From: a virus
IMG/VR virus record: IMGVR_UViG_3300046001_005845
Location: 1-48,865 of that record
Reading direction: 5' to 3' (one strand)
Length of the DNA: 48,865 bases
The position numbers and the translations under genes are program-made. The notes below the pieces were generated by a model. The model worked only from the letters and a program-made list of their open reading frames with translations, was not told the DNA's origin and did no database searches. Below are positions 1 to 48,865 of this stretch, one piece after another (position 1 is the stretch's first letter; each line of letters opens with the position of its first letter).

Positions 1-22
1 CCGGGGGGGTTTGGGTTTGGGG

Positions 23-385
23 TTAGGTGAAGATGTAGAGGTTGTGGTTTTTGGGGAGGGGTCCGTGTTGGTTGATGTATTGGTTGAGGGGTCGGCCTGT
101 TAGTTGTAGGCAGATGGTGTTGTTGGGTGGTGGTGGGGTTGGGAGGGTTTGGGTGAGCCATTGGGCGGCTTTTTGGGCTGCTCGTTTGTCTCGGTTGTCT
201 GCGTTGGGGTTGTTTGTGTGTTGGGTGTCTTGGATGGCGGCTATGACTTTGTGTGCCATGACTTTGGGTGGGAGGGGGATGTGTGTGTAGCCCGCTTTTT
301 TTGTGAGGTGGGTTCCGGGTTGTTTGGTTGCGTTGTTGAATGCTTGTTGGGGGGTTTTGCCGGTGGCGAGTGTTTGGGGGTTCAT
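23..385 (-). CDS. Hypothetical phage protein, paralogue of its upstream neighbour
   Basis: 120 residues. I do not recognise a function. It resembles the preceding gene (382-816): both have an early AF..A motif followed by a glycine, a short LP strand, an alanine-rich helix and a C-terminal P-L...Y-F end, so they look like tandem copies of one family. The start was placed at the ATG that overlaps the upstream stop (ATGA), which indicates translational coupling. It is very rich in Thr, Asn, Pro and Gln, and the coding strand is strongly C-rich, unlike its neighbours; it may be diverging fast. It is the last gene of a minus-strand operon running off the left edge. Confidence 0.6.
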   Translation of the reverse strand: MNPQTLATGKTPQQAFNNATKQPGTHLTKKAGYTHIPLPPKVMAHKVIAAIQDTQHTNNPNADNRDKRAAQKAAQWLTQTLPTPPPPNNTICLQLTGRPLNQYINQHGPLPKNHNLYIFT

Positions 386-816
386 TCGGATGCGTACCCG
401 GCGAACATGTATACGTCTAGGTGTTCGGTGAGGGTGTTGTATCTGCCCCATTGGACGATTTCTGGTGGGCGGAGTTTGAAGCAGAGCGCTGGCCCCCACT
501 TGTTGAGGTATATGTCGATCAGCCGGGTTGCGTCGCTTTCACCGAAGTATGCGTTGAGTAACGTTTTGGCGGCAGCGGCTTCTTCTCTGTCGGTCGGATA
601 GGGGGAGTCTCCGAACTGTGAGAGGTCCAATGCGCCTACGACCAGTTCTGCTTCGGCGTGGAGGGGAAGGTGGACGATTACGAAACTGTCCTTCTCAGCG
701 ATGCTGCCGGTGTAACCCTCGTACCCGTATTCGTCGAAGGCTTCTGCTACGGCTTGATCGAACGCTGCTTCTGCGTTCATGCCTGTGTTGATTGTGCGGA
801 AGTTTGCTGATCCCAT
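382..816 (-). CDS. Hypothetical phage protein with GYTGSIAEKDS motif
   Basis: 144 residues, acidic, no membrane segment. The segment GYTGSIAEKDSFVIV near residue 40 resembles small proteins of unknown function that recur in actinobacteriophages (from memory of the family). The ATG overlaps the stop of the gene before it (TGATG), and a longer frame-open extension lacks a ribosome-binding site, so the short start is preferred. It is followed by its probable paralogue at 23-385. Function unknown. Confidence 0.65.
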   Translation of the reverse strand: MGSANFRTINTGMNAEAAFDQAVAEAFDEYGYEGYTGSIAEKDSFVIVHLPLHAEAELVVGALDLSQFGDSPYPTDREEAAAAKTLLNAYFGESDATRLIDIYLNKWGPALCFKLRPPEIVQWGRYNTLTEHLDVYMFAGYASE

Positions 817-1046
817 CAGACTGCCACCTCTGCGAGGAGAGCGTGAAGCTCGTTGCGGGTCACTTCGATGTGCGCTGTCGCGCCTCGCACGTTGCGTTGC
901 GCCCATTCCGACTCGGGGGTGTCTTGAAGCTTGTCACGCTTGGCGATGAGGTCGCACAGACCTGCTTCAATCTTGGGGAGGTATACCGAGAGGATTTCGA
1001 TCCTCTGCTCTTTGCTGACGGGCGGGTAGTTCTTCTTGTTCGACAT
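816..1046 (-). CDS. Hypothetical small helical protein
   Basis: 76 residues, charged and mostly helical, with no recognised domain. The start is well supported: AAGGAG lies 6 bases upstream and the 5' leader CACTAACAAGTAATCACAAC is nearly identical to those before the genes at 4232 and 4494. It is the first gene of a three-gene minus-strand operon and has its own promoter at 1079-1100. Confidence 0.65.
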   Translation of the reverse strand: MSNKKNYPPVSKEQRIEILSVYLPKIEAGLCDLIAKRDKLQDTPESEWAQRNVRGATAHIEVTRNELHALLAEVAV

Positions 1047-1078
1047 GCTGTCTCCTTCGTTGTGATTACTTGTTAGTG

Positions 1079-1100
1079 ATTGTATCGGAGGGGTGTGACA
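1079..1100 (-). promoter_or_regulatory. Promoter, TGTCAC element plus TACAAT -10
   Basis: On the minus strand TGTCACAC is followed, with the phage's standard 10-base gap, by a TACAAT -10 box. No good -35 hexamer is visible. It drives the operon beginning at 1046 through a leader with AAGGAG. The same element-to--10 spacing is seen at about ten other starts in the window. Confidence 0.65.
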
Positions 1101-1119
1101 CTATTGAGTGCCACACCCC
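1090..1119 (-). terminator. Hairpin overlapping the promoter
   Basis: GGGGTGTGACACT and AGTGCCACACCCC form a 13-bp stem with one mismatch and a 4-base loop, just after the stop of the HTH gene at 1135. It could end that transcript, although there is no clear U-tract. One arm contains the TGTCACAC promoter element, so it may instead be an operator. Confidence 0.45.
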
Positions 1120-1134
1120 TATAACTCAGATTGT

Positions 1135-1440
1135 TTATAGATCGGTGAGTGCTTCCGCTTCCAGATCGCCAATGACCTCGGCTTCCAAAGCGGTCAACTC
1201 GCCACGCACGTTCAACCATGCGTCACCCCACACGAGAATCGGATGCAAACCGAGTGCGATAGCCGCCTCGTCTGCTGACACCCACGAGATGGTTTCCCCG
1301 GCGGTAATCCAACGGGTCACTGCCCGGTTGGAATGGTTCACCATCCGAGCGAAGTCACGCTGGTTGAACATTGGGTTATCTGACATGCTGCGGGCGATGT
1401 CCCACAGCGGCTTCATTGGGAGTGCGGCGTGCTTTGCCAT
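1135..1440 (-). CDS. Helix-turn-helix DNA-binding protein
   Basis: 101 residues. The central part (about residues 20-65, FNQRDFARMV, NRAVTRW, ADEAAIALG) has the spacing of a Cro/C1-type helix-turn-helix in which the second helix carries NRAVTRW and the following segment ends with a hydrophobic LG. A short acidic C-terminal tail follows (EAEVIGDLEAEA). The ATG overlaps the stop of the upstream gene (TAATG), so it is translationally coupled to it. It is likely a phage transcriptional regulator or excisionase-like factor; which one cannot be told from sequence alone. Confidence 0.65.
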   Translation of the reverse strand: MAKHAALPMKPLWDIARSMSDNPMFNQRDFARMVNHSNRAVTRWITAGETISWVSADEAAIALGLHPILVWGDAWLNVRGELTALEAEVIGDLEAEALTDL

Positions 1441-1670
1441 TATGCCGCCACCTCCGCCGAGTAAAGCTTTGCGTCTTCTGGCGCATGTGCTTCTGCTTCT
1501 GCGTAAGTGTCGAACACACCGTATTCGATTTCGGTTGTGAAGCATGGTGATGCTTCTGCATCGAATACTTCGACTTCGAGAATCCAGACCGTGAGGTCTT
1601 CTGAAGTCACATCGAAGTCTGCTGCTTCTTCTTCGATGTAGAGTCCGTTTGCGATCTTGATTTCAACCAT
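1440..1670 (-). CDS. Hypothetical acidic protein
   Basis: 76 residues, strongly acidic and beta-rich, ending in YAEAEAHAPEDAKLYSAEV, a pattern similar to small actinophage proteins with an A-E-A-E helix. The start follows AAAGGAG by 7 bases. It is first in a two-gene operon with the HTH gene. An upstream in-frame extension crosses the promoter and was rejected. Confidence 0.6.
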   Translation of the reverse strand: MVEIKIANGLYIEEEAADFDVTSEDLTVWILEVEVFDAEASPCFTTEIEYGVFDTYAEAEAHAPEDAKLYSAEVAA

Positions 1671-1702
1671 GTGCTTTGCTCCTTTGTTGTGAATTGCCTT
1701 AC

Positions 1703-1775
1703 CCCCATCAAGATAGTCGATACGACTACAGGACACAAGTCCAAATAGGATATTTCTTCAGATTTCTTTTCGACC
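1703..1775 (-). promoter_or_regulatory. Promoter with upstream GAAAAGAAAT motif
   Basis: Reading the minus strand: GAAAAGAAATCTGAAGAAAT (1751-1771), then TTGTGT, a 17-base gap and TATCTT (1710-1715). TGTAGT lies 9 bases before the -10. The -10 and first transcribed bases (TATCTTGATGGGGGTAAGG) are almost identical to the promoter at 2679. It drives the genes at 1670 and 1440. Confidence 0.65.
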
Positions 1776-1829
1776 CCCAAAACCCGACAACGCTATCCCC
1801 CAACACCCGACACCAACTACGATCACCCA

Positions 1830-2066
1830 ATGGCCTGCAACTGCGGAAAGAACAAACGACTCCCACCAGTCAGCGGGCCGAGATCAGCGCCGACCACCAC
1901 CGGCCAACCAAGCCATGTCTGGTTCTACGCAATCCCACCAGAACATCTAGGACTAGAACCAGTCCGGTTCTACCTGCTGCGCGAAGCCCGCTGGTACGCA
2001 CAACGACAGAAGGGTCCGGGCTGGATCATCGAAGGACGATCCGAACCAGACGAGATCCCCGCCTAA
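1830..2066 (+). CDS. Small Cys-motif protein, tandem copy 1
   Basis: 78 residues. It begins MACNCGKNKR and contains FYLLREARWYAQRQ near the end; the next gene begins MGCGCGKAKQ and contains FYTLREARVFAEQQ. The two are clearly tandem paralogues with an N-terminal CxCGK pair that could bind metal. The gene appears leaderless: TACGAT (1818-1823) lies 6 bases before the ATG and there is no ribosome-binding site. Small CxCGK proteins are common in actinophages; function unknown. Confidence 0.65.
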   Translation: MACNCGKNKRLPPVSGPRSAPTTTGQPSHVWFYAIPPEHLGLEPVRFYLLREARWYAQRQKGPGWIIEGRSEPDEIPA

Positions 2067-2278
2067 TGGGATGCGGATGCGGCAAAGCCAAACAACGCAC
2101 AACCACGACGAGCGCCCAGCCGAACGTGGCGACGTTTGAACGGGGCGTACAGCGATCCAAGATCATGTTCGTCGTGACTGGCGCTGAAGGCGAGTCAGTG
2201 TTCTACACGTTGCGTGAAGCACGCGTCTTTGCCGAACAACAGGGCGTGCGCGTGGAGTCCCGACGGATGACGGTGTAA
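2066..2278 (+). CDS. Small Cys-motif protein, tandem copy 2
   Basis: 70 residues, paralogue of the preceding gene (CGCGK at the N-terminus, LREAR helix at the C-terminus). The ATG overlaps the preceding stop (TAATG), so the pair is translationally coupled. It converges with the minus-strand RNA candidate at 2278-2672, and their 3' ends meet almost exactly. Confidence 0.65.
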   Translation: MGCGCGKAKQRTTTTSAQPNVATFERGVQRSKIMFVVTGAEGESVFYTLREARVFAEQQGVRVESRRMTV

Positions 2279-2672
2279 AACCGAAAAGGGCGGGAGGACC
2301 GTAATCCGGTTCCGACAAGTTCGACTCACCAAAACCCTTACTGCGCTTTTGCTACTAGATGCGCAATCCACGAACTCAGGCACACCTCACATTCAGAACT
2401 ACTTTCGGTAGCTCTTACGTCACGATTGAACCTCCTGTCTGTTCGTTTCTCAACGATGCAGGATTACTCGTGCGTTGCTTCTGCCATCAAGTGTCGTGTT
2501 CCCGCTAGTGCGTGCTGGCTTGCGTTGGAGATGCGTTGCCGTATCCCTGCTGAGTGTCTGATGTCCACTAGAAGGCCGTTGACCTTGGTGCTTGTCGGAA
2601 CCCTTTTGCTACGGTTGTCCCCCCGCCTTGACCCCCGGTTGCGCCGGTTCGTTTCGGATGTATTGCCTTACC
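2278..2672 (-). ncRNA. Candidate structured RNA of about 390 nt
   Basis: No frame gives a convincing gene, but a consensus promoter points into this interval. Near its two ends lie exact 12-base complements (GGTTCCGACAAG at 2602-2591 and its partner at 2319-2308). An outer helix adds about 15 more pairs (2627-2610 with 2303-2289; one G-U and a two-base bulge). After the outer 3' arm comes CTTTTCGGTTTT, a terminator-like U-tract. Inside are small hairpins such as CGTT-GAGA-AACG and AGCTAC-CGAAA-GTAGTT. It does not show RNase P, tmRNA, group I or group II core motifs that I can recognise. Short open frames exist (e.g. 34 codons at 2568-2464, GTG start, no ribosome-binding site) and are the main alternative. 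Confidence 0.5.
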
Positions 2673-2678
2673 CCCATG

Positions 2679-2743
2679 AAGATAGTCTCATCGACTACAC
2701 ATGTCAATTCAATAAAGCGGATTGCTTGATATTTCTTTTCCGG
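2679..2743 (-). promoter_or_regulatory. Consensus sigma70-type promoter with upstream motif
   Basis: On the minus strand TTGACA (2707-2702) is separated by exactly 17 bases from TATCTT (2684-2679), the best classical promoter in the window. A variant of the 20-bp upstream motif (GAAAAGAAATATCAAG) sits at 2743-2729. Transcription should begin near 2672 with a G run. It drives the candidate RNA at 2278-2672. Confidence 0.7.
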
Positions 2744-3580
2744 TCACGCCCCGGCCAACTCCCAAGCCGGAGCAGTCTTCTTCAACTTCCCCGCAGACCG
2801 ACGAGACTTCACCTCAGCCAAACCCTCAGCGCAATCACCAACAAACGGACACCAACCACACAACGGACCAACCTTCGCAGGAAACAGATCATCCTCAATA
2901 GCATGATGGATGTCAGTCCAAGTGTTCTTCAACACCTCAACCGCAGACCACACAGACTCAGCAGTCACATCCGTAGCAACAGTCTCCGAGAACGAAGTGA
3001 ACAACAACCGACCCTCATCAGGTCGCACCCCGTCAACCTCCTCAACGAGCGCCGCATAGATATTGAGTTGCTGCATCTTCGGTCCACGGAACCACGGCGA
3101 CGGAACTTTCCCCGTCTTGTAATCAACGATGATGATGTTGCCGAACACATCACGATCAAGCCGGTCAACAATCCCCCGGACCGGCACACCTTCAATCGTG
3201 GCCGAGATGAAACGCTCTGTCGCTACAACCTCAACATCACACGGGTTCTCCATTTGGAAATATCCGCAGACGCTTGCCCAGCCTCGTCGCCGGAATGTTT
3301 GCTCGTCGTCGAATCCGGTTTCTGCAACCCAACCGATCCATTCGCTAGTCGCAGAAAACTCGGTCCACGATGAACGTGCGACTTTACGAGCAGTCTCAAT
3401 CAGACGTTCTTCTGTTGGTAGCTGCATGAGGTTCTCAAGGACCAGATGAACGAACGTGCCGAGTAGCGCAGCTTCACCTGTGCCACCTGAGCGGCCCATC
3501 ATTTTCTCCTCGCAGAACTTCCGTGGGCATTGCTCCCATAGCTGGACGCTGGATGGGGATAGCCCTGCAAGTTTGCTCAT
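2744..3580 (-). CDS. Cas4/RecB-like Fe-S exonuclease
   Basis: 278 residues. PD-(D/E)XK nuclease of the Cas4/RecB type. Visible: C18 in QLWEQCPRKF, the GxxVH motif with H45, GIVDR with D139, the VDYKTGK motif with D153 and K155, and a C-terminal cluster C241, C244, C250. Together with C18 these are the four cysteines that hold a 4Fe-4S cluster in Cas4/AddB-like enzymes. The likely role is processing of DNA ends in phage recombination or replication; no CRISPR array or other cas gene is present. The start appears leaderless (TAGACT six bases before ATG). A 20-codon frame (3639-3577) overlaps the ATG by ATGA. Confidence 0.85.
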   Translation of the reverse strand: MSKLAGLSPSSVQLWEQCPRKFCEEKMMGRSGGTGEAALLGTFVHLVLENLMQLPTEERLIETARKVARSSWTEFSATSEWIGWVAETGFDDEQTFRRRGWASVCGYFQMENPCDVEVVATERFISATIEGVPVRGIVDRLDRDVFGNIIIVDYKTGKVPSPWFRGPKMQQLNIYAALVEEVDGVRPDEGRLLFTSFSETVATDVTAESVWSAVEVLKNTWTDIHHAIEDDLFPAKVGPLCGWCPFVGDCAEGLAEVKSRRSAGKLKKTAPAWELAGA

Positions 3581-3660
3581 CGGCGGAGTCTACCTTGTGT
3601 GATGGACTCGGGTCGGGAAACCCTCCGCGGGGCGCTCATCGGCGGAGTCGTGTTTGGGGC

Positions 3661-3724
3661 TTGGAAAAGAATTTGAAGAAATGTTCCGTTTTGGTCACTC
3701 AGTGTCACACCCATGCTGTATGGT
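3661..3724 (+). promoter_or_regulatory. Promoter with upstream motif and TGTCAC element
   Basis: Contains GGAAAAGAATTTGAAGAAAT, then TGTCACACCC (from 3703) and TATGGT (3719-3724) at the standard spacing. The sequence after it, TATCTACACAAG, matches the start region of the leaderless genes but lacks the ATG. A frame opened by ATG at 3719 runs without a stop to 3866, overlapping the next gene, and could encode a 48-residue leader protein. Confidence 0.6.
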
Positions 3725-3862
3725 TATCTACACAAGCGAGCAGTTGATCGGCACCGGAGTCAAAGCTTGTAAGAAATCCGAGGCCATCGCAGGGGAGGAT
3801 GAGACACCCCCACGGGAGACACCGAGGCTCCCAACACAACATAACGATCTAGGAGAAGCACC

Positions 3863-4165
3863 ATGAGCAACACCGACACCTTCGCAACATCAGCAACCGG
3901 CTTCCAGATTCGCTTCTCCGACGGCGAAGGAATCACCAACTACGACGGAATCGCCGCCTGCCTTTTCACCGCCTACGGACCAGCATTTGATTGCTACATG
4001 GTTTGGGACTTGAACGTCATCCGCTTCGGAGCCGACGCTGAGATGATGCGCTCCATGATGAACCCCGGCACCAAGATGGTCCGAGTCCAGTTCCCTGACG
4101 ACACAGAGCGGGACTACACAACAGTCGCCGCAGCCCGCCGAGCAATCATCAAGCACGTTCGCTGA
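3863..4165 (+). CDS. Hypothetical phage protein
   Basis: 100 residues, mixed alpha/beta, with a C-terminal YTTVAAARRAIIKHVR helix. No family recognised. AGGAGAAGCACC precedes the ATG. It is preceded by a long leader (about 130 bases) under the promoter at 3661-3724. Confidence 0.65.
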   Translation: MSNTDTFATSATGFQIRFSDGEGITNYDGIAACLFTAYGPAFDCYMVWDLNVIRFGADAEMMRSMMNPGTKMVRVQFPDDTERDYTTVAAARRAIIKHVR

Positions 4166-4175
4166 TCCAACTCAC

Positions 4176-4231
4176 TGTCACACCCCACCGATATAATAAC
4201 TAACAAGTAATCGCAACCAAGGAGAACCAAG
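4176..4231 (+). promoter_or_regulatory. Promoter and conserved leader
   Basis: TGTCACACC from 4176 and a perfect TATAAT at 4192-4197, followed by the leader AACTAACAAGTAATCGCAACCAAGGAGAACCAAG. The leader is nearly the same as those before 1046 and 4494. Confidence 0.7.
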
Positions 4232-4435
4232 ATGAAAGAAACAGCAATCCAAGAATACATCCGCAAGAACACGACCGATCAGATGATCCGCGAAGAAGCA
4301 TTTGAGGACGCAATGTTCCAGATGGCATCCAAGTGCGGATTGAAAAGCGAGGCTATGGATCACGAATTGAAGCGTGACATGTTGCGCAGGGTCATCGCCA
4401 TCCGCCAAGCAGAACAATGGGAGCGGGCAAAGTAA
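4232..4435 (+). CDS. Hypothetical small helical protein
   Basis: 67 residues, all helix-forming and highly charged, with one cysteine. Function unknown. It has its own promoter and is separated by another promoter from the following cassette, so it is probably a single-gene transcript or a mild read-through. Confidence 0.6.
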   Translation: MKETAIQEYIRKNTTDQMIREEAFEDAMFQMASKCGLKSEAMDHELKRDMLRRVIAIRQAEQWERAK

Positions 4436-4438
4436 TAC

Positions 4439-4493
4439 TGTCCTACCCCCTAGCTACAATCACTAACAAGTAATCACAACGAAGGAGAACAGA
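4439..4493 (+). promoter_or_regulatory. Promoter and conserved leader
   Basis: TGTCCTACCC from 4439 and TACAAT at 4455-4460, then the leader CACTAACAAGTAATCACAAC and AAGGAGAACAG before ATG. It resembles the promoter at 12777, which drives the paralogous cassette. Confidence 0.7.
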
Positions 4494-4742
4494 ATGGCAG
4501 TACATCCAGCCCACCTAACCAACAGGCTCGCACTCGCAAGCCGCATGGCAGACCAAGCGATCCTGTTTGTCGCTCAAGGCAAAGCAGTGCCGACCCCGGA
4601 CGATCTGTCGATGCTGATGGACTCCATCGGTGACGACATCTTCTGGTCAGACATCGCCGCCGCAGCGGGAACCACCCGGATGCCTTCCGAGGCAACCATG
4701 TCAGCGACCATCGCTCTTGTCTTTGAGCGGGTGGCAGCATGA
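4494..4742 (+). CDS. Hypothetical protein, cassette A gene 1
   Basis: 82 residues. It starts MAVHPAHLTNRLALASRMAD; the gene at 12829 starts MKVHPEHLANRIALAIRIAD and also ends in an A-T-IA-A-VA-I helix, so the two are paralogues. The C-terminal part, TTRMPSEATMSATIALVFERVAA, resembles a small helical DNA-binding region, but no clear helix-turn-helix can be claimed. Overlaps the next start by ATGA. Confidence 0.6.
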   Translation: MAVHPAHLTNRLALASRMADQAILFVAQGKAVPTPDDLSMLMDSIGDDIFWSDIAAAAGTTRMPSEATMSATIALVFERVAA

Positions 4743-5044
4743 ACGAGATTGCTTACAACGTCATCAAAGCAATTCGGGAAACCGAGGTTGCTCAAGCCTT
4801 CAACCGGGCGGTCCAAGACTATGACCGCAACGGCGGAGAAGACCGCAAAACAGAAATGTTCAGGGCCGATGAGATTCTCAGAGTCCAACTCAAAGAAGCA
4901 GCCATCAAGATCATTGACCGTTCGCAAGAGGAAACCGACAAAGGTCAAATGACCGTGTGGATGTTCCGTGAGAACGGGATGCAACTTTGTGAACCGTGGC
5001 GTGTCTCGTTGGCAGGCTTTGACGTAAGAAGGATGGAAGTATGA
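4739..5044 (+). CDS. Hypothetical protein, cassette A gene 2
   Basis: 101 residues. Paralogue of 13050-13379: both share the arrangement N-terminal helix, FRADEILR/IEADEILR, a IYERSPQET / IDRSQEET motif, TVWM or TVWL, then WRVSLAG / YRVALAG. No known function. It is coupled at both ends by ATGA overlaps. Confidence 0.6.
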   Translation: MNEIAYNVIKAIRETEVAQAFNRAVQDYDRNGGEDRKTEMFRADEILRVQLKEAAIKIIDRSQEETDKGQMTVWMFRENGMQLCEPWRVSLAGFDVRRMEV

Positions 5045-5379
5045 AACTCACAATCAGCAAACTTGAATCATCTGCACCGCTGCCGTTCATGGTGCGAACA
5101 GAAGACGACACACTCGTCGGCACGTTCGCAACTGAACATGAAGCGGAACAGTTCGTTGCGAGATACACCGTTCCGATGTTCCCTGAAGTCGAACTTGAAA
5201 TCGACTTGGACGGGCCAGAAGGAAACGCTTTCTACATCCTCGGTGCTGTGACACAAGCGCTGCGTAAGGCAGGCGCAACCAAGGAACAGACAACCGATTT
5301 CAACAACGATGCGACAAGCAGCGACTACGACAACTTGTTAGAGGTCGTTGGCCGGTGGGTGAACCTAGATGTCTACTAG
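5041..5379 (+). CDS. Hypothetical phage protein
   Basis: 112 residues, acidic. The first 45 residues read as a small beta-rich module ending in GTFATEHEAEQFVARY, a pattern seen in short phage modules where a strand is followed by an EAE helix. Third gene of cassette A; cassette B (12829-13611) has an unrelated third gene. Confidence 0.6.
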   Translation: MKLTISKLESSAPLPFMVRTEDDTLVGTFATEHEAEQFVARYTVPMFPEVELEIDLDGPEGNAFYILGAVTQALRKAGATKEQTTDFNNDATSSDYDNLLEVVGRWVNLDVY

Positions 5380-5387
5380 AGGCTTTG

Positions 5388-5415
5388 TGTCTAACACGGA
5401 TGCTACGGTAATCCT
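5388..5415 (+). promoter_or_regulatory. Leaderless promoter
   Basis: TGTCTAAC begins at 5388, TACGGT lies at 5404-5409 and the ATG follows 6 bases later at 5416. Spacing is identical to the other leaderless starts. Confidence 0.65.
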
Positions 5416-5703
5416 ATGAGGAAACTACTTGCACTGTCTGTACTGGTCCTGCCGATCTTCGCCGGGTGTGGAGGATCTGAGTACGACAGCTACGACAGCA
5501 GCGGCTTCGACAGCGGCATAACCGATTCCGACTTGAGCGAGTACGCGAGCCTGCAAGAGTCATGGGACGAGGAAGACATCGAAACTCAAGTAAATGTCTG
5601 TATGGCTATCGACATCGACCCGTCACTAGCAAGATCAACCGCTATCGAAAACGATGTGGACCCCGATGTGGCTGAAGCGTTCTTTGAGGAAGTTTGCCCG
5701 TAA
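5416..5703 (+). CDS. Small acidic lipoprotein
   Basis: 95 residues. N-terminus MRKLLALSVLVLPIFAGC is a typical type II signal peptide with a lipobox (FAGC, C18). The mature part is acidic, with a Y/D/S-rich linker (residues 22-40), then a helical domain with two cysteines (residues 60 and 94) that could pair. It should be anchored outside the host membrane. Possible roles include superinfection exclusion or help in lysis, by analogy with other phage lipoproteins; nothing in the sequence decides. Confidence 0.7.
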   Translation: MRKLLALSVLVLPIFAGCGGSEYDSYDSSGFDSGITDSDLSEYASLQESWDEEDIETQVNVCMAIDIDPSLARSTAIENDVDPDVAEAFFEEVCP

Positions 5704-5743
5704 CCCACCCGAGATTTCTGAGAGTCTGGTTTACAATTAGCGG

Positions 5744-6670
5744 ATGGCGACACCTAACGCGATTGAGCGGTTGGTTTGGGGGCAGAACGTCAACACTTGG
5801 TCACGCCTCGCACACCGGGCGACCCAGTGGAAGTACTTTACGCTTCCTTCGTGTAGCAGGCTTGAACTTACTAAAGCCCGCACAGTAGCTATCCCTGTTG
5901 CGGAAGTTGAATGGCCTGATTGGTATATCGGTTTGACGACCCGCCCGTTCTCCCCGGATGTTGTCGGCCCGTCAGGGATCTCAACCGGCACGTTCATGCA
6001 ACAAGGAACGGATAAGAACCGGACACTGACTTACGGTGGAGGTTACGGTAAGTGGGAACAAGCACGGACGCTGATCCCACAGCCTGCGTCCGGCGAGTAC
6101 TACACACGAGGCTGGCCGACCCCAAGCTGGGACAGGCACGAGATCATCACTTCGCCTGACGGGACAGTCCATGAGATGATCCAGTTCGACCCTCTCGCTG
6201 CCCCGGCGTTACCACCTATCCCTAATCAGGCGCTCATGTGGGGCCGCTGGTTGGACGGTGTGTGCGTTGAGGGCAAACCCTGCACTGCTACCGGCTACGC
6301 CCACCACATGCACGTTTGGACCCCGTGGTCGCAGACCGACCCGCATGACCTAGCGATTGTCCTACCCGATTACGTTGGTTGCGACGGGACGCTCACCATT
6401 GGGCCACGCGCCGGGGGGAAGCTTGTGTTGGCACGAGCGTCTGGTTCTTATCAGCGGATGGTTGCTCTTGGCGGCGAGTGCCGTTCGCTTGCTGAGGCTG
6501 CTGCGTTGTACGGGTTACGGATCATCGACCGCTCAGGCTTTACAAACAATGATCCTACGAAACCGTTGCAACCGCACATCCAAGTGCAAACAGGTAATAC
6601 TTGGGTTGGGTCGAACATAGGGAAGTTCAGCTTGCTGATGACGGACTTGTTGGAAGCGGAGGACGTATGA
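5744..6670 (+). CDS. Hypothetical protein, possible tail or wall-associated protein
   Basis: 308 residues, no signal peptide or membrane segment; rich in aromatic residues, Gly and Pro, with short strand-like segments. I do not recognise the family. It is leaderless (TACAAT 6 bases before ATG) and is the first gene of an operon whose next three genes encode membrane proteins including a holin candidate. It may be a lysis accessory or a particle protein that contacts the wall. The next gene overlaps by ATGA. Confidence 0.55.
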   Translation: MATPNAIERLVWGQNVNTWSRLAHRATQWKYFTLPSCSRLELTKARTVAIPVAEVEWPDWYIGLTTRPFSPDVVGPSGISTGTFMQQGTDKNRTLTYGGGYGKWEQARTLIPQPASGEYYTRGWPTPSWDRHEIITSPDGTVHEMIQFDPLAAPALPPIPNQALMWGRWLDGVCVEGKPCTATGYAHHMHVWTPWSQTDPHDLAIVLPDYVGCDGTLTIGPRAGGKLVLARASGSYQRMVALGGECRSLAEAAALYGLRIIDRSGFTNNDPTKPLQPHIQVQTGNTWVGSNIGKFSLLMTDLLEAEDV

Positions 6671-7017
6671 CCGGGGCGTGGCTTCTAGCGGCGGCTGTGT
6701 TCTTTACTTGGGGCGCTGTCGGGTTGACCGTTTCAGCGGTCATCCTTCAAGCGTATCTGACGCATGTTGCACGTTTCGGTTTTACAATGATTGCTTTGAC
6801 ATCGTTAGGAATCGCTGCTTCAGCGATAGTCTTTGCCGCAGGGTTCGTTGATGAAGACCACCGTAATCAACTGCGAGTTGTGTTCGGCGCGTGTATTGCT
6901 ATTGGCATCATCTGCGTTGCGTTGTCTTCAATGGTTGAAACTGCGCTCATGCGCAAACAGTGTGAGCTGATGGAAGAAATAGAACGGGGCGATAAGTGGC
7001 TGAACCATTCGGAGTAA
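6667..7017 (+). CDS. Membrane protein, three predicted TM segments
   Basis: 116 residues. Hydrophobic segments at about residues 3-27, 36-58 and 69-88, followed by a charged helical C-terminal tail. The position between a putative wall protein and a holin candidate makes it part of the lysis cassette. It could be a second holin or an antiholin. Confidence 0.65.
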   Translation: MTGAWLLAAAVFFTWGAVGLTVSAVILQAYLTHVARFGFTMIALTSLGIAASAIVFAAGFVDEDHRNQLRVVFGACIAIGIICVALSSMVETALMRKQCELMEEIERGDKWLNHSE

Positions 7018-7373
7018 CGACGATTGTGGCGATTGGTATAGGTGCGCTGACAACGGTACTCACTTACATTTCAGGCCGCAGACCATCACAAGCTGATTAC
7101 GCTGAGAGACTGTTGAACGCAACGGTCCCCGCAGCGGAGATGCTGGGCAAGCGGCTTGCGGTGTTGGAAGACGATCTCGCTAAGAGCCGGTCACGGTATG
7201 ACAGGCTTGAAGCTCGCTCGGCGGCGGAAGCGTTCCGTTGCAACGAACTTGAACGTAAGTTCACGGCACTGATCGAACATCTCAAACAGGTAAACGTGCC
7301 GATGCCTGACAGTTTGATTCAACCGACCCGGACCGCCCGGACGCGAAAGACTGACACGGAAGAAGAAGAATGA
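6996..7373 (+). CDS. Single-TM coiled-coil protein
   Basis: 125 residues from a GTG start. One hydrophobic segment at residues 6-24, then a long charged helix (about residues 45-98, LAVLEDDLAKSRSRYDRLEA) likely to form a coiled coil, and a polar tail ending TEEEE. It overlaps the preceding gene by 22 bases and the next by ATGA. This layout recalls spanin-like or Rz-like and antiholin proteins of actinophages; the exact role is inference. Confidence 0.6.
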   Translation: MAEPFGVTTIVAIGIGALTTVLTYISGRRPSQADYAERLLNATVPAAEMLGKRLAVLEDDLAKSRSRYDRLEARSAAEAFRCNELERKFTALIEHLKQVNVPMPDSLIQPTRTARTRKTDTEEEE

Positions 7374-7807
7374 AACAGCTTGTTGTTCCTATCGTTGAGA
7401 AGGTGTTATCACAGTTCGTCCAAGCGTTCGTCGTGGCGTTGTTCGGCGGGATGGCATTCGGCTGGACCGCAGTTCAGTGCGCTGCCTTGGCAGGGGTGTC
7501 GGCGGTTATCACGCTTGCGCTCAACTCGGTCAACTCTGCTGTGATCCCTGTGGGGATGCCGTTCTACACTGACCTCACGTTGCGTGTGTTGCGTTCCGGT
7601 GCGTCTGCGTTCCTTGCGTTCATGGTGATGGCACCCGTTCTTGACGTTCAGTCAGGAGACTTCTGGAAAGCGGCGCTAGGGGCTGGGGCGGTTGGTGCTG
7701 TGTCGGCGTTGAAAGCTGAGGGCGCTCGTCGGGTTGGTGATCCTGAGTCGGCGGCGTTGCTTCCGGTTGCTTTGGATCATGTGGTTCCTGAGCCGATGGC
7801 TGACTAA
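7370..7807 (+). CDS. Holin candidate, r1t-type
   Basis: 145 residues. Begins with a short helix followed by FVQAFVVALFGGMAF (TM1, about residues 13-32), TM2 at about 35-50, and TM3 at about 78-92. A pattern of conserved glycines and a polar C-terminus fits r1t-type holins, which are common in actinophages. It overlaps its neighbour by ATGA and closes the lysis operon. Its stop overlaps the 3' end of the opposite-strand RNA candidate. Confidence 0.65.
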   Translation: MKQLVVPIVEKVLSQFVQAFVVALFGGMAFGWTAVQCAALAGVSAVITLALNSVNSAVIPVGMPFYTDLTLRVLRSGASAFLAFMVMAPVLDVQSGDFWKAALGAGAVGAVSALKAEGARRVGDPESAALLPVALDHVVPEPMAD

Positions 7808-7847
7808 AAACAAGTAACCCCCCGCCCGTAGGCGAGAGGGTTACTTG
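7804..7847 (-). terminator. Intrinsic terminator for minus-strand transcription
   Basis: CAAGTAACCC and GGGTTACTTG form a 10-bp perfect stem (7811-7820 with 7838-7847). On the minus strand the stem is followed by TTTTTAG; on the plus strand by TTCGGCC. It therefore mainly ends the minus-strand RNA coming from 8726, and may also stop the lysis operon. Confidence 0.8.
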
Positions 7848-8726
7848 TTCGGCCTTCACAGGATATGCCAGTCACATTTTCGCACTGGACTGTCCCCTCG
7901 GTTTTGTAGTTGGCTGGCCCCTGATCTGACGGCAAGTCATCGGGTACTTCAGGTACAACATCCGAGGTTACGTCCCCCCCTTCATCTGCCTCCCCGCAGT
8001 CAGTACATCAGGCGCAGTCGCCTGTGTGGTCCCCAATGCCTTGAGTGGACTCTTGCCGGGTCCGTGACCTGTCATAGGTTTACAACCCTGCAAGGGGTTG
8101 CCCTGATGTCTCTGCGGTTCTTGTTGTGCTAGTCGGACTGGAAGCGAAGTGTGCGCAACCCTTAGATATGTTGCAAGGGAGAGGAGTACGATGAGTTCCG
8201 TGGCTCTATTCCAAGAGCCGTGGTTGTATGGGTTACTCGGTGGCCGTTTGATTCTTCACCTCAAGTGCCAAGGATTGCGCACGCTTCGCTTTCAGCTTGA
8301 CTAGCTGACTTCAAGGTTTCAAGGCTTGACCAGAATGTGTAGGCTCCCACTGCGTAGCACCGATGTACCTTGCTCACGTTGATGCCTCCACCAACGCTTT
8401 GATCGACTGTTCTTGCGTCTTTCCCCGCCGGGGAGTTGCACCCCGCCACATTCTGCTCAAGGCTTGAAGCCTTGAAGTTGTTTGCCTGTTGTCTCTCAGG
8501 CTTTGCCGTTACTTTCTGTTCCTCGGCTGGAACCGTCACCGTGATGAGTAGCGGTGCGCTACTGCCACCCTTTCCCCTCTGCAAGCTCATGCTCGGGCTG
8601 TGGTGTGGACTTGAGTTGCCACCTCGCCGTTTTGCGAGTCTTGGGTCTGACTCTGGCGGTGACTTTCTCTATTTGGTTTGGTTGGTTTAGTTGGTGTTGC
8701 TCCTTTGTTGTTTGCGTTTCCCTTAT
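7805..8726 (-). ncRNA. Candidate large structured RNA of about 920 nt
   Basis: This kilobase has a minus-strand promoter at one end, an intrinsic terminator at the other, and no single convincing gene. Perfect short hairpins follow each other: 8547-8563 (AGTAGCG/CGCTACT), 8484-8501, 8457-8475, 8429-8445, 8377-8396 (8 bp, one G-U), 8292-8308, 8202-8219, 8083-8100 and 8009-8024 (CAGGCG-CAGT-CGCCTG). A 33-base inverted repeat (8307-8339 with 8447-8479, 29 matches) encloses about 107 bases. Size and layout recall the large ornate phage RNAs such as GOLLD and ROOL, but I cannot match it to either. Alternatives: short frames at 8590-8261 (109 codons), 8726-8559 (no normal start) and 8075-7968. Confidence 0.5.
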
Positions 8727-8803
8727 GTAGATAAACGTACTACAACTCATATTAGGAAAGCAAGCCCATTCGGAACATTTCTTCAGATTTCTTTTCCAAC
8801 CCC
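8724..8803 (-). promoter_or_regulatory. Promoter region with upstream motif
   Basis: Minus strand: GGAAAAGAAATCTGAAGAAAT (8797-8777), then TGTAGTACGTTTATCTACATA near 8745-8724. The start region TTTATCTACATAAGG matches the leaderless TTATCTACATGAC starts except that ATG is ATA. AAAGGAG follows at 8706-8700 with no start codon after it. The exact -10 is uncertain. Confidence 0.5.
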
Positions 8804-8836
8804 AACTCACAACCCGATTGCACTACCATCAACCAG

Positions 8837-8986
8837 ATGGACGAACCCACCGCAGAAGACCTAGATCGCTACGTCGATCTTGTTGACCACGAGATGTACG
8901 CCCGCCAAGGAATCGTCATCCACGCCGGGCAGTTCCCCGACGACAACGCCCCGCACGGAATGAACGACGAAGAAGAAATGGTATGA
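8837..8986 (+). CDS. Small acidic protein ahead of the endolysin
   Basis: 49 residues, very acidic (ending MNDEEEMV). Leaderless: TACCAT (8824-8829) lies 7 bases before the ATG. Its TGA overlaps the endolysin ATG (ATGA), so it may set the translation level of the endolysin. Function unknown. Confidence 0.6.
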   Translation: MDEPTAEDLDRYVDLVDHEMYARQGIVIHAGQFPDDNAPHGMNDEEEMV

Positions 8987-9750
8987 GCCGGACGACTGCA
9001 CAACTCCGAGTCCTATGGTCACCGGCCTGCACCGGACCATTCGCTTCCGTTCCCTTATTCGGCGGCGCTTCAATCAGTGTGCGCGCTTCGACCGTTGACG
9101 CATGGCAAGCACTCAACGCTGTACTCATCAAATGGGACTACAAGGCAACCCCTCCTGATTGCGGTGCGTACAACTGCCGGGCGATCACAGGTGGCACCCA
9201 GTACTCGCTTCACGCTTACGGGATCGCTGCCGACATCAACTGGCAGAAGAACCCCTACGGGCCAGTCTTGATTACTGACATGCCTCGCGGAATGGTCGAT
9301 GAGATCAAAGCAATCAGAACCAACAACGGGGTCAACGTGTTCCGCTGGGGCGGCGACTACAGCGGAAACAAGGATGCGATGCACTATGAGATAGTTGCTT
9401 CGCCCGCAGAGATAGCAACAGGAATAGCAACCGGGTCGCAACCGATCCCAACACCGGAGGATGAAATGGCAAGCAGTTACCTACGATTGAACCAGCCCGG
9501 CGATCCGAACCACGGTCGTGTCGAAGTGATCGACGACTTCAACCGTCGTTGGATTTCGGCTGAGGAACTTCCGCTGCTGATCTTCTTCGGTGCGAAGGTA
9601 CAGGACGTAAACCTTGACACGTTCACCAAGCTGACAGCGAACAAGACGGTGAACCCGATTGTCGTTAGCGGCGGAGGGGCTACTGCACCAACGTCGGCAC
9701 AAAACGCAACAGCGACAGCCGATCTTCTCGCCAAGCGATTGCTGTCGTAA
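8983..9750 (+). CDS. Endolysin, M15 D-Ala-D-Ala carboxypeptidase family
   Basis: 255 residues. The M15 (VanY-type) zinc-peptidase motifs are visible: SLHAYGIAADIN gives H77 and D84, and HYEI gives H134, the three zinc ligands. The domain spans roughly residues 20-145. It should cut peptide bonds in host peptidoglycan stem peptides. The remaining 100 residues hold a linker and an SSYLRLNQPGDPNHGRVEVIDDFNRRWIS module that may bind the wall. No signal peptide, consistent with release through the holin. Coupled by ATGA to the small gene before it. Confidence 0.85.
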   Translation: MSRTTAQLRVLWSPACTGPFASVPLFGGASISVRASTVDAWQALNAVLIKWDYKATPPDCGAYNCRAITGGTQYSLHAYGIAADINWQKNPYGPVLITDMPRGMVDEIKAIRTNNGVNVFRWGGDYSGNKDAMHYEIVASPAEIATGIATGSQPIPTPEDEMASSYLRLNQPGDPNHGRVEVIDDFNRRWISAEELPLLIFFGAKVQDVNLDTFTKLTANKTVNPIVVSGGGATAPTSAQNATATADLLAKRLLS

Positions 9751-9944
9751 TGGCTAAGGGGAACAGGGTCGTCATTTACGCCGACGAGACTGGGCTGTGG
9801 CGCTGGCGTGCGGTGGCCGGGAACAACCGGGTGATCGGTGCTGCGGAACAGGGGTTCAGGTTCCGGTGGTACGCAGTCCGTAAAGCGCGCAATGCGTTTC
9901 CTGATGCGCGTGTTGAATACGCGAACCATGACGTTGAGGGTTAG
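9750..9944 (+). CDS. DUF1508-like small protein
   Basis: 64 residues. The pattern YADETGLWRWRAVAGN-RVIG ... GFRF-W-AV-KARNAFP matches the short DUF1508 (YegP-type) module: a strand pair with W-R-A-N-VI, then an A-helix. Function of the family is not established. The ATG overlaps the endolysin stop (TAATG). Its end overlaps the minus-strand gene at 9941 by 4 bases. Confidence 0.6.
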   Translation: MAKGNRVVIYADETGLWRWRAVAGNNRVIGAAEQGFRFRWYAVRKARNAFPDARVEYANHDVEG

Positions 9945-10135
9945 AGCATCAGCGTTCCGCGTATGAGCATGAGCGCGTAGTCACGCTCAGGCATCGTGAA
10001 GTCTTCCCAACCTAAGCCGACACTATGAGCCATTGCCCTACAGATTGTTTCCTCGGGCCAGTCGAAACCGACCATGAGGATTGCTGTAGCTTTGAGCCGT
10101 TCGATGTCTGCTGCGGTGAATCGGAGTTGTGTCAT
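9941..10135 (-). CDS. Hypothetical small protein
   Basis: 64 residues, helical, no recognised motif. The ATG overlaps the stop of the preceding minus-strand gene (ATGA). The in-frame extension to 10258 lies inside the neighbour's coding region and was rejected. Confidence 0.55.
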   Translation of the reverse strand: MTQLRFTAADIERLKATAILMVGFDWPEETICRAMAHSVGLGWEDFTMPERDYALMLIRGTLML

Positions 10136-10470
10136 TCCGTGAAGTAACTTTCGGTGGTGGTGCGGCAGTCGGCAATGACCGGGCCGGGCAAGGTGTGACC
10201 GTTCAGGGTGCGGTCGTTCGTGCCGAGTCGCACGGACCACGAGTTGTCTACACCCCACTGTGATTGGTAGTTGATACCCAACGAGTCAAGCTTCTCTTGC
10301 AGGTCCATAGCCCGCAACTCGCATTCGTAGGTGAGGTCTTCTGCCTCGCTCCAGAAGGTGTCGTCTTCACGACCACCGTTTGCGGCGGCAAGTGCTTTCA
10401 CGGCATCTTGGAGTAATGAAACCTCTGGTAGTCCTCTGAGGAATCCGAGTAGTTCTTGTAGTGCGTTCAT
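10132..10470 (-). CDS. Hypothetical phage protein
   Basis: 112 residues. Helical first half, beta-rich second half (YQSQWGVDNSWSVRLGTNDRTLNG). Not recognised. AAGGAGAACAGCA precedes the ATG and the leader CACAACACAACACAAGGAG belongs to the conserved leader type. It begins a two-gene operon. Confidence 0.6.
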   Translation of the reverse strand: MNALQELLGFLRGLPEVSLLQDAVKALAAANGGREDDTFWSEAEDLTYECELRAMDLQEKLDSLGINYQSQWGVDNSWSVRLGTNDRTLNGHTLPGPVIADCRTTTESYFTE

Positions 10471-10500
10471 TGCTGTTCTCCTTGTGTTGTGTTGTGAATC

Positions 10501-10522
10501 AGTATACGGGGTGGGTGTGACA
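10501..10522 (-). promoter_or_regulatory. Promoter, TGTCAC element plus TATACT
   Basis: Minus strand TGTCACACCC (from 10522) and TATACT (10506-10501), in exact register with the promoters at 1079, 4176 and 4439. Drives the gene at 10470. Confidence 0.7.
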
Positions 10523-10530
10523 GTGAAGGA

Positions 10531-10704
10531 TTAGCCTCGCCAACCCCGGCAAGCCTCGCGGTCAGCTTTCTTCCTCTTGTCAGCAAAAGTGTGGCTCGTC
10601 TGAACGAGACCGTCAGCCATTGCTCCAAGGCGATCTTCACGAGCGGCCCGACGGGCCGCCTTGGCGATCATGGAAATGTTGCTGTTCTTCTTGTTCTTCT
10701 TCAT
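10531..10704 (-). CDS. Small lysine/arginine-rich protein
   Basis: 57 residues, starting MKKNKKN and with several R/K clusters, predicted helical. Could bind nucleic acid, but no motif proves it. Its leader CTCACAACACGACAGGAG is almost identical to 15467-15485 on the plus strand, which makes it the best predicted target of the small RNA candidate at 15455-15553. A TGTCACACC element lies at 10759-10751, but the -10 in register (TTGACT) is poor. Confidence 0.6.
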   Translation of the reverse strand: MKKNKKNSNISMIAKAARRAAREDRLGAMADGLVQTSHTFADKRKKADREACRGWRG

Positions 10705-10799
10705 GTCCTGCTCCTGTCGTGTTGTGAGTACGACTACAGTCAAGCACATCGGTGTGACAATTACAAACCCATTCACAAATATCTTTGAAAAAGCTGAAA

Positions 10800-10827
10800 C
10801 CCGCTCCCTGCAAAAGCAGAAAGCGGG
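10800..10827 (-). terminator. Terminator after the SSB operon
   Basis: CCCGCT and AGCGGG form a stem with an inner TGC-TTTT-GCA hairpin on the minus strand, followed by TTTCAGCTTTTTC. It lies just after the SSB stop at 10854. Confidence 0.65.
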
Positions 10828-10853
10828 CCGCAACCAACAACAACACAAACGGT

Positions 10854-11306
10854 TTAGAAAGGCTCCTCATTGGGATAAGGCTCATCACGCTGCGAACGCT
10901 TAGACGGAGCAGAACCCCGACCACGATCATCACTACGACCGCCGCCCTGCTCAACCTTACGCATCTCAACCGTCGCCCAACGAGTAGTCCCCGCAACCTC
11001 ATCAGCAACAACACCAACCTTCGACCGCTTCTCCCCAGTCTTCTTGTCTTCCCAACGGGAATGCTCAAGACGACCAGACACAAGAACACGATCACCCTTA
11101 CGGAAAGACTCAACCACGTTCTCCGCAGTCTCCTTCCAACAAGTGATGTCGAAGAAGTTTGGCTCCTCCTGCCACTCGCCATCCTTCTGGAACCGACGAT
11201 TCCAAGCCAACCCAAACCGGGCGACAGAAACACCCGACGGGGTGATCTGCAACTCCGGGTCGGAAGTGACGTTACCTACCAGTGTGACTTCATTGCCTGC
11301 TGCCAT
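10854..11306 (-). CDS. ssb: Single-stranded DNA-binding protein
   Basis: 150 residues. OB-fold SSB: N-terminal NEVTLVGNVTSDPELQITPSG, the WNRRF strand, NFFDITCWKETAENV, then GDRVLVSGRLEHSRWEDKKTG. A Gly/Ser/Arg-rich linker leads to an acidic, hydrophobic tip (PNEEPF) of the kind used to recruit partner proteins. It coats single-stranded DNA during phage replication and recombination. Third in a minus-strand operon with a HIRAN protein and a gene of unknown function. Confidence 0.92.
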   Translation of the reverse strand: MAAGNEVTLVGNVTSDPELQITPSGVSVARFGLAWNRRFQKDGEWQEEPNFFDITCWKETAENVVESFRKGDRVLVSGRLEHSRWEDKKTGEKRSKVGVVADEVAGTTRWATVEMRKVEQGGGRSDDRGRGSAPSKRSQRDEPYPNEEPF

Positions 11307-11321
11307 AATCTCTCTCTCTAG

Positions 11322-11714
11322 TTACGCTGCGACTTGTGCCGCACGCTCAATCACAATTTGGATTCCCGGTAGGTCCGGGTTCTCTGGTGAAACCAACACA
11401 GTCTCAACTTCGCATTTCCAAACGTCACCACGATCAAGTGACGGGGCGAGTTTCGCTGCGAGGTCACGAGGAACATGTCCGATCATGGACCGTCTCCCCA
11501 ACATAGGAATGTGAACCTCAACAGCGTTCTCGTCAAACTCGTTCTCGGCGTTACGAATCAACACAACCTCAACAGGTTGATCGACTGCAACCCCGTTCCA
11601 TCCAAGCTGTTTCGTTTGAGCTTCAACAACGAACGCTTCGATGGTCTGCAAGTTCTGTGGGTAGCGTTCCATGAACGTCAACCCGACAACCTTGAACTCC
11701 ACGCGCTTGCTCAT
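11322..11714 (-). CDS. HIRAN-domain protein
   Basis: 130 residues. It begins with FKVVGLTFMERYPQNL and contains LIRNAENEFDENAVEVHI and IGHVPRDLAAKLAP, the pattern of a stand-alone HIRAN domain (G...R, N.YD.NA, hG.l....A..l). HIRAN domains bind DNA ends or damaged DNA in SWI2/SNF2 proteins; in phages they often sit with recombination genes. The ATG overlaps the upstream stop (ATGA). The gene sits next to SSB, supporting a DNA-metabolism role. Confidence 0.8.
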   Translation of the reverse strand: MSKRVEFKVVGLTFMERYPQNLQTIEAFVVEAQTKQLGWNGVAVDQPVEVVLIRNAENEFDENAVEVHIPMLGRRSMIGHVPRDLAAKLAPSLDRGDVWKCEVETVLVSPENPDLPGIQIVIERAAQVAA

Positions 11715-12379
11715 GCGTCGAACCATCCGAGGATCGCTTCAGCGTCCGTAGCTGTCGCATAAGACAAGTTGGTCACGCCGAGCTTTTTCAAGAACGCAAC
11801 GAATACCTTTTCTTCGGTTCCGTTCAGACCGCTTACCAACTCGGTGATCTGTTCAAGCGTTTCATCATCAACGATGTCAACGAACGAATCTGGTTCTTCA
11901 TCTCCGCCAGTCGATTCATCAGAGCTAACGCCAGCTTCGTCTAACGCAACTTGCATCGGGTCAGATGAAGGTGCTGCGGCAATAGCGTTTGCCGATGGGA
12001 CAACATGTGATGTGGTGCCGCCACGGATCGCAGCGATCTCTGCGTCACGCTGCCGCCACAACACGAGTGCTTTCAGATCCTTCAGATCGTCAGGGTATCC
12101 GGCACGCTTGAGCGCACGACCCAACGTCTTTGTGCAAAGGATGTTCCACTCGTCGGGTGTTCCCGATCCTGCGACAGGTTTCCAAGCAGTGACATCGGCA
12201 CGGCCTTTGGGGAATCTGATTGTTGCTACGCAGAATGGTTTGTCTGCTCCGAACGTATCGGGGACACCGATCTCTGCTCCGGTTGCGAGTCGAAACTCGT
12301 AGGTCGCTTCGGGGTGGTCGTCTAGGAGAAGACCTAACCTCAAACCGGGGGATGCGTAAAACTCGCTTATTGCTGCCAT
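11711..12379 (-). CDS. Putative recombination-associated protein
   Basis: 222 residues. I do not recognise it firmly. The first 130 residues carry an alpha/beta region (YEFRLATGAEIG, CVATIRFPKGRADVTAWKPV, WNILCTKTLGRALKRAGYP); then comes a low-complexity acidic linker and a C-terminal helical region. The CTKTLGRALKRAGYPDDL segment resembles parts of phage proteins that accompany SSB and RecT-like or Cas4-like functions. Start chosen at the second ATG: the first one lies inside the -10 box. A GCGAGG site precedes it. Confidence 0.5.
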   Translation of the reverse strand: MAAISEFYASPGLRLGLLLDDHPEATYEFRLATGAEIGVPDTFGADKPFCVATIRFPKGRADVTAWKPVAGSGTPDEWNILCTKTLGRALKRAGYPDDLKDLKALVLWRQRDAEIAAIRGGTTSHVVPSANAIAAAPSSDPMQVALDEAGVSSDESTGGDEEPDSFVDIVDDETLEQITELVSGLNGTEEKVFVAFLKKLGVTNLSYATATDAEAILGWFDA

Positions 12380-12419
12380 GCGTTTCAACCTCGCTCTAGT
12401 CCTTCTATGTACGAGCTTC

Positions 12420-12441
12420 ATTGTAGGTGAGGGGGTGGACG
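12420..12441 (-). promoter_or_regulatory. Promoter for the SSB operon
   Basis: Minus strand CGTCCACCC (from 12441) and TACAAT (12425-12420) at the standard spacing, followed by a leader of about 35 bases. This placement rules out translation from the ATG at 12421. Confidence 0.65.
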
Positions 12442-12477
12442 CAAACGGCTGGACTGTTCACTGGGGTTTGGTGGGGC

Positions 12478-12547
12478 GAAAAAGAAATCTGAAGAAATCT
12501 TCGTTATTGGTTTGATAATGTCCTACAGGTGTAGTAGCTTCATACAC
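12478..12547 (+). promoter_or_regulatory. Leaderless promoter with upstream motif
   Basis: GAAAAAGAAATCTGAAGAAA, then TGTCCTAC (from 12519) and TAGCTT (12535-12540). The ATG at 12548 is 7 bases downstream. The upstream segment is nearly identical to that at 15597 except for a 12-base deletion between the motif and TGTC. Confidence 0.65.
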
Positions 12548-12769
12548 ATGACATCGACCGAGAACATCACATACGAAAGAGTTGTAAGCGCCGGAGCGGT
12601 AGAGCATGACGCTCTCATGGCCGAAGGACTCGCACGCCGAGTCATTGAAGGCGAAGCGTGGCTGACCCAAATCGCTCTTGACCAGATCGCAAGTCTGCGT
12701 CGAAACGCAGACTTGCTCGAACGAGCAATCGCTCGGGTCAACGAGTACAACGCTGACGCAAACAAGTAG
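12548..12769 (+). CDS. Hypothetical small helical protein, leaderless
   Basis: 73 residues, almost entirely helical (ALMAEGLARRVIEGEAW, RRNADLLERAIARVNEY), likely a coiled coil. Start moved to the ATG of ATGACATCGACCGAGAAC, which matches the leaderless starts at 15676 and 34320; a longer reading would begin inside the promoter. Function unknown. Confidence 0.65.
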   Translation: MTSTENITYERVVSAGAVEHDALMAEGLARRVIEGEAWLTQIALDQIASLRRNADLLERAIARVNEYNADANK

Positions 12770-12776
12770 GACAAAG

Positions 12777-12828
12777 CGTCCTACCCACCAAGTACAATTA
12801 TCAAACAAGCAACTAAGGAGAACAGAAC
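12777..12828 (+). promoter_or_regulatory. Promoter of cassette B
   Basis: CGTCCTACCC from 12777, TACAAT at 12793-12798 and a leader ending AAGGAGAACAGAAC. It is the counterpart of the promoter at 4439. Confidence 0.7.
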
Positions 12829-13053
12829 ATGAAGGTACATCCAGAACACCTAGCCAATCGGATCGCACTAGCAATCCGAATCGCAGACTCCGCCGCCAAG
12901 TGGGAGATCCCCAACCGCTACCTATTCGACTTCCCGCTGGACGGGATGATCTGGACCCGCATCGCAGAAGGGGCAGGCTGCACCCGCCGCCCGTCGGTCG
13001 ATACCATCGCCGCCGCTGTCGCAATCGTCGCAGCACGACAGGGGGCAGCATGA
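12829..13053 (+). CDS. Hypothetical protein, cassette B gene 1
   Basis: 74 residues; paralogue of 4494-4742 (VHP-HL-NR-ALA-R-AD at the start, and a common C-terminal helix after TR-PS). The middle loops differ. Overlaps the next start by ATGA. Function unknown. Confidence 0.6.
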   Translation: MKVHPEHLANRIALAIRIADSAAKWEIPNRYLFDFPLDGMIWTRIAEGAGCTRRPSVDTIAAAVAIVAARQGAA

Positions 13054-13379
13054 ACGAACTTGAGAAGACCATCGTGAGCGCGATCCGTGGAAGCGAATGG
13101 GCGAACAAACTCACAGAACGATGCTTTGAGTACGAGGAACGGAAAGACAACCGTTCCCTTGCACGGCTCATCGAAGCTGACGAGATTCTACGCGCCGAAC
13201 TAAAAGGCGCAGGGGTACACATCTACGAACGGTCCCCACAAGAAACAGCACGAGGAGAATGGACTGTCTGGTTGTACCGGGCAAACTGGAATCGTGATGA
13301 TGCGGACGATCCATACCGGGTCGCGTTGGCAGGCGTGACGATCAGGCAGGCCACCAAGTATCTATCGGCAGAGAGGTAG
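13050..13379 (+). CDS. Hypothetical protein, cassette B gene 2
   Basis: 109 residues; paralogue of 4739-5044. Shared motifs: EADEILR-ELK, IYERSPQET, GEWTVWLYR and YRVALAG. The C-terminus is longer than in the paralogue. Function unknown. Confidence 0.6.
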   Translation: MNELEKTIVSAIRGSEWANKLTERCFEYEERKDNRSLARLIEADEILRAELKGAGVHIYERSPQETARGEWTVWLYRANWNRDDADDPYRVALAGVTIRQATKYLSAER

Positions 13380-13383
13380 GAGA

Positions 13384-13611
13384 ATGAACGAACAGTTCAC
13401 GAGTGTCAGCGACGCAATGATCCACCTGAAGACCAAGCACAACAACACGGGCTTTCTCGCAGACGGGTGGGGCGCAAAATGGTACGGCCTAGAACCTGTT
13501 GCTGATCGGCTACGAGAGTTGAACGAGTTGCATGACCTTCTCCACAACCCTCGGTCCGCTGACGGCACCCCCGGCCCGGAGCGCCTTGCCAACATGTTCA
13601 AGTTGGGTTAG
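13384..13611 (+). CDS. Hypothetical small protein
   Basis: 75 residues. AGGAGA precedes the ATG. Contains LADGWGAKWYGLEPVADRLRELNELHDLL, an amphipathic helical region. Not recognised. It ends the cassette B operon and converges with the lipoprotein gene at 13620. Confidence 0.55.
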   Translation: MNEQFTSVSDAMIHLKTKHNNTGFLADGWGAKWYGLEPVADRLRELNELHDLLHNPRSADGTPGPERLANMFKLG

Positions 13612-13619
13612 TCAATCAA

Positions 13620-13958
<339 letters not shown>

Positions 13959-14032
13959 CATTTCTCCTTCCACAAAGAAATCAGGGGTGAGCGAATTGCC
14001 CACCCCCAACCTAACACTCGGTAACGACTTCT

Positions 14033-14458
14033 CTAGCAGCCGGTGCCGTTCCACGCACTACGCCAACCGCTGTTCACGGTGTAAACCGCAACTGCGTCCT
14101 GAACGTGTGGCGGAGCGTGACGGGCGGACCCCCACCCAGCGTGGCCTGCTCGTGCGCTCATCGTGCGCCAAGTGGAATCCAAAAACTGATAAGCCCCTGA
14201 AGCAGTGCTGTTCGGATTCTTGGCGGTGTAGCTTCCGCCAGATTCGTGCCGCCTGACACAGGCAAGGAAACCACCCGGAGGCGTGTGAGCCTCCTCAACA
14301 GGTTGAGCTTGTGCTTGTAGGTGTGCTTTGACAGCAGCCTGCTCAGTTGGGTTCATCGTCGCATAGGCAGCTATCTCCTCTGCGGTACAGCTAACACTTG
14401 ACACGGCAGCTAGGATCACGATTGCCGCAATGGATACAGACCTGAGATTCAGCCTCAT
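14033..14458 (-). CDS. Rpf/transglycosylase-like lipoprotein
   Basis: 141 residues. Signal peptide with lipobox VSSVSC (C24). The C-terminal domain (about residues 60-141) reads FLACVRRHESGGSYTAKNP, then SGAYQFLDSTWRTM, then a short helix and NSGWRSAWNG, the layout of the Rpf/lysozyme-like fold; the E of RRHESGG is the expected catalytic acid. It should cut glycan strands of peptidoglycan from outside the membrane. The pairing with the stalk lipoprotein just downstream suggests surface remodelling. ATG at 14458 follows GAGG; GTG at 14464 is an alternative. Confidence 0.8.
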   Translation of the reverse strand: MRLNLRSVSIAAIVILAAVSSVSCTAEEIAAYATMNPTEQAAVKAHLQAQAQPVEEAHTPPGGFLACVRRHESGGSYTAKNPNSTASGAYQFLDSTWRTMSARAGHAGWGSARHAPPHVQDAVAVYTVNSGWRSAWNGTGC

Positions 14459-14491
14459 GGTCACCTCTTTCAGTTGTCGGTTAGATACGCG

Positions 14492-14524
14492 ACAGCCACC
14501 CGTTTTGGATGAGCGGGTGGCTGT
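14492..14524 (-). terminator. Strong hairpin between minus-strand genes
   Basis: ACAGCCACCCG and CGGGTGGCTGT form an 11-bp perfect stem with an 11-base loop between the stop at 14564 and the lipoprotein start at 14458. No clear U-tract on either side; probably a terminator or an RNA end stabiliser. Confidence 0.55.
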
Positions 14525-14563
14525 TGAGTTTCAAGGCTACGCGCAGATGTAGACGGAATGCAA

Positions 14564-14761
14564 TCATTCCGTAACATTAGGCAAAATGTCTTTTAGGACA
14601 TCTACCAGCAAACTGGATGTCTGTGGCCTCGTCGATGCTGCGTCTTCTGCTGACGCGACCCACGGACAATCAGGGAGACATTCATCTTCTGGCCCGACCC
14701 CGCATTCATCACATCCACGCATGTCACCCGAGTACACTTCCGCTTCCGTATCATCGTTCAT
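14564..14761 (-). CDS. Small cysteine-rich acidic protein
   Basis: 65 residues. RGCDECGVGPEDECLPDCPW holds four cysteines suited to bind a zinc ion. The start at 14761 follows AAGGGG by 6 bases. The TGTCTAGG element (from 14812) and TAGAAC (14796-14791) lie in the region that a longer frame would include, so the longer reading was rejected. Function unknown. Confidence 0.6.
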   Translation of the reverse strand: MNDDTEAEVYSGDMRGCDECGVGPEDECLPDCPWVASAEDAASTRPQTSSLLVDVLKDILPNVTE

Positions 14762-14771
14762 TGGATTCCCC

Positions 14772-15002
14772 TTGGTTGAAGTTCGCACACGTTCTAACAG
14801 ATTACCTAGACACGAAATCACCTCACCAAGTGTCGGCAAAGATTCATTCAAGCTGACATGCCCCCGGTGCGGTTGGCCTTGCCGTCATATCAACCCGGTG
14901 TACTGGCCTTCGGAATGGAATCAGTACGGTGGTATCTGCGGGCAGTGCGCTCAAGAAGCAGCAGTGATGTTTGATGCAACCCAGTGGCCTGACCCTGAGT
15001 AA
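14772..15002 (+). CDS. Zinc-ribbon protein, start uncertain
   Basis: About 76 residues if the TTG at 14772 is used. The C-terminal 50 residues read as a zinc ribbon: LTCPRCGWPC and GICGQCAQEA (two CxxC pairs). No ATG or GTG lies in frame before the first cysteine pair and no ribosome-binding site is seen, so the start is open; it overlaps the divergent promoter of the minus-strand gene. It precedes another zinc-ribbon gene. Confidence 0.5.
   Translation: MVEVRTRSNRLPRHEITSPSVGKDSFKLTCPRCGWPCRHINPVYWPSEWNQYGGICGQCAQEAAVMFDATQWPDPE
14791..14812 (-). promoter_or_regulatory. Promoter, TGTC element plus TAGAAC
   Basis: Minus strand TGTCTAGG from 14812 and TAGAAC at 14796-14791 in the standard register; drives the gene at 14761. 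Confidence 0.55.
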
Positions 15003-15011
15003 CCTGTTCGG

Positions 15012-15191
15012 ATGACTACAGCACTGAAGAAGAAAGGTTGGACAGTCAGGTGTGATCGTTGCAAGCGTTGCGCGCCTGTCGCAGAGTCCGCCGCTGCCGA
15101 CGCTCTGAAAGAAGCTGCCGCCACTTACGGCTGGGAGCGTCAGCGTCCGGGTGTGGATGACATCTGCCCTGACTGCTTTCTAAAGTTCTAG
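15012..15191 (+). CDS. Zinc-ribbon protein
   Basis: 59 residues. Two CxxC pairs (VRCDRCKRC and DICPDC) flank an alanine-rich helix ADALKEAAATYGWER, the pattern of small phage zinc ribbons. Function unknown. Its end overlaps the convergent gene at 15180 by 12 bases. Confidence 0.65.
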   Translation: MTTALKKKGWTVRCDRCKRCAPVAESAAADALKEAAATYGWERQRPGVDDICPDCFLKF

Positions 15192-15410
15192 GGCGTTCTG
15201 AGCGGCAGCGTCAGCTAATGCTTCGGCGTGTTCTGCTGCGGCTTGTGCTTCTTGCCAAGCTTGCTCTGTGATTGCACCTGCGGGGCAGCATGGTGTTTGT
15301 GTGACGGCGACCGTAGCTATGCCGGTGCAATCGTGGGGGACGGGTGTGAAGCATTCCCATAGCGAGCCGGTTGCGGTGTTGGTTCCTACAAGTTCCTGTA
15401 TCAAGATCAT
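15180..15410 (-). CDS. Hypothetical protein, leaderless
   Basis: 76 residues. N-terminal beta-like half with three cysteines, C-terminal alanine/glutamate helix. TAGTAT (15423-15418) lies 7 bases before the ATG, and TGTCACAC begins at 15439 in register, so translation is leaderless. Not recognised. Confidence 0.6.
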   Translation of the reverse strand: MILIQELVGTNTATGSLWECFTPVPHDCTGIATVAVTQTPCCPAGAITEQAWQEAQAAAEHAEALADAAAQNALEL

Positions 15411-15454
15411 GTAACAGATACTACTACAGGAGTGTGACAGTTAGTGGAGAGTGT

Positions 15455-15553
15455 TGTCGGGCGTGGCTCACAACACGACAAGGAGAGTCGCCCTCGGCTT
15501 GGTCAGACATCGACTAAGAGGAGATCCAAGCTTCAACGGGACCACGCCCGACA
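15455..15553 (-). ncRNA. Candidate small RNA with anti-RBS segments
   Basis: A minus-strand promoter (CGTCCACC from 15580 and AATACT at 15564-15559) predicts a start at about 15552, exactly where TGTCGGGCGTGG begins. The exact complement CCACGCCCGACA ends the interval at 15455, giving a 12-bp closing stem around 75 bases. Inside are GCTTGG/CCAAGC (15526-15531 with 15497-15502) and two CTCC-containing segments. CTCTCCTTGTCGTGTTGTGAG (15487-15467) can pair with the leader and AGGAG of the gene at 10704 over about 18 bases with one bulge. A competing stem (15451-15457 with 15469-15475) is also possible. No gene is seen here. Confidence 0.45.
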
Positions 15554-15558
15554 GGTTG

Positions 15559-15580
15559 AGTATTGCATGTCTGGTGGACG
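15559..15580 (-). promoter_or_regulatory. Promoter of the small RNA candidate
   Basis: CGTCCACCAGACATGCAATACT on the minus strand matches the leaderless promoter at 37257 (CGTCTACCTGCCATGCAATACT shown here only as the same spacing and -10). Predicted start about 15552. Confidence 0.5.
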
Positions 15581-15595
15581 GGCTTGGTTTGGGGT

Positions 15596-15668
15596 GAAAA
15601 AGAAATCTGAAGAAATCTTCGATATTGACCATTATTGGTTTGATAATGTCAGACCTATGCTGTAGTGT
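15596..15668 (+). promoter_or_regulatory. Promoter with upstream motif
   Basis: AAAAGAAATCTGAAGAAATC at 15598-15617, TGTCAGAC from 15647 and TAGTGT at 15663-15668. The stretch is almost identical, in opposite orientation, to 34328-34402. Confidence 0.7.
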
Positions 15669-15675
15669 TATCTAC

Positions 15676-15723
15676 ATGACATCGACTGAGAACCTCAGTC
15701 ACAACCAAGGAGAATGCAAATGA
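15676..15723 (+). CDS. Leaderless 15-residue leader peptide
   Basis: The transcript should start at or beside the ATG at 15676, opening MTSTENLSHNQGECK and ending in TGA that overlaps the ATG of the next gene (ATGA). The first codons ATGACATCGAC are the same as those of the genes at 12548 and 34320. It may serve to couple leaderless initiation to the internal site AAGGAG used by the next gene. Confidence 0.5.
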   Translation: MTSTENLSHNQGECK

Positions 15724-16085
15724 CACACTTCGCACTGAACACCAAAGAGAAGATGAACCCAACCGGAGCGAGAGCTTCACGAGAGTGGCAGGCAAGGTCA
15801 GCCGTGTACGTCATCAACGTGTCGAAAGATTTTGTTCATTCGGCAAAGGATGAGGATGGGATTCGTAGAGGAAACGGAAGCTTCGCCACAAAGAGCCTCC
15901 GGGTTTACACCTCATACGGTGCGGCGGATTATGCGGTAGGTGATCGGTTCGTCATTCGCTCATCACTGAATCATCGCATCCTGTGTTCATTTCAGGGAGC
16001 AGAAGTTGTCGGGGTTATCGACACTGACGGCACTGTCACCGGCGAGATCCCTAACCGCATGTTGCCTTGGTGGGTAGCCAAGTGA
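15720..16085 (+). CDS. Hypothetical phage protein
   Basis: 121 residues, beta-rich, with SLRVYTSYGAADYAVGDRFVIRSSLNHRI. Start at the second of two ATGs: AAGGAG is 7 bases upstream of it but only 1 base from the first. First main gene of a five-gene operon. Not recognised. Confidence 0.6.
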   Translation: MTHFALNTKEKMNPTGARASREWQARSAVYVINVSKDFVHSAKDEDGIRRGNGSFATKSLRVYTSYGAADYAVGDRFVIRSSLNHRILCSFQGAEVVGVIDTDGTVTGEIPNRMLPWWVAK

Positions 16086-16252
16086 GTTACATCATGCCAA
16101 AGACAGGCGAGCGTTTTGAGTACGACGGCGAAACGCACACGCTTGCGAGATGCCGGATGGTGGACGGCAGATTCGTTTACGACCTGACGAATAATCGAAC
16201 TGGTCGCATTGTTCTTGCTGTCAATATCGAAGACTTCGGAAAGGAAGCCTGA
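16082..16252 (+). CDS. Hypothetical small protein
   Basis: 56 residues from a GTG overlapping the preceding stop (GTGA). Beta-strand pattern (FEYDGETHTLARCRMVDGRFVYDL). An ATG four codons later is an alternative. Not recognised. Confidence 0.55.
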   Translation: MSYIMPKTGERFEYDGETHTLARCRMVDGRFVYDLTNNRTGRIVLAVNIEDFGKEA

Positions 16253-16581
16253 TGGGAATTTCAATATCGGTGTCATGCCAAACAGCACAGGAGTGGAATG
16301 CTCTTGAGTCGGAGGGTTTCTATTCTGCTGACATGGGGTATTCCTCGTGGGCGAACGTGTTGGAGTGTTTTGATCTGACTGTCGAAGATCAGGTCGTGGG
16401 TCAACTCCCGGCGGAAGCGTTCCTTGACAGCGGTGTGGACCCGTTGGCTAAAGCAGGCGGCTACGAATCGACTTGGGTTGTCGGAGGCGGGTGGCAGAAC
16501 GTCACAGCGCGTAGAGTCGCTGATGTAATCAGGGTTGCTACTGTGGCCCGGCAACTGAGAAGGGAAGTCGTATGGGCTTAG
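16252..16581 (+). CDS. Hypothetical phage protein
   Basis: 109 residues. Starts by TGATG overlap. The pattern WNALESEGFYSADMGYSSWANVLECF with a later GGGWQNVTARRVADVI helix is not one I recognise. The next start overlaps by 10 bases. Confidence 0.6.
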   Translation: MGISISVSCQTAQEWNALESEGFYSADMGYSSWANVLECFDLTVEDQVVGQLPAEAFLDSGVDPLAKAGGYESTWVVGGGWQNVTARRVADVIRVATVARQLRREVVWA

Positions 16582-16772
16582 AAATGGTAGAAGGTTCAAT
16601 CGAACAGGCGATCTACAACTGGGCCGGTTACGGGGCTTACATCGTTTTGACTGCGAAGGACTATGAGCGGGTGGTTACGAAACTCACTGAGCTTGAGTTG
16701 CTGGAGCAGGTGCTTGGGGCTGACATGGAAATTCTGCGGTGCTTCCTTGATGTTCCTGACTACGATGTCTGA
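16572..16772 (+). CDS. Hypothetical small protein
   Basis: 66 residues, hydrophobic strand AYIVLTAKDYERV and an acidic helix LTELELLEQVLGADMEIL. Not recognised. Overlaps both neighbours, so it is translated as part of the operon. Confidence 0.55.
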   Translation: MGLEMVEGSIEQAIYNWAGYGAYIVLTAKDYERVVTKLTELELLEQVLGADMEILRCFLDVPDYDV

Positions 16773-17424
16773 TTACGACGGGCCTGAACGCAGGCAAACT
16801 CCTGAGCGTAGGCAGTTACCTCGTAAGACAACTGATCGAAGAAAGGCACGAGAGCGTATGGAAGTCTTTACCTATTGGGGCCACGTTCTTGCTTACGCTG
16901 ACTTCGAGTACAACACGACCCGACTAAACGAACGGGCTATTGAGATTCCTATTGTCCGCTCTTGGTTGCAACGAGAAGGCTCAATCCTTGAGGTTGGTAA
17001 CGTACTCGGCCATTACCCTGACGCGCCTGAGAGCGCTGTCGTGGACCGCTGGGAGCCGGGTCCGGGCGTGTTGAACATAGATGTGTTTGATGTGACTGGT
17101 TCTTGGGATCAGGTATTTGCCATCTCAACCGTGGAACATGTGCGGTGGGATGAACAGCCTCGGGAGCCGGGCGGGTCGGTTGCTGCTATTGAACATCTCA
17201 GGTCTGTGCTTGCACCGGGTGGGAGGCTGCTTGTGACTGTTCCTACTGGTTGGAATGGTCCGTTGGATGAGTGGCTTGCTGCGGGTGACACTGGCGCTGA
17301 TCGTGCTTGCACGCTGGTTAGGGATGGGGCGCATTGGCGGCAAACGTCTGAGGTTCAGATTCTTCCGTATGGTGGCGAAGCTGGTTGGGCTGAGTCGTTG
17401 TGGGTTGGCGAGTGGACTGCTTGA
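16765..17424 (+). CDS. SAM-dependent methyltransferase-like protein
   Basis: 219 residues. The first 35 residues are very basic (PERRQTPERRQLPRKTTDRRKARERM). Then a Rossmann-type region: SILEVGNVLGHY as a motif I position, NIDVFDV after it, FAISTVEHV as the central strand, LRSVLAPGGRLLVTVPTG as the standard post-motif. This layout fits class I methyltransferases of the polysaccharide type that act on sugars. Motif I lacks the classic GxGxG. It may modify host or phage glycans together with the cluster at 27.4-29.9 kb. Confidence 0.65.
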   Translation: MSDYDGPERRQTPERRQLPRKTTDRRKARERMEVFTYWGHVLAYADFEYNTTRLNERAIEIPIVRSWLQREGSILEVGNVLGHYPDAPESAVVDRWEPGPGVLNIDVFDVTGSWDQVFAISTVEHVRWDEQPREPGGSVAAIEHLRSVLAPGGRLLVTVPTGWNGPLDEWLAAGDTGADRACTLVRDGAHWRQTSEVQILPYGGEAGWAESLWVGEWTA

Positions 17425-17425
17425 T

Positions 17426-17487
17426 TGAAAAGAAATCTGAGAATTGTTTGTTATTGACTTGATTGCTGTAGTAAACCCTGATACATT
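17426..17487 (+). promoter_or_regulatory. Promoter of the structural operon
   Basis: GAAAAGAAATCTGAGAATTG (the upstream motif), then TTGATT (17459-17464), a 17-base gap and TACATT (17482-17487). TGTAGT lies 9 bases before the -10, the same arrangement as at 1710 and 2679. Start predicted near 17494. Confidence 0.6.
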
Positions 17488-17495
17488 CATAGGGG

Positions 17496-17625
17496 TAGCG
17501 AGTGAACGAAGCACTGAAGTTCCGTAGGAACGAAGATGAGAAGTTCAAGCTACGAAGGACCGGAGAAGTGAGCGACAGAGAAGTTCCGTAGGAACGAAGC
17601 ACTGAAGCACAGACTTCCGGTCCTT
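17496..17625 (+). ncRNA. Two-domain structured leader of the structural operon
   Basis: Two domains follow the promoter. Domain 1: GTAGC (17496) pairs with GCTAC (17549). Domain 2: AAGGACCGGA (17555-17564) pairs exactly with TCCGGTCCTT (17616-17625), then TTCTCATTT. Each encloses the same 20-base repeat (17516-17535 and 17580-17599) with a GTTCC-GTA-GGAAC hairpin. It could act as an attenuator or RNA stabiliser before the portal gene. No gene is seen between 17425 and 17685. Confidence 0.5.
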
Positions 17626-17685
17626 TCTCATTTACTGCTAACAGCTAACACCGTCTGAGTCTGCCTAGAGGAGTAGAGTTAGAAA

Positions 17686-19680
17686 ATGCCTCGCGCTTCA
17701 AGATGGAACCAACAGAACGCCGCCGAGTTCGCGATGATCGCACCGCAACCAAACCTTGCGTCTGTATCATCCGCCGCACTTGCACGAATCGAATTATGGA
17801 ATGTTCCACCACGCAAAGGCCATGAATGGCAACGTGACGCTTTCTCGTTCAACGAGCTAATCGGTGAGATCGGCTACCTGAACAATCTGGTTGCGAATCT
17901 TGTTTCGAGTTGCGATCTGCGAGTAGTCGAACGACGGATAACCCCTAATGGGGTAGAAGTCGAAGATTCTACTGATGGTCGTGCAGCAAGGGTTATGGCT
18001 GCGTTCACTGGTCCGCAAGGCGGGCAGAAGGAGTTGAAGCGTCGGGCTGCGATGCACTTGCAGATCGCCGGTGAGAGTTTCCTATTAGGTACACCGTTGG
18101 CTGATAAGTTTGATCGCCCAGCAGGATTCATGTGGGAGTTCCTATCCACCGAGGAGATCCGTGTAACCGCCGGGAAAGGCAAGCAACAGATCAAACGAAA
18201 CGCCAGCGGGCTATCTGATGGCGACGCAGGGTTCGTCGATGTTGAAGCGTTCATTGCCCGGCTATGGCGACCGGACCCACGATATTCGATGCGTGCTGAT
18301 TCTCCGATGAAGCGTGTTTTGCCGATCTGTCGTGAACTGGTTGTGCTATCCGAGGTCGTTGATTCAATCGCAAAGTCACGGCTGTCATCCGGGATGTTGT
18401 TCATTCCTGAAGAAATGAGTTTTGGTCCTATTAGCGAAACTGAAGCACCGAACGATACGGATGACTTCGACGAGTTCATTGGGACACTGGTTGAACACAT
18501 GTCTGCCCCTGTCAGGGATCGCACCTCGGCGGCTGGGCTAGTTCCGCTTGTTGTGCGTGGGGCTGCTGAGTTCGGTGACAAGATCAGACTGATTGAGTTA
18601 GCACAAGACTTAGATGTGACCTTTCAGAGTTTGCGTATGGAACTTCTGGATCGTCTGGCGAAAGGCTTGGACGCACCACCTGAGATCATCGGTGGTAAAG
18701 CCGGGTTGAATCACTGGTCGTCGTACAACGTGGATGCTGACTTGATTAGCAAGCATGTGAACCCTGTAGGCGAGATGATCGCAGAGTTCATCACGGTGGC
18801 GTACCTACGTCCGATGCTGTCCGAGTTTGAGCATTTGTCAGACGATGACGTTTTGCGGTTTGAGCTGCTTTTCGATTCTCGCATTTTGACTTCACGGCAG
18901 GATGAAGGTCCGGCTGCTACTGGTGCTTGGGATCGGATGGCTTTGTCTGATGCAACGTATCTGCGAGCTAATGGTTTCGATATGGAGGATTACCCTTCTG
19001 AAGATGAGCGGCAGCGGAGACTGTTGGAGAAGGTTGTTTTGTCTGATCCGCGTAACTTCGGCCCGAGGCTCCTGCCTGCTTTGTATCCTGAGCTTGCAAG
19101 GCTGTTCATGGACTTTGACTTGTTGAGTGTCAACGCTCCTGAAGTTGGTGAGTTAGATGCTCCTGCGGCTTTACCTGCCGATCCGGTGAATCAGCCTCTT
19201 GCCGATCCGGGCGCTATGAATCGCGCTCCTGCGGCACAGCCAGATACCCCAAAGAGCATTGGCGGTAACGCTCCTCCGGTTCCTCGTCCTGATGGGAAGT
19301 CGTCAGAAGGTTTAGCAGTCATTGACGATCTAGTTGAAGCTTTGGCAAGCGCAGCTAACTCGGCTTTAGGCGAGAAGTTGAATCCGGGTGAGCCGGTTGT
19401 TCTTTCTGTTGATAATGGGTTTGTGCCTTCAGCGCGAGAGTTAGTCGGTGGATGGTTGTTGGATATTGGTGTTGACCCTGCTGCTGTTCCGCCGTTGATG
19501 GACAATGTGGTTGGCCCGTTGGCGATGGCTTTGGATTCGTATGCGAGTTATGTTTCTGCGGGTACAGATGGTTGGGATGGTGAAGTGCCTCTTGATTTGA
19601 TGTCTGTTCCTTTGCAGAGGGCGTTGTGGTCGTTTGCTAATATTAGGGCTGAAACACACACCACAACGATTGCTATTTGA
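17686..19680 (+). CDS. Portal protein
   Basis: 664 residues. Size, place before the protease and capsid genes, and motifs fit actinophage portal proteins: an N-terminal segment with FSFNELIGEIGYLNNLVANLVSSC, the AGESFLLGTPL strand, SLRMELLDRLAKGLDAPPEIIGGKAGLNHWSSYNVD and a long C-terminal linker. It forms the ring at the head vertex through which DNA enters and leaves. The last 200 residues carry a Pro/Ala-rich linker and a helical end. GGAG lies 14 bases before the ATG. No terminase gene precedes it. Confidence 0.85.
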   Translation: MPRASRWNQQNAAEFAMIAPQPNLASVSSAALARIELWNVPPRKGHEWQRDAFSFNELIGEIGYLNNLVANLVSSCDLRVVERRITPNGVEVEDSTDGRAARVMAAFTGPQGGQKELKRRAAMHLQIAGESFLLGTPLADKFDRPAGFMWEFLSTEEIRVTAGKGKQQIKRNASGLSDGDAGFVDVEAFIARLWRPDPRYSMRADSPMKRVLPICRELVVLSEVVDSIAKSRLSSGMLFIPEEMSFGPISETEAPNDTDDFDEFIGTLVEHMSAPVRDRTSAAGLVPLVVRGAAEFGDKIRLIELAQDLDVTFQSLRMELLDRLAKGLDAPPEIIGGKAGLNHWSSYNVDADLISKHVNPVGEMIAEFITVAYLRPMLSEFEHLSDDDVLRFELLFDSRILTSRQDEGPAATGAWDRMALSDATYLRANGFDMEDYPSEDERQRRLLEKVVLSDPRNFGPRLLPALYPELARLFMDFDLLSVNAPEVGELDAPAALPADPVNQPLADPGAMNRAPAAQPDTPKSIGGNAPPVPRPDGKSSEGLAVIDDLVEALASAANSALGEKLNPGEPVVLSVDNGFVPSARELVGGWLLDIGVDPAAVPPLMDNVVGPLAMALDSYASYVSAGTDGWDGEVPLDLMSVPLQRALWSFANIRAETHTTTIAI

Positions 19681-19776
19681 TAACCCATCCGAAGATTGGG
19701 TTTCTTCATAGTAAGGTCCAAGACTGCAAGAACAACCACGCCTAACGCCAGATGGCGTGTTAGCCTCGGAGTCCAT

Positions 19777-22700
19777 ATGAGCTTCCAAGTCATATCCGAT
19801 AGCCCATACTGCCCGCTACCCTCCGGGGGGTTCGCAGTGGCCGTAGTCTCCGCTGCCGAGGATGGCACAATCATCCATGACTCGTGCCATCTGACTGTTG
19901 CTGAAGCAGAAGCGTGGATCGGCCAGATGGATAACCCTGACGTTGATCTAACTGATGAGGCGCTCCCGCCAGAGATGCCAGAAGTAGCGACCAACAGTGC
20001 CGCTCCTGCCGGGTATGTGAACCGTGAAGCGATGCTATCTGCGATGCTCGCCGGAGCGATGTCAGAACTGGGAGTCGATCCGGTATCAACGGAAACTGAA
20101 GATACGGTTTCGTTTGGGGCTATTCCTTCGCATTCGTCATCACTGAGCGAAGATAGCTTTTCGAGTCCTGCTGCTAAAGCAACAAGGATCATCTCTCCTA
20201 ACAGCGAGGAGTACTTCGCTAGGATTTTTGCGTGGCGTGATACGAACGCAAACACTCAAGTCAAGTCGTCTTACAAGTTCCGGCATCACTTTGTTGAAGA
20301 AGATGGCACACCGGGTCCGGCTTCACGGATCGCGTGTTCTGGTGGGATCAGTGTTCTAAACGGTGGCGGAGCAGGGACCACAATTCCTGAAGCCGACCGT
20401 CAAAGAGTTTATGACCATCTTGCTATGCACCTGCGTGACGCAGGCCGTGACGTAATCGAACTTCTATCTCAAGAGGATTATATGGTTGCCCTTGCTAAGT
20501 CGAATGAGATGAAAGCGCAGTCTGCCGAGTTTGGGGCGATTGCTTCGCACAGTACCCCTGTTGGCGATCAACGGTTTGTAGGTCCGTCTGCTTCCGAAGT
20601 AAGAATCATCTCTCCTAACAGCGAAGATTACTTCGCTGATTTCTACGCTTGGAGAGATGACGCTAGAGACACAAGCGTCAAGGGTTCTTACAAGTTCTTC
20701 CACCATTTCGTTTCCGACACTGGCGTTTCTATTAGCGCTTCACGGGTTGCGTGTTCTAGCGGTATAGGTATCTTGAATGGCGCTCGTGGTGGCAGCACTA
20801 TCCCACTTGTAGACCGTCAGGGAGTGTATGACCACCTTGCCCGACACTTGCGTGATGACCAGCGGATAGCACCAAAGTTGTTATCACAGGACGATTACGA
20901 GGTTGCTTTGATGGCAGCGAATACCGAGTTAGCTAATACCAATCAGAAAGCATGGGATGCAGATATGGAAACAACCAGTAGTTCAACTGAAGTATTTGAC
21001 ATGCACGAGGATGAAGTAATGGAAGACCAGCTTGAAACAGATCAACTTGAGCCGGTCGAACTTGAAGAAGGTGAGATCGTTGTCACTGATGGCGACATGT
21101 CAGGTCTGTCAGATGATGAGCTAATGGCAGAGCTTGCCCGCCGCTGGGCTGAGAAGACGATTGAGAACCTTTCGGCTGAAAGGCCAGCAGAGTTTGATAA
21201 CCCTCTACTTGAGGTTGAAGTTGAGGTTATCCAGATCGAAACTGAAATTGAATGTGAATGCGGCGAAGGTGAATGCGAGTGCGGTAAAGATAAGAAAGAA
21301 GGCGGATACGGCAAAGAAAGCGACGATGAGATCGTTGTGACCTTGCCTGCCGGGACTTGCATCACTATCGAAGCCGCAGAAGAAGAAGAAGAAGACCATA
21401 AAGGAAAAGACGGTATGGGCGGCGAAGGTGGCCCGATGATGCTGATGGCAACCGATGGTGTGACTCTTGCTGATGAACCACAGATGGTTGACACACCTGT
21501 CTCCCTCTACGACTGGGAAGGCGTGTTGATCGTTGAGGGTCTTGCTTCTGGTGATGGCCGGAAGATCGCTGAGAACGCTTTGACATGGCGTGAACTTCCG
21601 TTGCCACTAATGCTTCAGACTGCAAATGCTTCAGGGCATGACGGTGCTGTGATCGCCGGGTCGATCCACGAGATTGAGCGTCAGGGCCAGAACATCGTTG
21701 GCCGAGGCTTCTTTGACTCTGGAACTGCTGGTGTTGAAGCACACCGACTCCTAGAAGAAGGCACAATGCGTGGTGTGTCCGCTGACATCGACTCTGTGAA
21801 AATCGAGTTTATGACAGACGATGGGGCTTCTGTATCGGCAGAAGACATGATGTTTGGTGGTGTAGATGCCCTTGAGGTGCTGGTAGCGGGACGGCTGATG
21901 GGTGCAACTCTTACACCGTTCCCTGCGTTCCAAGAAGCGTTTGTCACGGTTCTGATCGGTGAAGAAGTAGAAGTTGATGTGACTCTCGTTGCTTCTGGCG
22001 CAGACACACTTGGTGATGTATGGCGTGTCCCTTCACCGCTTGGTGTGTGGCCTTCAGGTAAGGGTGATGCCGAGCAGGGTTTGGCAAGTCTCGTTGCTTC
22101 TGCTGCTGCGTCGGTTGAGGTTCCTACTAACCCACCAATGGATTGGTTCCTACCCGGCAAGATGACAAGTATTGAGCCGTTCACGGTTCACCCGGATGGG
22201 CGCTGCTACGGGCTTGTCGCTGCGTGGGGTTCATGCCATATCGGGTTCGCTGACCGTTGTGTCCCGGTTCCTAAGTCTGGTTGCGCTTACAAGCATTTCC
22301 GTAACAAGAACGTGCTGACCGCTGAAGGCACCCTTGTTGCTACTGGACCGATCTACATGGACACGGTTCACCCGAATCTGCGTCTGGTCGCTTCTGACTC
22401 TCAAGCTTTCTACGCTGACACTGGTTGCGGCGTAGCTGATGTTGCCTTGTACGAAAACGAGTTCGGCATCGTCGCTGCTGGGGCGCTGCGCCCCGGTTTG
22501 TCTGCGGAGCAGGTTCGGAAGTTCCGTGGCTCGGATGTTTCTCCTGACTGGCGACAGTTGGGTGGCAGGCTTGAAGTTGTTGGTCTGCTCTCTGTGAATG
22601 TCTCTGGCTTCATCGTTGAGGGTCTTGTTGCGTCGGGTGCTGAAGTATCTGCACCAAGAGGCGTGTGGGATTCTGTGGCCGGTGAGGTGACTGCTCTGGT

Positions 22701-22896
22701 AGCGGCGGGGATGATCCATACGGCTGATACTGAGAAGTCTGATCTGCGTCGGGAGTTGGATTCGATCAGGGTTGAACTATCGGAGTTCCGGGAGGCGTTG
22801 CGTCCTGTTCGTGCTGCTGCTGCTGCTGCGAAGTTCGCTGCGCTTTCTCCTGCTGGTGACGTTGAGTCGGGTTGCTCCTGCGACACAGGCCACTAG
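19777..22896 (+). CDS. Capsid maturation protease with extra tandem domains
   Basis: 1039 residues, far longer than usual. Order: N-terminal 110 residues; two tandem copies (about residues 130-235 and 265-375) of a domain with RIISPNSE-YFA, AWRDD, SYKF-HHFV, RVACS-GI and YDHLA-HLRD; an acidic region with CECGEGECECG; the protease domain (about 590-740) with LPLMLQTANASGHDGAVIAGSI and TMRGVSADID, giving H and S candidates of the S78-type fold; then the conserved C-terminal module WGSCHIGF, KHFRNKNVLTAEGTLVATG, DTGCGVADV, SPDWRQLGGRLEVV and a coiled coil. The start is at ATG 19777 with GGAG upstream. The repeated domain is unknown to me. Confidence 0.8.
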   Translation: MSFQVISDSPYCPLPSGGFAVAVVSAAEDGTIIHDSCHLTVAEAEAWIGQMDNPDVDLTDEALPPEMPEVATNSAAPAGYVNREAMLSAMLAGAMSELGVDPVSTETEDTVSFGAIPSHSSSLSEDSFSSPAAKATRIISPNSEEYFARIFAWRDTNANTQVKSSYKFRHHFVEEDGTPGPASRIACSGGISVLNGGGAGTTIPEADRQRVYDHLAMHLRDAGRDVIELLSQEDYMVALAKSNEMKAQSAEFGAIASHSTPVGDQRFVGPSASEVRIISPNSEDYFADFYAWRDDARDTSVKGSYKFFHHFVSDTGVSISASRVACSSGIGILNGARGGSTIPLVDRQGVYDHLARHLRDDQRIAPKLLSQDDYEVALMAANTELANTNQKAWDADMETTSSSTEVFDMHEDEVMEDQLETDQLEPVELEEGEIVVTDGDMSGLSDDELMAELARRWAEKTIENLSAERPAEFDNPLLEVEVEVIQIETEIECECGEGECECGKDKKEGGYGKESDDEIVVTLPAGTCITIEAAEEEEEDHKGKDGMGGEGGPMMLMATDGVTLADEPQMVDTPVSLYDWEGVLIVEGLASGDGRKIAENALTWRELPLPLMLQTANASGHDGAVIAGSIHEIERQGQNIVGRGFFDSGTAGVEAHRLLEEGTMRGVSADIDSVKIEFMTDDGASVSAEDMMFGGVDALEVLVAGRLMGATLTPFPAFQEAFVTVLIGEEVEVDVTLVASGADTLGDVWRVPSPLGVWPSGKGDAEQGLASLVASAAASVEVPTNPPMDWFLPGKMTSIEPFTVHPDGRCYGLVAAWGSCHIGFADRCVPVPKSGCAYKHFRNKNVLTAEGTLVATGPIYMDTVHPNLRLVASDSQAFYADTGCGVADVALYENEFGIVAAGALRPGLSAEQVRKFRGSDVSPDWRQLGGRLEVVGLLSVNVSGFIVEGLVASGAEVSAPRGVWDSVAGEVTALVAAGMIHTADTEKSDLRRELDSIRVELSEFREALRPVRAAAAAAKFAALSPAGDVESGCSCDTGH

Positions 22897-22904
22897 CTGC
22901 CGGA

Positions 22905-22949
22905 ACGGGCGGGTGAGTCATCTGGGGTGTCCACCCGCCCGTGTATCCT
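22905..22949 (+). promoter_or_regulatory. Hairpin plus leaderless promoter
   Basis: ACGGGCGGGTG and CACCCGCCCGT form an 11-bp stem (22905-22915 with 22932-22942) after the protease gene. TGTCCACCC begins at 22928 inside the right arm, and TATCCT lies at 22944-22949, 6 bases before ATG 22956. The stem may stop part of the incoming transcript, or act as an operator. Confidence 0.55.
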
Positions 22950-22955
22950 GTGGGT

Positions 22956-23543
22956 ATGAATGAGCAAATCGGTTTGGATTGGAACGCTGCTAGTAAAGCG
23001 GCGGATGTTGGGATTGAACTGGCGGACGGGAATGCGCTTGAGGAGTGGAAGTCTCTTGCTGATGACTACATTTTTCGGTTAGCTGAGAAGTCGTTGGAGT
23101 TCACTTCTGAGGATGTGTGGCGGATGGGGTTGCCTGCTAATCCGACGGGGGCGAACAGTGCGCTCGGTGCGAGGTTCCGTTCTGCTGTGTCTGATGGCAT
23201 CATTTGTAATTCGGGACGGAAGAAGAACACGCTTGCTCAGGGTAAGCATGGTTCTGCTACGACGATTTGGACTTCGCTGGTTTGCAAGATCCATGCGGTT
23301 GATAACAGCAGGAGTGAGATCGACGAGCTTCGGACTGCTCTGAGTTTGATGTATGGGCTTGCCCGAATGAACACTGAGCCGCCTTCTCGTTGGGCTGTTC
23401 CGGGGACTCGTGGCGGTGATGTGATGTCGGTGCATAGCCGTGTTGCACGACTGTTGGGGTTGTCGAACCCGTGGAACCATGAGCCTGATGATGGTGTGTT
23501 GTTCTCTAGCCGTGTGAAGCGTCTGGTAGCGAAGGTTGTCTAA
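22956..23543 (+). CDS. Winged-helix-like DNA-binding protein
   Basis: 195 residues. Residues 30-115 (ADDYIFRLAEKSLEFTSEDVWRMGLP-NPTGANSALGARFRSAVSDGIICNSGRKKN ... HGSATTIWTS) have the pattern of the small winged-helix proteins common in actinophages: helix, EFT-D-V helix, G-RF-A recognition helix, G-I-C wing, H-S--T-W end strand. The second half has SEIDELRTALSLMYGLARM and a DNA-like GGDVMSVHSRVARLL. Start is leaderless ATG. Role unknown; probably DNA-related. Confidence 0.6.
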   Translation: MNEQIGLDWNAASKAADVGIELADGNALEEWKSLADDYIFRLAEKSLEFTSEDVWRMGLPANPTGANSALGARFRSAVSDGIICNSGRKKNTLAQGKHGSATTIWTSLVCKIHAVDNSRSEIDELRTALSLMYGLARMNTEPPSRWAVPGTRGGDVMSVHSRVARLLGLSNPWNHEPDDGVLFSSRVKRLVAKVV

Positions 23544-23880
23544 GTGCGCTGACCGTGGGTGCGGTGTGGTGTTGTCGCATGAGACTCGTTCTGCTGATAA
23601 CAACACGTTTTGTAAACAGCATGGTGATCTGGTTTGGGCGTTTCGTCCGAATGATCGTCTTGCTGATGAATGGTTTTTTGTGTCTGAGTCTGAGCCGGAT
23701 GAGGGTCAGGTTGTTGCGGGCGATCAGTGTGATGGGTGTGGGTTGTCTGAGTTTGTGGTTCGCCGGGTGAATAAGAATGCGTGGATTGCCCGGTGTGAGG
23801 GGCAGTGTTGGGATGGGGATTTGATTGACGGGTGTGGGGCTTTGCACTTGGTGCGGAGGAAGATGGGGCGTGAGGTCTAG
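23536..23880 (+). CDS. Zinc-finger protein, TTG start
   Basis: 114 residues from a TTG that overlaps the upstream stop by 8 bases. Cysteines form two sets: KCADRGCG ... TFCKQHGD and GDQCDGCGLSEF ... WIARCEGQC. It looks like two small zinc-binding modules. No recognised function; it ends at a strong bidirectional terminator. Confidence 0.6.
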   Translation: MSKCADRGCGVVLSHETRSADNNTFCKQHGDLVWAFRPNDRLADEWFFVSESEPDEGQVVAGDQCDGCGLSEFVVRRVNKNAWIARCEGQCWDGDLIDGCGALHLVRRKMGREV

Positions 23881-23932
23881 GTTGGCTCGCCGCCGTCGCA
23901 GGCTGGGCGGGGTGCGGGCGACGTTGGTCCGG

Positions 23933-23966
23933 TTGGCCCGTGTGTTGCGCTGACTACACGGGCCAA
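23933..23966. terminator. Bidirectional terminator
   Basis: TTGGCCCGTGT and ACACGGGCCAA make an 11-bp perfect stem with a 12-base loop between two converging genes (stops at 23880 and 23971). Confidence 0.7.
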
Positions 23967-23970
23967 GTCG

Positions 23971-24240
23971 TTATTGGGTTTCGATCCAGATAACCCGAGC
24001 GATAACGCTGCGGGCTTCTGCGACTGTTTCAACGGTGCGAGTGTTGATTGGTTGGCGTGATCGGCGTGAGCCAAACACGAACGGTTCGGCTCCGGTGGTA
24101 TCGGTGATCTGCCAGTTGCGGCGACCTGAGCCACGGGAGGTGCTGTTGGTGCGGTTGATCCAAGGGGTGATTGTGAATCGCCCGTCAGGTGTCGCGTAAC
24201 CCTCGGTGGTTTTGGTGAACTTGATTGTGGCGGTGGTCAT
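23971..24240 (-). CDS. Hypothetical beta-rich protein
   Basis: 89 residues. Strands ATIKFTKTTEGYATPDGRFTITP, RNWQITDTTG, then VAEARSVIARVIWIE, a frame common in small phage proteins with a C-terminal A-E-A helix. AAGGAGACAAC precedes the ATG; an upstream extension overlaps another gene and was rejected. Confidence 0.6.
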   Translation of the reverse strand: MTTATIKFTKTTEGYATPDGRFTITPWINRTNSTSRGSGRRNWQITDTTGAEPFVFGSRRSRQPINTRTVETVAEARSVIARVIWIETQ

Positions 24241-24265
24241 TGTTGTCTCCTTGGTGGTGGGCGTG

Positions 24266-24364
24266 TTAGCCACGCTCATCGGTTTCTTGGTCATCTTCCC
24301 AAGACTGATCCCATTCCTGATCCTCTTGGTCCCACTCCTCTTGAGTTTGTGGTTCGTTTGGCAT
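24266..24364 (-). CDS. Small acidic Trp/Gln-rich peptide
   Basis: 32 residues, MPNEPQTQEEWDQEDQEWDQ and so on; half the residues are acidic or Gln. AAAGGAG lies 6 bases upstream. It sits between two genes of the same operon. A mimic of nucleic acid is conceivable but is not shown. Confidence 0.55.
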   Translation of the reverse strand: MPNEPQTQEEWDQEDQEWDQSWEDDQETDERG

Positions 24365-24375
24365 TGTTTGCTCCT

Positions 24376-24543
24376 TTATTCGTTGTGATTGTTGCGGCAG
24401 CGGGTGTTGTCAATTTCGATGATTTTGTTGCAGCAATCGCTGTAACCTTCGTTTTGCTCTCGTGCGCTCCAGCCGATGTCTTCTTCGTTGGTGGAACCGC
24501 AGCTTCGGCAGTGCGGTTGGTCGATGTTGCAAGGCTTGCTCAT
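24376..24543 (-). CDS. Small zinc-ribbon protein, leaderless
   Basis: 55 residues. PHCRSCGSTNEED ... SDCCNKIIEID resembles a zinc ribbon with CxxC pairs. TATAGT (24555-24550) lies 6 bases before the ATG and there is no ribosome-binding site. The upstream motif GAAAAGAAATCTCAAG is at 24612-24597. First gene of a three-gene minus-strand operon. Confidence 0.65.
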   Translation of the reverse strand: MSKPCNIDQPHCRSCGSTNEEDIGWSAREQNEGYSDCCNKIIEIDNTRCRNNHNE

Positions 24544-24664
24544 CTCTTTACTATAGCACGATCAACTACAGAATCAAAGTCAATATCAAACAATCTTGAG
24601 ATTTCTTTTCAATCACCAAACGGAGGATCTAACTACACGCGTGTCATTCGTATAACATCACCGG

Positions 24665-25024
24665 ATCAAAGACGGCCCCGATGACTGGAAACTCAAAGCA
24701 CGCTGCCGGGGCAAACCCCCTAGCATGTTCTTCCCTAAACAAGGGCAGTACCAAGATGTCGTCAGAGCCAAACAGTTCTGTTCACAATGTGAAGTCCAAC
24801 AGGAATGTTTGACAGCCAACATCGACGAAGACGACGGTGTATACGGTGGAACCTCTGGTCGTCAACGAAAAGAGATGCGGCGCGCTATGAAGCGAGCCGA
24901 AAGAGAAAGGCTACGGATTGAAAATCGTCCTAACTATAGAAACCTCGCGACACAAGCAGAACCGTGGGAAGAACGCAGACTCCGAGGAAACCCCGACCCC
25001 GGCGACCCCGGCGACCCAGCCTGA
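24665..25024 (+). CDS. WhiB-family protein, non-standard start
   Basis: 119 residues if read from ATC at 24665. Four cysteines in the WhiB pattern (C-x24-C-x2-C-x5-C: ARCRG, QFCSQC, QQECL) that would hold a 4Fe-4S cluster, then DDGVYGGTSGRQRKEMRRAMKRAERER, the usual glycine turn and basic tail. WhiB proteins bind host sigma factors and change transcription. The frame has a TAA at 24653 and no ATG, GTG or TTG before the first cysteine; the ATG at 24725 would lose it. TATAAC at 24651 suggests leaderless start at ATC, or the gene is damaged. Confidence 0.7.
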   Translation: MKDGPDDWKLKARCRGKPPSMFFPKQGQYQDVVRAKQFCSQCEVQQECLTANIDEDDGVYGGTSGRQRKEMRRAMKRAERERLRIENRPNYRNLATQAEPWEERRLRGNPDPGDPGDPA

Positions 25025-25127
25025 GCGGGTTGCTGAAGGTTTGCTGACACCTGAGTTTCAGTTTATAGAAGGCAGATCGACCCCTCCGCCGCCTAGACCA
25101 CCCGGCGCTCAACGCCCTGTCGAATAA
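24918..25127 (+). CDS. Possible overlapping proline-rich protein
   Basis: 69 residues from a TTG preceded by GAAAGG. Its frame overlaps the WhiB tail by 107 bases. It is low in complexity (PTPATPATQ, STPPPPRPPG). A protein of this type is plausible ahead of the capsid gene, but it could be chance. Nothing else is visible up to 25259 apart from the AGGAG site of the capsid gene. Confidence 0.35.
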   Translation: MKIVLTIETSRHKQNRGKNADSEETPTPATPATQPERVAEGLLTPEFQFIEGRSTPPPPRPPGAQRPVE

Positions 25128-25259
25128 GCTATGCACTCAAGTTGCTATTTCATGTTCTAAGGTGTTCCACTAACAGCCCTAACAATTCGGGGTTGAGCGG
25201 TAACGGTTAGTCCGTAGCTGCGTGACAACACCTAACGCTCAAGCTGGAGGAGTTCTAAA

Positions 25260-27287
25260 TTGGCAGACATCGTTGTTCCAGAAGACCTAAGCGCAGTGGT
25301 CGATGCCGACCTAACTGCTCTTAGCGATTCCATTCGTGCAGAAGCCGAAATGATTGGCGCTGACGCAGCGGCATCCGATGAGGCATTAGCGCAAGTTGAA
25401 AAGCTTGTAGCCGAGTACGACCGTGTTGCAAATGAGATCGCAGCACGCAGTGCGCAGAGGAAAGACCGTGCAGACAGAGTTGATGCTGCTCTTAGCCGTT
25501 TGGCTGAAGCAACACCAGAGTTGATGCCATCCGAAAGTGATGTTGTCGATGAGGGTGTTGTTGTAGTTGCTCCAATGTCTGCTGATGAGCCTGTTGAGTT
25601 CGCTGCTGAAGAAACCGCTGTTGAGGCTAACCCTGAACCTGTAGTTGAGGTTGAGGTTGAGGTTGTTGCTGAACTTGCGGAAGAAGAAGCAGTCGAAGCA
25701 GTAGTCGAAGCAGTCGAAGTAGTCGAAGTTGTTGAGACAGTCGAAGTAATCGAAACCGTTGAGGTTGAGGTTGAGGTTGTCGAAGCGGCAGTTGAAGTAG
25801 AAGCAGTACCCGAGGTTGAGACTGTTGAACTAGCAGTTGAAGCTGAGGTTGTAGTACCCGCCGCAGACATCGTGTCTGAGGTGGTTGAAGATTCCACAAT
25901 CGAGTTGTCCACGGAGGTCAGCGGCATGGAAGACAGCAGTTCCCTTACAGGTGCCGAGGCCAGTTCTGCGCTGACCCGGCTTGTCCCCGACGGTGTTGCA
26001 CCTATCGGTGAAACGGTTTCTACGGGTGCTGCATTGCACGCGTCGAACGCTGTTCCCGGTATCAGTGAAGGCACCACTCTTGATCGTATGGAGCTTGCTA
26101 CTGCGATCACTAAGAAGCGCCACGGAATGAACAACGCTTCTTCTGGTTCGTATGAGCGTATTGTTCTTGCGACCGCACAGTCCGATCTTCCTAACAAGGT
26201 CGCCGGTGGCGCTGAGGAAAACTTCTCGGTGTTCGACACGGTTCGCACAAGCTGGGCGCTTGAGTCGCAACAGCGGACTTCGCTTGTTGCTTCCGGTGGT
26301 AACTGCGCACCGCTGCCTCCTTCATATGAGTTCTTCCGTCTGGCAGAGCAGATCAACCCTGTTGAGCAGGCTCTCCCTACGGTTGAGGCTCCTCGTGGTG
26401 GTATCCGTTTCATCACTCCTCCAGATTGGACCGATGCCCTTGCGGGTGTTCGTGTGACGACTGAGGCTGAGGACGCTGCCGGTTACGGTGACGCTTCCGG
26501 TCTTACCGCTCCTAAGCCTTGCGTTCACGTTGACTGCCCACCGATTGAGGAATGCCGCGTTGACGCTGTGTCTCAGTGTGTGGAGTTCGGCAACTTGAAC
26601 TACCGGGTGTTCCCTGAGCAGGTTGCTGCTTTCCTTGAAGACCTTGCAGTGGCTTTCACTTCAACCAAGGAAATCTTTTACCTTGACGCAATCGACGCAA
26701 CTTCAACTGCTGTAACTCTTGGTTACGGTGGTCAGTCTTACGGTGCAACCCGTACTTCTACTCTGTCGATTCTGTCTCTTGCTGCGAACTACCGTCGCCG
26801 TCAGCACATGGCGATCAACGCAGTGTTGACGCTTATGCTGCCGTCTTGGTATGTGGAGTTCATCAAGTCTGACATGGTGAACGATCATGCTCTTGGCATG
26901 AGCTTCCTGAACGCTGGCGAGGCTGAGGTGACCGCATGGTTGGCTTCTAATAACCTTGATGTCGTCTGGTACTACGATTCGGCTACCGGCGCTGGGCAGG
27001 CATTCAATGATGCTCAGGGTGCTGCGGTTCAGAACCTTTTTCCTGCGACTGTGGTTGCTTACCTGTTCGCTCCCGGCACTTATGTCCGTCTTGATGGCGG
27101 CACGTTGGATGTTGGTATCGTGCGGGATTCAATCCTCAACGGGACGAACGATCTGCAAATCTTCTCTGAGCAGTGGGTTCAGGTTTGTCAGGTTGGTCTT
27201 GAGTCGATCCGTCTTGAGATGGAGCTTTGCCCAACAGGTGTTGGTCCTGTCGGCACAAGCGATTACACCGATTGCTCACGCGGCTAA
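25260..27287 (+). CDS. Major capsid protein with acidic N-terminal region
   Basis: 675 residues from a TTG after GGAGGAG. Residues 1-90 are helical; about 95-205 form an unusual run dominated by V and E, which could act as a built-in scaffold removed by the protease. From about 215 on the HK97-type capsid fold is likely: KKRHGMNNASSGSYERIV, then SWALESQQRTSLVASGGNCAPLPPSYEFF, GGIRFITPPDW, and the long C-terminal half with INAVLTLMLPSWYVEFIKSD, typical of actinophage capsid proteins. Contains a cysteine cluster HVDCPPIEECRVDAVSQC. It forms the head shell. Confidence 0.8.
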   Translation: MADIVVPEDLSAVVDADLTALSDSIRAEAEMIGADAAASDEALAQVEKLVAEYDRVANEIAARSAQRKDRADRVDAALSRLAEATPELMPSESDVVDEGVVVVAPMSADEPVEFAAEETAVEANPEPVVEVEVEVVAELAEEEAVEAVVEAVEVVEVVETVEVIETVEVEVEVVEAAVEVEAVPEVETVELAVEAEVVVPAADIVSEVVEDSTIELSTEVSGMEDSSSLTGAEASSALTRLVPDGVAPIGETVSTGAALHASNAVPGISEGTTLDRMELATAITKKRHGMNNASSGSYERIVLATAQSDLPNKVAGGAEENFSVFDTVRTSWALESQQRTSLVASGGNCAPLPPSYEFFRLAEQINPVEQALPTVEAPRGGIRFITPPDWTDALAGVRVTTEAEDAAGYGDASGLTAPKPCVHVDCPPIEECRVDAVSQCVEFGNLNYRVFPEQVAAFLEDLAVAFTSTKEIFYLDAIDATSTAVTLGYGGQSYGATRTSTLSILSLAANYRRRQHMAINAVLTLMLPSWYVEFIKSDMVNDHALGMSFLNAGEAEVTAWLASNNLDVVWYYDSATGAGQAFNDAQGAAVQNLFPATVVAYLFAPGTYVRLDGGTLDVGIVRDSILNGTNDLQIFSEQWVQVCQVGLESIRLEMELCPTGVGPVGTSDYTDCSRG

Positions 27288-27308
27288 TCGGGTTTGTTGT
27301 TCGGGGAG

Positions 27309-27328
27309 GGGGTCGGGAAACCGGCCCC
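27309..27328 (+). terminator. Terminator after the capsid gene
   Basis: GGGGTCGG-GAAA-CCGGCCCC: 8-bp stem (one G-U) closed by a GAAA tetraloop, then TTCTTCG. It should reduce transcription into the sugar-transferase cluster, which has its own promoter. Confidence 0.7.
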
Positions 27329-27370
27329 TTCTTCGCGTCTCGGCTTGGGTTTGTTTGTTAGGATGGGTGG

Positions 27371-28315
27371 ATGAAGATTGCTGCTGTGACCCCGTGCTAC
27401 CCGCCGGGATCGCGCGTTGGGTCTTGGCTTTCAACGCATGAATGTTTGAGGGTGCTTGTTGCTGCGGGGCATGATGTCGTGGCGAACCCGATGATGACCG
27501 ATGAGGTTGACGAGTACGTCCTTGACACCGTTCGTGTCGTGCCGGGTGCTGTGCGAATGGATGAGGTTATCGGCGGCGCTGATCTGGTCATCTCACATAT
27601 GGGCGATCCGGGCCACGCGCACCGCGCCGCACTGGGTCGGGGTTTGCCGTCGGTGCGGATGGTTCATGGGCTGATTGGTCAGGACGCGTTGCGGCAGTTA
27701 GCTGCTTACCCTCCTGATCTGTTGGTGTTCAACTCTGAGTCGTCTGCTGCTACTGCGCGTCATCGTTGCCCGCATATTGTTGTGAACCCGATTTTTGATC
27801 GGCAGGACTTCGCTACTACACCGGGTGATCTGGTCACGCAGGTGAATCAGTCTGATCCCAAGGGCGGTCAGATGTTTCAGAAGCTTGTCCGGTTTATGCC
27901 TGATGTTGGCTTTCTTGCTGTGCGGGGCGGGTATGGCAAACAGCGTGACATTGTTGGTCAGAACGTGGAGAGGCTTGCTCCGACGCAGGACATGCGAGGC
28001 GATGTGTATTCCCGGACGCGTGTGTTGTTGATTCCTTCTAAAGCTGAGACTTGGGGAATGGTTGGGGTTGAGGCGATGTGTTCTGGTATTCCGGTGATGG
28101 CTTCTCCGACTCCGGGTTTGCTTGAGTCGCTGGGCGAGGCGGGCGTTTTTGTTGCTGATAACAACTTCAAGGGTTGGATGTCTGAACTGAGAAGGCTTCT
28201 GGACCCCGTAGAGTGGTCTGCTGCGTCTGCTAGGTCGTTGGCAAGGGTTGCCGAGTTAGACCCGTATGAGGGCGCTGTGCGCTTTGTGAAGGCTATTGAG
28301 GGGCTTGAACGATGA
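27371..28315 (+). CDS. GT4-like glycosyltransferase
   Basis: 314 residues. N-terminal MKIAAVTPCYPPGSRVG strand-loop and ECLRVLVAAGHDV helix are typical of GT-B fold enzymes; the C-terminal part has YSRTRVLLIPSKAETWGMVGVEAMCSGIPVMAS, the E-x7-E motif region of GT4 enzymes. It should add a sugar from a nucleotide donor to an acceptor. Leaderless: TAGGAT lies 6 bases before ATG. First of a four-gene glycan cluster. Confidence 0.85.
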   Translation: MKIAAVTPCYPPGSRVGSWLSTHECLRVLVAAGHDVVANPMMTDEVDEYVLDTVRVVPGAVRMDEVIGGADLVISHMGDPGHAHRAALGRGLPSVRMVHGLIGQDALRQLAAYPPDLLVFNSESSAATARHRCPHIVVNPIFDRQDFATTPGDLVTQVNQSDPKGGQMFQKLVRFMPDVGFLAVRGGYGKQRDIVGQNVERLAPTQDMRGDVYSRTRVLLIPSKAETWGMVGVEAMCSGIPVMASPTPGLLESLGEAGVFVADNNFKGWMSELRRLLDPVEWSAASARSLARVAELDPYEGAVRFVKAIEGLER

Positions 28316-28914
28316 ATGTTGCGGTGATGTTCCCGTGGAGGGCTAAAGATGAGCGTGTGGCCGCTTACGCTGTCACACGGGCGTGGTATGAGGTGCATGT
28401 TCCCGGAGCGAAGATCGTTGAGGTTGATACGGGCCACGAGGTGTTCAACCTCGGTGCGTGTCGTAACGCTGCGATAGAGATTGCGAAAGGGATGGGCGCT
28501 GATGTTGTGGTCATCTCGGATGCTGACACGCTTCCACCGCCGACTGGTTTGGCCGCTGCTATCGCTAACGCTGACGATCACAAGTTGCATATCCCGTTCA
28601 CTCAGTGCATCTATGCGGGGACGGACTCAGGACCGGGGCTTGCCAACGGCGGGGTTCATGTTGTGACCCCAACGGGTTGGGATTCGATAGGCGGGCAAGA
28701 CGAACGCTTCATGGGCTGGGGCGGCGACGACGATCAGTTGGTTGCGGTTGCAACTTGTTTGTCTGGTCTAGTACGGCATCCGGGGTTAGCTGTTTCTTTG
28801 TGGCATTCTGATGCGGCGAGGGTGTGCGCTCAACCGAGTCGTGATCTTGTGAACAGGTATTGGCAGGCGGTCGATAAACCTGCTGCGATGCGAAAGTTGA
28901 TTGCTGAACGATGA
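28312..28914 (+). CDS. GT2/GT7-like glycosyltransferase
   Basis: 200 residues. GT-A features: VVVISDADTLPP gives the DxD metal-binding motif, and GGQDERFMGWGGDDDQL is the C-terminal motif of GT7/chondroitin-type enzymes. ATGA overlap with the preceding gene. Likely transfers a sugar to the product of the first enzyme or to a phage protein. Confidence 0.8.
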   Translation: MNVAVMFPWRAKDERVAAYAVTRAWYEVHVPGAKIVEVDTGHEVFNLGACRNAAIEIAKGMGADVVVISDADTLPPPTGLAAAIANADDHKLHIPFTQCIYAGTDSGPGLANGGVHVVTPTGWDSIGGQDERFMGWGGDDDQLVAVATCLSGLVRHPGLAVSLWHSDAARVCAQPSRDLVNRYWQAVDKPAAMRKLIAER

Positions 28915-29498
28915 TTCCTGCACGGCTGATTCGCACGATTCCTACGGTGGCTTCTGATGAGGCTGAAGGGTTCTGGCGGGGTGCGTGCGAGTTGCATCCT
29001 CATTGGGATTACATGACGTTTCGTGACCCTGTAGACCGAAAGAAGTTTCCGCTGACTTCGCCACACTGGGCGGCTTGCAAGTCGGGCGCTCAGATGGCGG
29101 GGCTGATCCGGTTGGAAGCTCTGTGGCATTGGGGCGGAATCTATTTGGATTCCGATGTTGAAGTATTCAGGCCACTAGACAGCTTGCGTTTTTACGATGT
29201 GTTTGCTACTTGGGAATCTGTGTGGTCGTTGAATGATGCGGTGCTTGGTGCTGTTGCTGGTCATCCGCTTGTGCGTGAAGCTATCGCTCTGGCGATTGAA
29301 CGTCTGCCGTTGGGTGCTTTGCATTCGGGTCCAAAGGTTGTGAACGACTTGTTCAGAGATAAAGCAGATGTGTTATTGCTTCCACCGAGGTCGTTTTCGC
29401 CGTACTTGTGGAACGAAAAACATCGGCGGCACGAGGATCATACGATTCATCCGGGTACATTCGGCGCTCATCATTGGGCTAACTCACACGGGGCATGA
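28911..29498 (+). CDS. GT32-type glycosyltransferase
   Basis: 195 residues. IRTIPT at the N-terminus, AGLIRLEALWHWGGIYLDSDVEV with the DxD motif, and a C-terminal GTFGAHHWANSH are typical of the capsular polysaccharide/Och1-like (GT32) family. ATGA overlap. Third enzyme of the cluster. Confidence 0.85.
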   Translation: MIPARLIRTIPTVASDEAEGFWRGACELHPHWDYMTFRDPVDRKKFPLTSPHWAACKSGAQMAGLIRLEALWHWGGIYLDSDVEVFRPLDSLRFYDVFATWESVWSLNDAVLGAVAGHPLVREAIALAIERLPLGALHSGPKVVNDLFRDKADVLLLPPRSFSPYLWNEKHRRHEDHTIHPGTFGAHHWANSHGA

Positions 29499-29499
29499 C

Positions 29500-29934
29500 A
29501 TGAAGTTTCTGAATGTTGGTTGCGGTCAGTGCATCCATCGGGGTGCTGTGAACCTTGACGTTGCTGCCCTGCCGGGGGTTGACGTTGTTCACGATCTGGA
29601 TGTTGTGCCGTGGCCGTTTGCTGATAACACGTTCCCCGAGGTACGCGCTGTTCAGGTTTTCGAGCATGTCCATAACCCTGTCGGGTTCATGTGCGAGGCG
29701 TGGCGGGTGTTGAAACCGGGTGGGCTTCTGTGGATGAGTGTCCCGCATTTCCAGTCTGAGAACAGTTTTACAGACCCAACTCATGTTCGCCATTGCACTT
29801 TGAGAACGTGGGATTATTGGATCGAAGGAACAGCGCTGGGCGCTTCGCACGGTCCTGCTTATGGTGGGGTGAAGTTCACTAACCGTCGTATTGAGTGGGT
29901 TGGCGATGACATTCAGGTCGAACTTATCAAGTAG
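29500..29934 (+). CDS. SAM-dependent methyltransferase
   Basis: 144 residues. FLNVGCGQ is motif I, VNLDVAALPGVD the acidic strand, FEHVHNPVGFMCEAWRVLKPGGLLWMSVPH the core of class I methyltransferases that work on sugars or lipids. It starts one base after the preceding stop. It likely methylates the glycan made by the three upstream enzymes. Confidence 0.8.
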   Translation: MKFLNVGCGQCIHRGAVNLDVAALPGVDVVHDLDVVPWPFADNTFPEVRAVQVFEHVHNPVGFMCEAWRVLKPGGLLWMSVPHFQSENSFTDPTHVRHCTLRTWDYWIEGTALGASHGPAYGGVKFTNRRIEWVGDDIQVELIK

Positions 29935-30015
29935 CAGTTTCGTGTTTGCTCTCCCATAGTGTTGTCGTTGGAGAGGCTAAGGTTGGGGTCTGTTCCCTGA
30001 GTAGGAGTTTGTCCT

Positions 30016-31263
30016 GTGGGTATTTCACCTGAAGCTGTCGTCCGGCCACCTGCTACTGAGCGGGCAAGGCATGGTTTGTTGGAGTCTGCGAAAGTTGTGG
30101 TTGAGCCTGATTCCCGTTGGGAAGGCGGCTTTGTTTTCCAGCCTGAGAATTGCATCATGTCTGAGGTTTGGATTCCGTGTGGTGCTGACAGCGTATTCAT
30201 TATCACGTTGACGATTGACGCTGATGCGGGGACTTGGGATTGGGATAACACCGGCAATCCGGGTGGGAGTATTTCTGATCCGATGGATTGGGACGCGACG
30301 GCTGATGAGGTGGGCGCTGCGTTGGAGCAGTCCGGTTGGCCCCCTAGTCAGTATGAGGTGTTTGGCGGGCCGAGCGGGATTGACCCCGTGTCTGGTCTAG
30401 CTCTCTCATTCGTTATTGCCTTGAACTTGAACAATACTGATAGCCCATTTTTGGGTCCGGTTCCTACTGACATTGACTTGTCAGGTGGCACGGGGATCAC
30501 CATTGTTCCGCTTCAGATTCCCGGTGTCCCCGAGTTGTCTCCGCCGGATGTGAAGAAGGATTACGACGGCGATCAGTCACCGTTGCAGTATCAACCATTC
30601 GTTGTTGAAGTGCCTTACACCTGCTCGTCGTGGGGTTATGAGGCAAACGACTACCGGGGCAAGGCGCTACGGCAACTTGCTGCCGGTACAGGCAAAGCGG
30701 TTGAGCGAGAGTTCTGGACGGGCGAACTGAACGTCGCGAATATCAACTTGCGATGGTGGACTCCTGCTGCGAATATCGTGAACCCCGGCGGCTGGGCTGC
30801 TCCTGTGGCGGTGAACGTCGCTCTCGGTTTGGCGTTGCTTGAGCAGGCGCTTGCGAGTTGCGCGACGGGTAGCCGAGGGATGCTTCACGCTCCTCCTGTA
30901 GTCGTTCAGAGGATGGCTCAGTGGTACTTGATCGACGATGACTCCGGTTGCGATAACGATGAGGATTGTCGTTTGTTGACTCGTTCACGCGGCGACATTG
31001 TTGTTGCGGGCGCTGGTTATGATCCGCTCGTTGGGCCGTTCGCTGCGGTTCCTGCTCCCGCTGCTACGGAAGCGTGGGTGTACGCAACAGGGATGGTTGA
31101 TGTCAGGCTGGGCGAGCCGATGATTTATCCTGAGACTATAGCTGAGGCGTTGGACCGGGCGACGAACACGATAACGTATCGGGGTGAGCGGACTGCTGCG
31201 GTGAACCCTGATGGGTGTTGCATGTTTGCTGTGTTGGTTGACTTTGAGGAAGCGCTGGTCTGA
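30016..31263 (+). CDS. Head protein with inserted Ig-like domain
   Basis: 415 residues from a GTG after AGGAG. Residues about 55-170 form an insert with the pattern TLTIDADAGTWDW ... DATADEVGAALEQSG ... YEVFGGPSGID ... LALSFVIAL ... LSGGTGITIVP, like the insert in the connector at 37552. The rest (KALRQLAAGTGKAVEREFWTG, LGLALLEQALASCATGSRGMLHAPP, AEALDRATNTITYRGERTAA) resembles particle proteins encoded near the capsid gene. A second shell or head-completion protein is likely; the exact role is inferred. Confidence 0.6.
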   Translation: MGISPEAVVRPPATERARHGLLESAKVVVEPDSRWEGGFVFQPENCIMSEVWIPCGADSVFIITLTIDADAGTWDWDNTGNPGGSISDPMDWDATADEVGAALEQSGWPPSQYEVFGGPSGIDPVSGLALSFVIALNLNNTDSPFLGPVPTDIDLSGGTGITIVPLQIPGVPELSPPDVKKDYDGDQSPLQYQPFVVEVPYTCSSWGYEANDYRGKALRQLAAGTGKAVEREFWTGELNVANINLRWWTPAANIVNPGGWAAPVAVNVALGLALLEQALASCATGSRGMLHAPPVVVQRMAQWYLIDDDSGCDNDEDCRLLTRSRGDIVVAGAGYDPLVGPFAAVPAPAATEAWVYATGMVDVRLGEPMIYPETIAEALDRATNTITYRGERTAAVNPDGCCMFAVLVDFEEALV

Positions 31264-31265
31264 TC

Positions 31266-32177
31266 GTGGCGGTCTTGTTTGATTGCTGTCCTAAGTCAAT
31301 CAAAGCGCTTGCTATTCGTATCACTCCGCTTGATTTGTTTTACGGGTCGTACTTGTCGGGTGACCCGTTGATCCCGTTTCCTCCTGCTCCGACAACAGCT
31401 TTTTCTCGTTGGCAGATGGATGGTTTTTCCGAGTTGACGATTTCACCTGATTATGAGCAGGGTCAAGAAACTCTGATGATGAACCCGGCTGCTAATAGCA
31501 TTGGTGTAGTTCATCGGCCACCTGACCAGATGAAAGGTTTTAGTCTTGAACTGAAGCTGTGTGGGATGCCGACGATTGCAACCAAGTTGTTAGATGGTAT
31601 TTCTGGTAGGAACAATTTGCTTGTTGACTTCTGCGGGGATACGAGTGTTGTGGGGCAGACGTTCAATAACGACATGGAGAACGGCGGGGCTTGCGTCGGG
31701 TTCATGGTTGACCTGTGGACAAAGAACGCTGCGACGACTTGTGATGCTGCGGGGAATACGCTTGGCGGTTACATTCATTGGGTGTTGCCGTACACGGACC
31801 GCTGGGCGATGTCTGGCGGGTTGAACTTCAATATCGGTGCTGCCGAACTTTCGTTGTCTGGTTATGCGAAGAAGAACCCGATGTTTTATCCGTCGATGCC
31901 CGGCCCTGCGTTTCCGTCTTATCAGGATGTTGAGCCTTATGTCGGCGGTCCCGCTCCTTGTGTTTTGCCGTCGGGTGTCGTGGCCGATTCGTGGACTGTG
32001 GCCGATATGGAGCAGATCAGATTGGGCGGGGCGCTTGCATACAAGTGTGTTGATTCGTTGCCGGGTGTCCTAGACGATTGTTCGCCTGTTCCTCAGGATG
32101 AACCGATGTTGATGATGTCTGAGCGTGCCGGGTTTCAGATGCCTGTTGATGCTGTGAACTATTGGGTTGGTGTATGA
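31266..32177 (+). CDS. Major tail protein, copy 1
   Basis: 303 residues from a GTG. Strong paralogue of 32751-33545: shared CCPKSIKA-AIR-T, SPD-E-G-E, MKGF-LELKLCG-P, YIHWV-P-T--W--SGGLNF--GA-EL-LSGYA--NP, and CVDSLP-G--DDC. These beta-rich tail tube proteins form the tail shaft. Copy 1 carries a longer N-terminal segment and a different C-terminal tail. Having two copies is unusual. Confidence 0.7.
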   Translation: MAVLFDCCPKSIKALAIRITPLDLFYGSYLSGDPLIPFPPAPTTAFSRWQMDGFSELTISPDYEQGQETLMMNPAANSIGVVHRPPDQMKGFSLELKLCGMPTIATKLLDGISGRNNLLVDFCGDTSVVGQTFNNDMENGGACVGFMVDLWTKNAATTCDAAGNTLGGYIHWVLPYTDRWAMSGGLNFNIGAAELSLSGYAKKNPMFYPSMPGPAFPSYQDVEPYVGGPAPCVLPSGVVADSWTVADMEQIRLGGALAYKCVDSLPGVLDDCSPVPQDEPMLMMSERAGFQMPVDAVNYWVGV

Positions 32178-32686
32178 GAGCGAAGCTTCCTTCTGTGCGC
32201 GCTGATGTGATCGTTTTGGACGGTCAGGCGTATTGCAAGTTGATAAACATGACAGGTCACTTTGTTCGGTTTAGACTTCCGAAAGCAACTGTGAAAGTTC
32301 CGGGTAACACTGTGGCTAACGTGGTCGCAGATTTTGTTGATGGGTTCAGTGTTTCAACTGAGGAACACGGATTACTGTTTGGAGATGATGTGAAGACAAC
32401 TCGTAGTGGTCAACCGTGGAACGTGAGAAGTGCGATAGGGGAACAAGCGCCCGCACCTACCCAGCCGCCTGTTGTCGTGCCTGAACCTGAACCTATTGTT
32501 GAGGTTGAGGCACCTGTAGCCGAGGTTCAACCTGTAGTTGAGGTTGAGAGTATTGACGCTGGCAGTCTGACGGTTGCTGAAGTCCTTGAGTGGGTTGGTA
32601 CAGACCCTAAGCGTAAAGCTGTGGCGTTGAAGTCAGAAAGCAAAGGCAAAGCGCGCAAAGGTTTGATTGCATCACTATCCGCCTAA
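32174..32686 (+). CDS. Hypothetical particle-associated protein
   Basis: 170 residues. A small beta-rich domain (DVIVLDGQAYCKLINMTGHFVRFRL ... VPGNTVANVVADF), a P/V/E-rich linker (PEPEPIVEVEAPVAEVQPVVEVES) like that of the capsid protein, and a C-terminal helix-loop LTVAEVLEWVGTDPKRKAVALKSESKG, similar to Lsr2/Rho-like LEM-type helices found in some phage head-tail proteins. Coupled by ATGA to tail protein copy 1. Confidence 0.55.
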   Translation: MRAKLPSVRADVIVLDGQAYCKLINMTGHFVRFRLPKATVKVPGNTVANVVADFVDGFSVSTEEHGLLFGDDVKTTRSGQPWNVRSAIGEQAPAPTQPPVVVPEPEPIVEVEAPVAEVQPVVEVESIDAGSLTVAEVLEWVGTDPKRKAVALKSESKGKARKGLIASLSA

Positions 32687-32750
32687 TCCTTTCCCAACAG
32701 CGTAGGCTGGGTTAGATTCCAACAAAGCCCGATCCGTAGGAGGGTCAGTA

Positions 32751-33545
32751 ATGACGATTTGTTGCCCAAAGTCAATCAAAGCATGTGCGATTCGTGTCAC
32801 CCGACAGGATACAAACGACGTTGTGCTTGACCCACTAACTCCGAATAGCCGTGTGCTGTCTTCAGGGTTCATGGAGTTGAACATGTCGCCTGACGTTGAG
32901 GCAGGTGAAGAAATCACAACCAAGAACGGAAACGGCGAAATCTGTATCCGCAACAAGGACTGTGATCGTCTCAAGGGTTTCATGGTTGAGTTGAAGCTTT
33001 GCGGCATTCCGCTTCCGATGATCGAAATGCTTATCAACGCGACATTGCTTTCCGACAGCGAGGGTAACTTCCTCGGTGCGGCGATGCGTAACTCGCTTGA
33101 CGATCCTTGCACCGAGTCCAAGCAGTTGGAACTGTGGTCACAGAACGCTGGAAACTCCTGCGCCATCGACGGAGTGAATAGCTCGCAGTACATCCACTGG
33201 GTATTCCCGCTGACCAAGAACTGGGAACTTTCCGGTGGCTTGAACTTCACGGTTGGTGCGCTTGAGTTGACCCTTTCGGGTTACGCTCAGAACAACCCTT
33301 GCTTCGTGCCATCACTTCCGGGTGCAGATTTCCCTTCATGGGTTCCCGGTTCCGGTGATCCTGCTGGTCATCCAACTGGGCCTGCTCCGGCGGTGCTGCC
33401 GTTTGGTGTGACTGCTGATCCGTGGTCGTTGCTCGATCAGGCTGCAATTCAGGCCGGTGGCCCTGTGGCATGGCGTTGCGTTGATTCGCTGCCTACTGGC
33501 ATCGACGATTGCGCCTACATGCCATCGTCTTTGGCTTCGGCATAA
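32751..33545 (+). CDS. Major tail protein, copy 2
   Basis: 264 residues; paralogue of 31266-32177. A GGAGGG ribosome-binding site precedes the ATG. It is closer than copy 1 to the usual length of tail tube proteins and ends just before a strong terminator, so it may be the more abundant one. One of the two may form a tail terminator, tip or decoration. Confidence 0.75.
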   Translation: MTICCPKSIKACAIRVTRQDTNDVVLDPLTPNSRVLSSGFMELNMSPDVEAGEEITTKNGNGEICIRNKDCDRLKGFMVELKLCGIPLPMIEMLINATLLSDSEGNFLGAAMRNSLDDPCTESKQLELWSQNAGNSCAIDGVNSSQYIHWVFPLTKNWELSGGLNFTVGALELTLSGYAQNNPCFVPSLPGADFPSWVPGSGDPAGHPTGPAPAVLPFGVTADPWSLLDQAAIQAGGPVAWRCVDSLPTGIDDCAYMPSSLASA

Positions 33546-33593
33546 GAGGTTTAGCTGACGGCAGACCGCGGCAATGGTTGTCCGTTCATGCAA

Positions 33594-33631
33594 GCTAGAG
33601 GGGAGTCGCTTTGGTGCGGCTCCCTTCTAGC
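33594..33631 (+). terminator. Strong terminator after the tail protein
   Basis: GCTAGA-GGGAG and CTCCC-TCTAGC make a stem of about 14 bp around TTTGGTG, followed by GTTTTGG. It ends the head-tail operon before the Dam/HNH island. Confidence 0.8.
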
Positions 33632-33734
33632 GTTTTGGTCCTAGCAGATAGGCGATGCCTGTTGCTGCTCCGATGAGGTAGAACCAAAAGCCGATGGCTT
33701 CGATTGCACCCCATGAGTTTGCTGTTGCGATCAT
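33627..33734 (-). CDS. Single-TM mini-protein
   Basis: 35 residues. AIEAIGFWFYLIGAATGIAYLLG forms one membrane helix, with a short GPKR end. The ATG overlaps the preceding stop (ATGA). Last gene of a three-gene minus-strand operon; its stop lies in the terminator. Function unknown. Confidence 0.6.
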   Translation of the reverse strand: MIATANSWGAIEAIGFWFYLIGAATGIAYLLGPKR

Positions 33735-34090
33735 GCTGCGATTCCTTTGAGTTGGGCTTTGAGTGCGGTTGTGAGGGCAAGTGACCATGCTGCCCATTCT
33801 GCTAATTCGGGTGAGTCAAGTTCAAACATTTCGTGTCCGCCGCAGCATCCGTCTGGACACATTCCGAGGAGAACATTGACCATGCCCCAAGCGTTTTCAA
33901 GGTCTTGTGTTTTGGATACGACGTAGGCGGCGACGATGTCGGCGGCGGGTGTGGTCTTTTGTTTGAAGCAGGCGTTGGCGATTCGGCGTGCCTCGTCGTG
34001 GTCTTGTGTTTGGCAGACCATGTGGCCGTCTACTTCTATTTGAAACCAGTCGCGTGTTTGGGTGAGGGTTACCCGTCCGTGTGTTGTCAT
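33731..34090 (-). CDS. Hypothetical phage protein
   Basis: 119 residues. The first half (VTLTQTRDWFQIEVDGHMVCQTQDHDEARRIANA) forms strands and an EAR helix like those of small substrate-masking phage proteins; the second half contains CPDGCCGGHEMF. ATGA overlap with its neighbour. Not recognised. Confidence 0.6.
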   Translation of the reverse strand: MTTHGRVTLTQTRDWFQIEVDGHMVCQTQDHDEARRIANACFKQKTTPAADIVAAYVVSKTQDLENAWGMVNVLLGMCPDGCCGGHEMFELDSPELAEWAAWSLALTTALKAQLKGIAA

Positions 34091-34320
34091 TTTGCGTTCC
34101 TTACTGCTCGGCGTGCGTCACGCAGGCGGCGTGCCTGATCTTTGGTTGCTACTGCACCTTCGTTTTTGACGAGGTTCTTGATGTCTTCCAGAAGGAATGT
34201 CACCCAATCAAGCTTGTCCTTGCTGCCGGATGCTTCAAGGTCGATGGTGTGGACCAAGAGCAGAAGTGTCTGATCTTGCATTAGCTGGTGGAGTTGTTCT
34301 GGAGTGCGTGTCGATGTCAT
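34087..34320 (-). CDS. Hypothetical helical protein, leaderless
   Basis: 77 residues, charged helices. Starts ATGACATCGACACGC directly after the promoter (TATCGT 7 bases upstream), as at 12548 and 15676. Ends with RRLRDARRAVRNAK. Function unknown. Confidence 0.6.
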   Translation of the reverse strand: MTSTRTPEQLHQLMQDQTLLLLVHTIDLEASGSKDKLDWVTFLLEDIKNLVKNEGAVATKDQARRLRDARRAVRNAK

Positions 34321-34327
34321 GTAGATA

Positions 34328-34402
34328 ACGATACAGCACCTCTAGGACATTATCAAGTCAATAATGGTCAATATCGAAGATTTCTTCAGATTTCTTTTCG
34401 AC
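34328..34402 (-). promoter_or_regulatory. Leaderless promoter with upstream motif
   Basis: GAAAAGAAATCTGAAGAAAT at 34400-34381, TGTCCTAG from 34349 and TATCGT at 34333-34328. It is almost identical over 50 bases to the promoter at 15596-15668. Confidence 0.7.
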
Positions 34403-34410
34403 CACATGTA

Positions 34411-34435
34411 GTGCTACCATCCACGGCAGTAGCAC
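34411..34435 (+). promoter_or_regulatory. Inverted repeat, probable operator
   Basis: GTGCTAC (34411-34417) and GTAGCAC (34429-34435) are exact inverted repeats with centres 18 bases apart, overlapping a possible -10 (TACCAT, 34415-34420) upstream of the HTH gene at 34460. The geometry fits a dimer binding site used for self-regulation. Confidence 0.5.
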
Positions 34436-34459
34436 TCGTTACCACCAAACAGGAGAACA

Positions 34460-34798
34460 ATGTCAACACCACAAGAGCAACCCATCGTCGGACTCAAAGA
34501 AATGGGACCACTACTAGAAGTAGACGGACGCACACCACACGCATGGCACTACCGCCGCCTACTGCCCGTTCCTGATTACAAGTCGATCAACGGAAGCCGG
34601 GCATGGGACCGACAGACGATTGTTGATTGGGCAGCAAGAACAGGACGACTCCCCGACAGTCTCAAGTCAGAAGCAAAAGCCGAAATCAAGATTCCTCGTG
34701 GCGGCAAGAAAATCAAAGCCGAGAACATTGCCGTACTCATCGAAGCCGGAATCATCACACCTGTAAACATGAACGACACCGATAAGGTTTCACTATGA
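34460..34798 (+). CDS. HTH DNA-binding protein
   Basis: 112 residues. VGLKEMGPLLEVDGRTPHAWHYRRLLPVPDYKSINGSRAWDRQTIVDWAARTGRL has the shape of a MerR/AlpA-type winged helix-turn-helix. The basic tail (KIPRGGKKIKAEN) may add DNA contacts. AGGAGAAC precedes the ATG. The palindrome just upstream is a plausible operator. It heads the plus-strand accessory operon. Confidence 0.7.
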   Translation: MSTPQEQPIVGLKEMGPLLEVDGRTPHAWHYRRLLPVPDYKSINGSRAWDRQTIVDWAARTGRLPDSLKSEAKAEIKIPRGGKKIKAENIAVLIEAGIITPVNMNDTDKVSL

Positions 34799-35136
34799 CC
34801 GCACTTGTCTACGCAGGACTCATCCTCGCCTCATACCGCATCACCCGTTTCTTTGTCCGTGACTCGCTCATCGGTTTCAGTTTGGAATCCGAATCGAAGA
34901 TGTCGCAACGACTAGACACGTTCTGTTACACACCGGACGGCAGCAATCGCAACTGGGCGACCGGCTTTGTTGGCGACCTTCTGACTTGCGTGTGGTGTCT
35001 CGGAATGCACGTTTCTTGGATTCTGGTTTGCATCTGGTTTCGTGCGTGGCCGTGGGAACTTGGTGTTGATGGTTGGGTCAGTGCGTTCGCTGTTGCGGGT
35101 GGAGCCGGTTTCATTTCCTCACGGATGAACGCGTGA
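34795..35136 (+). CDS. DUF1360-like membrane protein
   Basis: 113 residues. YAGLILASYRITRFFVRDSLIGF, DLLTCVWCLGMHVSWILVCIWF and a third hydrophobic segment VSAFAVAGGAGFISS match the DUF1360 pattern (Y-RLTRL--D, C-WC-G-W). These small membrane proteins occur in many actinophages; function unknown. ATGA overlap upstream. Confidence 0.75.
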   Translation: MTALVYAGLILASYRITRFFVRDSLIGFSLESESKMSQRLDTFCYTPDGSNRNWATGFVGDLLTCVWCLGMHVSWILVCIWFRAWPWELGVDGWVSAFAVAGGAGFISSRMNA

Positions 35137-35294
35137 CTGAACCGATCCAGTTACAACATTGTGCCAAGTGCGGTGCGGGTGTGTTGCCGGGTGTCGATCA
35201 CGATACTTACAACGAGAAGGATGGTGAGCAATGGTGGTGTGCTGCTCATTGCCCGCAGTGCGCTAAGGCAACTGATGTTGGCCGATGGCTCTAA
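35133..35294 (+). CDS. Small zinc-ribbon protein
   Basis: 53 residues from a GTG overlapping the preceding stop (GTGA). CAKCGAGV ... CAAHCPQCAKA gives two cysteine pairs for one zinc. It overlaps the Dam gene by 10 bases. Function unknown. Confidence 0.6.
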   Translation: MTEPIQLQHCAKCGAGVLPGVDHDTYNEKDGEQWWCAAHCPQCAKATDVGRWL

Positions 35295-36358
35295 AGAATT
35301 TTGCTAAGGCACCGTTCCCTTGGTTCGGTGGGAAGTCGAAGGCTGCACCGATTGTGTGGCAACTGCTCGGCAATGTCCCGCATTACGTTGAGCCGTTCGC
35401 TGGCAGTCTTGCAGTGCTGTTGAATCGACCCCACCGGGCGAACACCGGCTGGGCCGAAACAGTCAACGACCTTGACGGCCTGATCGTGAACGCATGGCGT
35501 GCAATCCAGTGGCACCCGCAAGCAACCGCAGAACACGCATCGTGGCCTGTAACCGAATTTGATAAGACGGCTCGTGAGGTTGCGTTGGTTCGTTGGCGTG
35601 AAGATGGACTCGCTGCGAAGTTGGCGGGGTCTGCTGATTGGTGTGATCCTAAGATGGCTGGTTGGTGGCTATGGGGGGTGTGTGTGAGCATCGTGCCGTT
35701 CGCCGCTGGGTCTGGCCCGTGGTCTTCTGATGAGACAGGGCGGTTGCGGAAAATTGACCGGAAGGTTGAGGGTCGGGCAGAGTCGGGTGTCGGTGGCGGG
35801 ATTCCTAACATGCCGAATGACCGTGGCCTGCTTTCTCCTTCAACATGGGAAGCGGATGTGATGTCTGCTGATGGTGAGTTTCATTCGCAGACGATGCCGG
35901 AGTTGCTCCGATGGTTTGATTGGCTATGCGCCCGCCTTCGCCACGTTCGCATCCTGAACGGCGACTGGTCCCGCCTTGTGACCGACGGTGCTTCCAAGAC
36001 CCTCGCTGTTCGTACTGGTGCTGGTCCGGTTGGGGTGTTTCTTGATCCACCGTATGCCGACACTGCTGACCGGCTTGATCGTGTTTACGCGACTGACGAT
36101 CTGTCGGTTGCGCATGATGTGAAGCGGTGGTGTGTTGAGAACGGTGATGATCCTGAGCGCCGGATTGTGTTTGCTTGTTACGAGTCTGAGCATGATGACG
36201 AGCTTGCCGGTCTTGGATGGTCTGTCCATGAGTGGCACACGGGGGAGATGGGTGGGTACGGTGCGAGTGGTACGGGGCAACAGCATCGTGAACGCTTGTG
36301 GGCTTCGCCGCATTGTCTGAAGCTTGAGTCTGAACCTGAACAGCCGTCTTTGTTCTGA
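35285..36358 (+). CDS. DNA adenine methyltransferase, D12 class
   Basis: 357 residues. PFPWFGGKSKAAPIVWQLL is the SAM-binding motif I of D12-class N6-adenine methylases (Dam type), with YVEPFAGSLAVLLNRP following; VFLDPPYADT carries the catalytic DPPY. The central region is longer than in Dam. It methylates adenines, probably protecting phage DNA from host restriction; the target sequence cannot be read from the protein. Confidence 0.9.
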   Translation: MALKNFAKAPFPWFGGKSKAAPIVWQLLGNVPHYVEPFAGSLAVLLNRPHRANTGWAETVNDLDGLIVNAWRAIQWHPQATAEHASWPVTEFDKTAREVALVRWREDGLAAKLAGSADWCDPKMAGWWLWGVCVSIVPFAAGSGPWSSDETGRLRKIDRKVEGRAESGVGGGIPNMPNDRGLLSPSTWEADVMSADGEFHSQTMPELLRWFDWLCARLRHVRILNGDWSRLVTDGASKTLAVRTGAGPVGVFLDPPYADTADRLDRVYATDDLSVAHDVKRWCVENGDDPERRIVFACYESEHDDELAGLGWSVHEWHTGEMGGYGASGTGQQHRERLWASPHCLKLESEPEQPSLF

Positions 36359-36738
36359 TGGGAGTTGATCTTGGTTTGTGCAAGATCGCTCCTCGTCGTC
36401 CGGGTGACTCTGGTTGTGATTGGTGTGGGGGCTGGTTGACTGCACGGCAGACTCGTTGGTGTAGCGGGTTGTGCATGTCGAAGTTCAGACGGAATCATGT
36501 GTGGAAGTTTGCGCGTGCCGCTGCGCTGGGTCGGGATGGGCGGTGTGTGCGGTGTGGTTCTGGTGTGGGGTTGGAGGTGAATCATGTTGTGCCGTTGGCG
36601 GGGCGTGCGCGTACTGAGTCTTGCTTTCATCATTTGGGGAATCTTGAGGTGTTGTGTCATGGGTGTCATGTGGTTGAGACTGCTGCGCAGCGGGGGCGTG
36701 GGGAGTTGCCGTCTGGTTGGGGTCGGAAAAGAATCTAA
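36358..36738 (+). CDS. HNH endonuclease
   Basis: 126 residues. CDWCGG and a second zinc set CVRCGSG ... LCHGCH surround EVNHVVPLAG and HLGNLEVLCHGCHVVET, the HNH core with the metal-binding histidines. ATG overlaps the Dam stop (TGATG). Could act in DNA packaging or be a homing-type nuclease; its pairing with Dam suggests a coupled modification/cleavage module. Confidence 0.85.
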   Translation: MGVDLGLCKIAPRRPGDSGCDWCGGWLTARQTRWCSGLCMSKFRRNHVWKFARAAALGRDGRCVRCGSGVGLEVNHVVPLAGRARTESCFHHLGNLEVLCHGCHVVETAAQRGRGELPSGWGRKRI

Positions 36739-36786
36739 ACAAATATCTATTTGGTGTTGCAGAGTGTCATACACCTGTGATAGGTT
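36720..36786 (+). promoter_or_regulatory. Leaderless promoter with upstream motif
   Basis: GGTCGGAAAAGAATCTAAAC, TGTCATAC from 36765 and TAGGTT at 36781-36786. CAGTGC then leads into ATG 36793. Confidence 0.65.
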
Positions 36787-36792
36787 CAGTGC

Positions 36793-37086
36793 ATGGAAAA
36801 CATCGAACTAACCCAAGCAGACATCGAAGCAGGACTCACAATCGAAACCCTGCGCCAAGAACTCATCCGCATCGAACTTGCAGAAGCACTCGCAGAGTTG
36901 CGTGATTGCAACTACCGCCACCACAACCTCACAAAGGTTGGAATGCGGATGGCAGGGTTGGAAGATCCAACACGCGCCGCACGGTTTGAGGAAACCAGCG
37001 TGCTGTCTGACCGGATGGACGAGTTGATCCCTGTGGTCAACCAACTGCGAGAGATCGTCAACGGATTCGACGACGAGGAGGAGTGA
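36793..37086 (+). CDS. Hypothetical helical protein, leaderless
   Basis: 97 residues, all helical with long heptad-like stretches (LRQELIRIELAEALAELRDC; RMDELIPVVNQLREIV), probably a coiled coil. Leaderless ATG 6 bases after the -10. Function unknown. Confidence 0.65.
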   Translation: MENIELTQADIEAGLTIETLRQELIRIELAEALAELRDCNYRHHNLTKVGMRMAGLEDPTRAARFEETSVLSDRMDELIPVVNQLREIVNGFDDEEE

Positions 37087-37088
37087 AC

Positions 37089-37244
37089 ATGAATATCAAC
37101 AAAGGCAAAACCAAAATCGTTGGATGGGACGGAAACTCAAACGAGATCGTTCAGGTTTGGATGCCATGCGGATGCAAGTGGTCGAACGGTGGACAGACTC
37201 TCGTAGCCTCATGCGCTGACCACCTTCGCTCCCCTACCAAGTAA
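37089..37244 (+). CDS. Small Cys-containing protein
   Basis: 51 residues: short strands, then VQVWMPCGCKWSNGGQTLVASCADH with CxC and another C/H pair suited to bind zinc. AGGAGGAG precedes the ATG. Function unknown. Confidence 0.6.
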   Translation: MNINKGKTKIVGWDGNSNEIVQVWMPCGCKWSNGGQTLVASCADHLRSPTK

Positions 37245-37256
37245 CCAACACGAACC

Positions 37257-37284
37257 CGTCTACCTGCCATGCAATACTCAGTGC
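37257..37284 (+). promoter_or_regulatory. Leaderless promoter
   Basis: CGTCTACC from 37257, AATACT at 37273-37278, then CAGTGC and ATG 37285. The same discriminator CAGTGC is used at 36787. Confidence 0.6.
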
Positions 37285-37536
37285 ATGTCGAATCAACTAG
37301 CCGATGCCCACAGAGACATGTCAGCTTTGATGGCCGCTGTACTCAAAAAGGATTGGGACGGTTTCGTCTTGATGGTAGACAGCATGTCTGAGACAGAAGC
37401 AAAAGGTGTTGCTGTTGCGACAATGGGTTTTCTCGGCCAAGCGATACGAGACTTCGCGAGTCACGCTGGAGTAGAGCCATTACAATTCTGGTTGGAAACC
37501 ATGCAAGATAACCACCCTGAAGATTCGTCGGGGTGA
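37285..37536 (+). CDS. Hypothetical helical protein, leaderless
   Basis: 83 residues, helical, no recognised motif. ATG lies 6 bases after the -10. It is the last accessory gene before the connector genes. Confidence 0.6.
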   Translation: MSNQLADAHRDMSALMAAVLKKDWDGFVLMVDSMSETEAKGVAVATMGFLGQAIRDFASHAGVEPLQFWLETMQDNHPEDSSG

Positions 37537-37551
37537 AGGTAGGCTAAGAGC

Positions 37552-38679
37552 GTGGCCGCTCCTCCTCCTCCTCCTTGTACTCAGTGGACTACACCGGAAC
37601 AGGTGCGCGCTTGCTGCACCGGACTTGACCCTGCGTTTGATCTGACTTCAGCAATACAGTTTGCTTCCGAGATTCTGTTCAGACTGTCTGGTCGGCGGTG
37701 GCCGGGGGAATGCAACCGGACTGTCTACCCTTGCGCTGGTGACAACTGCGGATGCAGGGGAGACACTTGGTCTTGGTTTGCATCGTCTGGTTGGGGTTGG
37801 GCGTATGCGGGGTATCCGTCGTTGCCGTACATGGTTGCCGGGGGTTGGGTAAACAAGTGGGCAGGCTGTAAAGGTATCTGCCACTTGGATTGCGTGGACT
37901 TGCCGGGGACTGTTGACGAGGTGACACAGATCCTCATTGACGGTGTGCCGCTTGATCCGTCGGCTTACAAGGTTGAGGCTTACAAGCGTGTGTGCCGGGT
38001 TGATGGCGGTCATTGGCCTTGCTCCAATCATCTCGGTGCGGAGCAGTGCGAAACGACTGATGAGATCGTCGAAGTTGAGATCGTTGCGACGGGCGGCGAT
38101 TGGTCTATGACTATCGACACGGTGACTGCCGTGTTTGACTCAACGCTTTCCGCTGTCGATCTTGCCGCTGCAATCGACGCTGCGTTCGGCGCTGGGACGG
38201 TTGAGATTGTCTCGGGCGGGCCGGGAACAGTAGCCCCTTATCTAATTGCGTTCGCGAATGCTGTTGCTGGTTTGCCTGTCGTGACTGTAGCGGATGTGTC
38301 TCTTGCCGGTCCTGACCCGTCAGTGGTCGTGACTGTTGTTGAGCCGGGGTGTATCGCAGGGCTTGGCACTTGGTCGATCAGTTACACGCAAGGGTCGATG
38401 CCTCCTCCGGGCGGGCAGATGGCCGCAGCGATGTTCGCTTGCCAGATCGCACTAAACCAGTGCGGCGGTGATGACTGCATTCTTCCCCAACGGTTGAAGC
38501 ACATCACGCGTGAAGGTGTCTCAATGGATTTTGCTGACCCGCTTCTCTTTCTTGATAAAGGGCAAGTTGGTATCTACGAGGTTGACCTTTGGGTGAAGTC
38601 AGTGAACCCTGCACGTTTGCAAAGACGAGCGGCTGTGTATCGGGCTGACCATCGTAAACCGAATACAACGTGGACATGA
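37552..38679 (+). CDS. Head-to-tail connector with inserted domain
   Basis: 375 residues from a GTG, probably leaderless (TAGGCT 6 bases upstream). N-terminal WTTPEQVRACCTGLDPAFDLTSAIQFASEILFRLSGRRWPG and C-terminal MAAAMFACQIALNQCGGDDCILPQRLKHITREGVSMDF are characteristic of the actinophage adaptor that joins portal and tail. An insert of about 105 residues (about 165-270: VEIVATGGDWSMTID ... DLAAAIDAAFGAGTVEIVSGGPGTVAPYLIAF ... AGPDPSVVVTVVEPG) is an Ig-like module also found in the gene at 30016. Rich in cysteine. Confidence 0.8.
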   Translation: MAAPPPPPCTQWTTPEQVRACCTGLDPAFDLTSAIQFASEILFRLSGRRWPGECNRTVYPCAGDNCGCRGDTWSWFASSGWGWAYAGYPSLPYMVAGGWVNKWAGCKGICHLDCVDLPGTVDEVTQILIDGVPLDPSAYKVEAYKRVCRVDGGHWPCSNHLGAEQCETTDEIVEVEIVATGGDWSMTIDTVTAVFDSTLSAVDLAAAIDAAFGAGTVEIVSGGPGTVAPYLIAFANAVAGLPVVTVADVSLAGPDPSVVVTVVEPGCIAGLGTWSISYTQGSMPPPGGQMAAAMFACQIALNQCGGDDCILPQRLKHITREGVSMDFADPLLFLDKGQVGIYEVDLWVKSVNPARLQRRAAVYRADHRKPNTTWT

Positions 38680-38682
38680 CTT

Positions 38683-39219
38683 GTGGCTTGTGATCTGACT
38701 GACCCTGCGTATATCAACGAGGTGTTGCAACTCGTTGTTGATGATCTGTGTGTTGCGCTTGAGGAATGCACTACCGAGGGCGCTCCGAAGTCGTGTTTCA
38801 TTTCGTGGACTGCCCCACCTGATGATTGCTGTGACTTCCTTGCGGTGTGGATGGATGAGCTTTTGCCGACGGTAAAGTTCCCAGTGGTGAATACTGCGGA
38901 CCCGTTCCAGTGTGGGGTGATGCGTATGATGCGTGTCAAAGCCCGCCTAGTGCGCCCCTGTTGGCCTGTATTGCGAGATAACGCTAAGTCCCCATTCCCA
39001 CCGCCGGGAGACATGCAAGCGGCTGCTGAAGCGCTCCTGATCGACTCTAACGTCGTGTGGTGCCGGTTGGTGTCAGCGTTCGCTAACAATTTTTATCAAG
39101 TCAACGATGCGAGTTGCCTGATGTCAATGATGGGGAACTTGAAGCCTGATCCACCGAGAGGTGGTTGTGCCGGGTTTACTGCGACTTGGCTCATGGAACT
39201 AGATAGCTGTCGCTGCTGA
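38683..39219 (+). CDS. Head-tail connector protein
   Basis: 178 residues from a GTG after ACTT. Follows the adaptor in the standard order adaptor, connector, tail-completion protein. Beta-rich with many cysteines (ECTTEGAPKSCFISWTAPPDDCCDF). Assignment rests mainly on position and size. Confidence 0.6.
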   Translation: MACDLTDPAYINEVLQLVVDDLCVALEECTTEGAPKSCFISWTAPPDDCCDFLAVWMDELLPTVKFPVVNTADPFQCGVMRMMRVKARLVRPCWPVLRDNAKSPFPPPGDMQAAAEALLIDSNVVWCRLVSAFANNFYQVNDASCLMSMMGNLKPDPPRGGCAGFTATWLMELDSCRC

Positions 39220-39623
39220 TGCCCGGCAAATTCATACCGAACCCAGCGGGTCTAGCGCAACTACTGCAATCACCAACGGGTGTTGTTGGCAAATACATAT
39301 ACTTGCTAACAGAAGCAACTGAAGAAGATGCGAGAGCGCTCTGCCCTTATGATACTGGCGAGCTACGAGATTCTATCGAATCGAAGGTAACTACTCCTCC
39401 GCTTCGTGGTGAGGTGTCGGCTGGTGGGCCTTCTGCACCGTATGCGGTTGCAGTGCATGAAGGGACAAGACCACATGAGATCACTGCTAAATCTGCTTCC
39501 GTTCTAGTGTTCCCTAGTTCAGCGGGGACGATGGTTTACACCCCACGGGTTAGCCATCCGGGTACTACTGCTCAACCATTTCTATGGGATGCACTGAAAG
39601 CAGTAATTGCTTCTCAGGGCTGA
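39219..39623 (+). CDS. HK97 gp10-like tail-completion protein
   Basis: 134 residues. TEATEEDARALCPYDTGELRDSIESKV ... APYAVAVHEGTRPHEITAK ... QPFLWDALKAVI is the HK97 gp10 pattern (TG-LR-S, YA-YVE-GT, PFL--A). It closes the top of the tail at the head-tail joint. Overlaps the preceding stop (TGATG). Confidence 0.8.
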   Translation: MPGKFIPNPAGLAQLLQSPTGVVGKYIYLLTEATEEDARALCPYDTGELRDSIESKVTTPPLRGEVSAGGPSAPYAVAVHEGTRPHEITAKSASVLVFPSSAGTMVYTPRVSHPGTTAQPFLWDALKAVIASQG

Positions 39624-39689
39624 TTATTGAAACTGCGCACTGTTGTCGCATATGGTACGATCCTTTCCACGAACGATTGAAAGGCACAC

Positions 39690-40040
39690 ATGTCAGAAAC
39701 AACAGCGGTTGCTCCTATCGACCAGATTGAAGCATTGGCAGCGGAGGCTGCTGATAAGTCTGAAACCATCATGGTTCGTGAGGAGAGCTTTGAGCTTGCA
39801 GCGCAGATTCCTGCGATTGTGATGCTCCGGTTGACCGCAGCGGGTGACTCCAAAACTGCTCCTGCTCGTCAGATGGGTGCAATCCTTGACTTTCTGAACC
39901 ATGCCGTTGCGATGGATGACCGTGAGCGCTTCATGGACTTTCTGGAAGAAGCTGACCCGGTGATCGACTTTGATGAGTTGAACAAGATCCTTGAGGCTGC
40001 TACCGAGGTGATCGCTGCCCGCCCTACCGAGCAGTCGTAG
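39690..40040 (+). CDS. Tail assembly chaperone, upstream frame
   Basis: 116 residues. Acidic and helical (PAIVMLRLTAAGDSKTAPARQMGAILDFLNHAV), in the fixed position before the tape measure gene. These proteins bind the tape measure during tail assembly. AAAGG precedes the ATG. It is expected to be extended by frameshift into the next frame. Confidence 0.8.
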   Translation: MSETTAVAPIDQIEALAAEAADKSETIMVREESFELAAQIPAIVMLRLTAAGDSKTAPARQMGAILDFLNHAVAMDDRERFMDFLEEADPVIDFDELNKILEAATEVIAARPTEQS

Positions 40041-40057
40041 TCCTCAGTTCGTGGTGC

Positions 40058-40372
40058 GTGTATAACGCACTTGAGGTTGACGGCTGGCTTGTCGATTCTG
40101 GTAGACGACTAGCAGACCTTTCTCTAATTGAGATGTTGAACTTTGTTTATTCGCGTCTTGTCAGGGATGCGGATGAAGAAGGTCGTAAGAAAGTTGACCT
40201 TGCTCTGGTTGGTCGTCTTGGCGAACACGGTGGGGAGATCGTTGACGACCCGATGCTCCCGGCTAGTATGCAGGGGAAAGAGGCTCCTTCATGGTGGAAT
40301 AGTGACCATGACGCTTTCGCGGATCAGCACACTCTTGCTAACTCTGACACCAATTTTCACGGGGTGACTTGA
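40058..40372 (+). CDS. Tail assembly chaperone, downstream frame
   Basis: 104 residues from GTG 40058, but the frame is open from 39995, overlapping the upstream gene in the -1 frame. YNALEVDGWLVDSGRRLADLSLIEMLNFVYSRLVRDADEEGRKKVD fits the downstream frame of the chaperone pair. There is no ribosome-binding site before the GTG, so frameshifting is likely, yet no standard X-XXY-YYZ heptamer is present in 39995-40040. Ends TGATG into the tape measure gene. Confidence 0.65.
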   Translation: MYNALEVDGWLVDSGRRLADLSLIEMLNFVYSRLVRDADEEGRKKVDLALVGRLGEHGGEIVDDPMLPASMQGKEAPSWWNSDHDAFADQHTLANSDTNFHGVT

Positions 40373-43300
40373 TGCCACAGATTATTGGTACAGCAGTAGT
40401 TGAGATCATTGGTGATGCCACGGCATTCAATGCGACCGTGGCAGGGCTGGGTGCAAAAACTGCGGCAGCGATGACTCCGGGGACTTTGGGCGCAACTGGC
40501 CTTGCGACTGGCTTAGGGACTGTTCAAGCGGGGCTTGCAGGCACAGCCACAAAAATTGGGGCAGCAGGTAAAGCACTAACTGGTTTCACTCTCCTAGCGG
40601 TAGCTTTCGGCGCTCTTGGTGGTAAGGCGGCATACGATTTTGATACTGCAATGCGGCGAGTTGGTGCCATCACTGGGGCAACTGGTAAGCAGTTTGATGA
40701 GCTTGATGCTCTAGCGCAGAAGCTTGGTCGGGATACTGAGTTTACGGCTGGTCAGGCTGCTGACGGAATGACAAAACTCGCTTTGGCGGGTTTCAGCACT
40801 AATGAGATTATGAAAGCTATCCCCGGCACGTTGCGTCTTGCTTCTGCTGGTGGGTTCGGGCTTGCCGAGGCTACAGGGATTGCTGCTGACACGCTCAGGT
40901 CATTCGGAATGGAGGTTGGCGAAGTCGGGCGGGTAAACGACGTTCTCTCCAAGACAATGACAAAGACGAATACAAACCTGATGGACTTGTCGTATGCAAT
41001 GAAGTATGTGGCACCTGTTTCTGCTGCATCTAGGGTGTCGTTTGAGGAAACGACAGCGGCACTTGGGCAGTTAGCAAATGCTGGTCTGAAAGGCAGTCTC
41101 GGTGGTACTGCGTTGCGTGGCGCAATCGTCAAGCTTGAGAAACCCACCAAGATGGGCGCTGCGGTTATCAAAGACCTTGGCCTCATCACGCATGATGCCA
41201 CAGGGAGGCTGCTGCCACTAGAGAACATCATCTCGCAGTTGGAGAAAACGTCGTTTAGTACGGCTGACGCGATCACGATTTTCGGTCAACGTGCCGGACC
41301 GGGTTTCTTGTCTTTGGTCAACCAAGGCTCCGAAGCCCTACGAGTTCTAACGCAGAAGAATAAAGAAGCCGGTCAAGAAGTTGACGTTACGTCCAAGGCT
41401 CTTGGATTCAACAAGAAGCAACACGACGAATTGAGATGGGCGTTCTTGTCATCCTTTGATGCCGTTTCGGACTTCAAGTTCAACATGGATGACACAACAG
41501 CGGTTCTTGGTGCATTCATAAAACGTGGAGCGTCTACCGTTGAAGCGCAAGACAAGCTTCAGAAAGCAATGCAAGCGACATCTAACGATGCGATTCTGCC
41601 GTTGATTGGTGCTACTAGAAAACTTGACGGCACGCTGCTGGATGCTGATGGCGAGGTTCTCAACTTCCAGACAGTTCTGAGACTCCTCGAAGGCACTGGG
41701 CTGACTTCAGCGGAAGCCTTGGACATCTTTGGTGAATCGGGCCTTGCGCTTGTTGAAGCCATGAATCTTCCCGCAGAGGAAATCGCTAAGTTGAGCGACA
41801 AGATGGCTAACAGCGGTACTGCTGCCGAGATTGCAGTGAAGCAGATGGAAGGCGTGAAAGGTGGACTCAAGCGCTTCCAGTCATCCTTGGAGGGAATCGC
41901 CATCGTTGCTCTTGGTGGCAAAGACGGAATCATAAACAAAATGGCTGATGCGGCTGATTCTGTCGCACTGTTTTTCAATAGTCTTATGACGGACTCGCCG
42001 GGTGTTCTCAAGGCGATTGTGAATATCATATTCGCTCTTGGTGGTCTTGGTATTGCCTTGAGGCTAATCAGCCTTTTAGTAAGAGGGCTTTCGGGTTTGG
42101 TCGGCATTCTGAAAACGCTTGCAGCGAACCCTGCGATTATCGGATTCATCGTTCTTGCTGCCGCACTATACGGTGCGTATAAATCATCTGAAGCATTCCG
42201 TGATGCTCTCAGCAATCTTCTCAAGAAGTTCCAAGATGTCTACAAGCTTATTACTGACCTTCTCAAGCCGGTCAAAGAACTTGGGGATGGAGTCGAAAAG
42301 GGTGGCAAGAAAACATCTGTGATGTCGGACATGCTCAAGAACTTGGGTGATTCACTAGCAGTACTCGTCGGATATGTCTCAAAGACGATACAGAAATTCC
42401 AAGATTGGGTCAAAAGTCTTAGTCCAGAAGAACTTGAGAACTTCAAGAACACACTCCAGACAGTAATTGACGTAATCAAAATCTTGGCGATTGTCGTTGT
42501 CGGAGTCATTGCCGTTTGGGGTTTGCTCGCCTTAGCAATTTGGGCAGTCAACGCAGCCTTTATCGTACTTACTAGCCCTATTTTCCTTGTTGTCGCAGCG
42601 GTGATAGCTCTTGCTTTTGCTTTCAAGATGGCTTACGACAAGATCGAACCATTCAGGGATCTGGTTGACCTGATCGTAGATAAGGTTCAAGAGTTTGCTC
42701 AGGCATTCATAAATGGCAAACCTGCGATTGAAGAAGGCATTGGACCGCTAGAAGCTTTCGGTCACGCAGTACGCAGGGTCTATGACCTCCTCGCTGGCAT
42801 TGTCATTCAGCCGATCATTGACGGCTTCAAGGCGCTTCTCAAACTGTTCTCAGGCGATTTTCAGGGTGCGGCAGATACGGCTAAGACGGCACTCTCAAAT
42901 GTTGGAGATGCAATCAAGCAGTTACCAGATGCAATCAGAGACATTCTCGTTCAAAGTTGGGACTTCACTTCTGAGTTGGCAGATAAGGCTAGAGAGCTAC
43001 TTGATGACCTGATGACAGCTATCACTGATGAGGTTGGTGATATTCCTGTTCTTGGTCCCCTTACGGAGGCACTGGGAGCCGCACTTGATTCGCTCCTACT
43101 GATAATAGGTGGCTGGTCAGACATCTTGAGCGGGGTGTTCACTTGGGATACAACCAAGATCAAAGAGGGGTTTGTCAAACTCAAGGATTCGATGCTTACC
43201 ACCTTGCAAGAGGTGATACCGGGACTGCTCACAAGCATGTCCGAACTGTTTTCTAATATCATTCCTGATGCTCTTGATGGTATCGGTGACAAGATCAAAG

Positions 43301-46300
43301 ACATACCGATCCTCGGCAGCATCGGTACAACGGTTCTGGACGCAATCAAAACAGGGTTCGACATCGTTGGCAACATTGGCGATGTGATAGCCGGACTCCT
43401 TACGTTTGATGGTGAAAAGATCAAAGAAGGGCTAGGCGGAATTGTCGCAGCCGTCGGCAACTTCCTAATTGAATTGCCGGGCAAGCTCGTTGACTGGGTG
43501 GGCGACAGTAGCGAGATGTTCGCCAAGTTCTTCGGCATAGCGGTGGATTGGCTTGTGGAGAATCTGCCTACGGTCTTTGCGAAGCTGAAGGACTTGCCGG
43601 AGATGATTGGGAATTTCATTTCTGGTTTGTTTGGTGGTGGAAAGAAGAAGGGCGGGGGCAAAGGCGAGAAGGATGCAGGGCCGGGGTTCTTTGGGGGTCT
43701 GATTGAGAGCGCTAAGACTTGGATAACGGAAGAAGCGGCACCGAAACTTAGTGAAGCGTTCAAGATGTTCGTCAAGCGTATGCCACCCATCCTGCTCAGC
43801 ATTATCAAGAGCGCTGCGAAGCTGATAGCTGTTGTTGTACCGGGTCTAGTCGGGGTACTGAGCGATTGGATCGGTGATCTTGGCGGCCTGTTGGTAAGGG
43901 GACTCAAGAACCTTGGGGGGATCCTTTTCAACGCGATCAAGGAAGCGTTCCTGTGGCTAGTCAAAATGATTCCGAAGGCTCTCAACTTCGTCATTGACGT
44001 ATTCAAGAACATTCCGGGCATGATTATCGGGGCGTTGGCAGCGCTGGGTAATCTGCTGTTCCCTTGGATCAAAGATGCGTTCGACACGCTCGTCAAGTTC
44101 CTGCCAGTGGTTCTCTCTCTGGTGCTGAACTTCTTTGCGGGTATACCGGGCAAGCTGATAGCGCTGTTGGCTGGTCTTGGCAATATGCTTCTGGCTGCAA
44201 TCCAAGTCGCCTTCAATCTGATTATCGAATATGGGCCGGGGATACTCCTCGGGATCATCAACTTCTTTATCAGTATTCCGGGGAAGATCATTGGTGTTCT
44301 CGCAAGCCTTGGTGGGCTACTGCTTGGGTGGCTCACAACTGCGTTCAACTGGCTTGTAGAGAACGGTCCGGGCATACTCCTCACATTGTGGGGCTGGATT
44401 TCCAGTATTCCGGGGATGCTTTTGGGTTTGCTTGGAAGCCTTGGTGGGATGCTTCTAGGCTGGTTGACGGGTGCATTCAACTGGCTGGTGGAGAATGGTC
44501 CGGGCATCCTTGCGACTTTGCTTGGTTGGGTTCTCACCATTCCCACGTTGATCGTGAATGGGATTATCGCTCTTGGCGGGCTGCTGTTCGACGGTATCAA
44601 GATCGCGTTTGACTTCATCGTGACGAGAGGACCGGAGGTTCTCGCTACTGTCATCGGTTGGGTGGTCGGCATTCCCGGTCAGATCATTAGCGGCCTTGGT
44701 GCTATCGGTGACACGTTGTTCGGTTGGGCTAAAGCAGGGTTTGATCTTGTCGTACAAAAAGGCCCTGAGCTTCTTACAGGGTTGCTTGACTTCTTCAAGG
44801 GCATTCCGGGTAAGTTGGTCAGCGCTCTTGGCGATGCTGCCGGTGGTGTCGGCAACTTTGCTGCCAAGATTTACAATGGGCTGGTTGGTTTCGTAAACGA
44901 TAAGCTGGTCAATAAGCTGCGTAAAATCTCGGTCTTCGGTGCTAAACCGTTTGAGGGGATTCCTGAGCTACTTCCAATCGCGTTGGCTGACGGTGGAATC
45001 TTCAACGAAGCGACTAACGCACTAATCGGTGAGGCTGGCGCTGAGGTTGTTATCCCGTTGACTAAACCTGAGCGGGCTAAAGAGTTGCTCGTGCAGTCTG
45101 GTTTGATGGACATGATTTCCAGTGGCTCGTCTGGCATTTCGATGTCTGCTGCTCCATCTGCACCTGATTCGGGCGGCATGTCTTCGACGGTCACAACGGC
45201 GCTGTCATCTGTTGTTGACTCAGCGGTAGCTACCCTGCAACCGATCAAGGATTGGTTCACAAACCTTTCGATCTTCGCCATTGAATCTCTCAAGACCTTT
45301 GGCGAAACCGTATGGGCTGGTATCCAAGTCACCTTCCAGTTCCTTGTTCTTCAGATATTGACGTTGCTGGAAAGCTTGACTGCTTACATTGCGGCATGGC
45401 CGTTGACGATCAGTGGCCTGCTGGCAAACACGGGTGATCTGATCTGGTTGAGCATGTCTAGTGGCATGGGCCTATTCGCTGAGTCGTTCAAGGCTGTCTT
45501 CAGCGATATTGGTGCGTATGTTTATAACTGGCAAGCAGGTTTGACGCTTGGGCTTGGTGGCCTACCGGGATTCATGGGTGGTATCGCAGGGCAGATCACA
45601 GCGGCGATCACCGGACCATTCGTAAACTTCGCATCGAATATCTGGAATCCGTTTGCTTCGACTTTGACGGGTGCGTTGGATCAGATCCCGGCGACAGCGA
45701 ATATCAACATTCCGTCTTTGGCTTTCCCGACCGCACACGAGGGTGGAGTGATCGGTGGCCGATTACCTGAAACGGGCGGGCCGTTCGATTCTTCCGAGAT
45801 GCTCGTGAAGATGCAACGTGGTGAAGGTGTTATTCCTGCGAGCGTTATGAAAGCGATGACTCCTGCGGAGTTTGAGACTATCCGCCGGGGTGATTTCGGG
45901 GAGCGTGACCCTCGGGCTGATAAGGCTATGACTGAACGGTTCTTGCCACAGATGGGTGCGCCCGCTGCACCGATGCCACCGCTGGGTGGCGACTCGTTCA
46001 GCATGTTGCCTTCGTCGATTCTTGAGGGGTTGAAAGATGCTCTGAGGGTGACGTTTGATGAGGCTAAGAGTCTGACAGCGCAAGCGTTTTATGCTCCTAA
46101 GTATTTGGGTGGTATCGCTTCTTCTGCGGCGATGGGTGGCCTTGGGTTTGTCGGTCAGAAGATTGAGGAAGCTAATAAGGCGGCTGCTGATGCGATAGGC
46201 GGTTCTGGTACTGCGTTCCCTTCTGGCGCACCGATTGGGCTTCCTGCTGCGATTGAAAGGTTGCGGCAGGTTGCTGGCCGTCCGGGTAACTATCGGGCGC

Positions 46301-46938
46301 TTATCGACTACATGAACGCTACGCAGGTTCCGTTCCGTGCTGTTTCGATGGTGCGTCCGGGTGCTACAACTCGCGGTTCAGGCGGGGCGCGTGCATCACT
46401 TCACGCTTCGGGTCGGGCGGTTGACTTCGCTGGTCCGACATTCAGTCGGGATTCACCACAGTTGTTGAGGATCTATCAAGCGTTCCAACCTGTACGAGAC
46501 ATCTTGCAAGAGTTGATCTATTCGGGTCCGGGCGGCGGGTTTGTTCGTAACCCGATTACGCGTGCGGATCACCATGACCATGTTCATGCTGGTTTGGCTA
46601 ATGGTGCGATTGTCTCTCGGAGAATGACTGCTCTCCTTGGCGAGGCAGGACCAGAGGTTGTTATCCCGCTGACACGCCCTATGCGTGCGTTACAGCTTGC
46701 TGAAGAATCAGGACTGATGGGTGTGCTATCTCAAGCTGCGGGTCAGCGTGCGGCCACACAAGGCGACACAGCGGGTGTCCCCGATGCGTTGGGGTCGGCG
46801 GGTAGTGTTGCGGTTCAAGGTTTGTTCCCCGGTCAGGGCAACACTTACAACATTTACGGGATCAGTATGGCACAGGTGATTGCTGAGATTGAGGCTCGTG
46901 AGCAGGCTTCGACCCGCGTGAACTTCACGAGGCGCTGA
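40372..46938 (+). CDS. Tape measure protein with M15-like peptidase domain
   Basis: 2188 residues; its length sets the tail length. Order: N-terminal TMP domain with LAQKLGRDTEFTAGQAADGMTKLALAGFSTNEIM; several hydrophobic helices; a long alternating region with repeats of IPGKIIGVLASLGGLLLGWLTTAFNWLVENGPGIL type; two copies of a LIGEAGAEVVIPLT / LLGEAGPEVVIPLT module (about residues 1556 and 2086); and between them, near 2000-2070, an M15-like peptidase (SLHASGRAVDFA, HHDHVHAG) that could cut the wall during entry. ATG at 40372 chosen over TTG at 40369. Confidence 0.9.
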   Translation: MPQIIGTAVVEIIGDATAFNATVAGLGAKTAAAMTPGTLGATGLATGLGTVQAGLAGTATKIGAAGKALTGFTLLAVAFGALGGKAAYDFDTAMRRVGAITGATGKQFDELDALAQKLGRDTEFTAGQAADGMTKLALAGFSTNEIMKAIPGTLRLASAGGFGLAEATGIAADTLRSFGMEVGEVGRVNDVLSKTMTKTNTNLMDLSYAMKYVAPVSAASRVSFEETTAALGQLANAGLKGSLGGTALRGAIVKLEKPTKMGAAVIKDLGLITHDATGRLLPLENIISQLEKTSFSTADAITIFGQRAGPGFLSLVNQGSEALRVLTQKNKEAGQEVDVTSKALGFNKKQHDELRWAFLSSFDAVSDFKFNMDDTTAVLGAFIKRGASTVEAQDKLQKAMQATSNDAILPLIGATRKLDGTLLDADGEVLNFQTVLRLLEGTGLTSAEALDIFGESGLALVEAMNLPAEEIAKLSDKMANSGTAAEIAVKQMEGVKGGLKRFQSSLEGIAIVALGGKDGIINKMADAADSVALFFNSLMTDSPGVLKAIVNIIFALGGLGIALRLISLLVRGLSGLVGILKTLAANPAIIGFIVLAAALYGAYKSSEAFRDALSNLLKKFQDVYKLITDLLKPVKELGDGVEKGGKKTSVMSDMLKNLGDSLAVLVGYVSKTIQKFQDWVKSLSPEELENFKNTLQTVIDVIKILAIVVVGVIAVWGLLALAIWAVNAAFIVLTSPIFLVVAAVIALAFAFKMAYDKIEPFRDLVDLIVDKVQEFAQAFINGKPAIEEGIGPLEAFGHAVRRVYDLLAGIVIQPIIDGFKALLKLFSGDFQGAADTAKTALSNVGDAIKQLPDAIRDILVQSWDFTSELADKARELLDDLMTAITDEVGDIPVLGPLTEALGAALDSLLLIIGGWSDILSGVFTWDTTKIKEGFVKLKDSMLTTLQEVIPGLLTSMSELFSNIIPDALDGIGDKIKDIPILGSIGTTVLDAIKTGFDIVGNIGDVIAGLLTFDGEKIKEGLGGIVAAVGNFLIELPGKLVDWVGDSSEMFAKFFGIAVDWLVENLPTVFAKLKDLPEMIGNFISGLFGGGKKKGGGKGEKDAGPGFFGGLIESAKTWITEEAAPKLSEAFKMFVKRMPPILLSIIKSAAKLIAVVVPGLVGVLSDWIGDLGGLLVRGLKNLGGILFNAIKEAFLWLVKMIPKALNFVIDVFKNIPGMIIGALAALGNLLFPWIKDAFDTLVKFLPVVLSLVLNFFAGIPGKLIALLAGLGNMLLAAIQVAFNLIIEYGPGILLGIINFFISIPGKIIGVLASLGGLLLGWLTTAFNWLVENGPGILLTLWGWISSIPGMLLGLLGSLGGMLLGWLTGAFNWLVENGPGILATLLGWVLTIPTLIVNGIIALGGLLFDGIKIAFDFIVTRGPEVLATVIGWVVGIPGQIISGLGAIGDTLFGWAKAGFDLVVQKGPELLTGLLDFFKGIPGKLVSALGDAAGGVGNFAAKIYNGLVGFVNDKLVNKLRKISVFGAKPFEGIPELLPIALADGGIFNEATNALIGEAGAEVVIPLTKPERAKELLVQSGLMDMISSGSSGISMSAAPSAPDSGGMSSTVTTALSSVVDSAVATLQPIKDWFTNLSIFAIESLKTFGETVWAGIQVTFQFLVLQILTLLESLTAYIAAWPLTISGLLANTGDLIWLSMSSGMGLFAESFKAVFSDIGAYVYNWQAGLTLGLGGLPGFMGGIAGQITAAITGPFVNFASNIWNPFASTLTGALDQIPATANINIPSLAFPTAHEGGVIGGRLPETGGPFDSSEMLVKMQRGEGVIPASVMKAMTPAEFETIRRGDFGERDPRADKAMTERFLPQMGAPAAPMPPLGGDSFSMLPSSILEGLKDALRVTFDEAKSLTAQAFYAPKYLGGIASSAAMGGLGFVGQKIEEANKAAADAIGGSGTAFPSGAPIGLPAAIERLRQVAGRPGNYRALIDYMNATQVPFRAVSMVRPGATTRGSGGARASLHASGRAVDFAGPTFSRDSPQLLRIYQAFQPVRDILQELIYSGPGGGFVRNPITRADHHDHVHAGLANGAIVSRRMTALLGEAGPEVVIPLTRPMRALQLAEESGLMGVLSQAAGQRAATQGDTAGVPDALGSAGSVAVQGLFPGQGNTYNIYGISMAQVIAEIEAREQASTRVNFTRR

Positions 46939-48857
46939 TGTATCAAGCCTATTGTTACGGCAACCAAGTTGAGCTATGGAACAACCAACGCACCTTGGAT
47001 TACCTGCGCGGTAATCCGTATGGGGTTGACGCTGCGACAGCGCTCGGCGGTTTCGCCACTGGGGTCGCGGGGAATCTTGGTCCGTATGCGGTGAACAAGG
47101 TTCCTTGTTCACCTGCTTCCGCGATGTTTTGCGACCAGCCTAACGGAGTCGCTACGACTGAGATTGAAGTTGAGCAGACGGACGACCTTGTTGACGCGTC
47201 AACATTTGGTGGCATTCCGTTGCTGCCCGGTTCGAGTCTGAATCCTGCTTCACTCAATTTGCTATTCGATACGTTTGCTGCTCCCCCTGCAACAGGGTTC
47301 ATGGGTGCGGGTGTTGTCATGCCGGTAGTTCCACCTGTGGCGGGGGCGGTTCTTGTTGGTTGCAGAATCGGTTGCATCACCGTTGATACGGGTTTGTGGA
47401 CTTCAGCGGATTCAGGAATGTACTTGTGGTCGGTTGACGATTTTACTAACCCGCTGCCGGGTTCAACATCTGTGACTGGTACTGGTTCTGCGGGCTGGAA
47501 CTTCTTTCCTGCTGGAACAGCGTCGCAAGTTGTGTCTCAACCTGCGGGTGCGGTTGATGTTGAGTTTCGTTGGGACACACCTATTGTTGACACCGCGATT
47601 CCTGCGGTGGGTTTTGTTTGCTTTGATTTCGGCAGTGGTATCGCCCCTGTGAGCATCTCTGCAACGGGGTGGACTTGGATATGGGAAGTGACCGGGCCGT
47701 CAGGAATCTATGAGCTTGATCTGACAGGCGGCGAAGATAGCCCACCGTGGTTCGACCCCGAGGTTCCAGAGTCCGCAGACTTCTACGGTCTGTTCGTTGA
47801 AGATATAACTGGTTTTGATTCGGTTGTGCAACGCGATCTGACTGCTGCGTCGATCTATGGCGGGAGTTTGGGGCCACTGAAGTTGGGGCCACGAACACTC
47901 ACTGTCACGGGTTACCTGTTTGCAAAGACTTGTTGTGGTTCGGAGTACGGGTTGCATTGGTTGAACGAGGCGCTCATCGGTTCGACCGGATGCGTCGATT
48001 GTGCGTTGGGTGACTTCTTCATGTTGAAGTGTTGTCCACCTGCTGAAGCTGACCCGTTGGACTACGGGCGTGTTCTGCATCGCACAGGGCTAGTTGACGG
48101 ACCCAAGGTCGTGGACAAGTTCGGCACCTGTTGCGATCAGTGCGGGTACACGACGTTGAAGGTTCAGTTCACGATTGCATCTGAGTTGCCGTACATCTTC
48201 TCTGATCTGACGTTCCCTGTGTTTGAGGAACCGTTCGGTGAAACAGAGTATGAGCGGTGCTTCATGGACTGTGTTGAATGCCCGGAGGTCGTACCCTCCG
48301 GCTTCGATCCCGACTGTGGCGTGGACCGGACTCCTCCGCCGTTGCCGTTCATTCCTGACGATGACTGTTGGTGCGAGCCGTGGGTAACGAAACAGATATG
48401 TTCGTCGTACACAAATGTTGCCGATTGGAATAGTGCGACTTCTTTCATTCAGATTTTTGCGGGCGCTACCGATCTACGCAATCTAAGAATCTCGGCTTAC
48501 GAAAATCCTCGCGCTGATCTTCTTCCCGTTCCCGTGCCTTGCCCGTGCGGGATCATCTCGGAAGACCCTTATTGGCAATGTGTTGAGCCGTGTCAGGAAC
48601 TAACCGTTACGCAACTGCCGTCTGGTTCGACGCTCACGATTGACTCGCGCACGCGTATCGTTTCGCTGCAACTTGCGGGCGGCGCGTACATCTCCGGTCA
48701 AGGGATCGTTGGCTCGGCGGGGTTCGCAGGGTTTCAGTGGTTTGATCTGCCACAATGCGCGACGCTGTGTTTTGTGATCTCGGTTGATGCACGCGTGTCT
48801 GATAGTGCGTGGGTGACGATTGGTGCGGCTGGCAAGTTCCTCGCATCGGGCGGCTGA
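46938..48857 (+). CDS. Minor tail protein, Dit-like
   Basis: 639 residues, complete in the window. Directly after the tape measure gene, where the distal tail protein is expected. Cysteine-rich (more than 30) and mostly beta structure; the region around residues 255-420 (GPSGIYELDLTGGED, VQRDLTAASIYGGSLGPLKLGPRTLTVTGYLFAKTCCGSEYGLHWL) resembles the N-terminal half of Dit-like proteins. It starts by TGATG overlap. Likely part of the tail tip baseplate. Confidence 0.7.
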   Translation: MYQAYCYGNQVELWNNQRTLDYLRGNPYGVDAATALGGFATGVAGNLGPYAVNKVPCSPASAMFCDQPNGVATTEIEVEQTDDLVDASTFGGIPLLPGSSLNPASLNLLFDTFAAPPATGFMGAGVVMPVVPPVAGAVLVGCRIGCITVDTGLWTSADSGMYLWSVDDFTNPLPGSTSVTGTGSAGWNFFPAGTASQVVSQPAGAVDVEFRWDTPIVDTAIPAVGFVCFDFGSGIAPVSISATGWTWIWEVTGPSGIYELDLTGGEDSPPWFDPEVPESADFYGLFVEDITGFDSVVQRDLTAASIYGGSLGPLKLGPRTLTVTGYLFAKTCCGSEYGLHWLNEALIGSTGCVDCALGDFFMLKCCPPAEADPLDYGRVLHRTGLVDGPKVVDKFGTCCDQCGYTTLKVQFTIASELPYIFSDLTFPVFEEPFGETEYERCFMDCVECPEVVPSGFDPDCGVDRTPPPLPFIPDDDCWCEPWVTKQICSSYTNVADWNSATSFIQIFAGATDLRNLRISAYENPRADLLPVPVPCPCGIISEDPYWQCVEPCQELTVTQLPSGSTLTIDSRTRIVSLQLAGGAYISGQGIVGSAGFAGFQWFDLPQCATLCFVISVDARVSDSAWVTIGAAGKFLASGG

Positions 48858-48865
48858 TCGTGTTC

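Follow-up and report, generated by a model that had tools for sequence, protein, structure and literature searches.

Does the interval between the two lysis genes of this viral genome encode a large structured RNA, and does such an RNA belong to a class that is already known? The window analyzed here is the whole of a 48,865-base IMG/VR viral contig. Its phage portal and capsid proteins are ~30% identical to actinobacteriophage counterparts in protein matches, and the carrier phages are probably a little-known group infecting actinobacteria. Between the holin and endolysin genes, a "large ornate phage RNA" had been predicted at positions 7805–8726. Our comparison of related phages places the gene within ~10 bases of these coordinates, on the minus strand (Table 1), and bears out the description: the locus is noncoding, displays strand-specific covariation, carries its own promoter motif and terminator, and is conserved in seven distinct phage sequences. 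The locus is very probably a large folded noncoding phage RNA gene that forms a class of its own.

Table 1 Features of the RNA locus and its surroundings, in coordinates of the window
Feature	Position	Strand	Evidence
Whole noncoding RNA gene, ~915 nt	7806–8721	−	Noncoding and structured; conserved across seven distinct phage sequences
Holin, convergent with the RNA	7370–7807	+	PHROG 443 holin, E 3.7e-6
M15 peptidase endolysin, divergent from the RNA	8983–9750	+	Peptidase_M15_4, E 1.5e-11
Promoter-like region: box AAAAGAAATCTGAAGAAAT (8795–8777), imperfect inverted repeat TGTAG...CTACA, –10-like TATCTA (8733–8728)	8725–8795	−	Ten box copies in the window
Box AAAAGAAATCTGAAGAAAT copies	1770(−), 2739(−), 3664(+), 8795(−), 12480(+), 15598(+), 17428(+), 24609(−), 34398(−), 36726(+)
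Variable 5' leader: A/C-rich linker with AAGGAG (8705–8700), then hairpins	8563–8720	−	Alignment, motif check
5' core, ~83 nt: small hairpins (e.g., 8484–8501), P1 5' strand CGGCAA (8508–8503)	8480–8562	−	94–99% identical to relatives
Optional arm M1: rod, long base-paired stem (the predicted inverted repeat)	8308–8478	−	Alignment; fold z
Optional arm M2: second rod, stem arms 8305–8270 and 8163–8128	8128–8305	−	Alignment; fold z
Big 3' arm of the core, a branched structure of 7 helices (45 pairs)	7994–8117	−	Compensated pairs, shuffles, slid controls
Hairpin and P1 3' strand TTGCCG (7935–7930)	7930–7993	−	All six P1 pairs unchanged across the alignment
3' tail, of two dissimilar types across the family	7850–7929	−	Alignment, block identities
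Intrinsic terminator, hairpin and U tract	7806–7849	−	Relatives keep the hairpin but with a changed sequence

Searches with the two flanking proteins and with DNA patterns of the RNA led to the same small set of IMG/VR contigs. The seven distinct sequences are the window and six relatives (L005, L004, L009, L008, L012 and L003); L035 is nearly a duplicate of the window, L006 equals L005 in the aligned stretch, and L013 equals L012 where the two were compared. The relatives carry the same RNA island between holin and endolysin. The distribution is narrow, with ~ten contigs among 2.9 million. A covariance model of the 133-nt big arm gave no convincing match besides the known set in records of related phages, and no match in a sample of 397 genomes of the actinobacterial phylum, a search run without a positive control; phage records gave no DNA match to the RNA. 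Pattern matches in the genome collection (L043, L044, L046 and L047) and in viral contigs (L041, L042 and L073) were rejected, their similarity being restricted to the pattern itself; a further pattern match, L045, reached only E 0.74 with the model. Some records keep a close relative of one flanking gene and lack the RNA: the upstream region is different in L010 and L011, and a convergent terminase-like gene stands straight behind the holin in L027 (3294–5306) and L030 (1309–3327). Judging from these contigs, phages differ in whether they carry the RNA island next to the holin. Four assemblies of related phages (L002, L003, L007 and L014) stop inside the RNA or at its edge, and such breaks would be expected if co-occurring strains share the conserved core. 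A literature search, which spanned some but not all journals, found no paper on this RNA.

The alignment depicts the predicted RNA as a mosaic, in which a near-invariant core (the 5' core, P1 and the big 3' arm) is joined to an interchangeable leader, M1, M2 and tail. In the consensus, the 6-bp closing helix P1 encloses a small hairpin, M1, M2, the big arm and a further hairpin, and the leader lies outside it on the 5' side, with the tail and terminator on the 3' side. Since the P1 pairs are invariant, covariation neither supports nor contradicts this helix. M1 and M2 are both present in the window and L005; only M1 is found in L004, L009 and L012, and only M2 in L008 and L003, the inner part of the L003 M2 having diverged. 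None of the seven sequences lacks both arms. Besides a short form, the leader has at least two others. The tail type of the window is shared by L005, L004 and L009, and the other type is found in L008 and L012. RNA lengths counted from the promoter range across the family from ~650 to ~915 nt. The module combinations disagree with the endolysin tree, in which the sisters L003 and L005 differ in their modules. Neither M1 nor M2 has copies outside this RNA in 2.9 million viral contigs, and a reading of the two arms as mobile elements was rejected on this ground and for want of a visible target duplication.

Folding of the region is exceptional by several measures. The 33-base inverted repeat with 29 matches in the original prediction is present at 8308–8339/8447–8478, its 29 pairs falling within 32 rather than 33 nucleotides (91% complementary). 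Non-overlapping perfect hairpins with stems of at least 5 bp number 14 (at least nine in the original prediction), compared to 6.0 in dinucleotide shuffles, and no shuffle out of 200 reaches 14. In single-sequence folding of the whole region against dinucleotide shuffles, z is −5.6 for the minus strand and −6.5 for the plus strand. Both strands thus fold far better than shuffles and the minus strand is not consistently favoured, so the strand is not decided by single-sequence folding and was settled by comparison. A strand test that folded only the window, with Watson–Crick pairs alone, was not informative either, as many of the helices predicted from one sequence lack conservation.

The comparative evidence is most pronounced in the big arm, where the 45 pairs hold in 98.7% of alignment cells. 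Five pairs are changed on both sides with pairing preserved, a count matched by none of 500 shuffles, and when the structures are slid by 1–3 columns only 33–39% remain paired. All one-sided changes in this arm produce G-U pairs on the minus strand and are legal on that strand only. A helix scan identified a helix, CUCAA/UUGGG, that becomes CCCGA/UCGGG in L012 and is unbroken on the minus but not the plus strand. The alignment folds, scored against column shuffles, give z values (minus/plus) of −5.4/−4.7 for the big arm, −8.9/−5.9 for M1, −6.5/−5.8 for M2, −4.6/−2.8 for the 3' core and −6.4/−4.1 for the type-a tail. The 5' core alone does not clearly beat column shuffles (−1.0/−0.7), and the type-b tail, represented by two sequences only, gives no structure signal. 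The covariation check proposed with the original prediction is therefore positive in the big arm and weaker elsewhere. The sample comprises seven distinct sequences, most pairs of which are 74–91% alike, and such few and similar sequences confer low covariation power outside the big arm.

The predicted ends of the RNA are delimited by motifs. Upstream of the predicted start near 8721, the minus strand carries the box AAAAGAAATCTGAAGAAAT and, after it, TGTAGTA...TATCTACAT. The window contains ten copies of the box, distributed over both strands, compared to 0–1 in mononucleotide shuffles. TGTAGTA and TATCTACAT, which form an imperfect inverted repeat, also lie downstream of several of the copies. 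A generic sigma-70 scan upstream of the RNA returned no promoter, and by inference the repeated motif is a phage-specific one. Hence the promoter of the original prediction is not seen as a plain sigma-70 promoter and is retained as one of ten copies of a promoter-like motif (8795–8725). The box and the repeat probably constitute a promoter belonging to the phage itself, together with an operator or an activator site. ORFs stand downstream of the copies at 1770(−), 15598(+) and 34398(−); that after 15598(+) has a ribosome-binding site, and the 34398(−) copy is immediately upstream of an ORF with its ATG inside TATCTACATGACATCGAC.

The –10-like stretch itself contains an ATG at 34398–34300(−) (TATCTACATGACATCGAC) and at 12480–12560(+) (CACATGACATCGAC), and ORF 34320–34087 begins at the ATG within the former. 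Such an ATG inside –10-like stretches suggests leaderless mRNAs. Elsewhere in the window, a low-complexity ORF with a run of valines (13693–14256, +) overlaps an ORF on the opposite strand (14464–14033), whose product resembles a secreted transglycosylase-like protein. At the other end of the RNA, the predicted terminator is found as a terminator-like minus-strand hairpin (7839–7818) with a run of T behind it, and its U tract overlaps the holin stop codon (7805–7807). The RNA unit is furnished with its own predicted promoter and terminator, both recognized as sequence motifs.

Alternative readings of the locus were weighed against these observations. If the locus encoded a protein, the product would come from the 109-codon minus-strand frame (8590–8261) or from a plus-strand frame. 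The original prediction stated that the three longest frames lack good starts; the 109-codon frame does begin with ATG in L004, L009 and the window, and it stays open across M1 in sequences that possess this arm and retain the frame upstream, yet it is not conserved as a protein. Its start is lost or the frame is broken in L005, L008, L012 and L003, the L003 core carries a two-base deletion, and half of the frame falls in the optional modules. Protein-level conservation, which the original prediction had named as counter-evidence to an RNA, was examined in the relatives and is absent, and no homologues of the frame were found in phages, Pfam, PHROGs or PDB. Codon changes in the frame are 12 synonymous and 24 nonsynonymous, compared to 7/30 and 10/26 in the shifted frames, so synonymous changes are not clearly in excess. 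The larger frames on both strands are disrupted in relatives by frameshifts, stops or module loss. In addition, the 5' core and big arm of the relatives are 88–99% identical to the window, compared to 55–77% and 58–75% at third codon positions of the holin and endolysin genes, respectively. The frameshifts in relatives refute the coding reading in practice, and a protein-coding locus is extremely improbable.

A DNA-level element, with inverted repeats serving as a replication origin or as a recombination or packaging site and an incidental transcript, would be in keeping with the strong inverted repeats on both strands, with arms gained and lost as units, and with an SSB gene ~2 kb from the RNA gene. 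However, the one-sided changes in the big arm, all of them G-U on the minus strand, would correspond to A-C in an RNA read from the plus strand, and a DNA cruciform would contain them as mismatches; the promoter motif and the conserved terminator bracket exactly the RNA unit; and the hairpins are branched and mutually unlike with no direct repeats, and so are not iterated binding sites. We consider this reading quite unlikely. The main alternative, owing to the position of the RNA, is a regulatory RNA of the lysis cassette, that is, an antisense or interfering transcript that times expression of holin and endolysin. The gene lies between the two, converges with the holin, diverges from the endolysin and terminates at the stop codon of the holin. 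Against this, the predicted transcript overlaps the holin in the U tract only and is not significantly complementary to any other part of the window, antisense action does not need a 900-nt branched covarying structure, and some phages have a close holin or endolysin relative without the RNA. Lysis timing is therefore an unlikely function, less remote than a DNA element.

The overall best explanation, which we regard as reasonably probable, is a noncoding structured RNA that acts as an infection-time scaffold and binds ribosomes or other host RNPs. In this scheme, the phage-specific promoter would switch the RNA on during infection and the transcript would fold unaided into a many-armed body. 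The core would be the functional centre, and M1 and M2 would serve as stiff spacers or as arms for docking, with at least one of the two being needed, as in scaffold RNAs. Such an RNA, possibly a multimer, would be neither an antisense RNA nor a coding leader. A scaffold with swappable arms, viewed by analogy, is a tentative proposal with somewhat less than an even chance; in its favour are the constant core, rod arms that are gained and lost as units, and the RNA-only multimers formed by known phage RNAs of similar size (PMC12286853).

The leader may supply a point of contact with the host. AAGGAG at 8705–8700(−) is invariant in all rows within a variable A/C-rich stretch, and no ATG, GTG or TTG follows at start-codon distance. 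A likely mRNA at 1770(−) has a similar promoter–leader cassette (ACAACAAAGGAGCAAAGCACATG), in which the same leader words come before a start codon. The motif may be left over from the leader of an mRNA, or it may be a ribosome-binding site that serves no message. In the scaffold scheme, this invariant motif in a leader devoid of start codons may hold the RNA to 30S ribosomal subunits, although ribosome contact through the Shine-Dalgarno-like AAGGAG has a low, if appreciable, probability. More doubtful still is the extended version, a plug-in RNA with a constant core and arms recombining among phages, whose start-codon-less Shine-Dalgarno leader would capture 30S subunits and so gather or store ribosomes, alone or as a multimer.

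How does this RNA compare with known large RNAs? GOLLD resides in phages or prophages, often near a tRNA island, and forms an RNA-only multimeric cage, and ROOL forms an octameric RNA-only cage. OLE and raiA are host genes rather than phage genes. The pRNA of phi29, ~174 nt long and part of the packaging motor, is a phage RNA that multimerises via interlocking loops. To our knowledge, few giant phage RNA classes have been described, and none has a settled function.

The original prediction had suggested a GOLLD- or ROOL-like RNA or a new class, and the searches favour the latter. A scan with Rfam 15 gave no family at the gathering threshold, and none was accepted at E up to 10; the weak matches to mir-2057, GA-cis, Tymo_tRNA-like and UCA1 (E 0.2–7) are far below gathering scores and were judged to be chance. 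The GOLLD model (RF02032) gave no match at E ≤ 10 in the window and five relatives. The ROOL model (RF03087) gave none either, in a by-name search that is weak as a single test, its positive control being silent as well (0/14 genomes). OLE and raiA were without a match among all Rfam 15 models. The locus is phage-borne, and no tRNA was found in the 48.9-kb window, which may be incomplete.

A far-diverged member of GOLLD or ROOL missed by the Rfam models would account for the comparable length, the location in a phage, the conserved core and the presence of optional parts; many GOLLD RNAs exceed 800 nt and have one universally conserved and one variable part (PMC12286853). Considering that neither model matches at E up to 10, that cmscan returned none and that no tRNA neighbours were found in the window, this reading is very unlikely. 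Our comparison reveals further differences. Both this RNA and GOLLD are phage-borne, very large and composed of a conserved and a variable part, but here two discrete rod arms lie between two conserved blocks, whereas in GOLLD the 5' half alone is variable, and neither a model match nor a tRNA array near the RNA connects the two. ROOL is likewise phage-borne, with complex branching and a similar length (model of 574 positions and env-120 of 659 nt, compared to 650–915 nt here), but it differs by the lack of a model match, for which the control was uninformative, by the lack of a nearby tRNA array, and by the confinement of the present RNA to a handful of related phages. OLE and raiA are comparable as large structured bacterial RNAs, and phi29 pRNA as a phage RNA, with no Rfam match here. 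On the sequence comparisons made here, what the RNA has in common with GOLLD and ROOL is limited to its size, its origin in phages and its ornate structure, and it is very probably a narrowly distributed new class of large phage RNA that is absent from Rfam, with the by-name ROOL test lacking a positive control.

Known phage RNAs of similar size form RNA-only multimers, and how widespread cages are among large RNAs in nature is not yet settled (PMC12286853). A further phage class unrelated in sequence, with its natural one-arm variants, offers a ready-made deletion series for testing the parts. Furthermore, GOLLD is reported to bind ribosomes in pull-downs (work cited in PMC12286853), and the putative ribosome-binding motif without a start codon described here would tie in with that observation.
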